From contig NZ_CP099546.1 in NCBI RefSeq assembly GCF_023973145.1, forward strand, positions 248,001-312,000: DNA of 64,000 bases. Direction: 5' to 3'. The notes beneath the pieces are model-generated. The model was not told where the DNA came from and searched no databases. It saw only the letters and a list, made by a program, of their open reading frames with translations. Origin of the DNA: Natronosalvus vescus (GTDB taxonomy: Archaea > Halobacteriota > Halobacteria > Halobacteriales > Natrialbaceae). The translations under genes were made by a program, and so were the position numbers. Shown one piece after another: positions 1 to 64,000 of the stretch. The stretch's first letter is position 1. Each line of letters starts with the position of its first letter.

Positions 1-720
1 CAGAGCCTCTCGGAGGTGACGTGGGCCAGCCGAAAAGCCCGCGAGATTCACGAGGAGTACCAGTCGAAACTGCGCAAGACCGACGTCGACACGGCTAGAA
101 AGCACCGCAAACAGGCGTTCGCCCGGCTGGCCGACATCGTCGAACAGGTCGGGGACGAACTGCTGTACATCAACCAGTCGCGCAACGACCTGCGCGACCT
201 CCCCGAGATCAACCCCGAGGAGCCGACGATCGTCGTCGCCGGCTACCCGAACGTCGGGAAGTCCTCGTTCGTCAACGACGTGACCAACGCGCGCGGGGAG
301 ACCGCTTCCTATCCCTTTACGACCAGGGGGATCGGACTGGGCCACTTCACCCGCGATCACATCCGTCACCAGATCGTCGACACGCCGGGGCTGCTCGACC
401 GCCCGCCACAGGATCGCAACGAGATCGAATCCCAGGCCGTCAGCGCCCTCGAGCACCTCGGCGACTGCATCCTCGTCCTCGTCGACGCGAGCGAGGAGTG
501 TGGCTACCCGCTGGCCGACCAGCTCGAGTTGCGCGACGCCGTCGCCGACCAGTTCGGCGACATCCCGGTGCTCACCGTGTGTAACAAGGCCGATCGCTCG
601 CGAGACGTCGAGGCCGACTACTACATGAGCATCGAAACCGGCGAGGGCGTCGAAGAGGTGCTCCAGGCTGCCATCGACGTCATCGATTTCCAGCCGGAGT
701 TGCCGTCTCGAGACCGTTAG
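1..720 (+). CDS. NOG1-family GTPase, 5' end outside the window
   Basis: The reading frame is open from base 1, so the true start lies upstream and the GTG at 16 is internal. All core G motifs are visible: G1 GYPNVGKSS at about 241-267, G3 DTPGLL at about 379-396, and G4 NKAD at about 583-594. The helical region before the G domain (YQSKLRK, HRKQAFARLADIVEQ) is what NOG1 homologues carry. In the family, NOG1/Obg-type GTPases bind pre-ribosomal large-subunit particles and assist 60S/50S maturation in the cytoplasm. The protein ends soon after the G domain (LPSRDR, stop at 718-720), as archaeal NOG1 does, without the long C-terminal extension of the eukaryotic protein. Family assignment is firm; the role is inferred from homology. 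Confidence 0.92.
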   Translation, partial: QSLSEVTWASRKAREIHEEYQSKLRKTDVDTARKHRKQAFARLADIVEQVGDELLYINQSRNDLRDLPEINPEEPTIVVAGYPNVGKSSFVNDVTNARGETASYPFTTRGIGLGHFTRDHIRHQIVDTPGLLDRPPQDRNEIESQAVSALEHLGDCILVLVDASEECGYPLADQLELRDAVADQFGDIPVLTVCNKADRSRDVEADYYMSIETGEGVEEVLQAAIDVIDFQPELPSRDR

Positions 721-744
721 CGCACGTTTTCTCTTCCCGGATGA

Positions 745-1559
745 TCAGGCATCGGTCTCGGTATCGGCCTCGGCCTCGTCCTCGTCCTCGGAGACGATCC
801 GAACCACCACCTCGTCGGTGCCCCAGCCAGCGTCCACGGTGACGCGAACGGTCTCGTCGACGTCGTCCTCGTCGGCGAGTTCCTCGAACGATAGGGCGGT
901 CGCGTTCTCGCCGTCCGCATCCGTCGTTCCCGCTGTTCGCGTGAGGCTGATCTCCTCGCGGGTGTCATCGGGGATCGAATACGTGACGTCCACGCCGTCT
1001 TGAACCGGATCGGTGCCCATCGTCAGCGTCAGGTTCGCCTCGCTGGCGGCGACGGCACACTCACCGTCCTCGCACGTCGCCGGCGGCTGATCGGCCAGCC
1101 AGAAGGCCTCCCGGTGGGCGAACTCGAGCGTCGAGCGGGCGCCGTCGAGGGTGGCGACGAGCCGGTGTGGGCCGGGCTCGATGGTGCGATCGATCGTGAC
1201 CTCGAAGACGGCTCCTTCGCGCCAGTGGTCGCCGTCGACGACAGTTCGATCGGTGATGGCACCGTCGGAGACGTACTACCCGTCGAGCAGGACGTCGAGT
1301 GCGTCCGGCTCGAGGGTCGTTTTGCCGACGCTTTTCACGTACAGGGTGACGGTTTCGGTGTCGCCGTCGTAGGTCGCTCCAGACTCTGGATCGTTGATGA
1401 TCGTCAGGTCGGTCTCGAGGCTGCCTGCTCGCGCTCGTTCTCGTCGTCGATCGCCTGCGCGTACAGGCCGGCTTCGGTGACTAGCACCCCGGCGGCGATG
1501 GTCGCCGCGCTCACGACGGCGAGAAAGAGGATCAGGTGGGTGATCGAGATGCGGGCCAT
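745..1559 (-). pseudogene. Broken archaellum stator-type gene (FlaG domain)
   Basis: Read from the ATG at 1559, the start MARISITHLILFLAVVSAAT is a typical FlaG N-terminus with one hydrophobic segment. That frame runs into a stop (TGA) after about 49 codons. A +1 shift near 1415-1440 restores the FlaG-like continuation ETDLTIINDP, then YDGDTETVTLYVKSVGKTTL. This second frame is cut by an in-frame TAG at 1276-1278, where FlaG proteins normally read DGEYVS (here DG-stop-YVSDG). Downstream the frame stays open to the stop at 745 with an acidic tail. FlaG (ArlG) normally forms part of the archaellum stator at the cell envelope. No other archaellum gene is nearby. One frameshift plus one nonsense codon argue for decay; assembly error is the alternative. 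Confidence 0.75.
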
Positions 1560-1876
1560 TGGGTCTCGCTCGAGTTGCTGTGTCGGGTGGCCCTCGTGTC
1601 GCCCGTTGTCGTCGTATCGATCCCGTGAGACGACATCTGGCGCTCGAGGGTCAGGACTGCGCTCGAGACACTAGCCGAACGGGGGCGGGATAATCCTACC
1701 TGCCAATCGCGTCTCACGCTCACATGTGGCATCCACGGCGACGATCGCCTCGGAATCCGGCGCTCGAGAAACCCGCCCGACGACCGCCCGATACGTCCGT
1801 CGATGTACGTTCGGGGCACCCAGTCCCCAGAAAGGCGCAGATGCATTGAACTACCGCCCGACCACAACATCCGGCT

Positions 1877-3223
1877 ATGGTGCAGTACAAATCGAAGATG
1901 GTCGAGCGGATCCACCTCCCCGAGCGCGCCGAACGCGAGCACGCGCTCGAGGCCGCCGGCTACAACGTCTTCAATCTCGACGCCGAGGACGTCTTTATCG
2001 ATCTCCTGACCGACAGCGGCACTGGCACGATGAGCGAGGCACAGTGGGCGGCGCTGATCCGCGGCGACGAGTCCTACGCCGGCTCGAAGAGTTTCGCCCG
2101 ACTCGAGTCCTCCGTCGACGACGTCATGGGCTTCCCACACGTGATCCCCGCCCACCAGGGTCGCGGGGCCGAGAACGTCCTCTACGGGACGCTGCTCGAG
2201 GCGGGCGACGTCGCGTTGAACAACACCCACTTCGACACGACGCGGGCGCACGTGGCGAACCAGGGCGCCGACCCGGTCGACTGTCCGATCCCCGACGCGG
2301 CCGATCCGAGCGCTGACGGGGACTTCAAGGGCAACTTCTCGATCGAACGCGGCTGGGAAATCGTCGAAGAGGTTGGTGCTGACCGGATTCCCGTCGTGAT
2401 TCAGACGATTACGAACAACTCGACGGCGGGCCAGCCCGTCAGTGTCGAAAACACCCGGCGGGTCGCCGCGTTCGCCGACGAAATCAACGCGACGTTCGTC
2501 ATCGACGCCTGCCGGTTCGCCGAGAACGCCTACTTCGTCACCGAACGCGAGGACACCTACGCCGACGCCACCGTCGCCGCAGTCGCCCGCGAACAACTCG
2601 GCTACGCCGATGCGCTCGTGATGAGCGGCAAGAAAGACGGCCTCGTGAACGTGGGCGGCTTCGTCGCCACCGACGACGAGCGTATTGCCGACCGTTGCCG
2701 GCAGCGGGCGATCCTCTACGAGGGGTTCCCCACCTACGGTGGGATGGCCGGCCGCGACATGGAGGCGTTGGCGGTCGGCCTCCGCGAAGCCGTCGAGGTC
2801 GAGTACGTCCGCGACCGGATCGAACAGATCCGCACCCTCGCCAGCCTGCTCGAGGATCGAGGCGTCCCCGTCTACACGCCGACGGGCGGCCACGCGGTCT
2901 ACCTCGACGCCGAGGCGTGTTTCCCGCACCTCCCCCCGAGTGCGTTCCCGGGGCAGGTACTCGTCTGTGAACTCTACCGCGAGGGCGCCGTCCGCGGGGT
3001 CGAACTCGGGAGCTTCGCCTTCCCCGGAACGGATCGTCCGGAGCTGGTTCGCTTGGCCGTGCCCCGACGCACCTACCACCGCGAGCACTTCGAACACGTC
3101 GCCGACACTGCCGCGGCAGTGCTCGAGCGAGCCGAGGAGGTCTCGGGTCTCGAGATCCAGACCGAACCGGAGGTGCCCGAACTGCGGCACTTCACGGCCG
3201 AACTCGAGCCGGTCTCGAGCTAA
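1877..3223 (+). CDS. tnaA: Tryptophanase (tryptophan indole-lyase), PLP enzyme
   Basis: The 448-residue product fits tryptophanase along its whole length. Tryptophanase splits L-tryptophan into indole, pyruvate and ammonia with pyridoxal phosphate. The conserved N-terminal stretch around GYNVFNLDAEDVFIDLLTDS and the block AHQGRGAENVL are family hallmarks. The PLP lysine lies in MSGKKDGLVNVGG, the second Lys being residue 253, matching SAKKD in the E. coli enzyme. FIDACRFAENA supplies the Asp that contacts the pyridine nitrogen and the Arg of the active site. Tyrosine phenol-lyase is a close relative and cannot be excluded on motifs alone. The gene stands alone between a broken flaG and a convergent small gene, with no tnaB-like permease beside it. 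Confidence 0.88.
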   Translation: MVQYKSKMVERIHLPERAEREHALEAAGYNVFNLDAEDVFIDLLTDSGTGTMSEAQWAALIRGDESYAGSKSFARLESSVDDVMGFPHVIPAHQGRGAENVLYGTLLEAGDVALNNTHFDTTRAHVANQGADPVDCPIPDAADPSADGDFKGNFSIERGWEIVEEVGADRIPVVIQTITNNSTAGQPVSVENTRRVAAFADEINATFVIDACRFAENAYFVTEREDTYADATVAAVAREQLGYADALVMSGKKDGLVNVGGFVATDDERIADRCRQRAILYEGFPTYGGMAGRDMEALAVGLREAVEVEYVRDRIEQIRTLASLLEDRGVPVYTPTGGHAVYLDAEACFPHLPPSAFPGQVLVCELYREGAVRGVELGSFAFPGTDRPELVRLAVPRRTYHREHFEHVADTAAAVLERAEEVSGLEIQTEPEVPELRHFTAELEPVSS

Positions 3224-3303
3224 CTCGGTTCCCCTGTTTTACGGGCATACTACACTCTCTAAAGTATTAAACTTCAAAAACCATAGCTTCGATTTACGGC
3301 CGG

Positions 3304-3678
3304 TCAGTCGCCGATGACGCCTTTCGCTCGAGTACGGATCGAGGATTTCGGCCCCGGTTCGGGCTCCGTGCCGCCAAAGCGCTGTTTGGCGGTCGCGGCG
3401 AGGCCGGCGCCCTCACCCTTCGGCTCGCCCTCGAGTTGGGCGAGCACCCAGTCAGGAACCGACTCCCGGAGTTCTTCGCGCTTTTCGGCTCGAAGGGTAC
3501 TGTACTTGCGGAGCGCGAGGCCCACACCGAGGAACAGCGCGGCGTCGAGCAGTTCGCGACGGAATCGCGTTCGGTCGTTGCGGACGGCCAGTGCCTTGAG
3601 CAGCGAGACGGTACCGATCCCGAGGTAGAGCCACGAGCTACGCCCGGGGTCGCCGGTGAGGAGCTGTCTGAAATCCAT
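3304..3678 (-). CDS. Small conserved haloarchaeal protein with a hydrophobic N-terminal region
   Basis: I start this at the ATG at 3678 (MDFRQLLTGDPGRSSWLYLG), because the residues upstream in the same frame have no coding character. The product is 124 residues. The first half has two moderately hydrophobic segments (SWLYLGIGTVSLLKALAV and LLDAALFLGVGLAL) that could be one hairpin in the membrane. The second half is charged and ends in a basic tail (RTRAKGVIGD). I do not recognise a domain. It is convergent with tnaA and lies downstream of the GNAT gene on the same strand. Confidence 0.6.
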   Translation of the reverse strand: MDFRQLLTGDPGRSSWLYLGIGTVSLLKALAVRNDRTRFRRELLDAALFLGVGLALRKYSTLRAEKREELRESVPDWVLAQLEGEPKGEGAGLAATAKQRFGGTEPEPGPKSSIRTRAKGVIGD

Positions 3679-3771
3679 GACGAAGCCACGTACCACGTTC
3701 GTCGGTATAAAACCGGTACCGAGCTCTCCACTCGTGAGGGTCGCTTCTCTCACCACTCCAGTGGGGGCCGC

Positions 3772-4284
3772 TCAGGCGGACACCGAGTCGTCCTCGAGTC
3801 GCTTACGTCCTCGACATCGCCCCTCCGCGAGCGGTTCGATCTCGAACCCGAGCGATCGGTAAAACGGTCGTACACCGACGTCGAAATTCGCGGTCAGTGC
3901 GCCCTCCCGTTCGAGTGCGGCCTCCAGCAGCGCGGTTCCGACACCGCGTCCGCGAGCGCGCTTCCGGACGGCGATTGCATGGACGTGGCTCCCCTGGTCG
4001 TCGTCTCGAGCGTTCCTCCGTGCCGAGGCTGCGGTGTCGTCCTCGTCGGCGCTCGAGTCCCCTGCAGTCGTCGTCGGCTGGTCGGGGGGCTCGAGGACGA
4101 TCACGCCGACGATGGCTCGTCGCGTCTCCCCCGACCCAGTCGGCCGTTCCTCGGTCGCGACGAGAACGTCATCGGCGTCGATGCGCGCCTCGACGTTCCC
4201 TACCTCGAGCATGGCCCCGTCGACGATCCGCCTGATCTCGAGGGCGTCCTCGGGCGAAGCGACACGAACCCGTCGGCCGGTCAC
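3772..4284 (-). CDS. GNAT-family N-acetyltransferase
   Basis: The acetyl-CoA binding motif A is clear in VRKRARGRGVGTALLEAA, followed by the typical C-terminal motif FYRSLGFEIE. I chose the GTG at 4284 because it overlaps the stop of the upstream redoxin gene (GTGA at 4281-4284) and gives VTGRRVRVASPEDALEIRRI, a normal GNAT start; the same frame extended upstream is arginine-rich shadow sequence. The middle contains an acidic, Ala/Thr/Asp-rich insertion (GDSSADEDDTAASARRNARD), probably a disordered loop. GNAT enzymes move an acetyl group from acetyl-CoA to an amine; the acceptor is unknown. It is translationally coupled to the redoxin gene. Confidence 0.82.
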   Translation of the reverse strand: MTGRRVRVASPEDALEIRRIVDGAMLEVGNVEARIDADDVLVATEERPTGSGETRRAIVGVIVLEPPDQPTTTAGDSSADEDDTAASARRNARDDDQGSHVHAIAVRKRARGRGVGTALLEAALEREGALTANFDVGVRPFYRSLGFEIEPLAEGRCRGRKRLEDDSVSA

Positions 4285-4847
4285 GGCTGCCCCTCGTCGT
4301 CGTGGCGGCTTTGCTGGCACGCCTCGACGGCCGCGAGTAGGTCGTCGACGGTGGGTCGATCCCACCGGGACTGGCCGTGGTGTTCGTAGACGGTCTCGAG
4401 GGCACCCGAGTCCCGGACGTCGAGGACGAGGGCGGCGGGCATCCGTCCGAGGAGATCCGAGTGCTGGCCGAGGGAGCCCAACCGAACGTGCTGGTCGACG
4501 GCGTCACCCGCGTTCGCCTCCGGGTCGGCACAGATCGGATAGGGGAGTTCGTAGGCGTCTTGCCACTGCTCGACGCGTTCGCGTGGCTCCGGGACGATCG
4601 AGACGACCTGAGCGCTCCGGGCCACGAACTCGTCGTAGCGGTCGGCGACGGCTCGCACCTGTCGCCGACAGTTGCCACAGTGGTGGTCGCGGTGGAACAG
4701 GACGACGATGGCGTCGTAGGCGGGCGTCTCCTTGCCGGTCGTCGTCGGGTCGGGCGGCGTGACCGTTTCGGCGACGCCGCGCAGCCGGAGTGGATCGGGG
4801 CCGGGGCCGACGTTTTCCAGGGCGAGGTCGAGGAGGGTCGTTGACAT
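4281..4847 (-). CDS. Peroxiredoxin / AhpC-TSA-like thioredoxin-fold protein
   Basis: This 188-residue protein starts at the ATG at 4847 (MSTTLLDLALENVGPG). The thioredoxin-fold core YDAIVVLFHRDHHCGNCRRQ carries a CxxC pair (Cys57, Cys60), and the later segments VVSIVPEPRERVEQW and LPYPICADPEANAGD follow the redoxin pattern of an extruded helix and a cis-Pro-containing strand. Such proteins reduce peroxides or exchange disulfides in the cytoplasm; no signal peptide is present. The stop overlaps the start of the GNAT gene. It is transcribed divergently from the metallopeptidase gene at 4944, with a 96-bp shared promoter region between them. The redoxin fold is well supported; the exact substrate is not. 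Confidence 0.8.
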   Translation of the reverse strand: MSTTLLDLALENVGPGPDPLRLRGVAETVTPPDPTTTGKETPAYDAIVVLFHRDHHCGNCRRQVRAVADRYDEFVARSAQVVSIVPEPRERVEQWQDAYELPYPICADPEANAGDAVDQHVRLGSLGQHSDLLGRMPAALVLDVRDSGALETVYEHHGQSRWDRPTVDDLLAAVEACQQSRHDDEGQP

Positions 4848-4943
4848 GGCCCCGCCTACACCCTCCTCGGTGAAAACGCTCCGGTTGGTTCGTTTCGAGC
4901 GGAAGCCAGAAGAGACTTGGACACTCACGACTGATGATCGGTC

Positions 4944-7142
4944 GTGACAGGCCGGGTTCTCGCTGTCGTCCTCGCAGTCGTAATGCTCACCAGCGTACCG
5001 GTGAGCGCCGGAGCGACGGCGTTCGGGTCGAACGATCTCACCCTCGAGGGGCCTGCCGAGCCTCGACAGGACGGATTCGCCCTCGAGCCGACAGCACCCG
5101 GGACGATCGACCGCACTGCTCCCAGCACGACCGCACTGATGGGAGTCGACCCTGCCGAGAGCGGACTCAGCGACGACGCCGAACTCATCCGTGAGTCGTT
5201 CGTCCTCCACCAGCGCCCCGACCGACCCGGTGAGTACGAGGCCGTCGTCACCTACGACGTGCCGGAACCGGTGACGCGGCTGTCGGTGACTCCCGAGTCC
5301 AGGGTGACCGTCCTCGAGGCGACCGGCTTCGAACAGACCTCCGATGGGGCCTACGAGTGGCACGAACCCGACGAAGCCGATGACGGTGAGGGTGACGGCC
5401 ACACCCTCGAGTTACACCTTCGTGTCGAGGCGAACCAGACGAACGAGGGGCGTCACGCCCACGACGCACCGCTTCGATCCGGCGACTCGAACGAGATACG
5501 CGGCCACGACCACAAGGGTGGTCTCACGTTCGCCGAGACCGGCGAGTGGGGAATCGTCAGCCTCCCACAGCTCAGGGTCGGCTGGAGCCAGCGTTCCCTC
5601 GTCGGAACCACTCGATCGGTGACGGTCGACGGGCCGGGCGCTGCTGGAACCAACGTGGCCTATTTCGGCGCACAGACGACCCACGAACGGACGGTTGCTG
5701 GCGAAACGATCCGGCTCGTCGTCCCCGAGGCTGCCGACCTCAGGGAGTCCCCCGAGGCGATACTGGATTCGCTCACGTACGCCAGCGAGGAGCTGCGAAT
5801 CGGCGGGCGCAACGAGGAGGTGTTCGTCGTCGCCGCCCCGGCGGGCGATGTCGAGTGGGGAGCAAACGGCATCCAGTACGGCCCGAGCGACGCCTGGGTG
5901 AACGCCGACGCCCGACTCGACGTGGCGGGGAACGTCTGGATCCACGAGTACGTCCACACCCGCCAGGACTACGCCAGGGCTGGCCTCGACCGGGAGAGTA
6001 CCTGGCTGCTCGAGGCCCAGGCGGAGTACTACGCGGCGTCGCTCACGTACGAGCAGGGCCACATCTCCTACCGGACGTTCCGCCGGTTCCTCGAGGAAGG
6101 CCAGGAGTCACCCTACGCCGAGGGGATCCTCGCCGATCCGTCGACGTGGAACGATCCGCTCACCGACTACGTGAAGGGGCCGCTCGTCTACGGCGCGATC
6201 GATCGCGAACTGCACCTCGAGACCGACGGTGAGCACTCCATGGCGGCCGTCTTCCGTGATCTCAACCGTCACGACGGCGAACTCACCGAATCTGCCTGGC
6301 TCGGCGCGCTCGAGGACGCCGGCGGGGCCGACGTACGGGCAATGGCGGAGACCTACACGCGGACGGACGCCGTTCCCGACTCGTGGTACGCGCTCGAACA
6401 TCGGGCGGCCTTCGGCCAGTCCACGCCCGCCATCGACAGCGCCCTCGCCGAGACCGAGCCGATCAGGGTCGACGGCCTGCTCGGGAGCGAGACACTCGAG
6501 CAGCCACGGCCGGTGCTCGTCGGCGAGACCGTCACGTTCCCCGTCGCGGTCGACAACCGCGGGGATCGTGACGGGCCGTACTGGGCGACCGTCCAGGTCG
6601 ACGGAACGGTCGTCGACGGCACGACTGGCCGCCTCGAGGCCGGCGAATCGACCGTCGAATCGCTCGGCTGGACGCCCGAGAAGCCAGGTCGGTACACGCT
6701 CCACGTCGGTGACCAGCCGATCCGCGTCGACGTCCTCAGGCCGGCGTCGCTGACGGTGACGTCCCTCGAGGCAGTGCCCGACCGCGTCGAGTCCGGCGAG
6801 TCGGTAACGGTGACGGCAACCGTCGAGAACCAGGCGACCCGCGTCGGGCAGGAGACGCTCGAGTTCCGGACGGGATCGGGAACGGTCGGCGAGGAGACGG
6901 TGACGCTCGCTCCCGGCGAGTCGACGACCGTCGAGACGACGGTTTCCTTCGACGCTCGAGGCAGCCACGAGGTCGCGGTGGGCGAGCAGCGAATGACCGT
7001 CACCGTCGAGGGGAGCCTCGAGTCACAGGCCGGCAACGCCGTAGACTCGATCCCCGGCTTCGGCGTCGGGGCGGCGGCCGCCGCGGTCGTGCTGTCTCTC
7101 GTCGTGATCGGTCGCTTCACCTCGGGTCGTTCGCGTCGCTGA
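4944..7142 (+). CDS. Secreted, membrane-anchored M61-like metallopeptidase with CARDB-like repeats and PGF-CTERM tail
   Basis: The 732-residue protein starts at a GTG with a Sec signal (VLAVVLAVVMLTSVPVSAGA). A catalytic zinc site is visible as HEYVHTRQDY around residue 335, with the likely third ligand in WLLEAQAEYYAAS about 24 residues on; the spacing resembles the M61 glycyl-aminopeptidase group. Residues about 515-700 hold two beta-sandwich repeats rich in Gly/Glu/Ser/Thr (GETVTFPVAVDNRGDRDG, GESVTVTATVENQA), which look like CARDB domains. The C-terminus is IPGFGVGAAAAAVVLSLVVI followed by basic residues, the PGF-CTERM arrangement that archaeosortase A processes before lipid attachment. 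It should act on the outer cell surface. Substrate unknown. Confidence 0.82.
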   Translation: MTGRVLAVVLAVVMLTSVPVSAGATAFGSNDLTLEGPAEPRQDGFALEPTAPGTIDRTAPSTTALMGVDPAESGLSDDAELIRESFVLHQRPDRPGEYEAVVTYDVPEPVTRLSVTPESRVTVLEATGFEQTSDGAYEWHEPDEADDGEGDGHTLELHLRVEANQTNEGRHAHDAPLRSGDSNEIRGHDHKGGLTFAETGEWGIVSLPQLRVGWSQRSLVGTTRSVTVDGPGAAGTNVAYFGAQTTHERTVAGETIRLVVPEAADLRESPEAILDSLTYASEELRIGGRNEEVFVVAAPAGDVEWGANGIQYGPSDAWVNADARLDVAGNVWIHEYVHTRQDYARAGLDRESTWLLEAQAEYYAASLTYEQGHISYRTFRRFLEEGQESPYAEGILADPSTWNDPLTDYVKGPLVYGAIDRELHLETDGEHSMAAVFRDLNRHDGELTESAWLGALEDAGGADVRAMAETYTRTDAVPDSWYALEHRAAFGQSTPAIDSALAETEPIRVDGLLGSETLEQPRPVLVGETVTFPVAVDNRGDRDGPYWATVQVDGTVVDGTTGRLEAGESTVESLGWTPEKPGRYTLHVGDQPIRVDVLRPASLTVTSLEAVPDRVESGESVTVTATVENQATRVGQETLEFRTGSGTVGEETVTLAPGESTTVETTVSFDARGSHEVAVGEQRMTVTVEGSLESQAGNAVDSIPGFGVGAAAAAVVLSLVVIGRFTSGRSRR

Positions 7143-7291
7143 TCTGTTTGCGCCCGGGGTCTGGTATCGAATTCGCGAATAGGCCCCTCGATACGGCTTC
7201 TCGATCGCAATCTGGCAAATATTCCCTGTCCCGTTCCCGACCCACTCATCGAACGATGGGATTTTGCTGCTGGGGCCGACAGTATGCTGGC

Positions 7292-7411
7292 ATGAACGAT
7301 CGTGCAGTCGACGGAACGAACGAGAACGTCGCTTCTTCGTGGGTATGCGACCGACGAGCGGCCCTCGAGTGCACACACGAGTACCCGCTACCAGCACCGG
7401 GCGGGCGCTGA
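7292..7411 (+). CDS. Possible 39-residue leader ORF before polC
   Basis: An ATG at 7292 opens 39 codons (starting MNDRAVDGTNENVASSW) and stops 4 nt before the polC ATG at 7416. An AT-rich stretch (GGATTTT, about 7259-7266) lies 27-29 nt upstream of the ATG, where a TATA box for a leaderless message would be expected. The peptide has no recognisable domain. It could be a real leader peptide translationally linked to polC, or chance. I rate it low because the stop does not overlap the polC start as in the island cases. Confidence 0.25.
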   Translation: MNDRAVDGTNENVASSWVCDRRAALECTHEYPLPAPGGR

Positions 7412-7415
7412 TACC

Positions 7416-10400
7416 ATGCGGGAGGAGGACGAACAGTACTTCGAGCGCCTCGAGTCCCGCCTCGACGAGGCGTTCGACGTCGCCGAGACGGCCAAACAGC
7501 GCGGTGGCGACCCCAAACCGGAGGTCGAGATTCCGGTCGCCAAGGACATGGCCGACCGGGTCGAGAACATCCTCGGTATCGAGGGAGTCGCCGAACGCGT
7601 CAGAGAACTCGAGGGCCAGATGTCTCGCGAGGAGGCCGCCCTCGCCCTCGCGGAGGACTTCGCGGACGGGTCGGTCGGCGAGTACGAGACGAAAGCCGGG
7701 AAAGTCGAGGGCGCGGTACGAACGGCCGTCGCACTGCTCACCGAGGGGGTCGTCGCGGCCCCGATCGAGGGGATCGACAAGGTCGAGATCCTCACCAACG
7801 ACGACGGAACCGAGTTCGTCAACGTCTACTACGCCGGGCCGATCCGATCCGCGGGTGGGACGGCTCAGGCGCTGTCGGTGCTCGTCGCGGACTACACCCG
7901 CGCGCTGGTTGGTCTCGAGACCTACGACGCTCGTAAAGAGGAGATCGAACGATACGCCGAAGAGATCGGCCTCTACGACAAGGAGACTGGCTTGCAGTAC
8001 TCCCCGAAGGATAAAGAGACGAAATTCATCGCCAAACACCTCCCGATCATGCTCGACGGGGAGGCGACGGGCGACGAGGAGGTCTCGGGCTTTCGGGATC
8101 TCGAGCGCGTCGACACCAACTCCGCCCGGGGCGGGATGTGTCTGGTGATGGCCGAGGGGATCGCCCTCAAAGCGCCCAAGATCCAGCGCTACACCTCCCA
8201 ACTCGAGGAGATCGACTGGCCGTGGCTCCAGGATCTGATCGACGGGACGTACTACGACGACGCGGCCGGTGCGGACGAGGACGAGGATGTCGACGGGGAC
8301 GTAGCGGAGGGGGACGCCAACGAGAGCGACGACGGCGAGGACGACGATGCTGTGGACGCGAACGACGAACCCGAAGAAGACCGCCCGACCGGCCCTCCGC
8401 GAGTCGAACCCGCCACGAAGTTCCTCCGGGATCTCATCGCCGGTCGACCCGTGTTCTCACACCCGTCCGCGAAGGGTGGTTTCCGGCTTCGCTACGGTCG
8501 CGCACGTAACCACGGCTTCGCGACCGCGGGGGTCCACCCCGCGTCGATGCACCTGCTCGACGACTTCCTCGCGACGGGTACCCAGATCAAGACCGAACGC
8601 CCCGGCAAAGCCGCCGGGGTCATCCCCGTCGACAGCATCGAGGGTCCCACAGTTCGGCTGGCCAACGGCGACGTCCGCCGAATCGACGACGTCGAGGAGG
8701 CCCTCGAGGTCAGAAACGGAGTCGAGAAGATTCTCGACGCTGGCGAGTACCTCGTCAACTACGGGGAGTTCGTCGAGAACAACCACGCCCTCGCCCCGGC
8801 GTCGTACGTCTACGAGTGGTGGATCCAGGATCTCGAGGCCGCCGGGGCCGACGTCCAGGCCCTCGAGGACGACCCCAGAATCGACCTCGAGCACCCGACC
8901 GCAGACGAGGCCCTCGAGTGGGCTCTCGAGTACGACGCACCGATCCACCCGGCGTACACCTACCAGTGGCACGACCTCGGCGTCGACGCCTTCAGTACGC
9001 TCGCCGACGCCGTCAGCGACGCCACCATCGAGAGCGACACGGGCTCGCTGGTCCTCGAGTACACCGACGCGACCAGGGACGCCCTGGAAGCCATCGTCAT
9101 CGAACACCGCCAGCGCCCCGACCGCCTCGAGATCGACGACTGGCTTCCGTTCGTCCGGACGCTTGGCATTGCGGTCGACGACGGGGCCGAGACCGGAGCC
9201 GAGGCCGACGCTCAGGAACCGACGCTCGAGCGCACCTGGGCCGACGACGACCTCAGCGAGCGCGCCCGCACCTGGGGCGTCGAGACAGCGGGCGACAACG
9301 CCATCGAGGCCGTCAACGAGGTCGCCCCGTTCGCCGTCCGCGAGTGCGCCCCGACGCGCATCGGAACCCGGATGGGTCGGCCCGAAAAATCCGAACGCCG
9401 GGATCTCAGCCCGCCGGTACACACCCTGTTCCCCATCGGCGAGGCGGGCGGTGCCCAGCGTAACGTCGCCGACGCGGGCAAGTACGCCGAGACGATGTCG
9501 GACACCCCCGGCGTCATCGAGGTGCAGATCGGCCGCCAGCGCTGTGAGACCTGTGGAGAGGAGACCTACAAGAACCGCTGCCCCGAGTGCAACGCTCGAA
9601 CGGTGCCGGACTACCGCTGTCCCGACTGTGACACCCAGATCGATCCCGACGAGGCCGGCCGCGTCGAGTGTGGACACTGCGAACGCGAGGCAACCTGCGT
9701 CGAGTTCACCGAAATCGACGTCCACGCGGCCTACCGCGACGCCCTCGAGGCCGTCGGCGAGCGCGAGAACGCCTTCGAGATCCTCAAGGGCGTGAAAGGG
9801 CTGACGTCGACGAACAAAATCCCCGAACCCATGGAAAAAGGCGTCCTCCGGGCGAAACACGACGTCTCGAGTTTCAAGGACGGCACCGTCCGCTACGACA
9901 TGACCGACCTCCCCGTGACGTCGGTGCGCGCCAGCGAACTCGACATTACGGTCGGCCAGCTCGAGGCGCTCGGCTACGAGGAGGATATCCACGGCGAACC
10001 GCTCACCCACGAGGATCAGTTGGTCGAGCTCAAGGTGCAGGACATCGTCCTCTCGGATGGCGCGGCCCAGCACATGATGCAAACGGCCGCCTTCATCGAC
10101 GACCTCCTCGAGCAGTACTACGGCCTCGAGCCGTTCTACGAACTCGAGGATCGACAGGATCTCGTGGGCGAGCTGGTGTTCGGGATGGCACCCCACACGT
10201 CTGCGGCAACTGTCGGGAGGGTGATTGGTTTCACGAGCGCAGCGGTCGGATACGCTCATCCGTTCTTCCACGCTGCGAAACGCCGGAACTGCTTCCATCC
10301 GGATACAGAGATTCGGTTCGAAGACGAGTCCGGACGAACTCGAGCGGAGACAATCGAGCAGTTCGTCGACTCGAGGCTGACCGACCCGCACACGGACGAT

Positions 10401-13127
10401 TTCGGCACCTTCGTTCAGGAACTCGACGGATCCGTGGCGGTACCGTCGATAACCGATTCAGGAGCGACCGTTTCGAAACCCGTTACCGCCGTTTCGAAAC
10501 ACCCGGCTCCCGATCACCTCATCCGCGTGGAAACGGAGCATGGTCGAACGCTAACAGTCACCCCAGATCACACGATGGTCGTGTGGAACGGCGGCCTGGA
10601 GCAGGTGCCGGCGAGCGATCTTGAGTGTGACGATGCGATCCCCGTCCCGCCAGAACCGGGAATATCTCGGGATCAGTCGGTCTCTCAGACGACTGACGGC
10701 GGTCGTCCGGAGGTTGATATAGTAGCACGAGCCCAGATTGTGCCATCCGATGTGGAATACACCTACTGCCTCACGGTTGCAGAGACCCACACGCTCGTCG
10801 CCAATGAACTATACGCGAAGCAATGTGACGGTGACGAGGATTGTGTAATGTTGCTTATGGATGGGCTGCTCAACTTCTCGCGGTCGTATCTCCCGGATAA
10901 ACGAGGGGGTAGCGTCGCCGAAGACTCTCGACTGATCGCGTTCGACCCCGATGGCAACCTTCGGTTTATGACGTTCGACGAGTTCTGGGACGAACTCGAG
11001 TTACCGATCGAGATCGACGGAAAGTTTCACAAGAAAACGGTTGCACTCGAGAGGTGGACGACCTACACCTTCGACGAGAATCACGAGGCGTCCCCACAGC
11101 CAATCGAGAAGGCGATTCGATATCGGGCCGACGACGACGAAGAACTCCTTCGAATACGAACCCAGTTCGGTCGGGAGATCGAGATCACGACCGACCACAG
11201 TCTGTTCCGATACAAAGACGGCATTGAGGAGGTGGCCGGTTCGGATCTCGAACCGGGCGAGTTGATCGTCGCCCCGCGTACTCTCGACGTCGATCCAATC
11301 GAGACGAAGATCGACGTCCTCGAGTGTGTCGATGACCCGTATGTCCTTATCGACGACGCTCACGAGGAGTGGCTTTCGGAGGTCTGGAACGACGCCGAAC
11401 GGGGGAGCGACACACGAGTCGCGTTCGATGGTGGACTTTCATACCGACTTCGGAAAAAGAAGGTCGATCGATCCACACTTGAGGCGATCGAGAGTGAACA
11501 CGGTGAGCGGACGCTTCCCCACGAATGCGCGGTTGGCTGGATGGGGTCGTCCGACTGTATCGACCGGTACATCGAGGTCGATGCGGACTTCGCGTGGTTA
11601 CTCGGCATGTTCGTCGCCGAAGGGTCACTATCGGCGAGTCGACCGACGATTTACAACGCTGACGAGGAGTTGGTCGATCGCGTCGTCGAGGCTACGGAAG
11701 CAGTGATCGGCTGTGAACCAAGTGTTCGGTGGTCGAACAAATCGTACGAGATCGCGTTTCCTGCCGTGTTCTTTGACGTGCTGTACGACCTCGGATTTAA
11801 AAAGCGCGAGTCGTATAACTCGAGCGAGAAGGTTGTTCCAGATTGTATCCTCCGAGCTGAAAGGGACACTGTGCTTGCCTTCCTTCGCGGATTCATCGCG
11901 GGCGATGGCTCCGAACCGAGCGACGACAACTACACGGGGATTAATTTCCACACCACCAGCGAGGACGTCAAAGACGGCATCGTATTCCTGTGTCACAGAT
12001 TGGGTCTCGTTGCGAACATCTCCCGTCGGGAACGCGACCCGCCCCGGCAGCCGATATTCGACGTGAATGTGTCCGGTGGCGCCTACGACAATCCGCTTCG
12101 GCGGATACTCGACGGCGACGATCCCTACCATCCGAAGAGTCTCGTGGTCACGATTCCTGACGAGTTGATGGCGATTCGTGAGATGGATGTCGAGAGAGTG
12201 AAACAGATCATCCCGAAGTACCTCAAACGACGGGAAAACATCTCACTCGAAAAACTTCGCGAAATCGTCGACGAACTCGACGCTGGAGACCTCTCCGTTG
12301 AAGCGGAACGAAACCTCGAGGCGATCCGCCCGCTGGTCGATGGTGATTTGTCGTACCTTCGGATCACGTCGATCGAGCGCGTCGAGTACGACGGGCATCT
12401 CTACGACCTTCAGGTCGGCGGCGAACCGATATTTACGTCGAACTGGCTCTATGCCCACAATTCGATGGACGCCCCCCTCGTCATGTCCTCGAGAATCGAT
12501 CCCTCCGAGATCGACGACGAGGCCCACAACATGGACGTCGTTTCGCGGTACCCTCGCGAGTTCTACGAGGCCACCCTCGAGCAGGCAGACCCCGGCGCGG
12601 TCGAGACCCTTGTCGAGATCGCCGAGGACACCCTGAGCACCGACGAGGAGTACACCGGCTTCGAGCACACCCACGACACCACCGACATCGCCATGGGGCC
12701 GGATCTCTCGGCGTACAAGACGTTGGGCTCGATGATGGACAAGATGGACGCCCAGCTCGAGTTAGCGCGCAAACTCGAGGCCGTCGACGAGACCGACGTC
12801 GCCGAGCGGGTGATCGAGTACCACTTCCTGCCCGACCTGATCGGCAACCTGCGGGCGTTTTCGCGCCAGGAGACGCGCTGTCTGGACTGCGGGGAGAAGT
12901 TCCGGCGAATGCCGCTGACGGAGGTCTGTCGGGAGTGTGGCGGTCGGGTCAACCTTACGGTGCACAAGGGCTCGGTGAACAAGTACATGCAAACCGCGAT
13001 CGAGGTCGCCGAGGAGTACGGCTGTCGCGATTACACGAAACAGCGCCTGGAAGTGCTCGAGCAGGCTCTCGAGAGCATCTTCGAGAACGACAAAAACAAG
13101 CAGAGCGGCATCGCGGATTTCATGTAA
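7416..13127 (+). CDS. polC: DNA polymerase II (family D) large subunit DP2, with two inteins
   Basis: The precursor is 1903 residues; removing the two inteins leaves a 1208-residue DP2, the normal haloarchaeal size. I start at the ATG at 7416 (MREEDEQYFERLESRLDEAF); upstream codons in the frame are non-conserved. DP2 is the catalytic subunit of the archaeal replicative polymerase and pairs with the exonuclease subunit DP1. Visible landmarks: the N-terminal block YYAGPIRSAGGTAQALSV, an acidic linker at residues about 284-324, a multi-Cys zinc region at about 709-756 (CETCGEETYKNRCPEC), the catalytic motif CDGDED right after intein 1, the MDAPLVMSSR block after intein 2, and a C-terminal zinc site (CLDCGEKF and CRECGG). 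Both inteins sit in the active core, so the protein should be inactive until splicing. Confidence 0.96.
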   Translation: MREEDEQYFERLESRLDEAFDVAETAKQRGGDPKPEVEIPVAKDMADRVENILGIEGVAERVRELEGQMSREEAALALAEDFADGSVGEYETKAGKVEGAVRTAVALLTEGVVAAPIEGIDKVEILTNDDGTEFVNVYYAGPIRSAGGTAQALSVLVADYTRALVGLETYDARKEEIERYAEEIGLYDKETGLQYSPKDKETKFIAKHLPIMLDGEATGDEEVSGFRDLERVDTNSARGGMCLVMAEGIALKAPKIQRYTSQLEEIDWPWLQDLIDGTYYDDAAGADEDEDVDGDVAEGDANESDDGEDDDAVDANDEPEEDRPTGPPRVEPATKFLRDLIAGRPVFSHPSAKGGFRLRYGRARNHGFATAGVHPASMHLLDDFLATGTQIKTERPGKAAGVIPVDSIEGPTVRLANGDVRRIDDVEEALEVRNGVEKILDAGEYLVNYGEFVENNHALAPASYVYEWWIQDLEAAGADVQALEDDPRIDLEHPTADEALEWALEYDAPIHPAYTYQWHDLGVDAFSTLADAVSDATIESDTGSLVLEYTDATRDALEAIVIEHRQRPDRLEIDDWLPFVRTLGIAVDDGAETGAEADAQEPTLERTWADDDLSERARTWGVETAGDNAIEAVNEVAPFAVRECAPTRIGTRMGRPEKSERRDLSPPVHTLFPIGEAGGAQRNVADAGKYAETMSDTPGVIEVQIGRQRCETCGEETYKNRCPECNARTVPDYRCPDCDTQIDPDEAGRVECGHCEREATCVEFTEIDVHAAYRDALEAVGERENAFEILKGVKGLTSTNKIPEPMEKGVLRAKHDVSSFKDGTVRYDMTDLPVTSVRASELDITVGQLEALGYEEDIHGEPLTHEDQLVELKVQDIVLSDGAAQHMMQTAAFIDDLLEQYYGLEPFYELEDRQDLVGELVFGMAPHTSAATVGRVIGFTSAAVGYAHPFFHAAKRRNCFHPDTEIRFEDESGRTRAETIEQFVDSRLTDPHTDDFGTFVQELDGSVAVPSITDSGATVSKPVTAVSKHPAPDHLIRVETEHGRTLTVTPDHTMVVWNGGLEQVPASDLECDDAIPVPPEPGISRDQSVSQTTDGGRPEVDIVARAQIVPSDVEYTYCLTVAETHTLVANELYAKQCDGDEDCVMLLMDGLLNFSRSYLPDKRGGSVAEDSRLIAFDPDGNLRFMTFDEFWDELELPIEIDGKFHKKTVALERWTTYTFDENHEASPQPIEKAIRYRADDDEELLRIRTQFGREIEITTDHSLFRYKDGIEEVAGSDLEPGELIVAPRTLDVDPIETKIDVLECVDDPYVLIDDAHEEWLSEVWNDAERGSDTRVAFDGGLSYRLRKKKVDRSTLEAIESEHGERTLPHECAVGWMGSSDCIDRYIEVDADFAWLLGMFVAEGSLSASRPTIYNADEELVDRVVEATEAVIGCEPSVRWSNKSYEIAFPAVFFDVLYDLGFKKRESYNSSEKVVPDCILRAERDTVLAFLRGFIAGDGSEPSDDNYTGINFHTTSEDVKDGIVFLCHRLGLVANISRRERDPPRQPIFDVNVSGGAYDNPLRRILDGDDPYHPKSLVVTIPDELMAIREMDVERVKQIIPKYLKRRENISLEKLREIVDELDAGDLSVEAERNLEAIRPLVDGDLSYLRITSIERVEYDGHLYDLQVGGEPIFTSNWLYAHNSMDAPLVMSSRIDPSEIDDEAHNMDVVSRYPREFYEATLEQADPGAVETLVEIAEDTLSTDEEYTGFEHTHDTTDIAMGPDLSAYKTLGSMMDKMDAQLELARKLEAVDETDVAERVIEYHFLPDLIGNLRAFSRQETRCLDCGEKFRRMPLTEVCRECGGRVNLTVHKGSVNKYMQTAIEVAEEYGCRDYTKQRLEVLEQALESIFENDKNKQSGIADFM
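10290..10823 (+). other. Intein 1 of DP2 (mini-intein, 178 residues, C-terminal Gln)
   Basis: The insertion splits RRN from CDGDED, the polymerase catalytic motif. It begins with Cys (CFHPDTEIRF, splicing block A), has a block B TxxH motif in TVTPDHTM, and ends TYCLTVAETHTLVANELYAK followed by Gln and then Cys of the C-extein. The last two residues are Lys-Gln, not the usual His-Asn. No LAGLIDADG or HNH motif is present, so this is a mini-intein that has lost, or never had, a homing endonuclease. Inteins at this DP2 site are known in other archaea, and as I recall some with C-terminal Gln splice. Boundaries are exact by comparison with the uninterrupted DP2 motif. Confidence 0.92.
10911..12461 (+). 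other. Intein 2 of DP2 (517 residues, LAGLIDADG homing endonuclease)
   Basis: The insertion separates PDKRGG from SMDAPLV. It starts with Ser (SVAEDSRLIAFDPDG), has block B TxxH in EITTDHSLF, and ends LQVGGEPIFTSNWLYAHN before the +1 Ser, the canonical His-Asn end. Between the splicing halves lie two dodecapeptide endonuclease motifs, WLLGMFVAEGS (residue about 1392 of the precursor) and FLRGFIAGDGS (about 1490), each with the acidic metal-binding residue. This is a full-length intein that may still be mobile: the endonuclease would cut intein-free polC alleles at this site. Only 29 extein residues separate it from intein 1. Confidence 0.94.
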
Positions 13128-13487
13128 CGACATTTTTCCGCTCGGGTTCGCATCGCTCACCGCTCGCGTAAAAATCTCGGCCAAAAAGCCGCTTGCTCGG
13201 CTTCACCTCGCTCGCGGTGATCGTCGGTGAGAAGCCTGCCCTCCCCCGGCGAGCGGCCGGCCGCCGTCGCCACGGCGACCGACCGCTCACGGCCACCGTG
13301 TGTGGGCCTCGAGCCCGGGAGGGGGTCTTGTGTCCATGAGGAGTCTCGTATCAATAAGGGTTCTCGTGCCGGGTCACTCGAGTCATTCCCCACAGCGACA
13401 GCGCGAACGTGATTTCGAGGCTGAGTGTCGTCTCGCTCGAGGGATCGGCGTCGTAGCTTTATGCCCCTCCTCGTGGCCCGCAATCGT
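13128..13487. other. Intergenic region after polC, no gene seen
   Basis: I see no convincing coding sequence. Directly after the polC stop is a short T-run (CATTTTTCC), a plausible archaeal terminator. The palindromic string CGGCCAAAAAGCCG lies at about 13178. The promoter of the next gene should be in the last 60 bases. Confidence 0.5.
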
Positions 13488-13817
13488 ATGGGAGAAACAC
13501 CTGCGAGAGAAGGCGAACAGGACGCAATTGAGGACGTTCACGAGGTCACCTTCGGACAGGTCGTCTACGACGAGGAGGGCACGAAACTCGGGACGATCCG
13601 CGGACTCGACCACGGCGGATTCTTCGTCACCACGCGCGAGGGCGTCGAAGCGTTGAGCGTCGAACACGCTCGAGCGGGCCACGAGTTCGGCGAAGCCGAG
13701 TTGATGTGGCGTTGTACCGAGTGTGGCGAGATGGGTGCGATCAACGAAGGGCTTCCAGACACCTGTCCCGGCTGTGGCACCGAAAAGGAGAATCTGATGT
13801 ACTGGACGGAGGACTGA
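13488..13817 (+). CDS. Rubredoxin-like zinc-ribbon protein (DUF7130-type)
   Basis: The 109-residue protein has an N-terminal PRC-barrel-like beta stretch (VVYDEEGTKLGTIRGLDHGG) and a C-terminal metal site of two CxxC pairs, Cys76/Cys79 in WRCTECGEMG and Cys93/Cys96 in DTCPGCGTEKE. This spacing resembles rubredoxin or a zinc ribbon. I prefer the ATG at 13488 (MGETPAREGEQ) to one at 13461, because the extra nine residues (MPLLVARNR) are not typical. Proteins of this kind are widespread in haloarchaea and often lie next to polC, but no biochemical function is established to my knowledge. It may bind Fe or Zn and act in electron transfer or as a nucleic-acid adaptor. Confidence 0.8.
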   Translation: MGETPAREGEQDAIEDVHEVTFGQVVYDEEGTKLGTIRGLDHGGFFVTTREGVEALSVEHARAGHEFGEAELMWRCTECGEMGAINEGLPDTCPGCGTEKENLMYWTED

Positions 13818-13838
13818 CGCCGGTCGAGGGTGGTTCGA

Positions 13839-15038
13839 TCATTCGTTTGGGTTCGAGTCCGAATCCGAATCCGAGTCCGAGTCGTGTAATGCCATGAACA
13901 CCGACACCGGAAACCGTGGTTCGAGCGTGCTCGGTGGCCTGCCACGACCGTCGCTTTCCCCGTCGATGCGACGAAACAGCCCGTCTTCGGTGAGTTCGTA
14001 CAGCAGCCGTTTGACCGTCGATGCCTGTAACTCGATCGCCGGGTGGGAGGCGAGCGCCTTCGCGGTCGCCCCGACCGAGGCCGTCTCCGTCGTCGACAGG
14101 GCACCGAACCGATACAGGAGCTCTCGACGATCGGCAGGTAATGCGAACACGCGGTGGAGCGAGACGCAATCGTCGGGGAGGCGCTCGACCGCTCGAGCCC
14201 TCGTGTCATCGTCGATCCGGTGATCGTCCGAGGCCGCTGCCGCCCTCGCTGCCACAAACAGCGCGACCAGCGCGTCGTGGGCGTCACCGTCTGCCCACTC
14301 GGCGATCGCGTCCAGCTGGTCGTGCATGATCGACCCACTTGTCAACCCCGCGTCGGCCCGGCCGGTGAGGATATCGACGAGCGTGTGGTGACGATAGGGA
14401 TCGAACTCGAGGTAGTGGTCGAACGCGATGTCGACGTCGTCAGGGGGGCTCCGGCCGCTCGCAACCCACGCCGTCCGGGTCTCGAGGCCGTCGATCCAGG
14501 ACGCGATTTCCGTCGCCGGCGGCGCTCGAGTGTCGTCGAGGTGGTCGGTCACGATCAGTGCCGCGTGGCGCGGCGTGAGCGCGGACTCGACTCGTTCTCG
14601 AAGCTCTTCCGTGCTGATGCCGTTGGTTGGCACGGCCTCGGAACCGATGACCGATGCCAGCAGACCACGATAAAACGCGAACTCGCTCGTGACGCTGCGG
14701 GCGTCGAGGTAGGTCGCAACAGGGACGTCCCGTTCGGTCGTCCGCGTCGACGTGTAAAACAGCTCCCTGTCGTCGCCGCCGACCCGCCGAATCGCCCGGA
14801 CGACGCCGACGAGAATCGTCGATTTACCGGCTCCTTTCGGGCCCCACGCGTACACCGTCGGCCGTCCGTCGGCTGAGAGGGCTGGCTCGAGCAGGTCGAG
14901 TAATCGTTCGATATCTGGCCCGCGGCCCGCTACGTCGACTCGATAGGCTGTTGGATCCAGTGCCGACTGGTCGGTGATGACACTCGTCGACGAGTCGCTG
15001 CGTATCCGTCTCTCCACGCGGTCGGTAATTGTCGTCAT
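13839..15038 (-). CDS. Orc1/Cdc6-like AAA+ ATPase
   Basis: The 399-residue protein has a Walker A GPKGAGKST at residues 66-74, a Walker-B-like strand AALIVTDHLDD, a sensor-1 region AWVASGRSP, and a C-terminal winged-helix-like part (LASHPAIELQASTVKRLLYE). The layout matches the many Orc1/Cdc6 paralogues of haloarchaea, which bind origins or regulate initiation. It diverges from canonical Orc1 in motif B, so it may be a non-initiator paralogue. The tail is a Ser-Asp repeat (DSDSDSDSDSNPNE) encoded by five GARTCC hexamers at about 13854-13884. It converges on the rubredoxin-like gene, two genes from polC. I see no origin-recognition-box repeats in the short gap upstream. Confidence 0.72.
   Translation of the reverse strand: MTTITDRVERRIRSDSSTSVITDQSALDPTAYRVDVAGRGPDIERLLDLLEPALSADGRPTVYAWGPKGAGKSTILVGVVRAIRRVGGDDRELFYTSTRTTERDVPVATYLDARSVTSEFAFYRGLLASVIGSEAVPTNGISTEELRERVESALTPRHAALIVTDHLDDTRAPPATEIASWIDGLETRTAWVASGRSPPDDVDIAFDHYLEFDPYRHHTLVDILTGRADAGLTSGSIMHDQLDAIAEWADGDAHDALVALFVAARAAAASDDHRIDDDTRARAVERLPDDCVSLHRVFALPADRRELLYRFGALSTTETASVGATAKALASHPAIELQASTVKRLLYELTEDGLFRRIDGESDGRGRPPSTLEPRFPVSVFMALHDSDSDSDSDSNPNE
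13854..13884. repeat. Hexanucleotide repeat GARTCC coding for a Ser-Asp tail
   Basis: On the plus strand GAGTCC/GAATCC units follow each other five times at the 3' end of the Orc1/Cdc6-like gene, coding (on the minus strand) an alternating Asp-Ser tail. Such short in-frame repeats can change length by slippage without breaking the frame. Confidence 0.7.
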
Positions 15039-15079
15039 CGACTGAACGTCAGTGAGTGATACCGTTGGCCCGATGGCTG

Positions 15080-16216
15080 TCAGTGTGTCGGTGTCTGGTC
15101 GGGCGCGTCGACCGACTGATCCGAGTGATACCGTGCGTGACCGGTTTCGGGATCGAACAGGTGAATCCGATCCGTATCGGCGCTGAAATCGAGGGTTTCT
15201 CCGGTCTCGAGTTGCCGTCGCGCCTCGATCTGGAATTTGAGCAGTTCGGATTCGACGTGGCCGTGTAACAGCATCGAGTCCCCCAGCGGTTCGGTGACGG
15301 AGACGGTGGTTCGAACGCGGTTGTCGTCCGTTGCCGTCCCCTCCGAGAGGTCTTCGGGTCGAACCCCGAGTAGCATCATCGTTCCCTCGAGACCTTCCAG
15401 CCCCTCACTCTCCGGGAGGGCGATTCTGAGTTGATCCGAGGCCGAGGTGGCGACGTGTTTGGTGCCGTTGCGTTCGATCGTGACCGGGACAGTGTTCATC
15501 GCGGGACTGCCGATGAACTCCGCGACGAACTGATTCGCCGGATAATCGTACAACGTCTGTGGTTCGGCGACCTGCTGGATGCGGCCGCCGTCCATCACGG
15601 CGACGCGGTCGCCGAGGGTCATCGCCTCGGTCTGGTCGTGGGTCACGTAGATGGTGGTTGTGCCGAGTTCGTCGTGAAGTTGGCTCAGCTCCGCGCGCAT
15701 CTGGATCCGGAGTTTGGCGTCGAGGTTGCTCAGCGGCTCGTCCATGAGCAGGTAGTCGGGGTCGCGAACGAGCGCGCGACCGATGGCGACGCGCTGTCGT
15801 TCCCCGCCGGAGAGCGCTTTCGGCTTCCGCTCGAGCAGATCCTCGATGTCGAGGATCGACGCGGCTTCCATGACTCGGCGCTCGATTTCGTCGTCGGTGT
15901 AGTCGCCCGCCGACTTCATCCCGAAGCTCATGTTCCGCTTAGCGGTCATGTGCGGATAGAGCGCGTAGTTCTGAAACACCATCGCGACGTTACGGTCTTT
16001 CGGGGCTACGTGAGTAATCTCGGTGCCGTTCGTGAAGATCTCCCCCTCGGTGACGGTTTCGAGCCCCGAGAGCATCCGGAGCGTGGTCGATTTCCCACAG
16101 CCGGATGGGCCGACGAGGATCAGAAATTCGCCCTCGTTAATCGTGAGATCGATCGAGTCGACTGCCGTTACGTCCTCGAATTGCTTTGTGACGTTGTTGA
16201 GTGTAATCTCTGTCAT
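15080..16216 (-). CDS. ugpC: ABC transporter ATPase, UgpC/MalK type
   Basis: This is the 378-residue ATPase of the importer encoded upstream. Walker A is GPSGCGKST at residues 36-44, the signature LSGGERQ starts at 135, and Walker B is YLLMDEPLSNLD near 155-166. The C-terminal ~130 residues form the MOI/TOBE regulatory domain typical of CUT1-family ATPases (LGVRPEDLSEGTA). I start at the ATG at 16216 (MTEITLNNVTKQFE); it follows the permease stop by only two bases, so the genes are co-transcribed. It powers uptake through the two permeases from the cytoplasmic side. MalK-type ATPases are sometimes shared between several sugar importers, so other clients are possible. Confidence 0.92.
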   Translation of the reverse strand: MTEITLNNVTKQFEDVTAVDSIDLTINEGEFLILVGPSGCGKSTTLRMLSGLETVTEGEIFTNGTEITHVAPKDRNVAMVFQNYALYPHMTAKRNMSFGMKSAGDYTDDEIERRVMEAASILDIEDLLERKPKALSGGERQRVAIGRALVRDPDYLLMDEPLSNLDAKLRIQMRAELSQLHDELGTTTIYVTHDQTEAMTLGDRVAVMDGGRIQQVAEPQTLYDYPANQFVAEFIGSPAMNTVPVTIERNGTKHVATSASDQLRIALPESEGLEGLEGTMMLLGVRPEDLSEGTATDDNRVRTTVSVTEPLGDSMLLHGHVESELLKFQIEARRQLETGETLDFSADTDRIHLFDPETGHARYHSDQSVDAPDQTPTH

Positions 16217-16218
16217 TG

Positions 16219-17112
16219 TTACTTCTGTTGCACCCCGAAGGTCTCGAGGAGTGGCTTCTTGAAGATGATCAGCGCGAGTAGTGGCGGGATCAGGGTGATG
16301 ATCGCGCCTGCCATGACGATTGCCCACTGCAACTCACCCGCCTGAATGTCTCCCTGGAGCAGGGTAATCCCGACCTGGGTGACCTGCTGGCTCTGGGAGT
16401 CGATGATGACCAGCGGCCAGAGGTACTGGTTCCAAGCGTAGATGAACATGATCACGGAGACGCCTGCGAGCATGCCTTTCGACATCGGAATCAGGACGTA
16501 GATGAGGAATTTGAATGGCCCGATCCCGTCGAGTTTCGCCTGTTCGACGATCGACGCGGGAATCGAGTAAAAGTGCTGGCGGAGCAGGAAGACGGTGGTC
16601 GCACTCGCGAGATACGGGATGGTCAACGCGAGCATGCTGTTGTACCAGCCGAGATCCGTCACGATGTTGAACAGCGGGACGAACCGCACCGGAACGGGCA
16701 GCATGAGCGTGAACAGGATGATCAAGAACATCAGGTTCTTGAACGGGAAGTCGTAGTAGACGATCGCCAGCGCGGCAAATAGCGAGATGGCGAGTTTCCC
16801 GACGACGATGATGATCGACATGATGAACGAGTTCATCAGGTAGACGCCGAAGTTGTAGTCGGTCATCACCGTTTGGTAGTTGTCGATCAGCTGTGAGCCG
16901 GGCAGTAAGTCGCTGAAACTGGTGACGATGCCGACTTCCTGTGTACTCACGATGGCGGCGATCAGGATGGGAACCGCCATCACGAACACCGAGAACCCGA
17001 GCACGAGGTGAACCAGGAGCCGTTTGAGTGTCTGCTCCGGGTTGAGCCGTCTATCGAAGACGGTGATCGTGTTCGGTGGCGACGTCGACTGTGATTGTGT
17101 GTCAGTGCTCAT
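16219..17112 (-). CDS. ugpE: ABC transporter permease, UgpE/MalG type
   Basis: The 297-residue integral membrane protein has six predicted hydrophobic segments, starting with LVHLVLGFSVFVMAVPILIA and ending with IVMAGAIITLIPPLLALIIF. The cytoplasmic EAA-like loop, EQAKLDGIGPFKFLIYVLIP, is the contact with the ATPase and is characteristic of binding-protein-dependent permeases. The N-terminal ~20 residues are hydrophilic and Ser/Thr-rich. It lies six bases downstream of the partner permease and just upstream of the ATPase, consistent with a ugpB-ugpA-ugpE-ugpC operon. Confidence 0.92.
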   Translation of the reverse strand: MSTDTQSQSTSPPNTITVFDRRLNPEQTLKRLLVHLVLGFSVFVMAVPILIAAIVSTQEVGIVTSFSDLLPGSQLIDNYQTVMTDYNFGVYLMNSFIMSIIIVVGKLAISLFAALAIVYYDFPFKNLMFLIILFTLMLPVPVRFVPLFNIVTDLGWYNSMLALTIPYLASATTVFLLRQHFYSIPASIVEQAKLDGIGPFKFLIYVLIPMSKGMLAGVSVIMFIYAWNQYLWPLVIIDSQSQQVTQVGITLLQGDIQAGELQWAIVMAGAIITLIPPLLALIIFKKPLLETFGVQQK

Positions 17113-17118
17113 GTGTGA

Positions 17119-18003
17119 TCACCCGTAGTGTGCATAGCGATCGGAGACGCGCAACTGGGCGTACATCAGAATCCCCACGACGAAGAAGAGGATCACCGAT
17201 TGGGCCGACGCCAGGCCGTGATTGTTGAACTCGAAGGCGTTTCGGTACAGGTCGTAGATCATGATGTTCGTCGCACCGCCCGGCCCACCCTGCGTGAGGA
17301 TGTCGATGAACGCGAACGTGTGGAAGAACGCGTAGATCGTGTTCATCACGATCAGGAAGATCAGCGTCGGCGAGATGAGCGGGACGTACACCCGAACTAG
17401 CCGATGGAACTTGCCGACGCCGTCCAGATCGGCAACCTCCCCCAGTGCGTCCGGGACGTTGTTCAACGCGGCGATCATGAAGATCACGTTGTAGCCGATC
17501 TGTTTCCAGATAACGGCGATCGTGACGATGGTGAACGCCTGTCTGCCGTTGGTGAACCAGTCGACGTTGATCCCGAATATCGCCTCGATCGGCTGTGTGA
17601 ACACCCCCAGCGTCGGGTGGATGATGTAGAAAAACACGATACCAGCGACCGCTGGCGGCAACGCGTACGGCCAGATCGCGGCGATGAGATACGACGACTG
17701 CCCGACGCTGACCTCGTAAATGAGATACGAGATCACCAGCGAGATGGTCAACACCCCGATGATGACGATCAGCGAAAACAGGATCGTGATACCGATACTA
17801 CTGTGGTAATCGCTCGAGGTGAGCAGGTACTGGTAGTTACCGAGCCCCGTCCAGACCCGGATCGTCCCGAACTGTAGCGTCTCGTACAGACTGAGATACG
17901 CGGCTCGGATCGCCGGGTAATATAGGAAAACGATTGACACGACGAGTGTCGGCAACAACAATAGATACGCCACCCACGACCGATTGTATATTTCTCGTGA
18001 CAT
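17119..18003 (-). CDS. ugpA: ABC transporter permease, UgpA/MalF type
   Basis: The 294-residue protein has the six-segment topology of the first CUT1 permease. It opens with a membrane segment (WVAYLLLLPTLVVSIVFLYY) and has the family motifs LPPAVAGIVFFYI and the cytoplasmic EAA-like loop GEVADLDGVGKFHRLVRVYVP, followed by TQGGPGGATNIMIYDLYRNA, a block very typical of UgpA/MalF proteins. The start follows the binding-protein gene by about 30 bp. Together with the next permease it forms the channel in the cytoplasmic membrane. Confidence 0.92.
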   Translation of the reverse strand: MSREIYNRSWVAYLLLLPTLVVSIVFLYYPAIRAAYLSLYETLQFGTIRVWTGLGNYQYLLTSSDYHSSIGITILFSLIVIIGVLTISLVISYLIYEVSVGQSSYLIAAIWPYALPPAVAGIVFFYIIHPTLGVFTQPIEAIFGINVDWFTNGRQAFTIVTIAVIWKQIGYNVIFMIAALNNVPDALGEVADLDGVGKFHRLVRVYVPLISPTLIFLIVMNTIYAFFHTFAFIDILTQGGPGGATNIMIYDLYRNAFEFNNHGLASAQSVILFFVVGILMYAQLRVSDRYAHYG

Positions 18004-18033
18004 GGTGAAAACGAACTCGACGCGTGTCGAGCC

Positions 18034-19410
18034 TTACTGGTTCGCGACGCGGTCGTACCGTTCGAGCTCTTCCTCGACGTCTTCTTTCATGTTCTGTAAT
18101 CCCTCATCGACGCTGACAGCGCCGGAGAAGATCTCCTGGGACTCCTCCTGGATCGTCAGCTGCACCTGCCGGGCTGGGCCGACGAGCATGCGCAAGGTTG
18201 CCGGCGTCGTCTCGGACTCGAGCAGCTGATCGAACGCCGTCGCATAGTGGGGGTTGTCCTCGAACCAGCCATCGGATTCGAGTTCGTCGATAGCCTCGTT
18301 CCGGATCGGGTAGTAGCCACTGCCCTGGTGCCACTCGATTTGCTGGTCGACGGAGGTCAGGTGCTCGAGCAGACCTCCGACTTCCTCCTCGCGTTCGTCG
18401 GACATGTCGCCACTGACCCACAGCGATGCGCCGCCGATGACGACGCCGGTGCGTTCTTCGGTTGGCGAGGGGTAGAACCCGGTTCCAAGTTCGAACGCGT
18501 CGACGTCCTCTTCGTCGATGTCGTCGCCGTCGACGTCGCCTTCGGCTCCGGAGAGGGTCGATTCGACGGCCGCAGTCGAGTCGAGTTTGATGCCGACTTC
18601 ACCGGTGAGGAACGCGCTGCGGGCTTCGCTCCAGGCTTCGATACCCGGATTCATGAAGAGGTCGTCCTCGTACATCTCTTTCCACCACGTCCAGAGTTCG
18701 TGGGCGAAATCGGTGTCGGCGTACATCGTCGTCGGCGCGCCGGTGTGACCGTTCTCCTCGTCGAGGATGAGTTCGTCGGCAAGCGAGTACCAGGTTTCGA
18801 CGAACCAGACGTGGTTTGGCCAGGTGATCCCGTAGTTCGTCGCGCCGGATTCGACGAGCGCTTCGGAGTGGGTGCGAACGTCCTCGAGCGTTTCCGGTGG
18901 CTGTTCGGGGTCGAGTCCGGCCTCCTCGTACGCGTCCTTGTTGTAGTACAAGATTGCGTTCGAGTTGTTGAACGGCATCGAGTTCAAATCGCCGTCGACA
19001 ACGAAGAAGTCCTGGACGGCGCTAACGAGGTCGTCGGTCGGGAAGTCATCTCCCAACAGGGCGGAGACCGGTTGGGTCGCCTCGGTGTCGAGCACCTGTT
19101 GGTTGTGCAGGCTGTCGATCATGACCACGTCGGGCATCTCGCCGGCCTCGATGGCCCCGAACATGCTCTGGAGGATGTCCTCGTAGCTGCCCTGATACTC
19201 GGACTCGCTGTTTGCGCCATCGTACCCTTCGACCATGTCGTCGAGGAGCTGGCCAGAGCCACCACCCATGGCGTGCCAGAAGTTCAGGACATCGTCGTCG
19301 ACGTCGCCGTCGCCGTCGTCGTCGTCGCCACCGAGACATCCTGCGAGGCCCAGTGCAGTGGCTGCCGAGGCCCCCGCGAGAACTGATCGTCGTGAGTGCT
19401 TGTCAGGCAT
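18034..19410 (-). CDS. ugpB: UgpB-like solute-binding lipoprotein (Tat exported)
   Basis: The 458-residue protein starts at the ATG at 19410 with a Tat signal (HSRRSVLAGASAATALGL) and a lipobox ending in Cys25. After a poly-Asp/Gly linker the mature part shows blocks shared with E. coli UgpB: LNFWHAMGG, YYNKDAYEEAGLDPEQPPET, VIGGASLWV and EWHQGSGYYPIRNEA. In bacteria UgpB binds sn-glycerol-3-phosphate and glycerophosphodiesters. Here the flanking phosphodiesterase and HAD phosphatase support the same type of ligand, though other sugars remain possible. The protein is anchored outside the membrane and delivers ligand to the two permeases. It is first in its operon, with its own TATA-like box. 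Confidence 0.88.
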   Translation of the reverse strand: MPDKHSRRSVLAGASAATALGLAGCLGGDDDDGDGDVDDDVLNFWHAMGGGSGQLLDDMVEGYDGANSESEYQGSYEDILQSMFGAIEAGEMPDVVMIDSLHNQQVLDTEATQPVSALLGDDFPTDDLVSAVQDFFVVDGDLNSMPFNNSNAILYYNKDAYEEAGLDPEQPPETLEDVRTHSEALVESGATNYGITWPNHVWFVETWYSLADELILDEENGHTGAPTTMYADTDFAHELWTWWKEMYEDDLFMNPGIEAWSEARSAFLTGEVGIKLDSTAAVESTLSGAEGDVDGDDIDEEDVDAFELGTGFYPSPTEERTGVVIGGASLWVSGDMSDEREEEVGGLLEHLTSVDQQIEWHQGSGYYPIRNEAIDELESDGWFEDNPHYATAFDQLLESETTPATLRMLVGPARQVQLTIQEESQEIFSGAVSVDEGLQNMKEDVEEELERYDRVANQ

Positions 19411-19429
19411 AAACAACCATTAGGAATCA

Positions 19430-19446
19430 TAACATAAATATTTACT
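19430..19446 (-). promoter_or_regulatory. TATA-like promoter of the ugpB operon
   Basis: On the minus strand the string AAATATTTATG lies about 27 nt upstream of the ugpB ATG, the expected archaeal TATA distance for a leaderless message. The surrounding 19420-19560 is strongly AT-rich, unlike its neighbours, and also holds AATTAATTTTGTAG and TTTATATATAAC (about 19530-19560), which could be extra regulatory sites. Confidence 0.6.
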
Positions 19447-19661
19447 GGAAACTCTTTTCAAGACCCATAATTTAAACCAGCAAACCGGGGTACTGCGATA
19501 TTATTTACTACTATTCAAACTCCCTCAGTAACAAATTAATTTTGTAGTTTATATATAACTCTCCGGTGAACTCGGAACCGCTCCTGAGGCGAACGGGTTC
19601 GGGAGGTGTCGTCATTCACACACAGCACACGAAATCACTACCACGTCGAAATCGGAACCGG

Positions 19662-20450
19662 TCACGACTCGAGCACCGCCTCGATATCGCCCAGCGACTC
19701 GAGCACGTATGACGGATCGGCGGTCGACCCATCGAGTTGGTTCCGATCCGTGACGCCCGACAACACGAGGGCAGTATCCATCCCCGCTCGCTGCCCCATC
19801 GTGATATCGGTCTCGAGGCGGTCACCCACGACGAGACACCGCATGGGGTCGACACCCAGCTGTTCAGCTGCGACGGTGACGGCCGTCGCGGATGGCTTTC
19901 CGATGACTCCGTCGAGTTCCCGACCGGTGAGCCCCTCGATCGCACCGATCATCGCCGCAGCGTCGGGTATCTCGCCATCAGCGACCGGACACGTCCGATC
20001 GGGATTCGTTGCGTAGAACGCGGGTTCGTTCTCGAAGGCGTCGAGGACGTCCTCCAGATCGGCGTACTCGAAGGTTCGATCCATCGACGCGAGTACGACC
20101 TCCGCCCTGGATGGATCGGTCGTCGTCGTCACCCCGGCTGTTTCGAGTTCCTCGACAAGGGGTGTCTCTCCCACCACAAACGTCGCTTCGTCGGGATGGG
20201 TATTCGCCAGATACGTCGCGCTGATCGTCGCTGCGGTTAACACGGACTCGAGGTCGGCGTCGACCCCGATGGCCGCCAGCCGATCCCGATAGCTGGAACG
20301 ACGTTCGATCGGGTTGTTCGTCAGAAAGACGAGATCGACGCCCGCTGCTCGAAGGCGCTCGATACCGGTTACAGCGCCGTCGACTGCGTGTTCTCCACGG
20401 TAGACGGTGCCATCGAGATCGAGTATCGCACCCGCGTACTGCTCGCTCAT
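19662..20450 (-). CDS. HAD-superfamily hydrolase, NagD type (likely sugar/glycerol phosphatase)
   Basis: The 262-residue protein starts MSEQYAGAILDLDGTVYRGE, with HAD motif I DLDGTVY (nucleophile Asp, general-acid Asp). Motif II is FLTNNP, motif III the Lys in GVIGKPSATA, and motif IV the acidic pair in LVVGDRLETDI. The long cap inserted between motifs II and III and the overall size place it in the NagD/AraL/phosphoglycolate phosphatase group (C2 cap). Members dephosphorylate small phosphates such as glycerol phosphate or sugar phosphates. It lies upstream of ugpB on the same strand and is divergent from a glycerophosphodiesterase, so glycerol phosphate is the natural guess. That substrate is inference. 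Confidence 0.85.
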   Translation of the reverse strand: MSEQYAGAILDLDGTVYRGEHAVDGAVTGIERLRAAGVDLVFLTNNPIERRSSYRDRLAAIGVDADLESVLTAATISATYLANTHPDEATFVVGETPLVEELETAGVTTTTDPSRAEVVLASMDRTFEYADLEDVLDAFENEPAFYATNPDRTCPVADGEIPDAAAMIGAIEGLTGRELDGVIGKPSATAVTVAAEQLGVDPMRCLVVGDRLETDITMGQRAGMDTALVLSGVTDRNQLDGSTADPSYVLESLGDIEAVLES

Positions 20451-20618
20451 CGCCCCGCAATTTGACCGTCACGTCTCGAATTCGTTACGAACACTTTCGG
20501 ATCACGAGTACGAGTGTGTGCGCTCGCTACATCTAACTCTTGCCCTCCGGGCACGGTGTCGCGATACAACGCCGTTTCGGGGAAGAGATCAAAGGGGTCG
20601 GGCACCTACTGAGCCACG

Positions 20619-21455
20619 ATGACGACCGGGCGCTCTCGTCGCGAGTTCGTGCGGGACGCGAGCCTCGGCTGTGTGGTCGGGACGACCGGTGTTCGACTCA
20701 CCCTGCACCGACCACCGAATCGTGATACTGAACCGCCTCGTCTCGTCGGTCATCGGGGCTGTGCACTCGAGGCACCAGAAAACACGCTCGCAGCGGTCGA
20801 GCACTCGAGCCGGGTGGCAGATGCCGTCGAGGTCGACGTTCGCCGTGCCGGTAGCGGAGAACTCGTGGTGTTCCACGACGATACCCTCGACCGAGTCACT
20901 GACGGGACGGGTGCCCTCGAATCGCACACCCTCGAGGAACTCCGCGATTTCACCGTACTCGAGAGCGACGAATCGATACCGCGACTCGAGGCGGTGTTCG
21001 AGACCGCTCCGGCGTCGACGTCGCTGGTTCTCGATCTCAAAGAGCGGGGGATAGTTCCTGATGTGCTCGACCTCGCCGCTGGTTTCGACCACGACGTACT
21101 TATCTCGTCGTTCGATCAGTCGATCGTCGAGACGGCGAGTACGGCCGGTGCGGACTGCGCGCTGATCGTTCGGGAGACTTGGCTGGCCAGGCGCGCCCGC
21201 GGTGTGGTCGCTCGAACGTCTGTCCCAGTGTACATTCGACAGCCGGTGAATCAGCTTCTCGAGACGGCCCTGGAGCTAGAGTGCGTCGCGATCCATCCAC
21301 GACTCGAGCTGTGTCTTCGGACGCCGCTGGTCGAACGCGCACACGAACGGGGTCTGTTGGTCGAACCGTGGACGATCACCTCTCCCGAAGAGGCGCGTAA
21401 GCTGGCGGAGAGTGGCGTCGACGGCCTCATCACGGACGTTTGCGCGGCGCTGTAG
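20619..21455 (+). CDS. Glycerophosphodiester phosphodiesterase (UgpQ/GlpQ family)
   Basis: The GDPD fold is plain: LVGHRGCALEAPENTLAAVE carries the catalytic HRG and the metal Glu of PENT, VEVDVRR the second acidic pair, and VVFHDDTLDR the catalytic His. Later blocks LVLDLKE, DVLISSFD and GVDGLITD complete the family pattern. The enzyme hydrolyses deacylated phospholipid headgroups to glycerol phosphate plus an alcohol. The N-terminus MTTGRSRREFVRDASLGC resembles a Tat signal (RR-x-F), though its hydrophobic core is weak, so it may act outside the cell. It is divergent from the HAD phosphatase gene, whose operon neighbourhood holds the ugp importer, forming one functional locus. Confidence 0.88.
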   Translation: MTTGRSRREFVRDASLGCVVGTTGVRLTLHRPPNRDTEPPRLVGHRGCALEAPENTLAAVEHSSRVADAVEVDVRRAGSGELVVFHDDTLDRVTDGTGALESHTLEELRDFTVLESDESIPRLEAVFETAPASTSLVLDLKERGIVPDVLDLAAGFDHDVLISSFDQSIVETASTAGADCALIVRETWLARRARGVVARTSVPVYIRQPVNQLLETALELECVAIHPRLELCLRTPLVERAHERGLLVEPWTITSPEEARKLAESGVDGLITDVCAAL

Positions 21456-21714
21456 TGCCGGGTCGCACGTTTCGAACACGGGCACATTCCGTTTACACGA
21501 CACAGCGCACACCCTGCTCGAGCGCGGACGTAGGCTACCTCCCGTCATCTCGAATGGGCACGATTCGGAGGCTGCCCCATACCGTGACCACGAGCGTGTC
21601 TGTCCACTCGGGCGACGGTGAACTCGCCGCACTGCTCCGGGATTGTGAGGTGCGTCCCGCCACGACGCTTCCAGGAGGAAAACGATTTTGCCACCACCGC
21701 TCGCCAGACCAGGT

Positions 21715-22629
21715 ATGGACATCGTCGTCTTCGGGGCGGGTAGTCTCGGCAGTCTCGTTGGCGGCCTCCTCGCCCGCGAACACGACGTCACCCTCGTCGC
21801 TCGCGACCCCCATGCACGGGTAGTCACCGAACGCGGACTTCGGATCGAAAACGCCGTCCAGACTACGGTCTCCCCAGAGGCGACGACCGACGGCCGCGAA
21901 CTCGAGGCCGACCTCGCCCTCGTGACCGTCAAATCGTTCGACACGGAATCGGCAGCGACGGCGCTGGCGATGGGGCAGTTCGACGCCGTCCTCTCCCTCC
22001 AGAACGGGATGGGAAACGAGGAGGTGCTCTCGGCGCACCTCGAGTGTCCCGTACTGGCGGGCACGGCGACCTACGGTGCCGCCCTTCGGGAACCGGGAGT
22101 CGTCGCGTGTACCGGCCTGGGCGAAATCGTTCTCGGAGCGCCGGACGGCGGCTCGTCGGCGGTCGCCGACGTCGTCGCGACGGCGTTTTCGGCCGCTGAT
22201 CTCGAGACGACGGTCTCGACCGAGATGCCACGACGACGGTGGGAGAAACTGGCGGTCAATGCCGGAATTAACCCGGTGACGGCGCTCGCCGACGTCCGAA
22301 ACGGGGCGGTGCTCGAGTCGCCAGCCCGCCCACTCGCACGGGCTGCCACACGCGAAACCGCACGGGTCGCCCGCGCCGGTGGCGTCCGTCTTTCGAATCG
22401 GGAGGCGCTCGCCGCGCTCGAATCGGTCGCTACGGCGACAGCCGAGAACACGTCCTCGATGCGCCAGGATTTCGTGGCGGGACGGCGAACGGAAATCGAC
22501 GCGATCAACGGATTCGTGCTCGAGCGCGCTCGAGAGCAGGGACTCGAGGTACCGACGAACGCGTTGCTCACGGGACTCGTTCGAACGTGGGAGAGTGAGA
22601 ACGTCACGTCGCGGTCGGCCGGTCGGTGA
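21715..22629 (+). CDS. panE: 2-dehydropantoate 2-reductase (ketopantoate reductase) family
   Basis: The 304-residue protein starts at the ATG at 21715 with the NADP-binding glycine motif in MDIVVFGAGSLGSLVGGLLA. The family's central block VTVKSFDTESA and the substrate-side stretch SLQNGMGNEEVL are present. The C-terminal helical domain has the conserved Lys and Asn in EKLAVNAGINPVTAL and the SMRQDFVAGRRTEIDAING block. PanE reduces ketopantoate to pantoate for coenzyme A synthesis. In haloarchaea more than one paralogue can occur, so this could serve another 2-keto acid. It stands alone on the plus strand, convergent with the NFU gene. Confidence 0.85.
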   Translation: MDIVVFGAGSLGSLVGGLLAREHDVTLVARDPHARVVTERGLRIENAVQTTVSPEATTDGRELEADLALVTVKSFDTESAATALAMGQFDAVLSLQNGMGNEEVLSAHLECPVLAGTATYGAALREPGVVACTGLGEIVLGAPDGGSSAVADVVATAFSAADLETTVSTEMPRRRWEKLAVNAGINPVTALADVRNGAVLESPARPLARAATRETARVARAGGVRLSNREALAALESVATATAENTSSMRQDFVAGRRTEIDAINGFVLERAREQGLEVPTNALLTGLVRTWESENVTSRSAGR

Positions 22630-22644
22630 CTGAAACAGTCCCCG

Positions 22645-22995
22645 CTAGAACGGTGCCTGTGGCCCTTCGTCGTCGTCGTCGCCGTCGTCGACGGTTTCAC
22701 CGGGGAACGACGGACTCATGCCACCGCCACCGCCGCCCATGCCGGTTCCTGCGTGGACTTTCGTAATCTCGGGGATCTCCTTGACCATTCGGCTCTTGAT
22801 CGCCTGAATCGTCATCGGGGAGATGCCACAGCCGCTGCAGGCACCGCCGAGCTGGATGTGTACCTCGCCCGTCTCGCGGTCGATGTGCTGAATCGCGGCG
22901 CTCCCGCCGTGCATCTGGATCTGGGGGAAGTTCCGACGCAGGAAGTTCGCGACGCGCTCTTCGAGGTCGTCTCCCTCTTGGGTCTCCGTGCTCAT
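22645..22995 (-). CDS. NFU-type Fe-S cluster scaffold protein
   Basis: A 116-residue protein starting at the ATG at 22995. The NFU domain is recognised by LRRNFPQIQMHGGSAAIQ followed by IQLGGACSGCGISPMTIQ, in which Cys53 and Cys56 (CSGC) bind a 4Fe-4S cluster shared across a dimer. It continues to IPEITKVHAG. NFU proteins carry Fe-S clusters to apo-enzymes in the cytoplasm. The C-terminus is a glycine run (GMGGGGGGMSPS) and an acidic tail, presumably disordered. It is convergent with panE. Confidence 0.9.
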   Translation of the reverse strand: MSTETQEGDDLEERVANFLRRNFPQIQMHGGSAAIQHIDRETGEVHIQLGGACSGCGISPMTIQAIKSRMVKEIPEITKVHAGTGMGGGGGGMSPSFPGETVDDGDDDDEGPQAPF

Positions 22996-23060
22996 ACACA
23001 CCTGTTGGGTGTCGCCCTCCCTAAACCTTCCGTCGTCCGTGTTCGGTTGCCGGCCAATCG

Positions 23061-23381
23061 TCAGTCTCGAACGTCGAATATACGCTCGAGTTCCGTTTCG
23101 ATAGCGTCGACGTGGGCCTCGAGGACGTGTTCGAACTGTTCTTTCTCGACGACGACGCCGGTGATTCGGTCGTAGGGGTCGTCGGGGAGTTCGATCCAGA
23201 ACCCGTCGTCCTCGTCGTAGAACGGTTCGCTCTCGTTGAGCACCTGCTGGTCGATGGCGTGGACGAGTGTCGAGTCGTAGCGCTCGTTAATTCGGCTGAA
23301 CGCGTTCTTGTAGGCCTGCTGCAGTTCGGGGAAGTAGTTGGCGTACTTGTCCTCGAATTGTTCAGGATCGAAATCGGTCAT
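23061..23381 (-). CDS. Conserved haloarchaeal protein (DUF5783-like)
   Basis: The 106-residue acidic protein starts at the ATG at 23381 (MTDFDPEQFEDKYANYFPEL). It is rich in aromatic and acidic residues (YDEDDGFWIELPDDPYDR) and is predicted to be a small alpha/beta cytoplasmic protein. I associate the sequence style with a short haloarchaeal family of unknown function. The extension upstream to 23474 has no coding character. It lies on the same strand as the NFU gene, 65 bp upstream of it, and might be co-expressed. Confidence 0.7.
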   Translation of the reverse strand: MTDFDPEQFEDKYANYFPELQQAYKNAFSRINERYDSTLVHAIDQQVLNESEPFYDEDDGFWIELPDDPYDRITGVVVEKEQFEHVLEAHVDAIETELERIFDVRD

Positions 23382-23629
23382 TGTGGCGCTGTAGTGGCTC
23401 GAGGGTATAGTACCCGTTGAAACGTCCCTGAGACCGACATCCTCACCACGAATGGGGCCCGTAACCGGGGCCACAGCCAGGCACCGATCACCCGGATAGA
23501 TCGGTCACTCGACCGACCAATCCGCCGGATTGAATGTCTCCGACGATGATGGTGTATGGGTACCCTACAAAGGGTGGCTGCCTACGCAAGGCGAATTCAT
23601 TCAACGGGGAGTAGCTTTTCCCGACGTGT

Positions 23630-24031
23630 ATGCCACTGGATCACCACCCAATCCCACACGAAGCGTTGCCGCCGGGATGGGGGCCTGCTGTCGTCGGTGA
23701 AGACGAACTGGTCTATCGCCGTCGCCAGCCACCAGTTGAGCTGATCGCCCAGGACAGTCATGCCGAACAGGCACACCCGTCGCTGGGGATCGGTCGATGC
23801 TGGGAACTGCAGTATCGCCACCAGATTGGCGAGCTGTCGGTGACCGAAACGATCGGACACGTCTCGACGAGACAGGGTGCGATTACTGGATTGCTCGAGT
23901 GTATGAATCACTTACACGAACACCTCGGTCATCGAGCCGACCCAATCGAGATTCAATCGGCCATCGACGACCTCTCACTCCCGGCATCGCTGCCTGAGAA
24001 GCGAAACGTGTCTACAGACCGAACGCAGTAA
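23630..24031 (+). CDS. Haloarchaeal protein of unknown function, 133 residues
   Basis: It opens MPLDHHPIPHEALPPGWG and continues with EDELVYRRRQPPVELIA. The composition (moderate charge, several His and Trp, conserved-looking VTETIGHVSTRQGAITGLLECM) and the long open frame support a real gene, and similar short proteins occur in multiple copies in haloarchaea. I recognise no catalytic motif. The hydrophilic sequence suggests a cytoplasmic protein. It is the last convincing gene before the gene-poor 24.0-26.3 kb stretch. Confidence 0.6.
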   Translation: MPLDHHPIPHEALPPGWGPAVVGEDELVYRRRQPPVELIAQDSHAEQAHPSLGIGRCWELQYRHQIGELSVTETIGHVSTRQGAITGLLECMNHLHEHLGHRADPIEIQSAIDDLSLPASLPEKRNVSTDRTQ

Positions 24032-24231
24032 TTCCGAACGGTCTCTATTCCATATAGCATTATATGATTCATCAGCCACGAATTCGTTCGACACTCTCAC
24101 TCGACGGATCGTCCCGGTGAACGCTCGCAGGCTCGGTGACGCCCGTATTGGCAATCACGTGCGCCATTTCGGCACCTGTGGCCGTGGTGGCTCTCGGTGG
24201 GGCACCATTGGTGCTGGTTCGATGGAGGTTG

Positions 24232-24255
24232 TGCCGGTTCGGTTAACAACCGGCA
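24232..24255. repeat. Perfect inverted repeat, 8-bp arms
   Basis: TGCCGGTT, eight bases (CGGTTAAC), then AACCGGCA. The arms are exact reverse complements. The loop also contains GTTAAC, itself palindromic. No gene is adjacent, so whether it is an operator, a terminator or a relic of a mobile end is open. Confidence 0.6.
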
Positions 24256-26237
24256 TTCGGACGGGGACGTCAGGTAGCTGATGTAGGCACCACCAAACGT
24301 GCTCGAGGTGAGCGACCGACGTGCCTGGGCAATCCCGTCACGTGTCCTGGTCGCCGTCTTTCACGGCCGTCGGTATCGTGTATAGTAGGATCTGGGTCTA
24401 TCGGATGGACTTGTACGCGCGTTGAAGGTGGGTGCCATCGTTCTCACTGCTTCGCACCTCCGCTATCCAATCGTCTCCTTCGATATCGTCTGACTCGATT
24501 CATCATCCTCGAGACGAGTGATGACAGGCCTGCTGCTCGTTCGGGTTCGTCACTCGAGACGGCGGGGTCGTCGTTCTCGTTCTCGCCTTCGTATCGTCTC
24601 GTGTAGGATTCGGTTGTCGCTTGCCGAGCTGCAGACTGGTTGAGTCATTTCTGGTGTTCGCCTGAAGTCGAGGGTTTTGGGTCTTCTACTGGCCGGTCGC
24701 CGGGCGCTGGTGGAGTTTTACCCTTTCTGGCTCTCGGGTCGATAAATCTTATTATGCTATACAAAATCGCCTCCTCCGCGGTCAGCCAGTGGCACTGAAC
24801 TGCTTCTCGGTCAGCACACCCGTATCGAGCCGATCGCCAGTGAGTAGGCCCCACCTCGGTTGCTACTGACAGCTCTTTTGCCCGGGTGGTGAGTAACGGA
24901 ATCACGAGCCAGAAATCGAATTTACTCGCTTGTTCGCCGTCTTCGTTCATCGCCGGGTGACGGATTGTGACACGGAACTTCCCCGTTCAGCGCCCTCGAG
25001 AATCTGCCAAAATACGGCTCACCGGTAGTGTAGTAACCGACCACAACGATCGTGGGTGATCGGTACGCTACCGTGGGATCGGCCGCAGAAATGTCCACAC
25101 CTTATCGCTCGTTGAGTGACGGATTGCGTGTTTGGGAACTCCTCGAATCCGGGTTCCAACACGCCCGGTGTAATTATTTAAATTCGATACTTAGGTAATC
25201 ATGTTTGATAGCTGATGTGCGGATTTATTGATTCGGTATGCCTTTTCATTGGCTTTCAGTTCTGTCGATCCGTCCCGACTGCTCATCGTCCTCTGACGAG
25301 ATCGAGTGGTCGATCGGGTTTGCCGGAGCCGTCACGGGCGAGTCGTTTCCGACGATAGATGTTCCCCTTTTTGCGTTGGCGGCGGTGTCTCTGTACGACT
25401 CTCACTCGTTGGAAGGGTGCCTGAAAGCAAGACTTTTGAGCACGTGTCTCTGGCAGTCGGTACTGTCCATGGATTCATACACTGTGACTCGTCGACAGTC
25501 GAATTGACGGCGGTTGAACGATTGCTGTCTGGAATACGTTGGTATCAGTATCTCTGTTTCGAATGCAGTATGAAATACTAACATGTTTGACCGATACTCT
25601 ATCTGCTGATGCGATATACTTCGGGCAATGCATTCGTCGGTTGGCACAGGTGAGGACAAAGGTCCTTGATATTACAGACATATCTTTGTAATGGGTGGGG
25701 GAGGTTCACCTAGGTATGCGGAGTGGTGTGTAGTACCGGACTGGTACGAGCGTCACGCTGCATAACTGCCACATTTTACAGCGGCTGACGGTCACGGGAG
25801 GGGTATGCGTGTGGTAGTGCACCGGAGACTGTGGTTTCTGGGGTGTAAACCCCGCACTTGTCGGTGCTGACTACTGTGTTTCTCAGGTCTAAACGTGGAT
25901 GTGCGTTCGAACTCTCGTCTCCACCGACAGATGAGGAGACGTATACTCACCGTGGCCAAACACTGTGGTCACGGTCAACGAACCGGCCAGACACGAACGT
26001 TTACCAGTAGAAAACACCAACGTTCGGATCATTATTGCTCGATATCGATTACACTGCGACACCGATGGCCGTATTCAGTGTTTCACGGTGTTGGTGGCTG
26101 CGGACTCTCTACTGGCTGTTTACGCAGGGAAAACAGCTCGAGTACAATGGGAACACACCACATTAGCTCGAATAGCCGGTATCGGACGAACGGGCTCTAT
26201 AATTCCACCACCTCCTCGCTAAACCGCTCGAGACCGT

Positions 26238-26277
26238 GTTTAACATGGTTTCGAGCCTATGGTGCAGTAAACTATAA
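26238..26277 (+). promoter_or_regulatory. Promoter region of the first island gene
   Basis: A TATA-like ACTATAAG (about 26270-26277) lies 27-30 nt before the ATG at 26304, so the message is likely leaderless. Upstream at 26238-26248 the minus strand reads CCATGTTAAAC, matching 10 of 11 bases of the half-site CCATGGTAAAC seen at 59122-59132. A longer inverted repeat (CTCGAGACC / GGTTTCGAG) brackets it. Confidence 0.5.
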
Positions 26278-26303
26278 GTCGGTGAAAGGGTCAGTGGTGG
26301 TAG

Positions 26304-27197
26304 ATGGTAGAGATCGGCATCGTCGGGTTAGACACGAGTCACGCAGAAGCGTACGCAACGTCGATCCGAAACCACCCGACGGCAACGCTCGAGGCCGTGT
26401 GGGATGGCGGCGACGTTCGCAGTGACTCGTACGCAGAGGGCTTCTGTGATCGGAACGACGCTATCCAATACAGCGACCCGCTCGAGATGGCCGACACCGT
26501 CGACGCGGTGATGATTCTCACCGTCGACTGGAATTCCCACCGAGACCTCGCCGTCCCGTTTTTACGACGGGACGTCCCGACGCTGATCGATAAACCGATC
26601 GCCGGCACTCTCGCGGACGTGACGGCGATCCGTTCGGCGGTCGAAACGACGCCGTTTTTCGGGGGCTCTGCCGTTCCGTACCACCCCTCGCTTCGCTCGT
26701 TCCAGGCGAACGGCGACGAACGGACGCTCTACTGCGTCGGCTACAACGACCCGTTTTACTACGGATGCCACGTTATCGATGCACTGTCGTATCTGGTCAA
26801 TTCTCACTGGGCAAGCGTCATGCCGGCCGACGACCCCGGGAAGACCGTCGACATCGTCTTCACCGACGGGACGTACGCGACTGCCCGACTCGACGATCCC
26901 AGCGGCTACGAGCAGTTCACGTTTTTCAGCGTGGGGGATCAGACGACGGTTCGCGACGTCGGGAACTCCGAGCGTGACATGGCTGAAATGTATTACGGGT
27001 ATCTGGACGCGTTCGTGGAGGTCGTCACGGGGGAACGCGAGTCACAGAGTGACCGGATTCTCGATGCGGCGACTCTCTTGTTGGCGGTGAACGCGGCCCT
27101 CGAGGAGGGGCAACCGATCACGCCGGAGTGCCGAAATCTGGCAGCGTATCGAGCCAATGGGCGGGCCTTTCTCGAGGAGTACCAGCCGTACTACTGA
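26304..27197 (+). CDS. Gfo/Idh/MocA-type oxidoreductase (DKP variant)
   Basis: A 297-residue NAD(P)-dependent dehydrogenase. The Rossmann start MVEIGIVGLDTSHAEAYATS replaces the usual GxGxxG by GLDTSH. The segment TLIDKPIAGTL stands where the family has EKP; the substituted Asp is notable because the Lys is the conserved active-site residue and Glu the common neighbour. The C-terminal part (GCHVIDALSYLV) carries the likely catalytic His in the HxxD/H position. Members oxidise or epimerise sugars, inositols or amino-sugars. It is monocistronic or heads the run that includes the ceramidase-like gene 137 bp downstream. Substrate unknown. Confidence 0.82.
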   Translation: MVEIGIVGLDTSHAEAYATSIRNHPTATLEAVWDGGDVRSDSYAEGFCDRNDAIQYSDPLEMADTVDAVMILTVDWNSHRDLAVPFLRRDVPTLIDKPIAGTLADVTAIRSAVETTPFFGGSAVPYHPSLRSFQANGDERTLYCVGYNDPFYYGCHVIDALSYLVNSHWASVMPADDPGKTVDIVFTDGTYATARLDDPSGYEQFTFFSVGDQTTVRDVGNSERDMAEMYYGYLDAFVEVVTGERESQSDRILDAATLLLAVNAALEEGQPITPECRNLAAYRANGRAFLEEYQPYY

Positions 27198-27267
27198 CTG
27201 TGAGTATTGCTGTGGCTGCCCGCATCGTGTGGATGGTGCCGCGGACAACGTCTGCCTCGCCATAGAG

Positions 27268-27272
27268 TTAAG
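27268..27272 (+). promoter_or_regulatory. TATA-like box of the 27297 leader ORF
   Basis: GAGTTAAGAG, centred near 27270, lies about 27 nt before the ATG at 27297, so transcription should begin at or next to that ATG rather than at the ATG of the large gene at 27335. Confidence 0.4.
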
Positions 27273-27296
27273 AGGCGAGACGCGTTCGTGTCTGTC

Positions 27297-27335
27297 ATGA
27301 CGTTGCTCGAATTCGATCGACCGGAGGACATCTGA
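27297..27335 (+). CDS. Leader ORF, 12 residues, overlapping the ceramidase-like gene
   Basis: MTLLEFDRPEDI, then TGA. The stop shares its final A with the ATG at 27335 (TGATG). The ORF contains CCGGAGGACATC, so a Shine-Dalgarno-like GGAGG lies 7-8 nt before the downstream ATG. With the TATA-like box 27 nt upstream, a ribosome would enter at this leaderless ATG, finish after 12 codons and restart on the main gene. Peptide function, if any, unknown. Confidence 0.45.
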   Translation: MTLLEFDRPEDI

Positions 27336-28687
27336 TGTACGCCCACGAAGCACGGCTCCGGGCCGGTTCGGCCGCCGTCGACATCACGCCCGATCACCCT
27401 GTCGTGATGAGCGGCTACGGCGCGCGAGATGGACGCTCGACCGGCGTTCACGATCGACTGTTCGCGACCGCCCTCATTCTGGACGACGGCGCGGTCACGG
27501 TCTGCATTGCGTCTGTCGACGCGTTGAACGTGTCGCGGGAATTCACCCATCGCGTGACCGCTGCCCTCTCGAGCCGAGGCGTGGAACTGGACGCGATTAT
27601 TCTCGCCGGAACACACACCCACGCTGGCCCGTACCTCCCCGCTCGAGCGATCGACGTGAGCCCCCCGTTGCGAGCGGACGAGGACGTCTCGAGGACGGTC
27701 GAGGGGATCGAATCGGATCTGGTGGGAGCGATCGAACGGGCGTTCGAGCGCCGCGAGTCGGCGGGGATTCGGCTGGGGCATGCGACGGAGGAGGGCGTCC
27801 AGGAGAACCGACGAGCGGCCGGTGGCGTCGGTGGCAACGTTCGGATGCCACAGGGGCCGATTGATCCCGACGTGACGGCCGTCGTCGTCGAAACCGCGTC
27901 CGGCGACGAAACGATTCTGTACAACTTTGCCTGCCATCCGGTGTGTACGACTCCCGGCGAAACCGTTCTCTCGGCGGACTGGCCGGGGTACGCCCGCCGA
28001 CGGATCGAAGCCGACCGCGACGGGGCGACCGTGCTCTTCCTCAACGGCGCGGCGGGCGATATTAACCCGAGTGGGCTGGAACCCGCCCGTTCGGGTTCGG
28101 CAGTTTACGAGGCGATGGAACGCGTCGGGTCGCGTGTCGGCGATGCCGTCCTTCGAGCGGTCGCGGACGCGACTGCGGACGACGCCCCGGTGCTCGAGCG
28201 AACGCCGATCCGGTGTGCGAACCGAGCCGTCGAGTTCCCTGTGAAACGAACGCCGTCGCTCGAGAGAATCGAGAGCCGTCTCGATGAACTCGAAGCGCAA
28301 CTCGAGCACCTCGAAGAGCGGGGAGACGGGGTCGGCTACGAGAAGGTAAACTGGGATCGTCGGTACGCGGAGGAGCTGGCCGCGATCGCGAAGTGGGACG
28401 TCGACGCACTTCCGAACGCTATCCCGTACGTCGAAATCGGCGACCTGGGTGTTCTCGGGATGCCCGGTGAGGTACACGCCCGACACGGGCTCGAGTTCAA
28501 GGAACGCTCGCGCGCCGATACCCTCGTGCTGGCCGGGTACGCCAACGACTACGTCGGCTACGTGCCGACGCTGTCTGCACTCGAGAACGGGGGGTACGAG
28601 GTGCGAACGATGAAAATCGCACCGGAGGCGATCGTCGAGTTCCGTCGGGCGGCGTTCGATCTCGTCTCCGGGGACACCCGCTGGTAG
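27335..28687 (+). CDS. Neutral/alkaline ceramidase-like hydrolase (N-terminal domain family)
   Basis: The 450-residue protein has the ceramidase N-domain signatures AGSAAVDITPDHPVVMSGYG at the start, IILAGTHTHAGPYL with the His pair of the zinc site, NFACHPVCT with another His, and FLNGAAGDINPSG. It lacks a signal peptide and the C-terminal Ig-like domain of secreted ceramidases, so it is probably cytoplasmic. The family is annotated as neutral ceramidase, but in prokaryotic catabolic clusters many members act on other amides or esters. The start at 27335 has a GGAGG upstream and overlaps the leader ORF. An amide bond as target would suit the neighbours (amidohydrolases, dimethylformamidase-like protein); this is inference. 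Confidence 0.85.
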   Translation: MYAHEARLRAGSAAVDITPDHPVVMSGYGARDGRSTGVHDRLFATALILDDGAVTVCIASVDALNVSREFTHRVTAALSSRGVELDAIILAGTHTHAGPYLPARAIDVSPPLRADEDVSRTVEGIESDLVGAIERAFERRESAGIRLGHATEEGVQENRRAAGGVGGNVRMPQGPIDPDVTAVVVETASGDETILYNFACHPVCTTPGETVLSADWPGYARRRIEADRDGATVLFLNGAAGDINPSGLEPARSGSAVYEAMERVGSRVGDAVLRAVADATADDAPVLERTPIRCANRAVEFPVKRTPSLERIESRLDELEAQLEHLEERGDGVGYEKVNWDRRYAEELAAIAKWDVDALPNAIPYVEIGDLGVLGMPGEVHARHGLEFKERSRADTLVLAGYANDYVGYVPTLSALENGGYEVRTMKIAPEAIVEFRRAAFDLVSGDTRW

Positions 28688-28821
28688 CCCGCCGAAATGC
28701 GCGGCCCTTTTGGGGGGACAGGACACTCGAGCGGCCGATACGGCCACGTTGGTGACGCACCCTGGATGGGCTATCGGTAGTGTTAACCGAGTCGGGAACG
28801 ACCCTTCTCTTGACTCGAACT

Positions 28822-29196
28822 ATGGAAGCAATTCACACGGACGAGGCACCAGCAGCGATCGGCCCGTACTCCCAGGGCATCAGGGACGGCGACCGTATAT
28901 TTGTCTCCGGTCAGGGCCCTGTCGACCCCGAGACGGGGGACGTCGTCAGCAGCGATATCAGCGAACAGACCGCCCAGACGCTCGAGAACGTCGCCGCCGT
29001 GCTCGACGCGGCGGACAGTTCACTCGAGAACGTCGTCAAGGCCACCGTCTTCGTGACGGACATGGACACCTACGAAGACGTCAACGAGGTGTACGCCGAG
29101 TACATGAGCGAGCCATACCCCGCCCGGAGTGCGATCGAAGTGGCCGATCTCCCGATCGACATCGGCGTCGAAATCGAGGTGATCGCGACGGCATGA
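28822..29196 (+). CDS. RidA family (YjgF/UK114) protein
   Basis: The 124-residue protein starts at the ATG at 28822 (MEAIHTDEAPAAIGPYSQGI). Family hallmarks are AIGPYSQ at the N-terminus, FVSGQGPVDPETG, VVKATVFVTDMDTYEDVNEVY and the C-terminal PARSAIEVADLPIDIGVEIE, with the Arg that holds the substrate carboxylate. RidA enzymes are trimers that deaminate reactive enamines/imines released by PLP enzymes. It overlaps the alcohol dehydrogenase gene by ATGA (29193-29196), so the two are translated together, which suits an imine clean-up step in the same pathway. An in-frame GTG at 28780 could extend it by 14 residues, but without conserved sequence. Confidence 0.93.
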   Translation: MEAIHTDEAPAAIGPYSQGIRDGDRIFVSGQGPVDPETGDVVSSDISEQTAQTLENVAAVLDAADSSLENVVKATVFVTDMDTYEDVNEVYAEYMSEPYPARSAIEVADLPIDIGVEIEVIATA

Positions 29197-30236
29197 GCGT
29201 CGACAGATCGGGCACGCAGCAGGCGGTCGTCACCGACGGCACGGGTGAGGCGTGGGCCGAAGACCGTGAGATTCCCGAACCGGAACCTGGCGAGGCGCTC
29301 GTTCGCGTGACGGCAATCGGCATCTGTGGTAGCGATGTTGGCCTCATTGGAGGCGAAGGGCCGCCGTGGACGGACTACCCCGTCGTCCTCGGCCACGAGG
29401 TCGCCGGCGAGGTCGTCGAACTCGGCGAGGGGGTCGACCACCTCGAGGTCGGCCAGCGGGTGGCCCTCCACGGCTTCATCTTCTGTGGCACCTGCGGCGC
29501 GTGTCGCGACGGTCGGTACTACCAGTGTGACGACCTCAAGGAAATCGGTTTCACCGTCGACGGTGGCTACCGAAAATATGCGGCCTGGCCCGCGTACACG
29601 CTGACACCGTTGCCGGACGACGTCTCCGACGTCGAGGCCAGTCAGATCGACTCGGCCGGTTGTACGCTGCACGCGTTACAGCGGATTCAGACGTCGTTTA
29701 CCGACACGGCGGCCGTTCTCGGCCCGGGTTCGCTCGGCCTCTACGGCGTTCAGTTGCTGCGCGCCCAGGGTGTCAAGGACATCGTCCTCACCGGAACGCG
29801 AGAGGCACGTCTCGAGGCCGGCAAACAGCTCGGAGCCACGCGAACGGTGAACGTCTACGAGGAAGATCCAGTCGAGGCGATCATGGAACACACCGACGGT
29901 CGCGGCGTCGACGTTGCGGTCGAGGCCGCTGGCGCTGGCGACGTGCTCGACACCTGCGTCCAGAGCGCTGCCAAACAGGGCACGATCGTGCTGACGGGTG
30001 TGTTCGGGCAGCGAAAGGAACTCGATCCGGATCAGATCGTTGCGAAGGAACTCACCGTCGTCGGCGGCGTGACCGCCTCACATGCCGTAGACGAGGTGAT
30101 CGAACTGTTCCGGCGGGACGACCTCACCATCGACGGCGTCGTCACCCACGAGTTCCCGCTCGAGGAGTTCGAGGACGCGCTCGATGCGGTTCGGGAACGG
30201 CGTGACGGTCTCGTCAAGGCGGTACTTCGGCCGTAG
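29193..30236 (+). CDS. Zinc-dependent MDR alcohol/polyol dehydrogenase
   Basis: The 347-residue protein has the catalytic zinc ligands Cys45 (GICGSD) and His68-Glu69 (GHEVAGEV), and four structural-zinc cysteines (Cys98, 101, 104 and 112 in FCGTCGACRDGRYYQC). The NAD-binding GPGSLGLYGVQLLRAQG follows. This is the threonine-dehydrogenase/sorbitol-dehydrogenase branch of medium-chain dehydrogenases. It is ATGA-coupled to the RidA gene, and its physiological substrate is probably a polyol or amino-alcohol of the island pathway. Cytoplasmic. Confidence 0.93.
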   Translation: MSVDRSGTQQAVVTDGTGEAWAEDREIPEPEPGEALVRVTAIGICGSDVGLIGGEGPPWTDYPVVLGHEVAGEVVELGEGVDHLEVGQRVALHGFIFCGTCGACRDGRYYQCDDLKEIGFTVDGGYRKYAAWPAYTLTPLPDDVSDVEASQIDSAGCTLHALQRIQTSFTDTAAVLGPGSLGLYGVQLLRAQGVKDIVLTGTREARLEAGKQLGATRTVNVYEEDPVEAIMEHTDGRGVDVAVEAAGAGDVLDTCVQSAAKQGTIVLTGVFGQRKELDPDQIVAKELTVVGGVTASHAVDEVIELFRRDDLTIDGVVTHEFPLEEFEDALDAVRERRDGLVKAVLRP

Positions 30237-30387
30237 TCGCTGACCGCCGACTGCCGGACGCCACGAACCGCCCGTGACCGAGCCCTCAACTCGTTTTCTC
30301 CTGTCTTCCCGACGATCGCCCGATCACAACAGTGCGCGTGGCGACTGTCCACCCGAGGCCGAAGACGAACGGTGCTCGCTCGAGACG

Positions 30388-31167
30388 CTACTCGGTACGC
30401 CCGGCGAGGATCGATTCGAGGTACTCACGATCCCGTTCAGCGGCCTCCTCGAACGCGAGATCGTCGGTGACGAACTCCACTTCGACGTAACCGTCCAACC
30501 CCGCCTCCTCGAACGCGTCGACGACGGCCGGGACGTCGAAGAACGCGTCCTCGAGCAGGCACCGTTCGTCGGGCGGGCGGCCGGATTCGGGGACGGCCTG
30601 TACGTGGACGTTGTTCGACAGCGGGGCGAGTTCGCGGGCTTCCGCAAGCACCTCGTCGGGGCTGAGGCCAAACAACGGCTGCCAGTTGAGTCCGCAGTTT
30701 GGACGATCGACTGCCTCGATGAGTCGTCTGGCACCGTCCTGGGTGTTCGTCAGCGTTCCTTCGTGCTTCTCGACGGTTACGCCGATCCCGTTTTCAGCCG
30801 TCCGATCGGAGAGGGTCTGCAGGTCGTCGATCGTCCGCCTCCAGTGCTCGTCCGACCGATCCTGAAACTCCTCGTGTCCGGCCCAGACCCGGATCAGGGA
30901 GGCGCCAAGTCGATCGGCTATCTCGAGTTCTTCGTCAATCGCGTCGAACCCGTCCGTCCCCGGTCGGAGGTACGAGCCGTAGACGGGGATCTCCAGGTCG
31001 TTGTCCCGGGCGGCCTCGCGAACCGACCGACAGGCCGCCTCCGAGCCGTCGCCGATGTGCCCGCGGCCCCAGATTTCGATGCCGGCGTATCCGGCGTCCG
31101 CGGCGATCGACGCCACCGTCTCGATCGGCTGGTTCCCGGCCGCAATCGTACAAAGTCCGAGCTTCAT
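30388..31167 (-). CDS. Sugar phosphate isomerase/epimerase-like TIM barrel
   Basis: Starts MKLGLCTIAAGNQPIETVAS at 31167. The xylose-isomerase-like barrel is indicated by AGYAGIEIWGRGHIGDG, ASLIRVWAGHEEF, TVEKHEGTL with a metal-binding Glu, and YVEVEFV near the end. Such enzymes (IolE, Dte, UlaE relatives) isomerise or dehydrate sugar intermediates with a divalent metal. It is translated after a 25-residue leader ORF, with which it overlaps (ATGA), and is divergent from the IclR gene, which may control it. It converges on the alcohol dehydrogenase gene. Confidence 0.82.
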   Translation of the reverse strand: MKLGLCTIAAGNQPIETVASIAADAGYAGIEIWGRGHIGDGSEAACRSVREAARDNDLEIPVYGSYLRPGTDGFDAIDEELEIADRLGASLIRVWAGHEEFQDRSDEHWRRTIDDLQTLSDRTAENGIGVTVEKHEGTLTNTQDGARRLIEAVDRPNCGLNWQPLFGLSPDEVLAEARELAPLSNNVHVQAVPESGRPPDERCLLEDAFFDVPAVVDAFEEAGLDGYVEVEFVTDDLAFEEAAERDREYLESILAGRTE

Positions 31168-31241
31168 GTCGTTGCCTCTCGAGGTGGCTGTTTGGTTCGA
31201 CGGTGTCTCGGGTGATGGATGACGTCGGTGTGTCGATTCAT
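31164..31241 (-). CDS. Leader ORF, 25 residues, overlapping the TIM-barrel gene
   Basis: From the ATG at 31241 the frame reads MNRHTDVIHHPRHRRTKQPP and five more residues, then TGA at 31164-31166, which overlaps the ATG of the next gene at 31165-31167. A TATA-like GGTTAAGTG (about 31264-31272 on the minus strand) lies 27 nt before the leader ATG. The peptide is very rich in His and Arg. The same arrangement occurs at four other operon starts in this island. Confidence 0.45.
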   Translation of the reverse strand: MNRHTDVIHHPRHRRTKQPPREATT

Positions 31242-31355
31242 ACCGTATCGGATTCTCCCAGTCACTTAACCGTGGCTGTTGGTCGAGCGAATCGGTTTTA
31301 CCAGCGTGCACACGTGGACTCATCGGGTATCAGGACGTTCGCCGTGGCACGGTGT

Positions 31356-31373
31356 GTTTACCACGCCTGAACA
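31356..31373 (+). promoter_or_regulatory. Palindromic operator candidate at the IclR promoter
   Basis: GTTTACCACGCCTGAACA: arms GTTTA and TGAAC around seven bases. It directly abuts the TATA-like CAATTAAG (31372-31379), 28 nt upstream of the IclR ATG, so a bound protein would block the promoter. 16 of 18 bases are identical to 58947-58964 before the M20 gene. Likely the IclR autoregulatory site. Confidence 0.5.
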
Positions 31374-31404
31374 ATTAAGTGGCGTGCGGTCGTAACCGGA
31401 CAGT

Positions 31405-32187
31405 ATGACGTCAAAACGGAGTTCGGGGGGGTCGAAAAAGCGGATCCAGGCCGTCCAAACGACGCTGGACATCTTCGAGATGCTTCGCGAGAGCGGGGGT
31501 GCTGGCGTCACCGAAATCGCCAGGGAAATCGGCGTCACGAAGGGAACCGTTCACAACCACCTCGCCACGCTCGAGGCGAACGATTACGTGATCAAGGAAA
31601 CCGATGAAACCTACCACCTAGGGCTTCGGTTTATCGACGTCGCCCACCACGCGAAGTCCCGGATCTCCATCCTCGACCTCGCCCGCACGGAGGTCGACAA
31701 ACTGGCAGAAAAGAGCGGAGAGATGGCGCTGTTTACCGTCGAAGAACACGGTGTCGGGGTCTGTTTGCACGTCGCCCACGGCGAACAGGCGGTTCAGACG
31801 CCGCTGCACGTCGGCCACCGGAGCGAACTCCACCACACGGCCGTCGGAAAGGCGATCCTGGCACATCTGCCGCCGGAACGCGTCGACGCGATCGTTGAGA
31901 AACGTGGCCTGACCCAGCTAACCGACAAGACGATCACTGACACCGAGCAACTCCACGAGCAGTTGAAAGAGGTTCAAAAGCGCGGGATCGCGTTCAACGA
32001 ACAGGAGACGATTCAGGGATTAGTCGGCGTCGGCGCACCGATCACGGATCAACAGGGGAACGTACTCGGTGCGTTGAGCATCATCGGCCCGTCCAGTCGG
32101 ATGGACGAGGATCGACTCCAGCGCGAGCTGCCGGATATGATCATGCGAAGCGTCAACGTCATCGAGATCAACCTCACCTCGCTGTGA
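31405..32187 (+). CDS. IclR-family transcriptional regulator
   Basis: The 260-residue protein has an N-terminal winged helix-turn-helix (about residues 13-75: IQAVQTTLDIFEMLRESGG, VTEIAREIGVTKGTVHNHLA) and a C-terminal effector-binding IclR/GAF-like domain (HTAVGKAILAHLPPERVDAI, GIAFNEQETIQGLVGVGAPI). IclR proteins bind a small metabolite and repress or activate catabolic operons. It is divergent from the TIM-barrel gene and has a palindrome at its own promoter. It is the only regulator I see in the 38-kb island, which makes it the best candidate for pathway control. Confidence 0.93.
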   Translation: MTSKRSSGGSKKRIQAVQTTLDIFEMLRESGGAGVTEIAREIGVTKGTVHNHLATLEANDYVIKETDETYHLGLRFIDVAHHAKSRISILDLARTEVDKLAEKSGEMALFTVEEHGVGVCLHVAHGEQAVQTPLHVGHRSELHHTAVGKAILAHLPPERVDAIVEKRGLTQLTDKTITDTEQLHEQLKEVQKRGIAFNEQETIQGLVGVGAPITDQQGNVLGALSIIGPSSRMDEDRLQRELPDMIMRSVNVIEINLTSL

Positions 32188-32305
32188 GGCCGGCGGTGGG
32201 TCTCGAGCCCGTCATTGACTCCGTTTCACTCGAGCCGTCGCCGAGTTTTCCGCCTTCATTGCCCTTCGACACTCACCGCACTTACCGTCCCTCCCCACTC
32301 TCCAC

Positions 32306-32860
32306 TCACGCGTGTGCCACCGATAGCTCGTCGTAGTAGTCGTGTCGCTCCTGAAGTCGTCTCGCGATTGTCTCGACGTCGCCGGAGGAGACACCGTCGA
32401 AGAAGGCGCGCGTTCGCCGCAACCGCTGTCGCTCCGCTCGTCGTCTCTCCTGACGGCCCGGACCGGCTTCGACCGGCACGACGTCGTACCGATCGCCGAC
32501 GCACTGGTCGAAGACGTACGTCGCCCGCTCGAGGTGGTACGCGGACGTGACGAGATACACCGTGTCCACCGCTGTGGGCAGTCCATCGATGAGTCGTCGA
32601 CTGAAGTAACCGTTCCCGATCGTATCGAGTGACCGATTCTCGAGGCGAATCCGATCCGGGTCGATGCCAGCCTCGAGCCCGTACGCTTCCATCTCCGCAG
32701 ACTCCGATCGTGGGAGTACCTGGTTCGTCCGGCCACCGCTGAAAATCAGGTACTGAGCATCGGTTCGCCGAAAAACGCTGACTCCGACGTCGACCCGATC
32801 GTGCAGTTCGTCGATGTCGGATTTCGACTGGAGCTGCCGACCGAGCGTGACGACGACCAT
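32306..32860 (-). CDS. YdcF/ElyC-like protein (DUF218)
   Basis: The 184-residue protein begins at the ATG at 32860 (MVVVTLGRQLQSKSDIDELH), 27 nt after a TATA-like CATTATAGC. DUF218 features are the first strand MVVVTLGRQL, YLIFSGGRTN, the acidic stretch RSESAEMEAYGLEAGIDPDR, and the NGYFSRRL / YLVTSAYHLERATYVF blocks with the conserved basic residues. DUF218 proteins have a Rossmann-like fold, and some take part in envelope or vitamin B12-related chemistry; no common reaction is established. It has no signal or transmembrane segment. It converges with the IclR gene. Confidence 0.75.
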   Translation of the reverse strand: MVVVTLGRQLQSKSDIDELHDRVDVGVSVFRRTDAQYLIFSGGRTNQVLPRSESAEMEAYGLEAGIDPDRIRLENRSLDTIGNGYFSRRLIDGLPTAVDTVYLVTSAYHLERATYVFDQCVGDRYDVVPVEAGPGRQERRRAERQRLRRTRAFFDGVSSGDVETIARRLQERHDYYDELSVAHA

Positions 32861-32951
32861 ACCCGACTCTTCGAGCCGATTGCTATAATGCTGTCGACGC
32901 GCGGAGTTGGGCTTGCTCACATCGCGCTCTGCTTGCGATGGCCGCTCCGCC

Positions 32952-33686
32952 TTACCGCGTCGTGACGTGATTCTCGAGCGTTCCGACGCCCTCGAACTCG
33001 ACCTCGACGACGTCGCCTTCGGCGAGGGAATCCGGGCCAAACGGCGTTCCGCTCGCGATGACGTCACCCGGCTCGAGGGTGATGAGTTCGGTGACCTCGG
33101 CAACGAGTTCGGCGACGGAGAAGATCATCATGTCGCGGGTCGTCTCCTGTTTGGTGTCGCCGTTGAGGCGTAGCTCGAGGCGGGCGTCGTCGGGCACCTC
33201 GTCGGGTGTGGCCATCACGGGCCCCATCGGTAACGACGAGTCGAACGCCTTTCCGCGAACCCAGTTTCGCTCCTCAGCCTGGTCGTCGCGGTTCGAGATG
33301 TCGTTGACGCAGGTAAAGCCCGCCACGACGTCCATCGCCTCGGATTCCGGGACGTTTCGACACTGTTGGTCGATGACGATACCGAACTCGGCTTCGAAGT
33401 GAATCTCGTCCCGACCTGGGGGGAGTTCGATGGCGTCGCCGTGGCCGACGACACAGTTGGGTGTCTTCAGGAATAGCTCGGGACGTTCCGGAAGATCGTC
33501 GAATCCGGACTCCTCCCGGTGATCCATGAACCCGCCGGCCTGGCAGACGATTTTCGTGGGTTCGCAGGGTGGCAACACGGTGACCGAATCCGGATCGTAG
33601 AGCCGGTCGCCGGTGTCGATTCCGTCATCGGTCAACTCGCCAGTCCGGGGGTAGCCGGATGGATCGGTAAATCGAACGGTGTGCAT
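32952..33686 (-). CDS. Fumarylacetoacetate hydrolase (FAH) family protein
   Basis: The 244-residue protein starts MHTVRFTDPSGYPRTGELTD at 33686. The FAH fold is shown by KIVCQAGGFMDHREESG, the metal site around IHFEAEFGIVI (two Glu) with the later Asp in NDISNRDDQ, and the C-terminal DVIASGTPFGPDSLAEGD. Members hydrolyse or decarboxylate 2-keto-acid derivatives such as acylpyruvates, 2-keto-3-deoxy-sugar acids or hydroxymuconate products. In this island it would fit the late steps of an aromatic or sugar-acid pathway. A TATA-like ATGTTAGTG lies about 27 nt upstream. Confidence 0.88.
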   Translation of the reverse strand: MHTVRFTDPSGYPRTGELTDDGIDTGDRLYDPDSVTVLPPCEPTKIVCQAGGFMDHREESGFDDLPERPELFLKTPNCVVGHGDAIELPPGRDEIHFEAEFGIVIDQQCRNVPESEAMDVVAGFTCVNDISNRDDQAEERNWVRGKAFDSSLPMGPVMATPDEVPDDARLELRLNGDTKQETTRDMMIFSVAELVAEVTELITLEPGDVIASGTPFGPDSLAEGDVVEVEFEGVGTLENHVTTR

Positions 33687-33839
33687 CGTCGACTAACGAC
33701 TCGCTCTGGCACACTAACATCCTTTCGGTTCGTGCAGGTTCCCCGACGGACGACGGCCGTTCGGCGTGTCCGCTCCGACTGTTTGCGAACGGTCGTAATC
33801 GGACGTGCCTCGACTCCTCGAGGCGACGCGCCGACGACG

Positions 33840-35471
33840 TCACCGCGACGAATTCACGAAGTCGTCGAGCAGATTCCGGGTGAACTCCTGGAGGCGTGGA
33901 TCCGGGTCGGCGATCGACGGCGCGTACTCCCGAACCCGAACGTACGGCCAGCCGCGGTTCCAGTCGGGATCCGGATCGATCGCCCGTGTGTAGCCGAGCG
34001 TCCCCGCGCTGAAGACGGTGCCACCGGCCTCGCTGTTGTACGCGATCGCGTCCGCGTCGGCCGGGCGCTCTATCTCGAGGTCGCTCGTCCCCTCCTCGTA
34101 GTGGAAGAAGTTCGTGTACTCACCGGGTGGCGGACAGTCGTCCCTGACCCAGTCCCACTCCGGGCCGACGACCGCCAGGATCTCGTCACCCGGTTCGAAG
34201 CCGGTGTTCGCCATCCACGGATGATCCATGGCGTCCTCCTGTACCGTGAAGTTCGGGAAGTTATACAGGCCGGCCCCCCATCCCTGGACGCCGAGCAGTT
34301 CGCACTCGGGCAGCCCCACATCCCTGAACAGCCCGGTTCGACGCTCGTCCTGAATCGGATCGTCTTCGACGGTGTGTTTGTAGCAGACCATCGACCGTGC
34401 GTCGTTCTCGTAGCGAACCTGCCAGTAGGCGATGTTCGCCCCGAAGAAGCCGACGTTCGATCCGGCGTCGACCGCTCGTTGAAACGCCAGGCGCTGGGGT
34501 CGACTCCAGTACTCGTCGTGACCGGCGCTGAGGACGACGCCCTGGTTCTCGACGAGCGAGGGGTCGCGGTGGACGTCGCTGTCACAGACGTACGCGACGT
34601 CGTATCCTTCTTGCTCGAGAAAGCGCAGGAGGTGTACCGCGTAGTTCAGGTGGAACGTGACCTCGTTCACGTACGGGCGGTCGTGGGAGACGACGTTTGC
34701 CGGCTCTCCCTCGCTCGTGTGGTCGTAGAGGCTCTTGCCGCCCCACCCGTTGTACGCCTGTGCGGTCGCCAGCGGGAGCTGCACGAGCACAGCCGGGTCG
34801 CGGTCGGGATGCGGTCGAACGACGAACGGGTGGGTCGTCGACGTCCCCGCCTCGGGGCCTGAGGTCAGGACGAACCGAGCGAGGTAGAGCCCGCTCAGCC
34901 AGTCGACCGGCACCTCGAGCACGTCGGTTACGTCCCAGTCGCAGGCGACTTCGCCGGTTTCGGGATCCGGTTCGGGAATCGGCTGATCCGTCCCTCGGGA
35001 GTCACCGCTCGAGGGAATCGTCGTCGTGAGGCGACCGCCGTCACCGTCGTACCAGCCCAATCGGTAGACGTCGATCCGATACGTCCAGTCGTCATCCGTT
35101 CGAACGTAGAACTCGAGGGAGTCGCCGGGTAAGACGCTCGTCTCACCGGTGTAGCCTTCGATCAGGTGTTCGACGTGCTCGGGGCGCTCGCTGGGACTGA
35201 CCCGGGGTTTCCAGCCGTCGTCCCCATCGCGGTCGTTTTCGCTCGAGAGGGTTCGCTCGACAGCCTCGGATTCCTCGGATTCCTCCCCCGAATTTGGCCC
35301 GCCGTCGCGTTCGTCGTCGGATCCGGCCGACTCGTCCTCCGAGAGACAACCGCTCGTGATGATCGCGGCACCGCTCCCGCCCGCGATGCCGATTTGCAGC
35401 CACCGACGACGGCTCAATCGATCGCTCGCGACGCGTGCTCCAGTGAGGGCTCTCGCCCGGATCGATTCCAT
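33840..35471 (-). CDS. N,N-dimethylformamidase beta-subunit-like lipoprotein (Tat exported)
   Basis: The 543-residue protein has a Tat signal (LSRRRWLQIGIAGGSGA) and a lipobox with Cys42, followed by an acidic linker. Residues about 100-240 form a beta domain (GDSLEFYVRTDDDWTYRIDV, YRLGWYDGDGG), and the rest fits the DmfA2 (dimethylformamidase large/beta subunit) C-terminal domain: LATAQAYNGWGGKSLYDHTS, VVLSAGHDEYWSRPQRLAFQ, FFGANIAYWQVRYE. The known enzyme hydrolyses DMF to dimethylamine and formate using mononuclear iron in an alpha2beta2 complex. No small alpha subunit is visible here and the protein is exported, so it may have another, extracellular substrate. Confidence 0.82.
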   Translation of the reverse strand: MESIRARALTGARVASDRLSRRRWLQIGIAGGSGAAIITSGCLSEDESAGSDDERDGGPNSGEESEESEAVERTLSSENDRDGDDGWKPRVSPSERPEHVEHLIEGYTGETSVLPGDSLEFYVRTDDDWTYRIDVYRLGWYDGDGGRLTTTIPSSGDSRGTDQPIPEPDPETGEVACDWDVTDVLEVPVDWLSGLYLARFVLTSGPEAGTSTTHPFVVRPHPDRDPAVLVQLPLATAQAYNGWGGKSLYDHTSEGEPANVVSHDRPYVNEVTFHLNYAVHLLRFLEQEGYDVAYVCDSDVHRDPSLVENQGVVLSAGHDEYWSRPQRLAFQRAVDAGSNVGFFGANIAYWQVRYENDARSMVCYKHTVEDDPIQDERRTGLFRDVGLPECELLGVQGWGAGLYNFPNFTVQEDAMDHPWMANTGFEPGDEILAVVGPEWDWVRDDCPPPGEYTNFFHYEEGTSDLEIERPADADAIAYNSEAGGTVFSAGTLGYTRAIDPDPDWNRGWPYVRVREYAPSIADPDPRLQEFTRNLLDDFVNSSR

Positions 35472-35534
35472 CGATAGCGGGTTTGTACGGGTTCATCATA
35501 AAGGAATGGGTCGATCGGCCGAACTGATCGCATG

Positions 35535-35549
35535 TGGCTATAGTAGCCA
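35535..35549. repeat. Short inverted repeat TGGCT-ATAGT-AGCCA
   Basis: Perfect 5-bp arms (6 bp with the flanking G/C) in the 415-bp divergent region between the dimethylformamidase-like gene and the amidohydrolase operon. Could be an operator; no second copy seen. Confidence 0.3.
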
Positions 35550-35774
35550 CTGCACGTCATTGCACACCTGGTCGTCAGGCGTATCGGCAATCAGTGCGTC
35601 CATCGTTGCATAGCAATTCTTGGAACAGTCTAGACACGCAAGCGCTACCGTCTCCGCTCGAGTGTCTCAGGACTTCCAAGAATCGCTATCAGTTGGTGCT
35701 CTCTTTTCAGAGGTTCGACGGCGGTGATCGATTCGCGACGATATCGATGTGTGCGTAGCCTTCCAACAGAAATG

Positions 35775-35780
35775 TATAAG
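35775..35780 (+). promoter_or_regulatory. TATA-like box of the 35807 leader ORF
   Basis: TATAAG within AATGTATAAGTCG, 27-29 nt before the ATG at 35807. It is the clearest TATA match in the island and predicts that transcription starts at the leader ORF, 80 nt before the amidohydrolase start codon. Confidence 0.55.
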
Positions 35781-35806
35781 TCGCCCCGTGATTGTTATCC
35801 CATCGC

Positions 35807-35890
35807 ATGGATTTCCCAGACGAGACGCGAGCGACGGGTGCTCTATCCTCGCTCGTGTTCGCGCGAACACAGACGGGTGAGCAGCGGTGA
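35807..35890 (+). CDS. Leader ORF, 27 residues, overlapping the amidohydrolase gene
   Basis: Starts MDFPDETRATGALSSLVFAR and ends with QR-TGA; the TGA overlaps the GTG start of the amidohydrolase (GTGA at 35887-35890). The ATG sits at the leaderless position after a good TATA box. If the ribosome enters here, the weak GTG start downstream would depend on termination-reinitiation. Confidence 0.5.
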   Translation: MDFPDETRATGALSSLVFARTQTGEQR

Positions 35891-36906
35891 CGACCGAGAC
35901 GAACCACGCCGAGTGGCGACGCGACCAGCCAGTGATCGATATGCACACGCACATCGGCGTCGATCACCTTGAGGAGGCCATCGAACTGATGGATCGCAAC
36001 GGCCTCGAGACGATGGTCGACATCTCGGCGTACTCCGGCGAGACCTTCGACGAGTTCGTGGAGGCGATCGCGGACTACCCCGGTCGCTTCGGCGTCTTCG
36101 GCGGCTTCGAGTTCGAGGACTTCGGCGAAGACGGCTGGCTCGAACGCGAACTCGAGCGGATGGAACGCGCGGTCGAGGCCGGGGCCGTCGGCTTCAAGAT
36201 CCACAAGCGGATGGGTCTCGTCTACACCGACCCCGAGGGCGACGTCGTCCCCGTCGACGACGAACGTCTCGCCCCGCTGTTCGAGAAGGCGAGCGAACTG
36301 GACGTCCCCATCGCGTTTCACACCGCGGATCCGAAGGCGTTTTTCGAACCACTTACCCCGGAGAACGAGCGCTACGCGGAGCTGTCGGAGAACCCCGACT
36401 GGTGGTGGGGCGATCACGAGAACCACCCCTATCGCTGGTGGGAACTCATCCGACAGCTCGAGAAGGTGATCAGCCGCCACCCCGAGACGACGTTCATCGG
36501 CGTCCACTTCGGGTGTGCGGCAGAGGAGGTCGGCTACGTTGCCGACGTCATGCGGGACAACCCGAACTACGTCGTCGACGTCTCGGCACGACTCCCCGAA
36601 ATTGGTCGCCACGATCCCGCGTTCGTCCGCGACGTCTTCATCGAGTTTCAGGATCGCATCCTCTTCGGGACGGATCTGGGCGTGCGCGAGACGCTCATGC
36701 TCGGATCGCCCCAGGGGTTCGACCCGACCCACGAGCAGGCCGAGGCGTTCTACGACGCCCACTGGCACTACTTCGAGACCGACGAGGCGGAGATCGATCA
36801 CCCCACGCCGATTCAGGGCGACTGGACGGTCGACGCCATCGATCTTCCACGAGAGGTGCTCGAGAAGTTCTACGTGACGAACGCTCAGCGGATTCTGGGC
36901 CTGTAG
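35887..36906 (+). CDS. Amidohydrolase-family metal hydrolase (amidohydrolase 2)
   Basis: The 339-residue protein carries the HxH metal motif in VIDMHTHIGVDH, the Lys region GAVGFKIHKRMGL, a His in DVPIAFHTADPK, another in FIGVHFGC, and the terminal Asp in ILFGTDLGVRETL. This is the ACMSD-like group of the amidohydrolase superfamily, whose members decarboxylate or hydrolyse with one metal. I use the GTG at 35887; the next in-frame ATG, at 35941, would remove residues just before the metal motif and is too late. The gene is preceded by an overlapping 27-codon leader ORF. Substrate unknown. Confidence 0.86.
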   Translation: MTTETNHAEWRRDQPVIDMHTHIGVDHLEEAIELMDRNGLETMVDISAYSGETFDEFVEAIADYPGRFGVFGGFEFEDFGEDGWLERELERMERAVEAGAVGFKIHKRMGLVYTDPEGDVVPVDDERLAPLFEKASELDVPIAFHTADPKAFFEPLTPENERYAELSENPDWWWGDHENHPYRWWELIRQLEKVISRHPETTFIGVHFGCAAEEVGYVADVMRDNPNYVVDVSARLPEIGRHDPAFVRDVFIEFQDRILFGTDLGVRETLMLGSPQGFDPTHEQAEAFYDAHWHYFETDEAEIDHPTPIQGDWTVDAIDLPREVLEKFYVTNAQRILGL

Positions 36907-37036
36907 CGCGGTCGACATCGACGATCGATCTGCCTATACGGTCGTTTTTCTCTGTCGCCGTTCGCCGAGCCACGGCTCGAGCACGAACGTCTGAGCGAAA
37001 GCCGATAAACGAGGCCGTATACGACGTCGATCCCGC

Positions 37037-38590
37037 CTACCGCGACCGCGGGAACCGCTCCATCGTCCGCTCGACCGCCTCGATCTGGCCGTCTGAGCGG
37101 TCGTGTTCGCGATACAACTCGAGGAGGGCGTCCGGATCGGCGTACAGGTACGGCCCCCGCGAGGCCGTCCGTGCGAGGGGATCACGCCCGCGAGCCTCGA
37201 CCGGCCGTTGCTCGTGCCACCGATCCGAGAGGCGCTCGACGAGCCAGCGGTCGAGTTCCGCGCGCAGTTCCGCCGTCTTCTCGGGGCAGGCGTCGACGAG
37301 GTTCGTCGTCTGGTGGGGATCCGCCTCGAGGTCGTGTAACAGCTCCAGCCCGTCGTTCGTGAGCGCCGGATCGTTGTAGAGGCCCGGGTAGGAGAACACG
37401 CCGGGGTGGAGCAGGCGAACGTACAGCCACCGATCCTGGCAGACGGCTCGACCGTAGGTGTAGATGCCGTGTCCGGAGACGATCGTCTCCCGCCCGTCGA
37501 AGGGCTCGCCCTCGAGGGCTGGCGTGAAGGATTCGGCGTCCCACCCGGACGGGACGTCGAGATCGGCGAGGTCACAGACCGTCGGTAAGAGGTCGAACTG
37601 GTAGATCTGTTCGTCGACGGCGGTTCCAGCGCCCTCGTCCGTGACGCCCGGCCAGGAGACGATCATCGGGACGCGCTGGCACGCGGGATGGGGGAAGGCG
37701 TGTTCGGCGTAGATCCCGTGTTCGCCGAAGGCTTCGCCGTGATCGGCGGTCACGACGATCGCGGTGTCCTCACGAACGCCGTGGCGCTCGAGCGCCTCGA
37801 GCAGTGTCGCGATTTCGCCGTCGACGCGGCGGATGCTGGCGTCGTAGCCGTCGACGAACTGCTCGACGTCCTCGCGACTCTCGACGGATTCGGGCATCCG
37901 GTAGTCGTAGGACTCCTCCCAGCCGGGTCGGTACTGGCCGGCGCTCGGCCACAGATCGGCGGTGCGAATCCCGGTCATCTCCTGCTGGTCGTCGATCGTC
38001 TCGCGGTCGGGCCACGACGGTGGCGGCCCGCTCTCGCGTACCGGGTCGACGAACTCCTCGATGCCCAGGTAGGGGTGGTGGACGTCCCAGTAGTTGACGT
38101 GGAGGAGCCAGTCGTCGTCGGTCGCGTGTCTGTCCAGCCAGGATTCGACGACTGGCGTGACGTCCGAGCAGTCCTCGACCGCCGGTCCGCCCGCAGTCGC
38201 CGTCGGCATGATCGACTCCTGGAAGTTGGCGCTGAAGTGATAGGCCAGATGGCGCTGGGAGAACTGGCTCACCGACGCCGTGTAGACGCCGTTCTCGGCG
38301 AGATACCGGAACGCCGGCATCCGATCGGCGCCAGGGTCGTGGCCGTCGCCGGGTTCGTCGTATCGCTGGCCCTCGCCGTGGTGGGTCACGACGCCCGTGT
38401 TCACGCCGAACCGGCACGTCGCCAGCGCGGTTCGACTGGGGAGACACGGCGTGTCCGAGGCGTAACACCGATCGAACCGAACGCCGCGGTCGGCCAGCGC
38501 GTCGATCGTCGGCGAGGTCGCCCGTTCGTAGCCGTAACAGCCGAGGTGATCCGGTCGCAGGGAGTCGACGTCGATGACGAGAACTCTCAT
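37037..38590 (-). CDS. Type I sulfatase (formylglycine sulfatase)
   Basis: The 517-residue protein begins with the metal-binding MRVLVIDVDSLRPDHLGCYG and has the formylglycine site CLPSRTALATCR, Cys49 in the CxPSR consensus. Later signatures are HVNYWDVHHPYLG and VTADHGEAFGEHGIY, the remaining calcium ligands and catalytic His/Lys region. No signal peptide is present, so it acts in the cytoplasm. It would remove sulfate from a sugar or aromatic sulfate ester. Activation needs a formylglycine-generating enzyme, which is not in this window. It is third in a chain in which each start overlaps the previous stop by ATGA. Confidence 0.92.
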   Translation of the reverse strand: MRVLVIDVDSLRPDHLGCYGYERATSPTIDALADRGVRFDRCYASDTPCLPSRTALATCRFGVNTGVVTHHGEGQRYDEPGDGHDPGADRMPAFRYLAENGVYTASVSQFSQRHLAYHFSANFQESIMPTATAGGPAVEDCSDVTPVVESWLDRHATDDDWLLHVNYWDVHHPYLGIEEFVDPVRESGPPPSWPDRETIDDQQEMTGIRTADLWPSAGQYRPGWEESYDYRMPESVESREDVEQFVDGYDASIRRVDGEIATLLEALERHGVREDTAIVVTADHGEAFGEHGIYAEHAFPHPACQRVPMIVSWPGVTDEGAGTAVDEQIYQFDLLPTVCDLADLDVPSGWDAESFTPALEGEPFDGRETIVSGHGIYTYGRAVCQDRWLYVRLLHPGVFSYPGLYNDPALTNDGLELLHDLEADPHQTTNLVDACPEKTAELRAELDRWLVERLSDRWHEQRPVEARGRDPLARTASRGPYLYADPDALLELYREHDRSDGQIEAVERTMERFPRSR

Positions 38591-39675
38591 AGTCGCGCTT
38601 CAGCCGCCGGTGTCGCGCCGGCGACGTCGACCCACGACCCCGAGTCGGCCGACTCGTACACCGCGTCGAGGACGCGAAGCACCGACAGTGCGTCGGTCAG
38701 ATCGGCCGGGGGCTCGACGTCCTCGTGCGTGCGTGCATCGAGGAACTGTTGCATGAAGTCGAGTCCGTAGCCGCCACCGTAGCCCGGGATCGGCGCGTAG
38801 TCGTAGGTGAGAAACCGGCGGGGTGTGCTCGCGTACGCCTCTCGAGTCGACTCGAACTCGACGGTCGTCTCGTCCTCGAAGCCGAAGTAATCGCCCATCG
38901 GATCCCAGGTCGCCCGGCCGTCCATACCCGTGATCGAGAGGTTGGTGTCGTACCGCCCCTCTCGGAGGTAGTAGCCACAGTGAAGCGTTCCGATCGCGCC
39001 CGAGGCGAGTTCGAACTGTACGACGGCGCCGTCGTCCACGTCGACTCCTGCCCGTTCGGCGGTCAATCGAGCGTTCACACGGGCGACCGGGTCGTCCAGA
39101 ATCCACGGGAGCAGATCGATCCAGTGAATGCCCAGCCACTGGACGATGCCGCCGCGACTCGCCTCCTGGTCGAACAGATAGTGATCGTCGTCCCGGCAGG
39201 CGAGCTGGGAGGCGACGAACCGCGCTTCGACGGCTCGGAGGTCGCCGAAGAAGCCGGTCGCCGCGCGCTGACGTAGCTCCTGGGAGGCGGGGTGACCGCG
39301 CCAGGTGTAGGAGACGCCTACGGTTGCGTCGGCCTCGTCCGCGGCGTCACGGACGCGCTCGAGGTCAGCGCCCGTCCGCGCGGCCGGTTTTTCGGTGTAG
39401 ACATCGACACCGCGATCGATCGCCGCCTCGACGACGGCGGGCGTGTCCCGGTTCGAGAGCGTCACCCAGACGATGTCCGGCTCCTCGGCATCGAGCAGCC
39501 GTTCGGGGTCGGCGTAGAGCGGGACGTTGCTGAGGCCCTCGACCGAATCGGCGTCGAACGACTCGTCGGGTTCGCAGGCGGCCGTCACCGACACCGGCAA
39601 CTCGGCGAGACTCTCCAGGTACGGTTCGGTGTGGTGGTGATCCAGTCCGATGTACCCAACCGTCGGCATCGTCAT
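38587..39675 (-). CDS. Gfo/Idh/MocA-type oxidoreductase
   Basis: The 362-residue protein starts at the ATG at 39675 (MTMPTVGYIGLDHHHTEPYL); the next ATG, six bases on, is also possible. The N-terminus again has GLDHHH instead of GxGxxG, a feature shared with the 26304 gene. The active-site block is YTEKPAART. The C-terminal domain shows GIVQWLGIHWIDLLPWIL with the HW-x-x-D catalytic pattern. Its start overlaps the stop of the luciferase-like gene (ATGA 39672-39675) and its own stop overlaps the sulfatase start (ATGA 38587-38590). Confidence 0.88.
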   Translation of the reverse strand: MTMPTVGYIGLDHHHTEPYLESLAELPVSVTAACEPDESFDADSVEGLSNVPLYADPERLLDAEEPDIVWVTLSNRDTPAVVEAAIDRGVDVYTEKPAARTGADLERVRDAADEADATVGVSYTWRGHPASQELRQRAATGFFGDLRAVEARFVASQLACRDDDHYLFDQEASRGGIVQWLGIHWIDLLPWILDDPVARVNARLTAERAGVDVDDGAVVQFELASGAIGTLHCGYYLREGRYDTNLSITGMDGRATWDPMGDYFGFEDETTVEFESTREAYASTPRRFLTYDYAPIPGYGGGYGLDFMQQFLDARTHEDVEPPADLTDALSVLRVLDAVYESADSGSWVDVAGATPAAEARL

Positions 39676-40655
39676 GGTTGCATCTCCGGGATGATCTCCT
39701 CGCCGATCCGCTCGAGACACTGGAGGGTCGTCTCCTGGGGCTGACCGGGGAACTGGACGCGGAAGACGACGTGATCGACGCCGAGCTCCTCGTAGGTGCG
39801 GAGTTTCTCGAGACACTCCTCCGGCGTGCCGAGGACGAACTTCTCGGCGAGTTCGTCGTAGTCGACCTCGACTTCGTGTTCGTCCATGTAGGTCTGCCCC
39901 CAGCGGGCGTACATCTGGTAGAGTTTGAGGAGGTACGGCTCGATCGTATCCCGCGCTTCCTCGTAGGAGTCGGCGACGAAGCAGTCGCGCATCAGGATGA
40001 CGTCGTTGTCCGATCGATCCATCCCGAACTCCTCGAGGGAGTCCTCGTAGACGCCGATCTGGCGCTCCAGGTCTTCCGTCGTCGACGAGGCGCTCGCGAT
40101 CCAGGCGTTCCCCCGGTAAGCGGCGCGTTTGATCGCGATGTCGGCGTGGCCACCGATCCAGACGGGCATCTCACCCGTCGGCCGGGGGCTGATGAACACG
40201 TCGTCGAACTGCCAGTGGTCGCCGTCGTGGTTGACGCTCTCTTTCGCCCAGAGGCGTTTGAGCAGCGAGAGCGACTCCATGAACATCGGCACCCGGTCGT
40301 CCAGCGTGACGCCGAAGGGAGTCAACTCGCGCTCGCGGTAGCCGATGGCCGCGCCAAAGCGCATCCGCCCGCCGGAGAGGCGATCGATCATCGCGACCTT
40401 CTCGGCCAGGTGGAGCGGGTTGTACAGCGCCGGTAGCACCGCCATCGTCGCCAGCTCGAGGGTGTCAGTTCTCGCCCCGAGCGCGGCGAGCGTCGTCAAC
40501 GGTTCGACGACGCCCTCGTCGTGGACGTGCCGTTCCCCGAGCGCCAGCGAGTCGAAGCCGACCGACTCCATCAGTTCGGCCTGTTCGAACAGATCCGTAA
40601 CCTCGAACTCGTCGTCGGGCGTGTAGTACTGGTTCAGAAAGACGCCGAATTTCAT
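39672..40655 (-). CDS. LLM-class flavin-dependent oxidoreductase
   Basis: A 327-residue bacterial-luciferase-like TIM barrel: MKFGVFLNQYYTPDDEFEVT, VGFDSLALGERHV, LATMAVLPALYNPLHLAEKV, LSGGRMRFGAAIGYRERELT, PVWIGGHADIAIKRAAYRG. Members bind FMN or F420; haloarchaeal ones often use F420 or take FMNH2 from a partner reductase, and the flavin reductase at 42510 is a plausible partner. Possible reactions are monooxygenation of alkanes, sulfonates or amines, or F420-dependent hydride transfer. It overlaps the preceding 63-residue ORF and the next gene by ATGA. Confidence 0.92.
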   Translation of the reverse strand: MKFGVFLNQYYTPDDEFEVTDLFEQAELMESVGFDSLALGERHVHDEGVVEPLTTLAALGARTDTLELATMAVLPALYNPLHLAEKVAMIDRLSGGRMRFGAAIGYRERELTPFGVTLDDRVPMFMESLSLLKRLWAKESVNHDGDHWQFDDVFISPRPTGEMPVWIGGHADIAIKRAAYRGNAWIASASSTTEDLERQIGVYEDSLEEFGMDRSDNDVILMRDCFVADSYEEARDTIEPYLLKLYQMYARWGQTYMDEHEVEVDYDELAEKFVLGTPEECLEKLRTYEELGVDHVVFRVQFPGQPQETTLQCLERIGEEIIPEMQP

Positions 40656-40843
40656 GCGTGGATCACCGTCGCTCGTGGTTCGGACGTGGGGGAAGCGGTC
40701 GCCGTTCGTCGATCGCGTTCGGATGCCGCGAGTGTCGGGTGCGATCGCTCGAGCGTGATCGACTCGAGGGGAACCGAGTCGTGAGATAGTTCGTCGTTCG
40801 TCCGTCCCGAGATGTCGGGAGTGTTCGCTCTGCGAAGCTGCAT
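40652..40843 (-). CDS. Short ORF of 63 residues overlapping the LLM oxidoreductase gene
   Basis: Starts MQLRRANTPDISGRTNDELS at the ATG at 40843 and ends ATVIHA-TGA, the TGA overlapping the ATG at 40655. On the minus strand an AT-rich CTATTATTATTACC (about 40866-40880) lies 27-30 nt before its ATG, so it is the likely first translated ORF of the LLM-Gfo-sulfatase operon. No domain recognised; hydrophilic, rich in Ser, Thr and Arg. Confidence 0.45.
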   Translation of the reverse strand: MQLRRANTPDISGRTNDELSHDSVPLESITLERSHPTLAASERDRRTATASPTSEPRATVIHA

Positions 40844-40865
40844 TCGTCTATCCGCAGGGGGCGAT

Positions 40866-40880
40866 AGGTAATAATAATAG
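40866..40880 (-). promoter_or_regulatory. AT-rich TATA-like element of the LLM operon
   Basis: GGTAATAATAATAGG on the plus strand, an unusually clean AT block inside GC-rich DNA, placed 27-30 nt before the ATG of the 63-residue ORF. Confidence 0.5.
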
Positions 40881-41050
40881 GGGGCACGACTGCCACCGTT
40901 CGGCCGAATCGATCCCCGCCGGAGACATCGCCGGTCACCCGCTGAATCGTCGACACTCGGCGGATTTGATCGACGTAGTGGCGATTCTCGAGCGAATCGA
41001 CCGAACGACTTATTTTCCGACCGGCGGATATCCAGACGTGTTTCGAACGC

Positions 41051-42262
41051 ATGTCTAACGAGCGATCAATTTACGACGAACTCGGTGTTCCGACGGTTAT
41101 CAACGCGGCAAGTACGAAAACGCGGATCGGCGGCAGCCTCATCCGACCGGAAGCCGTCGAGGCCATGGCCAGCGCGTCGGAGTCGTTCGTTCGCATCTCG
41201 GACTTGCAGGCACGCGCCAGCGAACTCATCGCCGAGGCGACGGGGGCGGAAGCCGGATACGTCGCAAGCGGGGCAGCGGCGTGTCTGACCCTCGGAACGG
41301 CCGCGTGTATCGCCGGCACCGATCTGCACGTGATGGATCAACTCCCACACGCCGAGGACGCGGCCAACGAGGTCGTGATGCCGCGCACGCACCGAAACGG
41401 CTACGACCACGCCATCCGCCTCGGTGGCGGGCGTATCGTCGACGTCGGCAACAACGACAATCACCTCGGAACCGGGTCGGTCAACACCGAACTCTGGGAG
41501 ATCGAGGCCGCGATCACCGACCAGACTGCCGCCGTCGCGTACATGCAGAAGTCGTACTCGCAACCGGAGCTCTCGGACGTGGCCGACGTGGCCCACGAGC
41601 ACGACGTCCCGGTCATCGTCGACGCCGCCGCCGAGTTGCCTCCGGCGAAGAACCTCTCGCGGTTCATCGACGAGGGTGCCGATCTCGTCGTATACAGCGG
41701 CGGCAAGGCGATTCGTGGGCCGCAGGCCTCGGGTATCCTCGCCGGCCGAGGGGACCTCATCGAGTCCGCGGCGATGCAACACCTCGACATGCACGTCGCC
41801 GAGTCGGTCTGGAAGCCGCCGTCCGAGCTGATAGATCTCGAGCGCTTCGACGGCGTCCCGCGACAGGGCGTCGGTCGCCCACTCAAGGTCGGCAAGGAGG
41901 AACTCGCGGGACTCATTCGAGCGCTCCAACTGTTCCTCGAGGAGGATCACGACACTAACGCGCGCGAGTGGGCCGCCCGCACGAAGACGATCGCATCGGC
42001 GCTTCGCGAGGAGCCGAGCCTCTCGATCACCGTTACGGAGGGCGAAAAGACGGCCGTGGCACCCGAATCGTTCGTTCGGATCGACCCGGACGTCGCCGGC
42101 ATCGACGCGACGACCCTCGTCGCAAAGCTACGCCAGGAGGATCCGCGGGTGTTCGTCGGCCCCGATCACCTCCACGAGTCGGCGTTCACCATCAATCCGA
42201 TGTGTCTCACCGACGAGGAAGCCGAGTACGTCGTCGACCGCGTTCGATCGTACCTCGAGTGA
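41051..42262 (+). CDS. SelA-like / DgaE-like PLP-dependent enzyme
   Basis: The 403-residue fold-type-I PLP enzyme starts MSNERSIYDELGVPTVINAA. The PLP Lys is in LVVYSGGKAIRGPQASGILA, and the cofactor Asp in VPVIVDAAAELPP. The Gly-rich phosphate-binding region is YVASGAAACLTLG. It resembles the SelA-like group that includes D-glucosaminate-6-phosphate ammonia-lyase (DgaE), which makes 2-keto-3-deoxy sugars. That would agree with the sugar-type enzymes around it. It is not a true selenocysteine synthase, since the N-terminal tRNA-binding region of SelA is missing. The promoter has TTATTTT at about 41010. Confidence 0.85.
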   Translation: MSNERSIYDELGVPTVINAASTKTRIGGSLIRPEAVEAMASASESFVRISDLQARASELIAEATGAEAGYVASGAAACLTLGTAACIAGTDLHVMDQLPHAEDAANEVVMPRTHRNGYDHAIRLGGGRIVDVGNNDNHLGTGSVNTELWEIEAAITDQTAAVAYMQKSYSQPELSDVADVAHEHDVPVIVDAAAELPPAKNLSRFIDEGADLVVYSGGKAIRGPQASGILAGRGDLIESAAMQHLDMHVAESVWKPPSELIDLERFDGVPRQGVGRPLKVGKEELAGLIRALQLFLEEDHDTNAREWAARTKTIASALREEPSLSITVTEGEKTAVAPESFVRIDPDVAGIDATTLVAKLRQEDPRVFVGPDHLHESAFTINPMCLTDEEAEYVVDRVRSYLE

Positions 42263-42509
42263 GCCGGGTTCGGGCGGGGATCCCGTCTCTCCGCGTCGGC
42301 CGTTCGACCCGACTTCGATTCTAATCACCGATTCTTGCACCCGATCGCTTCCAGTGGTGCACCGCTCCGTCGGCCGCCGAATTCGGTTCTCGAGTTCGTC
42401 GAATTCCCGTCACGGTGCCATACACGAGCGTCGCCGGAGCCGGCCGTCGTCACCGCGACCGGTACGCCTATCGTGGTTCACGAAAAGGCCGTGGACAGAT
42501 GGTGATACT

Positions 42510-43058
42510 GTGAAACGAGTACCACTCGGCGAGGCAGTGGCGCGAAAGTTCCCCGAATCGGTCGTGTTCATCGTGGCTCCGGACGAGGAGGGCGATCCGA
42601 ACGTCATGCCGGCGGGCTGGAGTATGTTTACGTCGAACGATCCACTGATGATCGCCGTGAGCGTTGGATTCCCCCGATACACCCATGGGCTCCTCGAAGC
42701 GGCCGAGGAGTACGTGGTCGCGTTCCCGAGCGCGGCCCAGAAGGCGGACGTCGTCTTCTGTGGCTCCAACTCGGGGGCTGACGTCGACAAAATCGGGGAA
42801 AGCGGGTTATCGCTCGCCGATCCGGCGGTCGTCTCCACGCCGATCCTCGAGGACGCGGCTGCGTGTTTCGAGTGTCGATCCGGGCCGTCGCTCGAGACCG
42901 GTGACCACACGATCTTCGCGGGCGAGGTCGTTGCGGCTCACGTCTCGGAAACCTACGACGAACGGCTCAAGAACCTCGGCAGGGAGTGGGGTGACGGCCC
43001 CGAACGATTCAAAACGCTCTCGGAACTACTCGGCTCGACCCTGTCTCCCCAGTCGTGA
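42510..43058 (+). CDS. Flavin reductase-like FMN-binding split-barrel protein
   Basis: The 182-residue protein starts at a GTG (VKRVPLGEAVARKFPESVVF). The split-barrel pattern is PNVMPAGWSMFTSNDPLMIA with SVGFPRYTHGLLE and the conserved EYVVAFPSAAQ, followed by CGSNSGADVDKIGESGL, typical of flavin reductase family proteins. They bind FMN and reduce it with NAD(P)H for partner monooxygenases. The start overlaps a 4-codon ORF (MVIL, GTGA overlap). A partnership with the LLM oxidoreductase at 39672 is inferred, not shown. Confidence 0.85.
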   Translation: MKRVPLGEAVARKFPESVVFIVAPDEEGDPNVMPAGWSMFTSNDPLMIAVSVGFPRYTHGLLEAAEEYVVAFPSAAQKADVVFCGSNSGADVDKIGESGLSLADPAVVSTPILEDAAACFECRSGPSLETGDHTIFAGEVVAAHVSETYDERLKNLGREWGDGPERFKTLSELLGSTLSPQS

Positions 43059-43216
43059 CCGATTGTAATCGTTCGGGTTGGCCGCGGTAGCCGTGAGCGA
43101 CGGGGTGTGGCTCGTGTCGATGTGGCCGCGAGCGACGGTGAGCGTCTTGTGCAGTGGGAACCGAGATCGGGGAAGGCATCGGGTCGGTGTGGACGCCAGT
43201 TTTCGCCCGATTACAC

Positions 43217-43235
43217 CGGTTACCATGGGTAACCG
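43217..43235. promoter_or_regulatory. Perfect palindrome CGGTTACC-ATG-GGTAACCG
   Basis: Eight-base arms that are exact reverse complements around three bases. It lies 37-55 nt upstream of the Yip1 gene start, where a regulator would meet the promoter. Its inner 17 bases share the arm spacing of the sites at 31356, 58947 and 59116 (GGTTA-N7-TAACC). Confidence 0.55.
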
Positions 43236-43271
43236 AAACACCTACGATGCTAGAGCAGCACACGTAGGGTG

Positions 43272-43919
43272 ATGATCGAACACCTGGTGACACAGCCACG
43301 GTACTTTTTCAAAGAGCAGACGAAGTATCCCGGAGCGAGAACGCAGATGCTTCTCGTGTTGGCGGTCGGCATCGCGTTCGGATTGGCCCACGTGAGCATC
43401 TACTATCAGATGGGTGAAGAGGCAGCCCAGTACTACGAGGTGATCGCTATTTACACCTCGGTCAACGTCGCGGTGCCGTTTCTGATCTGGATCGGCTCGA
43501 CGATACTGATGGCAATTCTCTCCCGGTTCATCTCGAGGGGACTGCTGATCGGCGAGCTCTTTCGACTCACTGGCTGGGGAATGTATCCGCTTCTGGCCGC
43601 TGGCCTGATCCAGAGCGCGGCTCGAGTCTACGCGCTCGAGGGAAGCGAACCGCCGGAACTCGGCCTGACTCCCCACCTCTCGCACACCTGGGATCAGTAT
43701 CGGCTCTACCTCGAGACGGCGAACGGCGACCCGGTGTTCCTCGTTACGACGGGCATCGCTGTCGCGTTGGCGCTATACGCCGGCTACCTGTGGATGATAG
43801 CCGTCGAGGAACTCGCCGCGTTCGACGAGACGACTATCGCCAGACCGAAAGCGGCAATCATCGCGGCCATCCCGACGGTACTGTGTCTCGTCTGGATTGT
43901 GGCACCGTTCGTCTTCTGA
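43272..43919 (+). CDS. Yip1-domain integral membrane protein
   Basis: The 215-residue protein opens with a cytoplasmic MIEHLVTQPRYFFKEQ, then has about five hydrophobic segments: MLLVLAVGIAFGLAHVSIYY, VAVPFLIWIGSTILMAILS, LTGWGMYPLLAAGLIQSA, FLVTTGIAVALALYAGYL and AAIIAAIPTVLCLVWIVAPF. This topology and the LTGWGMYPLLAAGL block match the Yip1 domain proteins of haloarchaea. Function in archaea is not known; Yip1 proteins in eukaryotes act in membrane traffic. An in-frame GTG lies just upstream; I prefer the ATG at 43272. Confidence 0.85.
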   Translation: MIEHLVTQPRYFFKEQTKYPGARTQMLLVLAVGIAFGLAHVSIYYQMGEEAAQYYEVIAIYTSVNVAVPFLIWIGSTILMAILSRFISRGLLIGELFRLTGWGMYPLLAAGLIQSAARVYALEGSEPPELGLTPHLSHTWDQYRLYLETANGDPVFLVTTGIAVALALYAGYLWMIAVEELAAFDETTIARPKAAIIAAIPTVLCLVWIVAPFVF

Positions 43920-44097
43920 GACGTCACGTCGTTTTCACTTCACCTCTCCATCGAAAGGTCGCGACCTGCGCGTTACGTTTGCCGCCTGTTCGGAGCACGG
44001 GCGGTGGTTAGCATCTAGCACTCGTTTATACTCGTGGTGACGAAGCTCAGACCGTCATCCAAAACGTATTTACTGGCGTTGTGCGTTAACACAGCTA

Positions 44098-44397
44098 ATG
44101 GATTCGAACGGAGAGCCTTCGTCCGCCTCGGTGGAACAGAATCGCAAGTCACTCGGCGTCCGATTCGCCGAGTCGTCCGTCGGCGAACCGGTTATCAACG
44201 GTCTGCTCTTTATCACCAACTCGTTCTGGTTGATGCTCGCCGCAGCCGGCGTCATACTCGTCGTGATCGCGGCGGCCGTCGGCGAGGGCGTAATGGCCGG
44301 TATCACCGGCGTCTTCGGACTGAGCGCGGTCGCAGTCGGCGTCTTCGGTTACCTCTCCTACCTGTTCTACGTGTCGCGCCAGGACACGCGTTCCTGA
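44098..44397 (+). CDS. Small two-segment membrane protein
   Basis: A 99-residue protein with a hydrophilic N-terminus of about 35 residues and two membrane segments, FWLMLAAAGVILVVIAAAVG and GITGVFGLSAVAVGVFGYLS, ending in a short basic cytoplasmic tail (RQDTRS). A TATA-like GTATTTACTG lies 27-28 nt upstream, so it is probably leaderless. I do not recognise the family; similar small proteins are frequent in haloarchaea. Confidence 0.65.
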   Translation: MDSNGEPSSASVEQNRKSLGVRFAESSVGEPVINGLLFITNSFWLMLAAAGVILVVIAAAVGEGVMAGITGVFGLSAVAVGVFGYLSYLFYVSRQDTRS

Positions 44398-44707
44398 CGC
44401 TGCAGGCGTTCGAGCACAGAGCCGACACCATACCACACCCGCTCGCCACTGTCCTCGCCCGTCGTGCGATTCGATCATCCTTTGGCTACTGACATCGTTC
44501 TCAGGCACGCAGAAACGATTCCGCACGCTCGAGCCCGGTGATGTGAGTAACTACGACGGACTCGAAAGCAGTTTCAATGGATCCACGGTCACCACCGTTA
44601 CGGGTTTTATCGCCAGCGAGGCGTAACGCCGATAATCCGATCTCCCCATTCCTCTTCGACTCGATACCAGAAGGGGTGAGGTTCGAGAGGCCTCGAACTA
44701 CACCGAC
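44398..44707. other. Intergenic gap, nothing recognised
   Basis: Between the small membrane protein and the convergent tandem amidohydrolase. No coding frame, repeat or structured RNA that I can support. Confidence 0.5.
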
Positions 44708-46411
44708 TCACTCATCGAGCAGTTCCAGCACGTTCTCGCTCCGGACGCGATTTTTTTCCGTCTCGGTGACCGGCAGGTGTTTCGTGTAGTTGTAGAACGA
44801 TTCGAAGTACTTGAGCGGGAGCTTAGATCCCATCACAAGGTGATCGGTTCCGATCCCCTCGACGATATCACGACCCTGGGTCTGGGTCCAGTAGCAGAAC
44901 AGGTCGTCGATGATGAGCAGCGTCCGCCCCGAGCGGATCGCGTTGTGCAGCCGGACGTCTTGCCGGTTAACGGTCGTCGTTTCCCTGATGATGCGAGCGC
45001 CAGCGGACCAGGCACCGGCGACGACGACGTCCGCTTCCGGAACGGCCAGGAGGAGATCGATCAGTTCGTCGATCTTCCCCTCGTTTGCGCGCCAGTGCTT
45101 GGCCTGTCCCATCCCCTCGAAGTGGCGTAGTTCGACCCGAGGATGGCGCCCGCGCTGATCCTCGAGAGCCGGGACGATCATCGCCGGCACGTCCAGATCC
45201 ACACAGTGTCGGAGCAGCGCTTTGGATTCGGGGGCGTCGATCTCGTAGTCGTGATATGCCGGGAACAGACGAACGCCTCGCATCCCCAGCTCTTCGACGC
45301 AGTGGCGCAGATCCGCCTCCCAGCTCGGGAATGTCGGATCGATCGTGGCGAACGGAATTAGCCGATCCCCGTGGCCCTGGATGTCGTCCACGAGTTCGTG
45401 GTTCCCGTGTTGTGGGTCGCGGTAGAACAGGGCCTCGAGCGAGGACACGACGGCTCTGTCGACGCCGTTTCGATCCATCGTCTCGAGCAGATCCTCGGCC
45501 GATGCGTCGAACGGGTGGAACGGCCATCTACCGATGTAGGCGTTCGCGTCGACGATTTCTTCTTCGTAGGGTTCGTCAAGCGCCGCGAATCGATCGGTCT
45601 TTTGCTCGATCCGCCTCTCCCGTTCGTCGTCGGAGAGGCGGTTTTCGACGCCGTCGTGGAGCAGGTGTTCGAAGTTGTACGCGATCGTCGCCCGCTCGGC
45701 CGGCGGTAAGTTCGCGGCGTCGAGTTTGCCAGCGCACACCGAGAGCCACGTGTCGGTTCCGAACAGCAACCGGTCGACACCCAGGTACTCCGCGGCTAGC
45801 TCGAGCTGTCCAACCTCACAGTTACTCCCGCTGAGGTCGAGATACACGTTGTCGTGCGGGGCGATGTTCTTGATACGGTATTCCCAGTTTCCGCCCGCAC
45901 TGATGTGTCCCGAGATCAACGTGAGGTCGGGATACTGCGTCGCGAGTTCGACGACGTCCTCGGAGCGGGCTTCGCTCGGCCGTTCACTGGGGTACGGTTC
46001 CTCGTTTTGCATTACGTGGGAAATAATCGGCACGTCCATGTCGATCGCCGCTTCGACGAGTGGTGCAAACTCCGGATCCGTGATGTTGATTTCCGTCCCG
46101 AGGAAGTGGTGTTTGAGTCCGACCAGCCCGTCCTCCTCTACAGCTCGTCGGAACTCCGCGACGCTCTGCTCGCCCAGTGCGGGGTGGATTCGTGCCCAGC
46201 CGTAGAAGAGATCGGGGTGTTCTTCGACGAATTTGGCGACAGTTCGGTTGTGCTCTTTGCACGCGTCGACGGTGTCGCCGATCTCCCCGATGAGACAGGT
46301 TCGATCGATCCCGAGGACATCGGCCTCGCGACGGAACTGCTCGGCTCGCTCGGCGCGCTTCTTGGGCGTCGAAACGTCCTGCGTCCACACGTGGAAGTGA
46401 CAGTCGATCAT
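44708..46411 (-). CDS. Tandem amidohydrolase protein with a degenerate second domain
   Basis: The 567-residue protein is an internal duplication of the amidohydrolase-2 barrel. Domain 1 (residues 1 to about 275) has the metal residues His5/His7 (DCHFH), His169 (ISGHISAGG) and Asp220 (LLFGTDTW). Domain 2 (about 285-567) repeats the order but not the ligands: DANAYIG at 288, VVAGAWSAG at 464-471, and LVMGSKLP at 525. Domain 2 is therefore probably structural or regulatory, while domain 1 should be active. The gene follows the oligopeptide-type permeases on the same strand (about 120 bp), so its substrate may be what that transporter imports. It starts at the ATG at 46411. Confidence 0.85.
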   Translation of the reverse strand: MIDCHFHVWTQDVSTPKKRAERAEQFRREADVLGIDRTCLIGEIGDTVDACKEHNRTVAKFVEEHPDLFYGWARIHPALGEQSVAEFRRAVEEDGLVGLKHHFLGTEINITDPEFAPLVEAAIDMDVPIISHVMQNEEPYPSERPSEARSEDVVELATQYPDLTLISGHISAGGNWEYRIKNIAPHDNVYLDLSGSNCEVGQLELAAEYLGVDRLLFGTDTWLSVCAGKLDAANLPPAERATIAYNFEHLLHDGVENRLSDDERERRIEQKTDRFAALDEPYEEEIVDANAYIGRWPFHPFDASAEDLLETMDRNGVDRAVVSSLEALFYRDPQHGNHELVDDIQGHGDRLIPFATIDPTFPSWEADLRHCVEELGMRGVRLFPAYHDYEIDAPESKALLRHCVDLDVPAMIVPALEDQRGRHPRVELRHFEGMGQAKHWRANEGKIDELIDLLLAVPEADVVVAGAWSAGARIIRETTTVNRQDVRLHNAIRSGRTLLIIDDLFCYWTQTQGRDIVEGIGTDHLVMGSKLPLKYFESFYNYTKHLPVTETEKNRVRSENVLELLDE

Positions 46412-46532
46412 TTGTTATTGGTATATTACCGGTTTGTACCGGGATTATCGTTTGTGTTCCGGCGATACCCACGGCCGTCGATCGTCCCCTCAGAATGAAA
46501 ATGGGGTCGCTCCAAATCGATATTCCGGGCGT

Positions 46533-47558
46533 TCAGCTGTGCAAGTCTGCGTCGAGGTCGTCTTTTTCAGACGCCGTCTTCTCGTGTCGCGCCCGGAGTC
46601 GCGGGTTGAATATCCGGTCGAGTCCCTGTGACAGCAAGATGAGCGACATCGACATCAACAACAGGACGATCATCGGAGCGAACAACCAGTGGCCGGCGTG
46701 ACCGGGGTTCGACACTGCGGAGCCGGTGTTGTACGCCTCTTCCATCATGACACCCCAGTTGAGCCCGCTGGCGGGCAAGACGCCGATGAAGTACAGCCCC
46801 ACCGACTGGAAGATCACGCCGCGAGCGGCCCCGGCGGAGCGGATCGTAATGTACGGCATGAGCTGTGGGAGGACGTCGTCCCACAGGATCTCACCGGAGT
46901 TGCGTCCCATCGCCCGACCGGCCTCGATGTAGGACTCCTCACGGATCGTCAGCACTTGCGAGCGGAGCGCTCGCGCCAGGCCCGGCCAGTTGTCGATCGC
47001 CAGGATGAATCCGACCATCCACGGGCTGTCCGGTGCGAAGATCGCGACGATCACGATCACGAGCGGGAGGCCGGGGATACAGATGACGACGTCGCTGATC
47101 CCCATCAGTACCTCGTCCCAGTAGCCGCCCTTGTAGCCGGCAACGATACCGATTACGACCCCGATGCTCATGGCGACCACAGCACCCGAGAAGGCGATGA
47201 TGAGCATATCGGGCGTCGCGTGGATCAACTGCGGGAGGATCGCACGGCCGCCGTAATCGGTGCCGAGTGGATACGACAGACTCTGGAAGGGTGGGGCATA
47301 TCGCGGATGGTCGCCGACACGCGGATACGGCGTGAACCGAACCACGACCGTGCCAACGAGTACGAAGAGGGCGATCATGGCGATCCCAAAGGATGCGCGC
47401 CAGTCGGATCGGATAATCCGGTACGGCGTGAAGAGGTGGATGTCTAACCATCTGTACAGGCGTTCTTTTCGTGTGAGCGGATCGGCGTCCGACACGATGT
47501 TGAAGACGCTCGATTCGTCCGTGGGACGATCACCAGCGTTTGGATCAGTGTTACTCAT
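46533..47558 (-). CDS. dppC: Oligopeptide/dipeptide-type ABC permease (DppC-like)
   Basis: The 341-residue protein has the long DppC-type N-terminus with a first segment (FGIAMIALFVLVGTVVVRFT), the DppC landmark HPRYAPPFQSLSYPLGTDYG, and five further segments. The EAA-like loop is EESYIEAGRAMGRNSGEILW. It lies 12 bp downstream of the DppB-type gene. It forms half of the membrane channel of a peptide-type importer; such systems also carry nickel, opines or oligosaccharides, so peptide is not certain. Confidence 0.92.
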   Translation of the reverse strand: MSNTDPNAGDRPTDESSVFNIVSDADPLTRKERLYRWLDIHLFTPYRIIRSDWRASFGIAMIALFVLVGTVVVRFTPYPRVGDHPRYAPPFQSLSYPLGTDYGGRAILPQLIHATPDMLIIAFSGAVVAMSIGVVIGIVAGYKGGYWDEVLMGISDVVICIPGLPLVIVIVAIFAPDSPWMVGFILAIDNWPGLARALRSQVLTIREESYIEAGRAMGRNSGEILWDDVLPQLMPYITIRSAGAARGVIFQSVGLYFIGVLPASGLNWGVMMEEAYNTGSAVSNPGHAGHWLFAPMIVLLLMSMSLILLSQGLDRIFNPRLRARHEKTASEKDDLDADLHS

Positions 47559-47570
47559 TGCAGTGTCTCG

Positions 47571-48599
47571 TCAGTAGCTCTCCTTGTTTTCGGTACTCGC
47601 GCGTGGATCGATGAACCCGTAGGTGAGATCGGCGATCAGGATACAGAACACCGTGATCACGGTGAAGAAGATGAACGCCCCCATCAACAGCGGATAGTCG
47701 TTCCGGATGAGCGCGTCGAACGTGTACCAGCCGACGCCCGGGTACGTGAAGATCCGTTCCATGATGACGCTGCTGCTGAAAATGCTGCTGAGTCCGATCA
47801 TGAAGCCCGTGTACAGTGGCAGGACGGCGTTCCGTCCGATGTACCGGATCGAGATCCGGCTATCTTTCAATCCGCGAAGCTCGGCTACGCGGAGATAATC
47901 CGATCCCATGACCCGAATACTGTTCGCTCGCATCGCCAGTGCGCCGGATCCGAATCCGACGACCATTCCGGAGAGAATCGGGAGCGTGCCGTGGTGGAGA
48001 ACCCCTTGCATGAAGTAGAGGTTAAATCCGGGAATCGCGTCCGGATACGCCCGGCCGCCAGTGGGGAACCACCCGAGTCCGAACGCCAGCGTCGCGAGCA
48101 TGAGGACGGCGGCGACGTAGTAGGGGATCGAGTCGAGGATGATGATGGCGACCGTCATCACCTTGTCGAAGCGACCTCCTTCTTTGAAAGCCATCACCGC
48201 CCCGAGGACGATCGTGATGGCGAACCCGAGCAACAGTCCGTAGACGCTCACAAAAATAGACCACGGCATCGCACGAAACAGGATGTCGAAGACCGGCTCA
48301 CCGTAGTAGTACGACATCCCGAAGTCCTGGTAGAGGAGAACGTCTCGCATATATTCGTAGTAGGCGATGTGGATCGGTTGGTCGGGCGTAATTCCCGTGT
48401 GAAACTCGATCAATCGGTCGATCTCTTCGGGATCCCGGCCGGCTCCACCCGACGCGAAGTCCCGTTCACCGCTCATGTATTCCTGGCGCAACGCTTCAAC
48501 TGGACCCCCTGGCATAAGGCGATAGAGCACGAACGTCAGGCTCGTCGCCGCAAAAATCGTCACGATGGCCTGACCGACGCGCTTCGCGAAGTACCTCAT
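47571..48599 (-). CDS. dppB: Oligopeptide/dipeptide-type ABC permease (DppB-like)
   Basis: Starts MRYFAKRVGQAIVTIFAATS at the ATG at 48599. The N-terminal signature FVLYRLMPGGPVEALR is typical of DppB/OppB proteins. Six membrane segments follow, and the cytoplasmic loop GSDYLRVAELRGLKDSRISI is the ATPase contact. The 343-codon gene sits between the binding protein and DppC and is co-transcribed with them. Confidence 0.92.
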   Translation of the reverse strand: MRYFAKRVGQAIVTIFAATSLTFVLYRLMPGGPVEALRQEYMSGERDFASGGAGRDPEEIDRLIEFHTGITPDQPIHIAYYEYMRDVLLYQDFGMSYYYGEPVFDILFRAMPWSIFVSVYGLLLGFAITIVLGAVMAFKEGGRFDKVMTVAIIILDSIPYYVAAVLMLATLAFGLGWFPTGGRAYPDAIPGFNLYFMQGVLHHGTLPILSGMVVGFGSGALAMRANSIRVMGSDYLRVAELRGLKDSRISIRYIGRNAVLPLYTGFMIGLSSIFSSSVIMERIFTYPGVGWYTFDALIRNDYPLLMGAFIFFTVITVFCILIADLTYGFIDPRASTENKESY

Positions 48600-48771
48600 C
48601 GTCGATATACGTTTTGGGCCATCCGCTATATGTGTTTTGGTGCCACACCCCACTTGAAACCTCGAGGCGTCAGCGGATTTTCCCGTACGAGTTGCTTTGT
48701 CGTCACGTCACTGTGAGGCGGCTGGCTTCGTCATTCGATGCAGCCAAAAAACTCAATCGTCGTTGTCGGGA

Positions 48772-50706
48772 CTACTGCTCGCGTCCCTGCATCACGCCGT
48801 AGCGGTGTACCAGGTGCTGGGTCTGGTCGGGAACGTCGTGGTACAGCGGATCGTCGTTCGGGAACTGCCAGCTTTCGGTGTCCGCCCACAGGGCGTTGAC
48901 CTGCGGGAACAGGTCGGGCCGGGGAAGGTCGTAGTTGAAGTACGTCACGAAGTCCTGGATGATCTCGTGGGATCGTTCCTCGTCCTGAGTGCTGATGAAC
49001 TCGTCCCAGAGTTCGAGGAGGTTGATCTCCCTTGTCGAGCCCTCGAGGAAGATGTCGCTGGGATCTTCGGGGATTTCGACGACGATGGGTCGGCCGTTGT
49101 TCGGTGACTCGGTGAGTCCTTCGTCTAACCACTGCGTGTGGTCGTCCGTTCCGGGCGTGTACAGGTGCAGGAAGAACGGGTTGATCGGCGAGAAGTAATC
49201 GCGCGGATCGCCACGTCCCCAGCCGGTCGCCCACAGCGTTACGTCGACGTCGCCGGTGCCGTCCTGCAGGTTCGGCGTCAGGTAGCCGAAGTCACGCGAG
49301 ATCATCTCCGGTTCGAAGCCGAACTCGTCCCACCGGTCGTAGATCGCGCTCGCGAGCGTGCTGAACAGGCTTCCGGTCGGCGGGGCGAACGTGAACTCGA
49401 CGGTTTCGCCGTCGCCGTTCTCCCAGAGGCCGTCCCCGTTGCGTTCGTACCCACCCTCGTGCATGAACTCCTCCGCGAGTTCTTCGTCACCCGCGGTCGG
49501 GTAGTCGTAGAGCGAGTCGAGGAAGTCACTGTCGAGGAACCGTTGTTCGTCGGCTTCGGCCATTCCGCTCTGGGTTTGTTTGACGAAGCCGCCCTCTCCC
49601 TGCCAGAAGTTGACGAGGAAGTCGAGATCAAGCACGGTCAACAGCGCCCGGCGAACCCACCGGTTCGCGATGTGATCGTTCAGGTACCGGAAGTAGAGGT
49701 TGCGCGAGGCGAGCGCCTCGGTCTCGGTAATCGTCTGTAAGTGATCCGGGGAGACGTCACGAATCGATTCGGGGAACGTCCCGGTACCGATGTCGATGTA
49801 GTCGTTGAGGATCAGTTCGTCACAGGCCGCCCCGTCGCAGGTGTGTGCGACCAGCTCGTCGTAAGCGAACGCGTCGGCGTAGGGGTGGTTCTCGTTCTTC
49901 TCGAACGTCACGGACGTCTCGTCGTACGTGACCGGCATCCACACCGAGGAGCTCATTCCCTCGTCGATGAACTCCTGCATCGTGATGCGTTCGTTCGCGA
50001 TTTCGGCGGACACCTCGGCGCGTTCGTCTTCGGTGCTCACGTCCTCGAGTTTCTCGAGCCACTCCTGTTCGCGCCCCTTGGCGAGTGCGAGCCGTTCGTC
50101 GGGATAACCCTGCACCATAGGGTTCATCGGATCCTTCGAGACGGCTTCCCACTCCCACTCGTTTAGCAGGTTGACCTCCTCGGCCCAGCGCTGATCTTCG
50201 GATTGCTGGAGGAGCGTCACCATCGTTTGCGTGTAGAAGTCTTCGGCGGTGATTGGGTCGCCGTTCGCCCAGTAGAACTCGTCCTCTTTGACTTTGTAGT
50301 GGTACGTCCGGGTATCGGGATCGTAGTACGTCCCGTCGCCGTCGTAGATCATCCACACCGGTTCGTCCATCGCCTGCGTGAAGATCGATTCGTACTCGCG
50401 AACGATCCAGTGGTAGCCGGTGTTCAAGGCGAACCGGTTCATGTTCACCTCCTCGGGCGTGTTACCGTCCATCACGTCGACGGTGGAATCCATGAGGTCT
50501 TCCGGGGAGAGTTCGGACGTATCCTCGACCTCGTCGGATGTGCCGTTCCCGCCGTTGCCGTTTCCGTTCCCGACACCGTTCCCTTCGCTTGGACTGCTTG
50601 CACACCCGGCCAACCCGGTTGCCACACCCGCCGTCGTCAACGCGAGCAGTTGGCGCCTCGACACCCCTCGCTTATTAATCTCTAATCGCCGCTTGTCGCT
50701 TGTCAT
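48772..50706 (-). CDS. Peptide-type solute-binding lipoprotein (SBP family 5, Tat exported)
   Basis: The 644-residue protein begins with a Tat signal (KRGVSRRQLLALTTAGVATG) and lipobox Cys35, then a Gly/Asn-rich linker. The mature part has the family-5 pattern YHYKVKEDEFYWANGDPITA followed by AEDFYTQTMVTLLQQSEDQ, and near the C-terminus VDVTLWATGWGRGDPRDYFS. It is longer than DppA (about 535 residues), with an insert of about 70 residues in the first third (EWEAVSKDPMNPMVQGYPDE and following), as in many archaeal homologues. It delivers substrate to the DppBC permeases. An AT-rich promoter lies at about 50730-50760, and the ATG is probably leaderless. Confidence 0.9.
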   Translation of the reverse strand: MTSDKRRLEINKRGVSRRQLLALTTAGVATGLAGCASSPSEGNGVGNGNGNGGNGTSDEVEDTSELSPEDLMDSTVDVMDGNTPEEVNMNRFALNTGYHWIVREYESIFTQAMDEPVWMIYDGDGTYYDPDTRTYHYKVKEDEFYWANGDPITAEDFYTQTMVTLLQQSEDQRWAEEVNLLNEWEWEAVSKDPMNPMVQGYPDERLALAKGREQEWLEKLEDVSTEDERAEVSAEIANERITMQEFIDEGMSSSVWMPVTYDETSVTFEKNENHPYADAFAYDELVAHTCDGAACDELILNDYIDIGTGTFPESIRDVSPDHLQTITETEALASRNLYFRYLNDHIANRWVRRALLTVLDLDFLVNFWQGEGGFVKQTQSGMAEADEQRFLDSDFLDSLYDYPTAGDEELAEEFMHEGGYERNGDGLWENGDGETVEFTFAPPTGSLFSTLASAIYDRWDEFGFEPEMISRDFGYLTPNLQDGTGDVDVTLWATGWGRGDPRDYFSPINPFFLHLYTPGTDDHTQWLDEGLTESPNNGRPIVVEIPEDPSDIFLEGSTREINLLELWDEFISTQDEERSHEIIQDFVTYFNYDLPRPDLFPQVNALWADTESWQFPNDDPLYHDVPDQTQHLVHRYGVMQGREQ

Positions 50707-50854
50707 ACTACACCATACTACTTCAAGAGCACCTATTTATGTTTATTTTATCTATTCAGATATGTGTGTGACGATTTATTACCCACAAACTCCGAACTCC
50801 GCACAACTAGTTCATCGCATTTCTAACAAACGTGGTCGTGGTGGCGGACTGCCA

Positions 50855-51943
50855 TCACGGTTGAGCGCCTCCTACGTCATCGCAGTCGGCCCGTTCGTCC
50901 GCAAGCGCGTCGATCGCCTCTTCAGCCGTTCGTACCACTGCAGGATCGATGTCGTCTCGCTCGAGAACGTCGGTAAGTGCGCTCACGGCCCTGTCGGTAC
51001 CGATGAATCGCAGCGCCCAGACGGCGTTGCCGGCGACGGTAACCGGCCCGTCGAGACTCTCGATGAGCGTCTCCTCTGCTGGTTGGATCGCCTCCGGTGT
51101 GTCCTCGGCGAGGTAGGCGAGCACACCGGCGACCGACGCACGAATCATTGGGTTGTAATCTTCGAGGAGGCCGAACAGACTTGGATAGTGTGGCTCGAGG
51201 GCCTCCGTTGCCAGTGCTGTTTCCTCGGGGGTAACGCTCGCGAGGGTTCGCGCCGCTGCCTCTCGTGCGCGGACGTTTGCTGCACGTCCGCCACGATCGG
51301 AGACCAGGGTCTGATAGCCGCCCATCTGTTCGGTCGCGGAGCTTTTGTCGTTCGTCGCGTTCGGATCGTAGGTGATCTCCGTCGGTGTCCGGTGTGGATC
51401 GGTGAGCAACGCGAGCAGCGCGTCGGTCGACTCGATCACGTCGGCCGGATGATCGTCGCTCACCGCCTCCAGAACCGCGGCGGCGTCCCGTCGTGTCTCC
51501 TCGCTCTCGGCCTGCAGTAGCGACGTTACGCGCGGGACGGCGTCGACGACGGCCGTCGGATCGTTGGCGGCGATCTGCCGGAGGGCTCCGATGGCACTCC
51601 GGGTCGTCGACGCCGACTGATCGTCGAGCCGCTCGACGAGGCGATTCGCGTGCGGCGACACCGGCCCTGGGGAGGTCTCGGCAACGTTTCCCAGCGTGAG
51701 CGCCGCCTTCGTTCGGATCGTCGCCCGATCGCTTTCGAGGAGTGAAACCAGCTGTGGAACCAGCGTACGTACCCGATCCGGCTGGGTAAGCGAGATCGTG
51801 TACGTCACGGTGAGCGCTCGGTCACGAATCGATTCCGTTTCCACCTGGAGCGCGCGCTCGAGCGGTTCGATCGGAACCGTTTCCGGGTCAGACCGTGTCT
51901 GGCGCTGTAATCGTTCGAGCCTGGATTGCAGTTCGTCCTTCAT
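50855..51943 (-). CDS. HEAT-repeat protein
   Basis: The 362-residue protein consists of repeated helical pairs: LVPQLVSLLESDRATIRTKA, NRLVERLDDQSASTTRSAIG, VPRVTSLLQAESEETRRDAA, YPSLFGLLEDYNPMIRASVA, and a final one (AVSALTDVLERDDIDPAVVR). Such alpha-solenoids are protein-interaction scaffolds; no enzyme motif is visible. It lies between the importer operon and a small membrane protein on the same strand (about 45 bp after the latter), so the two may be expressed together. Function unknown. Confidence 0.8.
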   Translation of the reverse strand: MKDELQSRLERLQRQTRSDPETVPIEPLERALQVETESIRDRALTVTYTISLTQPDRVRTLVPQLVSLLESDRATIRTKAALTLGNVAETSPGPVSPHANRLVERLDDQSASTTRSAIGALRQIAANDPTAVVDAVPRVTSLLQAESEETRRDAAAVLEAVSDDHPADVIESTDALLALLTDPHRTPTEITYDPNATNDKSSATEQMGGYQTLVSDRGGRAANVRAREAAARTLASVTPEETALATEALEPHYPSLFGLLEDYNPMIRASVAGVLAYLAEDTPEAIQPAEETLIESLDGPVTVAGNAVWALRFIGTDRAVSALTDVLERDDIDPAVVRTAEEAIDALADERADCDDVGGAQP

Positions 51944-51990
51944 CCCCGTTCGTCAGTGAGAACGCTCTACTCCGGCATAAACCATCGGGC

Positions 51991-52233
51991 TCATATCCCT
52001 CGTTCTCGGCAGAGGTAGAGAACCGTTCCAGACGCGAGAAGCATCCCGCTCAGGCCGACCAGATTGAGAACCACGATCACGTACGTCTCCGAGCCTGGTT
52101 CGACCACGACGAACGAGATGAGACTGAGCACCACCATCACGACCGAGATGACGAACACGACGAAGATGAGTTCTCGATAGAGGCACAGCCCTTCGAGGAA
52201 GGTGTCCGCCTTTCCGCGGTTGTCCGGGTTCAT
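51991..52233 (-). CDS. Small two-segment membrane protein (80 residues)
   Basis: MNPDNRGKADTFLEGLCLYR is followed by two hydrophobic segments, LIFVVFVISVVMVVLSLISF and TYVIVVLNLVGLSGMLLASG, and the end LYLCRERGI. Hydrophobicity periodicity and the open frame support a gene. It is just upstream of the HEAT-repeat gene on the same strand. Family not recognised. Confidence 0.65.
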   Translation of the reverse strand: MNPDNRGKADTFLEGLCLYRELIFVVFVISVVMVVLSLISFVVVEPGSETYVIVVLNLVGLSGMLLASGTVLYLCRERGI

Positions 52234-52608
52234 CGACCTCCCTCGAACTGCCCGTCGTCACGACGTGGGTAGACGAACCGTCGTTGGAGGGGTGGTCGAT
52301 GAGGTGACGTGCCAGCGGGTTGGTTAGCGGGCGAATCAGCACGCTCGAGACGCGTTTCGGGTGCCGTCGTCCGACACAGTTCGACCATGCGTAAGGACTC
52401 GGGTCGGTCGGCAAAGCCTTTTCGCCGCCGTGGAGGCCGTTCACGTTTGTTCGCGCGTCCCTGCTACGATCGACGACTCGATCGACGAACGGCTCACGCT
52501 CCGCCTCGTAAAGTGCGTGTCCCATTCGATGACCCATACGAAAGATATTTACCCCATTTCGCCCACCACTATGTCATAACGTACCTCTCCACACGTTCCA
52601 GTGATACA
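52234..52608. other. Divergent intergenic region with ATPase promoter
   Basis: A TATA-like AAAGATATTTACCCC (about 52542-52556) would place transcription start near 52571-52580, where the sequence reads ATGTCATAA (a start followed by one codon and a stop), 38 nt before the ATPase ATG. Otherwise I see no gene here. Confidence 0.45.
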
Positions 52609-54816
52609 ATGGCCACGACAGAAACTACGGGCGATCGTCTTCATCAGGGCAGCGATACCATCCTCGAGATGCGCGGAACGACGGTTCAATTCGGCATGGA
52701 TCGTGGCGTGTCCCGCGTTCTCGACGACGTGAGTATGGACATCGAACGGGACGAAATCCTCGGTATCGTCGGGGAGTCGGGTTCCGGCAAATCGATGTTC
52801 GCCTCGGCCCTCCTCGACGCGGTCGCTCCACCGGGGGAACTCAGCGGCGAGATCACCTATTATCCGAGGGATGGAGACCCCGTGGACGTCCTCAATCTCA
52901 CCGACGAGGAGCTTCGCCTGCTTCGATGGGAGGATATCTCGATGGTCTTCCAGGGGGCGATGAGTTCCTGGAACCCAACGATGAAGGTCGGTGACCACTT
53001 CCTCGAAACGCTACGGGCTCACAACTTCGAGGCCGAGGCGGGAATGGATCGTGCTCATCAACTCCTCTCCGACCTGTATCTCGACCCCGAGCGCGTGCTC
53101 ACGTCGTACCCTCACGAGTTGAGCGGCGGGATGAAACAGCGGGCACTCATCGCCCTGAGTCTGGTGCTCGAACCGGAGGTGCTGGTGATGGACGAGCCGA
53201 CGGCCGCACTCGACTTGCTCATGCAGCGGTCGATCCTGAAACTCCTCCAGGAGGTGCAGGCGAAGTACGACATCACGCTCATCTTTATCACCCACGACCT
53301 GCCGCTGGTCGCAGAACTCGCCGACCGGCTGGCAGTCATGTACGCGTTCGAATTCGCCGAGGTGGGGCCGACCGATGAGATCCTCGAGGAAGCGACCCAC
53401 CCGTACACGCGGGCGCTGTTGAACTCGACGCCGAACCTCTCGACGAGCGTCGAGGCGATGCAACCGATCGACGGCTCGAGCCCCGACCCCGTCGATACGC
53501 CCGAGGGTTGCTCGTACCATCCACGATGCTCGCTGGCGACCGAAGAGTGTCGGGACTCGCCACCTGAGTTTCGCGAGACCGGCCCATCCCACCACGCCGC
53601 GTGTTATCACTGGGAGCAGGCGGCCGAGGAGATACCGTTTACGCGGGAAGTTCCCGACGAGATACCGTCGGCGGACGACGAATCTGTGACTGGGGCAGCG
53701 GCCAGGCGAAACGACGATGCGGAACCGGTACTCTCGCTCGAGGACGTCGAAGTCCACTTCGAGATCAACAAGGGTATGCTCAATTTCTGGCGCGAGTCGG
53801 AGACGGTTCGTGCGGTCGACGGCATCTCCCTCGACATACCCGAAAACGAATCGATCGCGCTCATCGGGGAGTCGGGCTGTGGGAAGACGACCATGGGGAA
53901 GACGGCCATCGGGCTTCAGCGGCCGACCGGTGGCTCGGTCAGCTACCGCGGTCAGAACATCTGGGACGCACGAGATGGGAAGGGGAAGATCGACATTGCC
54001 TGGCGGAACATTCGACGATCGCTCCAGATCATCCACCAGGATCCCGGTAGTTCGCTCAACCCGAACAAACGGGTGATGCACCTCCTCGAGATCCCGCTGA
54101 AGAAGTGGAAGCGCGATCTCAATCACCAGGATCGACGCGCGCGCATCCTGGGGATGCTCGAACACGTCGGGATGAGTCCGCCGGAGGACTACGCGAACCG
54201 GTTCCCTCACCAGCTCTCCGGTGGGGAGAAACAGCGCGTCGCCCTGATTCGGGCGCTGTTGATGAACCCGGACATTATCCTCGCTGATGAGTCGATCAGC
54301 GCGCTCGACGTCTCGTTGCGCATCGAGATGATGAACCTCTTCCTCGAGCTCCAGGAGGAGTTCAACACGTCGTTCCTGTTCATCTCTCACGACCTCTCGA
54401 ACGCCCGGTATCTGACGGAGAAGTCGGACGGCCTCATCGGGATCATGTACCTCGGCGAACTCGTCGAGATCGGGCCGGCCAAGCAGATCATCAACGATCC
54501 CCGCCACCCGTACACGAAAGCCCTTCGCTGGGCCACGCCCGACTTGCTTCCGGACGACGGGGACGAGGAGATGCCGATGACGAAAATCGACATTCCGGAT
54601 CCGAAGAATCCGCCATCGGGTTGCCGGTTCCACACACGGTGTCCAGTTGCCAGGGAAGCGTGTACAAACGAGTCACCTGAGCCGATGGAGGTAACGCCTG
54701 GACAGCGTGTCGCCTGTTTCCGCGAGGACGACACACACGAGTACTGGCAGAGCGAACCGATCGCAGAGGAGGCCGCCTTCGACACCGCGGCCGCGGAAAC
54801 GACGGGCGACGACTGA
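52609..54816 (+). CDS. Fused oligopeptide-type ABC ATPase (DppD-DppF in one protein)
   Basis: The 735-residue protein contains two complete ATPase modules. Module 1: Walker A GESGSGKSM at residue 55, signature ELSGGMKQR, Walker B VLVMDEPTAALD, and the oligo_HPY Cys motif (CSYHPRCSLATEECRDSPP). Module 2: Walker A GESGCGKTTM at about 421, LSGGEKQRVALIRALL, IILADESISALD, and the Cys-rich SGCRFHTRCPVAREACTN. In most genomes DppD and DppF are separate; bacterial examples of fusion such as YejF and GsiA exist. It is divergent from the rest of the importer but the only ATPase nearby, so it should drive DppBC. It hydrolyses ATP at the cytoplasmic face. Confidence 0.92.
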   Translation: MATTETTGDRLHQGSDTILEMRGTTVQFGMDRGVSRVLDDVSMDIERDEILGIVGESGSGKSMFASALLDAVAPPGELSGEITYYPRDGDPVDVLNLTDEELRLLRWEDISMVFQGAMSSWNPTMKVGDHFLETLRAHNFEAEAGMDRAHQLLSDLYLDPERVLTSYPHELSGGMKQRALIALSLVLEPEVLVMDEPTAALDLLMQRSILKLLQEVQAKYDITLIFITHDLPLVAELADRLAVMYAFEFAEVGPTDEILEEATHPYTRALLNSTPNLSTSVEAMQPIDGSSPDPVDTPEGCSYHPRCSLATEECRDSPPEFRETGPSHHAACYHWEQAAEEIPFTREVPDEIPSADDESVTGAAARRNDDAEPVLSLEDVEVHFEINKGMLNFWRESETVRAVDGISLDIPENESIALIGESGCGKTTMGKTAIGLQRPTGGSVSYRGQNIWDARDGKGKIDIAWRNIRRSLQIIHQDPGSSLNPNKRVMHLLEIPLKKWKRDLNHQDRRARILGMLEHVGMSPPEDYANRFPHQLSGGEKQRVALIRALLMNPDIILADESISALDVSLRIEMMNLFLELQEEFNTSFLFISHDLSNARYLTEKSDGLIGIMYLGELVEIGPAKQIINDPRHPYTKALRWATPDLLPDDGDEEMPMTKIDIPDPKNPPSGCRFHTRCPVAREACTNESPEPMEVTPGQRVACFREDDTHEYWQSEPIAEEAAFDTAAAETTGDD

Positions 54817-55008
54817 GTCTGCGGCGGTCAACCGATTTCGTTTCGGACGTCGTTTCGGTGTCGTGGTTATCAACTTGTTCTTCCGGCTCGACCGTCTCTG
54901 GACGTCACTCGAGGTACGTTGGTCGCTCGAATTCGTATCGTTGGCTCGTGTGCTCGCTGTCGGCGCGAATTCGTGTTGCTGTCGCTCGAGATTACCTTCC
55001 GCATCGAG

Positions 55009-56133
55009 TCACTGAACCTGCTCGAGTACCCGCAGGAAGTTCTCGCCGAGTATGCCCCGAATCTCCTCGTCGGTGTAGCCCCGCTCGACCAGCCCGCGGG
55101 TCAGGTTCGGCAGTTCGGTGTGGCGGTGAAGGCCGTGGGGGAACGGTTCGTAGTGATCGATCGGCCCGCGACCGTAGACTTCGGGGAAATCCGGTCGGAA
55201 GTTTCGGTAGGCGGCGTACGGCGGTGTCGTTCCGCTGTCCAGGGATTGATCACTCATGTCGCTCCCGAACGCTACGTGCTCGACCCCGGCGACGTCGGCG
55301 ACGTGATCGACGTGATCGAGGACGTCGTGGATCGTCGCCTCCTGTACCGCGTAATTGTCCGGATCGGTCTTGACCGTCGGCGGGAAGACGCTGACGCCGA
55401 CGACCCCGCCGTTTTTCCCGATCGCTTCGATCTGTTCGTCGGTCTTGTTTCGTTCGACGTTGCTCAGTGCTCGAGCGCCCGCGTGGGTGCAGACGACCGG
55501 ATCGTCCGCGTACTCGATCGCTTCCATCGTCGTCCGGTCGCCGCAGTGTGAGAGGTCGACGACCATTCCGAGGTGATCCAGTTCGTCGATCAGGCGCCGA
55601 CCGAAGTGTGACAGGCCGGGGTCAACCCGCTCACAGCACCCGGCGCCGACGTAGTTGAGCGAGTTGTACGTCAACTGGATCACGCGCACGCCGAGTCGAT
55701 CGAACGCTCGGAGATACTCGAACCCGCCCTCGAGGATCATCCGATCCATCGGGATGATCGGCATCGTATCCTGGAAGGCGATGACGATCGCAGTCTTCCT
55801 CGCGTCCTTGGCCGCCCGGACGTCTGTCGCCGTCTCGGCGACCGTGAACAGGTCGTCGTGTTCGGCGACGAGCGATCGGATCCGCTCGACCTTGCGCGTC
55901 GCTTCGGGGAAGGAGACGCGACTTGCGGCGGTGATCCCCGCGGCGGTGACGCCGCCGCGTTGCAGGTGATCGCGGTACTCAGCCGTGTCCAGGTACGCCG
56001 TCGTCGGGACGCAGGCATCGACGACGATCGAGTCGTCGTGGAGGCGCGTCGCCCGTCGCTCTTCCGCCGGTGTGAGATCGAGTATCGAGTCGGTGCTATC
56101 GGGGTCGGTGGTGGCGGTCGCTGGATCGTCCAT
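55009..56133 (-). CDS. M19 membrane-dipeptidase homologue with altered metal site
   Basis: The 374-residue protein starts at the ATG at 56133 (MDDPATATTDPDSTDSILDL), 27 nt after a TATA-like CCTATAGG; the GTG at 56157 is less likely. The renal-dipeptidase fold is supported by FEYLRAFDRLGVRVIQLTYN, DLSHCGDRTTMEAIEYAD, VVCTHAGARALSNVERNKTD and HVAFGSDMSD. Yet the N-terminal HxD metal pair is missing (Asp39-Ala-Cys-Val in VVDACVPTTAYL), and the bridging Glu position reads IAFQDT with Gln. The two later His ligands remain. It may bind one metal or have a different chemistry. It converges with the ATPase gene. Confidence 0.85.
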   Translation of the reverse strand: MDDPATATTDPDSTDSILDLTPAEERRATRLHDDSIVVDACVPTTAYLDTAEYRDHLQRGGVTAAGITAASRVSFPEATRKVERIRSLVAEHDDLFTVAETATDVRAAKDARKTAIVIAFQDTMPIIPMDRMILEGGFEYLRAFDRLGVRVIQLTYNSLNYVGAGCCERVDPGLSHFGRRLIDELDHLGMVVDLSHCGDRTTMEAIEYADDPVVCTHAGARALSNVERNKTDEQIEAIGKNGGVVGVSVFPPTVKTDPDNYAVQEATIHDVLDHVDHVADVAGVEHVAFGSDMSDQSLDSGTTPPYAAYRNFRPDFPEVYGRGPIDHYEPFPHGLHRHTELPNLTRGLVERGYTDEEIRGILGENFLRVLEQVQ

Positions 56134-56269
56134 GCGTGGTGGGGTGTCTCGAGGCACCTATAGGTTTCTCTCGGTGCTATCGGTGACTGTCGATCCTCGA
56201 GTGATGGTGGCGCCGGTCGCTCGTCACCGATTCCAAACCACTTTTAACCCGGGTGCGTCATTCACACCC

Positions 56270-57007
56270 ATGGAACCGAGACAATCCTTCGCGGAGCTAG
56301 TGAACCGTCCAGAAACCGCCATGGGAACGAATCTGAAGAGTGGCTCACCGGTCATGGCCGAGGCGCTCGGCTACAGCGACCTCGATTTCTTGCTCATCGA
56401 CCGCCAGCACGGCTCGCCGCTGATGGAGGGGCTCGAGGAGGTCGTCCGCGCCGCGGATCTACAGGACGTTCCCGTCGTCGTTCGAACGCCCAAAGACGAC
56501 ACGAGCATGATCACGTACCTGCTCGACACCGGCGTTCGCGGCATCATGCTCCCGATGGTCGAGGACGTGGAGACGGTACGGGAGGCGAGCGCGCACATGC
56601 GTTATAAGGACGGGCGAAGCCTCGGCTCGTACACGCGAGCGGCCCGGTTCGGCAACGTGCCGAAACCGCGGTACGCGGAGTACGTCAACGAGGAACTGGC
56701 GCTCCTGCCGATGATCGAGACGACGGCTGGACTCGACATCGTCGACGAACTCTCGAGCATGCCCGAGGTCACGGCGCTCGTGATCGGCCCTGGCGACCTC
56801 GCGTGGTCGCTCGACGTCCCCTACGACAGCCCGGAACACCACGATGCGCTCGACGAAATCTTCGAGGTCGCAGCGGCCAACGACTGCCCAGTCGGCACGT
56901 TCGCGCCCGCAGTGTCCCACGTCGAGCAGTTCCGCGAGCGGGCGGCCTATCTGATCCACAGCTCGGACGTCTCGATCACCATGGGGCACTTCGACGACCT
57001 GTCGTAA
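56270..57007 (+). CDS. HpcH/HpaI-family aldolase
   Basis: The 245-residue protein starts at the ATG at 56270 (MEPRQSFAELVNRPETAMGT), 27 nt after the TATA-like TTTTAACCC. The class-II pyruvate-aldolase features are VMAEALGYSDLDFLLIDRQH (catalytic His; the usual DxEH reads DRQH), GIMLPMVEDVETVREA, LLPMIETTAGLDIVDE with the metal Glu, and VIGPGDLAWSLDV with the metal Asp. The family splits 2-keto-3-deoxy sugar acids or 4-hydroxy-2-ketoheptanedioate to pyruvate plus an aldehyde. It would be a late step after DgaE-like or FAH-like enzymes. Confidence 0.88.
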   Translation: MEPRQSFAELVNRPETAMGTNLKSGSPVMAEALGYSDLDFLLIDRQHGSPLMEGLEEVVRAADLQDVPVVVRTPKDDTSMITYLLDTGVRGIMLPMVEDVETVREASAHMRYKDGRSLGSYTRAARFGNVPKPRYAEYVNEELALLPMIETTAGLDIVDELSSMPEVTALVIGPGDLAWSLDVPYDSPEHHDALDEIFEVAAANDCPVGTFAPAVSHVEQFRERAAYLIHSSDVSITMGHFDDLS

Positions 57008-57096
57008 GGGCGCTTCGTCGCCCGTTCGTGGCGGAGAACGCATCCTCCGTGGGCGGAACCAGCGATTTTTTAGCACCCGCACGTCAAGGACACCTC

Positions 57097-57306
57097 ATGC
57101 GTGTCACACTAACTGACTGGGTCGTGTTTCTGTACAACCTCGGTGTCGTGTTGAGCGGCGGATACGCCGTCTTATTGTTCGAGATCGACGACCGCCTCAT
57201 TCTGTTCGGTCTGACGTTCGTGTTCGCCCTGTTCTGGACGATCTACTTCAAGTTCTACATGCGCTCGCGGCTCGAGACGCTGGCCGAGCGGGCCGACGAG
57301 AGCTAA
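57097..57306 (+). CDS. Small membrane protein, 69 residues
   Basis: Starts MRVTLTDWVVFLYNLGVVLS, with two hydrophobic segments (VVFLYNLGVVLSGGYAVLLF and RLILFGLTFVFALFWTIYFK) and a basic-then-acidic tail (FYMRSRLETLAERADES). A T-rich TATA-like TTTTTTAGC lies 27 nt upstream. Family not recognised; not functionally linked to the neighbours by sequence. Confidence 0.6.
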   Translation: MRVTLTDWVVFLYNLGVVLSGGYAVLLFEIDDRLILFGLTFVFALFWTIYFKFYMRSRLETLAERADES

Positions 57307-57385
57307 TCCAGCGTCCGTGGCGGTGTCGCACGCCGATTCCGACTTTCGCGTATCCGACTGTGACGGCACCCGTGCTATCCGCCGC

Positions 57386-58837
57386 CTACTCGAGCGTGAC
57401 GTCGAACGGCGGCTCGGCGTCCGCAGGGAGCGGCGTCTCGTAGGAACGGTCGCTCGTTGCCGCCTCGAACTCAGCCTGAGCACGCTCGAGCGTTGCCGGC
57501 TGCTCGAGTAGCCTGGCCGCGCTCCCGGCGAGGACTTTCGCCGCGTAGACGGCCCCGTCGATCCCGAAATCGCCGTTAGCGGCGACGGCCTGCCAGCTGT
57601 GCGCCGGCGTCCCGAGCGCCCAGGTTGCCCCCCTGAACTGTCCCGTCGGGACGAGCCAGCTCACGTCGCCGACGTCGGTCGACCCGCCACCGATCTCGTC
57701 CGCTCCGTGGGGTGGGATGGGATCGTCGTAGAGCGCTACATCGCTCATTTCCGCTGCATGTTCGCGGGGGACGCCCTCGAGCGTCGACTCGAGCTCTTCG
57801 TCAGAGAGCGTCTCCTGTAATTCGCTCGCGAACGCCCGGTCGTCGTCCGTGTAGCCGACGGGGCCGAGTTCGTCCATCGTCTCCCAGATGACGTCGGTCA
57901 CTGCGTCGTTGGGGAGGTAATCCCAGCACCCGGTGACGTACCGCGACGTGAGATCAGTTCGGGTCATGTTCGCGGCGGCCGTGGCGATGTCGCGCACCCA
58001 CTCGGTGGCGAACTCGACGGCATCCCGAGTCGGTGCTCGAACGTAGTACCAGACGGTCGCCGACGGGGGGACGACGTTCGGCGCGTTGCCGCCGTCGGTG
58101 ATCACGTAATGTACGCGTGTCGTATCCGGGAGGTGTTCTCGAGCGTACTCGACGCCGGTGTTGAGGAGGGAGACGGCGTCGAGCGCGCTGCGCCCCGACT
58201 CCGGGGAGACGCCCGCGTGTGCGGCGATCCCATCGTAGGTGAACTGGATCGAGTCGAGCGCCAGCGTCCGACCTACGTATGGTGTACTGACGTCCCACGG
58301 GTGCCACGTGATCGCCGCGTCCAGGTCGTCGAACGCGCCATCGCGGGCCATGAACACCTTTCCGACCAGCGTCTCCTCGGCTGGACAGCCGAAGAAGCTG
58401 ATCGTTCCCTGGAGGTCGCCGCGATCGATCGCGCGCTTGATGGCGACCGCGGCTTCCACCCCGGCGACGCCGAAGAGGTTGTGCCCGCAGCCGTGGCCCG
58501 GTTCGCCGTCGGTAATCGGGTCGCGCTCGGCGCGCACGCGCTGTGAGAGCCCTGGCAGTGCGTCGTACTCGCCGAGAATGCCGATCGTCGGGCCGCCGTC
58601 ACCGTCGCAGTAGGTTGCGACGAACGCCGTGGGCATTCCGCCGATTCCAGTGTCCAGGTCGAAGCCTTCCTCTTCGAGTCGCTCACAAAGGAGTCGCGCG
58701 GACGTTTCCTCGTGAAGGCCGAGTTCCGGCGTCTCCCAGATCGATCGGGCCATTTCCTCGAGTCGATGATGGTCGCCGTCGATGTCGTCGAATAGAGTGG
58801 TCGTCTGCACGGCTGACTCGTGGATAGCTGCCATCAT
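57386..58837 (-). CDS. M20-family amidohydrolase (AbgB-like aminoacyl-amide hydrolase)
   Basis: I start at the ATG at 58837 (MMAAIHESAVQTTTLFDDID), preceded by GGAGG at about 58850; the next ATG is adjacent. Family blocks: TPELGLHEETSARLLCERLE, EPGHGCGHNLFGVAGVEAAV with metal ligands, FFGCPAEETLVGKVFMARDG with the metal-site Glu pair, DGGNAPNVVPPSATVWYYVR, and DVSWLVPTGQFRGATWALGT near the end. AbgB-like enzymes hydrolyse amide bonds such as p-aminobenzoyl-glutamate or indole-acetyl amino acids. A long leader with an operator-like palindrome (58947-58964) precedes it. Confidence 0.9.
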   Translation of the reverse strand: MMAAIHESAVQTTTLFDDIDGDHHRLEEMARSIWETPELGLHEETSARLLCERLEEEGFDLDTGIGGMPTAFVATYCDGDGGPTIGILGEYDALPGLSQRVRAERDPITDGEPGHGCGHNLFGVAGVEAAVAIKRAIDRGDLQGTISFFGCPAEETLVGKVFMARDGAFDDLDAAITWHPWDVSTPYVGRTLALDSIQFTYDGIAAHAGVSPESGRSALDAVSLLNTGVEYAREHLPDTTRVHYVITDGGNAPNVVPPSATVWYYVRAPTRDAVEFATEWVRDIATAAANMTRTDLTSRYVTGCWDYLPNDAVTDVIWETMDELGPVGYTDDDRAFASELQETLSDEELESTLEGVPREHAAEMSDVALYDDPIPPHGADEIGGGSTDVGDVSWLVPTGQFRGATWALGTPAHSWQAVAANGDFGIDGAVYAAKVLAGSAARLLEQPATLERAQAEFEAATSDRSYETPLPADAEPPFDVTLE

Positions 58838-58946
58838 AAGTGTTCGAGTCCTCCTTCGAATTCGATTCAGTATTCGGTGTTCGCGCCGTTGTCCGTTTTG
58901 TCTGAGTGGGAGAATCACGCCATGTGGTGTCTTGTACCATGACCTG

Positions 58947-58964
58947 GTTTACCACGTCTAAACA
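58947..58964. promoter_or_regulatory. Operator candidate before the M20 gene, copy of the IclR site
   Basis: GTTTACCACGTCTAAACA: arms GTTTA and TAAAC are exact reverse complements around seven bases. 16 of 18 bases equal the element at 31356-31373 beside the IclR gene. It lies about 110 nt upstream of the M20 start. Confidence 0.5.
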
Positions 58965-59115
58965 GCACTTGTACCCACAACATTCGGAGTATGGTACGAA
59001 GATTATTACAAACATATGCGTGTAATGGGTGTCTCTATACTCGATACAAACGCGCCCACAATTGACCTGGCTGTGTGAATTACCAATGAACAATACTGTG
59101 AAACTCTCACAAACT

Positions 59116-59132
59116 GTTCACCCATGGTAAAC
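59116..59132. promoter_or_regulatory. Second palindromic element upstream of M20
   Basis: GTTCACCCATGGTAAAC: arms GTTCA and TAAAC around seven bases, one mismatch, and seven-base complementary arms GTTCACC/GGTAAAC. Same spacing as 58947-58963 and 43218-43234. Confidence 0.45.
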
Positions 59133-59419
59133 GGGGTGTTGTGCTGGATGCGGCCTCGGCGGGTCTGGCGCTCGCGGCTCCGCCGTCCGTCGCCGTTGCG
59201 AACCGGGTCACACCCAAGACGGTCGGGCCCGTTGCTCCCTGCGTGGGAGATTAATGGCTTGAGTCGATCAGACGGCTGACGTGACCAGCGCGCTCTGGAC
59301 GGACGTCGGTGGACGCATCCTCGTGTGAGACGGCCGAGTTCCGCGGGTTCGCTGATTAGAATCCGTGTACGGGACACTTTCGCTGTCTCTCACCGAACGG
59401 TCGAAAAAGGAAATGGGTG

Positions 59420-60208
59420 CTAGTCGGTGGAATGAGCCGTTCCGGCAGCCGTCGAGTCGTCCGGCCCGTGGCACAACATCGACAACCTGGACTCAGCGTG
59501 GGCGAGCGAGTCCGTTGGGTCACTCGTTTTACTGTGTTCGTACACCATCCATTCGACGCCGGCCGCCCGGGCGGCCTCGACGCAGGCTTCCACGTCGAGT
59601 TCGCCTGCGCCGAGTTCGACGTTGACGGTCGCACCGGTTCCTGGGACGGAATCGGTGAGGTGGACGAGTTCGACGCGGTCAGTGTAGCGCTCGAGCATCC
59701 CGATCGGATTCACACCGGCGTACTGGGCGAGGCCGGTATCGATTTCGAGGGCAACATCGTCGTCGAGTGCGTCGACGAACACGTCGTACGCGAGTTCGCC
59801 GCCGATCCGTTCGAACTCGATCATATCGTTGTGGTAGACGAGGTCGAATCCATCCGCCGAGAGCCGCCTCGAGACCTGATTCATCCGATCTGCGAGTCGT
59901 TCGACGTCGGCGAACGAGGTGAACGCCTCGACGTTGCGATCCGCGACGATCAGTCGACGACAGCCGATGGTGTCGTAGGTGTCGACGACCGTTTCGTAGT
60001 CGTTTTCGAGGCGAGCGAGGTCGACGTGTGCCCCGATCGGTTCGAGGGACGATTGGACGAGCACATCGACGACGGTTTCAGGGGGCGTTTCGTCCAGACC
60101 GGCGAACTCGACGCCCTCGAGCGTCGTCGCACCGACTCTGGCGATCATTGCTGGAAGATCCTCGGAGAGAGACTCGAGCGTCTGTAGCTGTATCGCAGTA
60201 CCAACCAT
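59420..60208 (-). CDS. Sugar phosphate isomerase/epimerase-like TIM barrel
   Basis: The 262-residue protein starts at the ATG at 60208 (MVGTAIQLQTLESLSEDLPA). Barrel features: VGATTLEGVEFAGLDETPPE, SLEPIGAHVDLARL, CRRLIVADRNVEAFTSFADV, GFDLVYHNDMIEFERI, VALEIDTGLAQYAGVNPIGM with metal Glu/Asp, and RVELVHLTDSVPG with a His. It is a second, divergent paralogue of the 30388 protein. The end is a non-conserved Ser/Thr/Ala-rich tail. Divergent from the small-ORF/MDR operon at 60336. Confidence 0.82.
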   Translation of the reverse strand: MVGTAIQLQTLESLSEDLPAMIARVGATTLEGVEFAGLDETPPETVVDVLVQSSLEPIGAHVDLARLENDYETVVDTYDTIGCRRLIVADRNVEAFTSFADVERLADRMNQVSRRLSADGFDLVYHNDMIEFERIGGELAYDVFVDALDDDVALEIDTGLAQYAGVNPIGMLERYTDRVELVHLTDSVPGTGATVNVELGAGELDVEACVEAARAAGVEWMVYEHSKTSDPTDSLAHAESRLSMLCHGPDDSTAAGTAHSTD

Positions 60209-60308
60209 ACGTTCAGTCTGTAAGAGATAGTCTACCCATGATATAGGTGTTGCGCTCACCGAACGTCTCGAACACGCCTCCGGCGGTGGCGTCACCCAAC
60301 GAAAACAG

Positions 60309-60315
60309 CTATATC
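60309..60315 (+). promoter_or_regulatory. TATA-like box of the 60336 leader ORF
   Basis: CTATATC in ACAGCTATATCGCTG, about 25-27 nt before the ATG at 60336. Confidence 0.45.
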
Positions 60316-60335
60316 GCTGTATTCGAGAGTACGTG

Positions 60336-60392
60336 ATGTGCGTTTCCTCGGTCGTTCATCGAGGTGCGTTCACGCTCGCTGATACGCCATGA
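60336..60392 (+). CDS. Leader ORF, 18 residues, overlapping the 69-residue gene
   Basis: MCVSSVVHRGAFTLADTP then TGA; the TGA overlaps the ATG at 60389 (ATGA). Its own ATG lies at the leaderless distance from CTATATC. Same architecture as at 27297, 31241, 35807 and 40843. Confidence 0.45.
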   Translation: MCVSSVVHRGAFTLADTP

Positions 60393-60598
60393 GTAATCCC
60401 GAATCGTCCGATCCGAAAGCACCAATGGGACCCTCGCCCGATCGCTTGACTGCGACCTCCGCCACTGCAGTGATGAACCGCCTCGACGTTCGCGGGGCCT
60501 TCCTCGAGTTCGTGGCCGAAACGGGTGGGCACGGACACACGACCGACATCCGAGGCGCGATCGCTGCTGCGGACGACGAGGCACAACACATCAACTGA
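60389..60598 (+). CDS. Small hydrophilic protein, 69 residues
   Basis: Starts MSNPESSDPKAPMGPSPDRL, and its second half (MNRLDVRGAFLEFVAETGGH and on) could form a helix. It ends 31 nt before the MDR gene. No domain recognised. The ATGA overlap with the 18-residue leader ORF and the position between promoter and dehydrogenase are the main reasons to call it a gene. Confidence 0.5.
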   Translation: MSNPESSDPKAPMGPSPDRLTATSATAVMNRLDVRGAFLEFVAETGGHGHTTDIRGAIAAADDEAQHIN

Positions 60599-60629
60599 CT
60601 GGCACGCCCGCCAGTACGAACCAACCACT

Positions 60630-61637
60630 ATGAGCACGAACCCAACCATCGTCTTCACCGACGTCGAATCGATAGCGATCGAAGAACGACCGATCCCCGA
60701 ACCGGCAGCCGATCAGGTACTGATCCGGACAGAACGAACCCTCGTGAGTACCGGCACCGAGTTGACGGTGCTCTCCGGGGACGTCCCGCCCGGTTCCGAC
60801 TGGGACGAGCACATCGAGTACCCGTTCACGCCGGGGTACAACAACGTCGGCACGGTCGTCGAAACCGGCGACGCGGTCGACGACGTCTCGGTGGGCGACC
60901 GCGTCGCGACGTACGGCTCACACGCGAAGTACGTCTGCACCGGTGCCGGTGCCTGCCGACCGATCCCCGACGACGTGAGCGACGAGGAGGCCGTCTTCTT
61001 CACCATCGCCGAAATCGTGATGAACGGCGTCCGCCGCAGCGACCTCACCTGGGGCGAATCGAGCGTCGTGTACGGACTCGGCTTGCTGGGTCAACTCGCA
61101 GCCAGGATCAGTCACGCGGCCGGAGCCCGTCCCGTCGTCGGCTTCGACGTCGCGTCCTCGAGGCTCGAACGCCTCCCCGACGAACCCGGAATCGTCGCCG
61201 GGAACCCCCTCGAGGCGGATCCGGAGAGCGTCGTCCGGGAGGCGTCGGGCGGCCAACTCGCCGACGTCGTCTTCGAAGTGACGGGCAACCCCGACGTGAT
61301 CCCGGACGAGTTCGACGTCCTTCGCGACCAGGGCAAACTGGTCGTCCTGAGCAGTCCCCGCGGGGAGACGTCGATGGATTTTCACGATTACTGCAACCTT
61401 CCGAGTTACACGATCATCGGGGCACACAACTCGTCCCATCCGTCCGTCGCGACGCCGGAGAACCCGTGGACGCAGAAACGTCACGCCGACCTCTTCTTCG
61501 AGTACGTCGCCGACGGCTCCATCGACGTCGCTCACCTCGTCAGCCACGCCGAATCGTACGAACAGGCGCCGCGACTGTACGAGCAACTGCTCGAGGATCG
61601 CTCAGACGCGATGGGTGTCGTGCTCGAGTGGGAGTGA
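60630..61637 (+). CDS. MDR-superfamily dehydrogenase without catalytic zinc ligands
   Basis: The 335-residue protein starts MSTNPTIVFTDVESIAIEER at 60630. The GroES-like domain has VLIRTERTLVSTGTELTVLS where zinc enzymes have the catalytic Cys, and PFTPGYNNVGTVVETGDAV where they have GHE. The four structural Cys are also absent. The Rossmann part has VVYGLGLLGQLAARISHAAG and VVFEVTGNPDVIPD. It is like the zinc-free MDR proteins (BchC-like or threonine-dehydrogenase-like) found beside Gfo/Idh genes. It probably oxidises a sugar or polyol intermediate. Convergent with the Gfo/Idh pair. Confidence 0.85.
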   Translation: MSTNPTIVFTDVESIAIEERPIPEPAADQVLIRTERTLVSTGTELTVLSGDVPPGSDWDEHIEYPFTPGYNNVGTVVETGDAVDDVSVGDRVATYGSHAKYVCTGAGACRPIPDDVSDEEAVFFTIAEIVMNGVRRSDLTWGESSVVYGLGLLGQLAARISHAAGARPVVGFDVASSRLERLPDEPGIVAGNPLEADPESVVREASGGQLADVVFEVTGNPDVIPDEFDVLRDQGKLVVLSSPRGETSMDFHDYCNLPSYTIIGAHNSSHPSVATPENPWTQKRHADLFFEYVADGSIDVAHLVSHAESYEQAPRLYEQLLEDRSDAMGVVLEWE

Positions 61638-61821
61638 GAGGGGCTGTTGTGACGAGGGTTCGTCGGGTGCCCGCCACGGGGTCGGAGACCGACGATTTGC
61701 GACCGGCGATCGGCGGTAACTGACGACAACGACAGCACCGAGACGCCTCGAGCGACGGATTGCAGGGGATCGATTTACCGACCGAAACGAGACAGGTACA
61801 GAAAAGAGCCGGGCGTCCACC

Positions 61822-62847
61822 CTACCGGTAGTCCACGTCGACGGGTTCACTCCGCTCGGCCGACTCGTAGGCCGCCTCGACGACGGCGACGGCTTCGACG
61901 CCCGCTTCGCCCCGCGTTTCCGGCGCACGCCCGTCGCGCACGGCGTCCACGAAGTCCGAGACGAGGCCGCCGTTGGGGTCGCTTCCCCAGTAGACCGAAG
62001 CGATTCCGTCGCCGTCCGCGCGGCCGTCCGTATGTGTGAGTTTCTGGGCGAAGCAGTCCACGTCGATGGCCGCGTCGGTGCCGAGGAGACTGACGGTCGC
62101 GTCGCCCCAGAAGTCCCACGTCTCCGGCTTGCTCCAGGACCCGTCGAGAGAGAACTGCGTCCCGTCGGTGAGTGTCATCGAGAGGAGGTTCACGTCCTCG
62201 ACCGGGATGTCGTGGAACCGCGACCCCGTCTCTGCGTAGACGGTCTCGACGCGTTCGCCGGTCAGCCAGTGTACCAGATCCACGATGTGCACCGTGTGAT
62301 CCATCACGGCACCGCCGCCGGAGGCGTCCGGATCGACGAACCAATCGCCCGGCATTTTCCCCCGGTTCGTCCCGGTGATGCTCATGAGCGTGCCGATCTC
62401 ACCCGCCTCGAGGGACGTTTTCGCCTCCCGGGCCGGCAGGCTGAACCGCAGCGGCATGGCGACCCCGAGGTGGACGTCTGCGTCGGCACACGCATCGACG
62501 ATCGCTCGTGCGTCGTCGACTTCCGGGGCGAGCGGTTTCTCCGAGAGGACGTCGACGCCAGCCGCCGCGGCTCGTTCGATCCAGGATCGGTGCTCGACGT
62601 TCGTCGAACAGACGATGACGCCATCGACGCGGTCGAACAGCGCGTCGGACTCGAGGTACTCGACACCGTGTTCGTCGGTGAACGCGCGCCCCCGCGACTC
62701 GTCTCGGTCGGCGACGCCGACGAGGGTCGCTCCCTCGAGCGCCTCGAGCTGGGCGGCGTAGGCACCGGCGTGGAGATGGGCGGCCGAACAGATGCCGATG
62801 CGGACGTCCTCACCGTTTCGGTCGCCTCCACGAGCGGGGGCAGTCAT
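61822..62847 (-). CDS. Gfo/Idh/MocA-type oxidoreductase
   Basis: The 341-residue protein starts at the ATG at 62847 (MTAPARGGDRNGEDVRIGIC), overlapping the stop of the upstream oxidoreductase (ATGA 62844-62847). The Rossmann region reads VRIGICSAAHLHAGAYAAQL, again with a His in place of the glycine motif. The catalytic block is LSEKPLAPEVDDA and the C-terminal domain has GGGAVMDHTVHIVDLVHWLT. The pair of tandem Gfo/Idh genes suggests successive oxidation/reduction at two positions of one sugar-like ring (as in inositol or levoglucosan-type pathways); this is inference. Confidence 0.9.
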   Translation of the reverse strand: MTAPARGGDRNGEDVRIGICSAAHLHAGAYAAQLEALEGATLVGVADRDESRGRAFTDEHGVEYLESDALFDRVDGVIVCSTNVEHRSWIERAAAAGVDVLSEKPLAPEVDDARAIVDACADADVHLGVAMPLRFSLPAREAKTSLEAGEIGTLMSITGTNRGKMPGDWFVDPDASGGGAVMDHTVHIVDLVHWLTGERVETVYAETGSRFHDIPVEDVNLLSMTLTDGTQFSLDGSWSKPETWDFWGDATVSLLGTDAAIDVDCFAQKLTHTDGRADGDGIASVYWGSDPNGGLVSDFVDAVRDGRAPETRGEAGVEAVAVVEAAYESAERSEPVDVDYR

Positions 62848-63821
62848 GCGACCACCTCCTCGACCGCGACGGGCCGCCCTTCCGTCGCGGAGCGGTTCGC
62901 CGCGATCGACAGGCGGAGCGTCTCGATCGCATCTTGGGCAGTGACGGGAGGTTCGGTTCCCGTGCGAACGCTCTCGACGAACGCCTCGAGTTCGCGCTGG
63001 TAGCCGCCCGCGTCGACCGGGCTGGCGGTTTCGGTTCCGCCCGCGGTCATCGTCGTCACGGCGGCGTCGTTGCCGTCGTACTCGAGAAGTCCGTCGTCGC
63101 CGGCGATCTCGAGGGAGTGGGTGAGTTCCTGGCTCTCGGGCAGGCCCCACGACGCCTCGACGTAGCCGACGGCTCCGTCCTCGAACCGGAGGGTGACGTG
63201 GGCGTGTTCGCCGCCGTCCCAGATCGACCGGCGGGCGAAGACCCGGTCGACGTCGCCGACGACCCACCGGAGGTAATCGAGGTCGTGGATCGCCAGGTCG
63301 ACCAGCACCCCTCCGCTGCGGTCGCGGTCGGCGTACCAGTTATCATGTCCCCACGAGGGGAACGGCGACAGCCGTCGAGCGCGAGCGACGCCCGGGGTGC
63401 CGATCCCGCCGTCGTCGACGACCCCCCGGATCCGCTCGTACTGTGGGAAAAACCGCAGGACGTGGCCGACCATGAGCGAGATCCCGCTTTCCTCGGCTAC
63501 GTCCGCGATCGCGCGGGCGTCCTCGAGGGTGCCAGCGATCGGTTTCTCACAGAATGCGTCGACTCCGTGTTCGGCGGCTTGCTCGACGATCGGGCGGTGC
63601 GTCGGTGTCGGCGAACAGATGTCGATGGCGTCGACCGTCCCGTCCTCGAGCAGTTCATCGGCGGATGAATAGGTTGCCGCCTCGAGTCCTGTGCTGTCGA
63701 CGAACTCGTCGGCCGTGCTCGGCGAGGCGACCGCGACGATGGTCGCGTCGTCGATACCTGCGTAGGCGTCGGCGTGGGTTTCGGCCATGAACCCGCTGCC
63801 AACGATACCAATGCGTACCAT
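62844..63821 (-). CDS. Gfo/Idh/MocA-type oxidoreductase
   Basis: The 325-residue protein starts at the ATG at 63821 (MVRIGIVGSGFMAETHADAY), 27 nt after a TATA-like TTTTTACCCC. It has the canonical GIVGSGFMAETH nucleotide-binding motif, FCEKPIAGTLEDARAI and GGVLVDLAIHDLDYLRWVVG with the catalytic Asp-His. It is a standard member, unlike the three GLD/SAA variants in the window. It heads a two-gene operon with the next oxidoreductase. Confidence 0.92.
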   Translation of the reverse strand: MVRIGIVGSGFMAETHADAYAGIDDATIVAVASPSTADEFVDSTGLEAATYSSADELLEDGTVDAIDICSPTPTHRPIVEQAAEHGVDAFCEKPIAGTLEDARAIADVAEESGISLMVGHVLRFFPQYERIRGVVDDGGIGTPGVARARRLSPFPSWGHDNWYADRDRSGGVLVDLAIHDLDYLRWVVGDVDRVFARRSIWDGGEHAHVTLRFEDGAVGYVEASWGLPESQELTHSLEIAGDDGLLEYDGNDAAVTTMTAGGTETASPVDAGGYQRELEAFVESVRTGTEPPVTAQDAIETLRLSIAANRSATEGRPVAVEEVVA

Positions 63822-63891
63822 ACCACACACATCGGACGAGGGGGTAAAAACTGTGCCGACGGACGACTATCGATCCCGTTTCGGTTCGGGG

Positions 63892-64000
63892 TTACCGCAG
63901 CGCGCGAATGCCGATAGCCGCGCCGAAAAACTCTCGATCGGCTCGTTCGATGCCGAGTAGCCAGATGAGGCCGCCGTAGGTCACCAGGCCGACGACGATA
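63892..64000 (-). CDS. C-terminus of a membrane protein (cut by window end)
   Basis: The minus-strand frame read from the window edge gives IVVGLVTYGGLIWLLGIERA, a further 15 residues ending FGAAIGIRALR, and TAA at 63892-63894. One hydrophobic segment followed by a charged tail is compatible with the end of a polysaccharide flippase-like transporter, but 35 residues are too few to decide. Confidence 0.45.
   Translation of the reverse strand, partial: IVVGLVTYGGLIWLLGIERADREFFGAAIGIRALR

Follow-up and report, generated by a model that had tools for sequence, protein, structure and literature searches.

A haloarchaeal two-barrel amidohydrolase combining an intact metal site with a second barrel that lacks all metal ligands

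The window, the stretch of 64,000 nucleotides of Natronosalvus vescus that was analyzed as a whole, harbors on the minus strand a gene for a 567-aa protein in which Pfam found the Amidohydro_2 domain (PF04909) in two stretches. When tested separately, both barrels scored above the curated cut-off of 26.4 bits. NCBIfam has no family for the 567-aa fusion, which is single-copy in the 3.84 Mb host genome.

44708..46411, minus strand: gene for the two-barrel amidohydrolase fusion; open frame for 567 aa with ATG start, two PF04909 stretches
45578..46411, minus strand: barrel 1 (aa 1-278), metal site intact, ligands 22/22; alone against PF04909 E 3.4e-24, 86.5 bits, profile positions 1-276 of 289
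44711..45577, minus strand: barrel 2 (aa 279-567), five metal ligands all replaced; alone against PF04909 E 7.4e-13, 49.3 bits, profile positions 20-147 only (first half of the profile)
46533..50706, minus strand: genes before the fusion, probably in the same transcription unit, as judged from Pfam (SBP_bac_5 and BPD_transp_1) and coordinates

The two halves of the protein are homologous to each other. Profile-profile comparison resulted in P 3e-12 when 22 alignment rows were used, two of them from the same protein, and in P 3.8e-8 with 13 sequences. As controls for the 22-row alignment, the reversed profile gave P 0.58, and the best value in 20 column shuffles was P 0.025. Fold models from 4 sequences were too poor for packing, both for the whole protein (mean pLDDT 52, pTM 0.43) and for barrel 2 alone (mean pLDDT 48.5, pTM 0.53). 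From the barrel 2 model only the strand order was used, with three strand ends shifted by hand by 1-2 residues.

Upstream of the fusion, all on the minus strand, lie genes for a family-5 binding protein (48772-50706) and two ABC permeases (47571-48653 and 46533-47558). The gaps from the binding protein through both permeases to the fusion are 118, 12 and 121 bases. We scanned 20 stretches around fusions, including that of the window (positions 35001-56000). Ceramidase-like proteins were present in 10 of them, xylose-isomerase-like barrels in 9 and Gfo/Idh proteins in 8; ABC ATPases, sulfatases and beta-helix proteins each occurred in 7, DUF4432 in 6 and permease homologues in 5. The neighborhoods resemble catabolic islands that serve sugar-related and possibly sulfated compounds. 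The window also encodes, at 41051-42262 on the plus strand, a PLP enzyme that is related to DgaE/SelA and scores far below the DgaE cut-offs; homologues of it are found near the fusion in two further genomes (G104 and G270).

The relatives of the fusion protein are haloarchaeal. Full-length two-barrel homologues were detected in 9 of 125 genomes of the family (13 places). Considering the best few candidates per genome, they were present in at least 11 of 391 genomes of the class (at least 12 places) and in at least 13 of 392 genomes of the order (at least 16 places); the three genome draws overlap. Halovivax sp. KZCA124 (G702) carries four fusions of the forward order, two different ones of which lie head to tail (L120:7303-8988 and 9149-10834) and are 45% and 60% identical to that of the window. 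Three scans of viral contigs revealed no relatives. No full-length standalone barrel 2 was seen among the best 6 candidates per genome in 392 genomes of the phylum, and among these candidates no match to the barrel 2 profile, apart from four fusions, passed position 141 of 285. The conservation counts given below refer to an alignment of 22 non-identical proteins from 16 haloarchaeal genomes, some of them closely related, which includes an annotated Halomontanus plasmid copy.

Barrel 1 has retained its metal site in all aligned homologues. H5, H7, K100, H132, H169 and D220 were each conserved in 22/22, and the ligand set of HxH, His, His and Asp, as in ACMSD, was complete in every sequence. 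This agrees with an earlier note on this DNA, according to which the first half keeps the site.

46391..46405, minus strand: strand 1 of barrel 1, D3-x-H5-x-H7; 22/22
46112..46114, minus strand: strand 4 of barrel 1, K100; 22/22
46016..46018, minus strand: strand 5 of barrel 1, H132; 22/22
45905..45907, minus strand: strand 6 of barrel 1, H169; 22/22
45752..45754, minus strand: strand 8 of barrel 1, D220; 22/22

Barrel 1 would be an ordinary metal-dependent Amidohydro_2 enzyme, its metal content being predicted from these ligands. The solved structure closest to it by sequence is 3ij6, an uncharacterised metal-dependent hydrolase with a single barrel (profile E 3.8e-13).

In barrel 2, none of the five ligands was kept in any homologue (0/22). 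The places matching H5 and H7 are occupied by Asn in all 22 sequences and by Tyr, Phe or Cys (15/6/1), respectively. At the place of K100 we found Arg or Lys (14/8), which makes it the sole place of the ligand region that stays basic. The place of H132 holds Val, Cys, Ile, Thr or Ala (14/3/2/2/1), with V413 in the window protein, and the places of H169 and D220 hold Gly, Asp or Asn (7/8/7) and Lys, Gln, Arg or Gly (9/10/2/1). The Asn at the first-His place (N290), which the earlier note did not mention, is thus itself invariant. A bacterial single-barrel family may also have Asn at this place. The internal pairings proposed earlier, DCHFH with DANAY, SGHISAGG with VAGAWSAG and GTD with GSK, were reproduced, and the His of strand 5 (H132) lies opposite V413; the pairing of HxH with DANAY derives from the MAFFT alignment and the motif, as the hhalign alignment begins after that point.

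Loss of HxH alone is not rare. A strict HxH was missing in 12 of 62 unpaired single barrels, so that this loss alone does not mark a dead barrel; a lenient pattern for the Asp of strand 8 was matched by 62/62 of them. The distinguishing mark of barrel 2 is the loss of every ligand. As judged from its sequence, barrel 2 is a relative of Amidohydro_2 and not a metal enzyme of that ligand type. Together with the homology of the halves, the 0/22 count confirmed the description of a tandem amidohydrolase whose second barrel has no metal ligand, and domain 2 was ligand-free in all 22 homologues with the same order of domains.

Other residues of barrel 2 are strictly fixed. Ten of 24 checked places never varied (N290, N337, W364, H387, Y389, D418, R420, H423, W468 and P532), and Y330, R331, Y386, D388, E417 and D503 were each conserved in 21/22. 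Place 466 held Asp in 8/22 and Asn in 7/22.

45536..45550, minus strand: strand 1 of barrel 2, D288-A-N290-A-Y292 replacing DxHxH; N290 22/22
45245..45256, minus strand: strand 4 loop, YHDY 386-389; H387 and Y389 22/22, Y386 and D388 21/22
45143..45166, minus strand: strand 5 loop, LEDQRGRH 416-423; D418, R420 and H423 22/22
44993..45010, minus strand: strand 6 loop, W468 to R473; W468 22/22, R473 as Arg/Lys/Glu/Gln 19/1/1/1 and aligned with the trans-acting Arg of ACMSD
44903..44908, minus strand: strand 7, D502-D503; D503 21/22
44816..44830, minus strand: strand 8, GSKLP 528-532 replacing GTD; P532 22/22, K530 as Lys/Gln/Arg/Gly 9/10/2/1

In the 13-sequence set, polar invariants were enriched in the beta-alpha loops, where such a barrel normally has its catalytic end (16/33 versus 37/152 polar residues overall, P 5e-4, with strands from the low-confidence model and a single loop definition, last strand residue to +8). 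The solved structure closest to barrel 2 by sequence, 3nur (Amidohydrolase, profile E 9.3e-10), matched best over positions 55-137 of 285, a stretch that ends before the LEDQRxRH loop, and the search of solved structures with the barrel 2 profile returned no relative spanning the whole barrel.

Purifying selection acts on both barrels. In 11/11 pairs of homologues dN was well below dS, with dN/dS ranging from about 0.06 to 0.27 in barrel 1 and from about 0.11 to 0.35 in barrel 2 (dS was near or above 1 in many pairs). The ratio was higher for barrel 2 in 10 of the 11 pairs, indicating that barrel 2 is somewhat less constrained. Taken together with the invariant alternative residues, the purifying selection led us to reject a simple decay of barrel 2; on the sequence level its changes look like replacement rather than decay. 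In a quick tree of 96 rows, with long branches and one sequence present twice, the 12 rows of barrel 1 all grouped in a single clade, and so did the 12 of barrel 2. The two clades were not sisters, and the tree therefore gave no support for a recent internal duplication.

The pairing of a live and a ligand-poor barrel was found again in other arrangements. Chromosome 2 of Halovivax sp. KZCA124 encodes a 541-aa protein (L119:5832-7457) with swapped order: its first barrel is without the ligands (YDLDVW, FGSHLP) but has the HDY motif of barrel 2, and its second barrel is intact. This first barrel matched barrel 2 with 2.3e-15 versus 6.6e-8 for barrel 1. In both Halovivax and Halomontanus rarus (L147:5001-6626) the swapped fusion lies directly before a forward fusion, and since the two swapped proteins are 98.9% identical, we counted them as one lineage. 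A search of 382 genomes of the class for the swapped fusion gave no full-length match, and it is known from Halovivax and Halomontanus only.

Separate gene pairs were collected by following matches and do not represent a census. In each of the two pairs of Nonomuraea gerenzanensis, the ligand-poor gene precedes the intact gene; the genes of one pair overlap by 4 bases, and the first ligand-poor gene retains one His of HxH. In Subdoligranulum variabile a ligand-poor and an intact gene are one base apart. On the Klebsiella plasmid CP067510.1, PTS genes separate two short amidohydrolase genes, one intact and one ligand-poor (L091:813-1538 and 4007-4732), and the ligand-poor protein keeps the Lys and the Asp of strand 8. 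This cluster also holds a gene of the ADP-ribosylglycohydrolase family. A pair with a 4-base overlap in another haloarchaeon (G276) is an imperfect fit, its second gene lacking HxH and the Asp and keeping the Lys and two His. Two archaeal pairs from other classes of the phylum (L069:1126-1992/2025-2732 and L085:457-1155/1363-2187) do not fit cleanly, both barrels being largely intact; in these pairs one barrel has Glu for the His of strand 5. Searching plasmids with three ligand-poor partners yielded no further clear pair. In three haloarchaeal plasmids (L096, L097 and L098) an amidohydrolase gene follows a DUF6282 gene, and the L097 protein keeps HxH and has MAAEHSS where the Asp motif of strand 8 is expected.

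Four of six ligand-poor partners were closer to barrel 2 than to barrel 1, those of Subdoligranulum and G276 being the exceptions, and four of five intact partners were closer to barrel 1, with one tie. This resemblance is weak evidence of common descent, because the missing His alone push the scores towards barrel 2. Because live and metal-free barrels recur together, the metal-free one probably functions as a partner rather than being a relic.

A possible role for such a partner is suggested by the ACMSD-type decarboxylases, which, like the fusion, are PF04909 members. The ACMSD monomer is described as inactive because the neighboring subunit supplies the substrate-binding Arg that completes the site (PMC9021598, PMC11650718). 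In the human enzyme this Arg is R235, 11 residues after H224 in HGGGAFPFTVGR (published numbering). Via a haloarchaeal ACMSD-like protein, R473 of barrel 2 aligned with the trans-acting Arg, the residue being Arg in only 19/22 homologues; when barrel 1 was aligned to the same protein, R179 fell off this column. We did not class the fusion as ACMSD: ACMSD chains gave no clear match in single-sequence comparison (E about 0.5) and reached 2.6e-4 with the barrel 1 profile over positions 46-134. Two identical live barrels make up the ACMSD homodimer, whereas the fusion chain combines one live and one metal-free barrel.

On the basis of the trans-acting Arg and the R473 alignment, we propose barrel 2 as a stand-in for the second subunit. 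Barrel 2 would have given up its metal site in favor of a polar pocket that is conserved and metal-free, and would occupy the place of the second subunit of ACMSD-type homodimers, in a predicted packing with the catalytic ends facing each other. Both barrels would then act as one catalytic unit, and barrel 2 may lend residues that bind the substrate at the metal of barrel 1. Candidates for donation are R473 and the YHDY, LEDQRxRH and W468 loops. From the neighborhood, the substrate is perhaps an imported sugar-related compound. We assign a probability of about 0.45 to the reading that barrel 2 replaces the second ACMSD-type subunit and helps to build the substrate site of barrel 1. Points against this reading are that place 473 is Arg in no more than 19/22 homologues, that R179 of barrel 1 falls off the trans-Arg column, that dN/dS is mostly higher for barrel 2, and that the pairs L069, L085 and G276 fit imperfectly.

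The invariant residues of barrel 2 can be explained in a different way. According to the main rival reading, barrel 2 would be a second enzyme that needs no metal and has a new active site of its own, making the protein bifunctional, perhaps for successive steps on the same compound. The amidohydrolase superfamily has a metal-independent member, the lactonase LigI. The ten invariant places among the 24 checked include His, Asp and Arg, residues fit for acid-base catalysis and for binding acids, the polar invariants sit, according to the model, at the catalytic end, and H387, D418 and H423 could equally form an active site of barrel 2. However, a partner role explains the recurring association of metal-free with live barrels no less well, and a full-length standalone barrel 2 was lacking among the best 6 candidates in each of the 392 phylum genomes; we regard a separate enzyme as rather unlikely. 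A metal bound at a different site of barrel 2, by residues such as H387, D388, E417, D418, H423 and D503, is considerably less probable. Alternative conserved ligands in domain 2, which the earlier note had set against its own reading, were in part present in the sequence, as H387, D418 and H423 are conserved in 22/22, D388, E417 and D503 in 21/22, and Asp or Asn is frequent at place 466. Against such a site stands that the classical ligand places are all unused.

Barrel 2 might instead serve as a scaffold, a stabilizer or a regulatory ligand sensor with a pocket that takes no part in the chemistry of barrel 1. The higher dN/dS of barrel 2 in 10/11 pairs is in line with this, and the pseudo-dihydroorotase of Pseudomonas is reported to be inactive and nonetheless needed for ATCase activity (PMC7053772). 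The same source describes ligand-less barrels of the superfamily kept as working partners, as proposed for barrel 2, in Pseudomonas ATCase and in fungal multifunctional proteins, and of the systems we found this is the nearest precedent for a ligand-less amidohydrolase-type barrel that is needed by its partner. There the partner is the unrelated enzyme ATCase, whereas barrel 2 is joined to a live barrel of its own family; Pfam gave no match to dihydroorotase, reporting PF04909 alone at E 0.01 or better, and named no ATCase among the neighboring genes of the window. The strict polar conservation at the catalytic end exceeds the needs of a scaffold, while a sensor would need it, and we consider this group of explanations improbable, somewhat more so than a separate enzyme. 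The reading of barrel 2 as a relic that is decaying after a recent internal duplication would account for the loss of all metal ligands and is very improbable in view of its dN/dS of 0.11 to 0.35, its invariant alternative residues and the separate, non-sister clades of the quick tree.

The earlier note had suggested a pseudoenzyme domain that regulates the active one or shares a site with it. A partner function fits the absence of ligands in 22/22, the purifying selection and the recurring pairing. The term pseudoenzyme is unproven, since with its conserved alternative residues domain 2 could be a metal-free or a differently liganded enzyme.

We found no description of fusions of a live and a metal-free amidohydrolase in the open-licence literature. 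More tentatively than for barrel 2 itself, we suggest that two-part amidohydrolases form a widespread class that has no name so far, whose live metal barrel would function only in company with a dedicated metal-free partner contributing part of the substrate site. In several bacteria the two barrels would be encoded by neighboring genes, and in haloarchaea at least two fusion events would have joined them, in one order and in the reverse. In the annotated records examined, neither kind of barrel carries a more specific label than "amidohydrolase" or "amidohydrolase family protein". Under this shared label a required partner would be overlooked, and an assay of one gene of a pair could fail because the other is missing. 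If the pairing is obligate, it would explain the strictly conserved non-metal pocket of the second barrel. It would also offer a ready asymmetric system in which the contribution of the second subunit of ACMSD-type dimers can be studied, as mutations can be placed independently in either barrel of the single chain.
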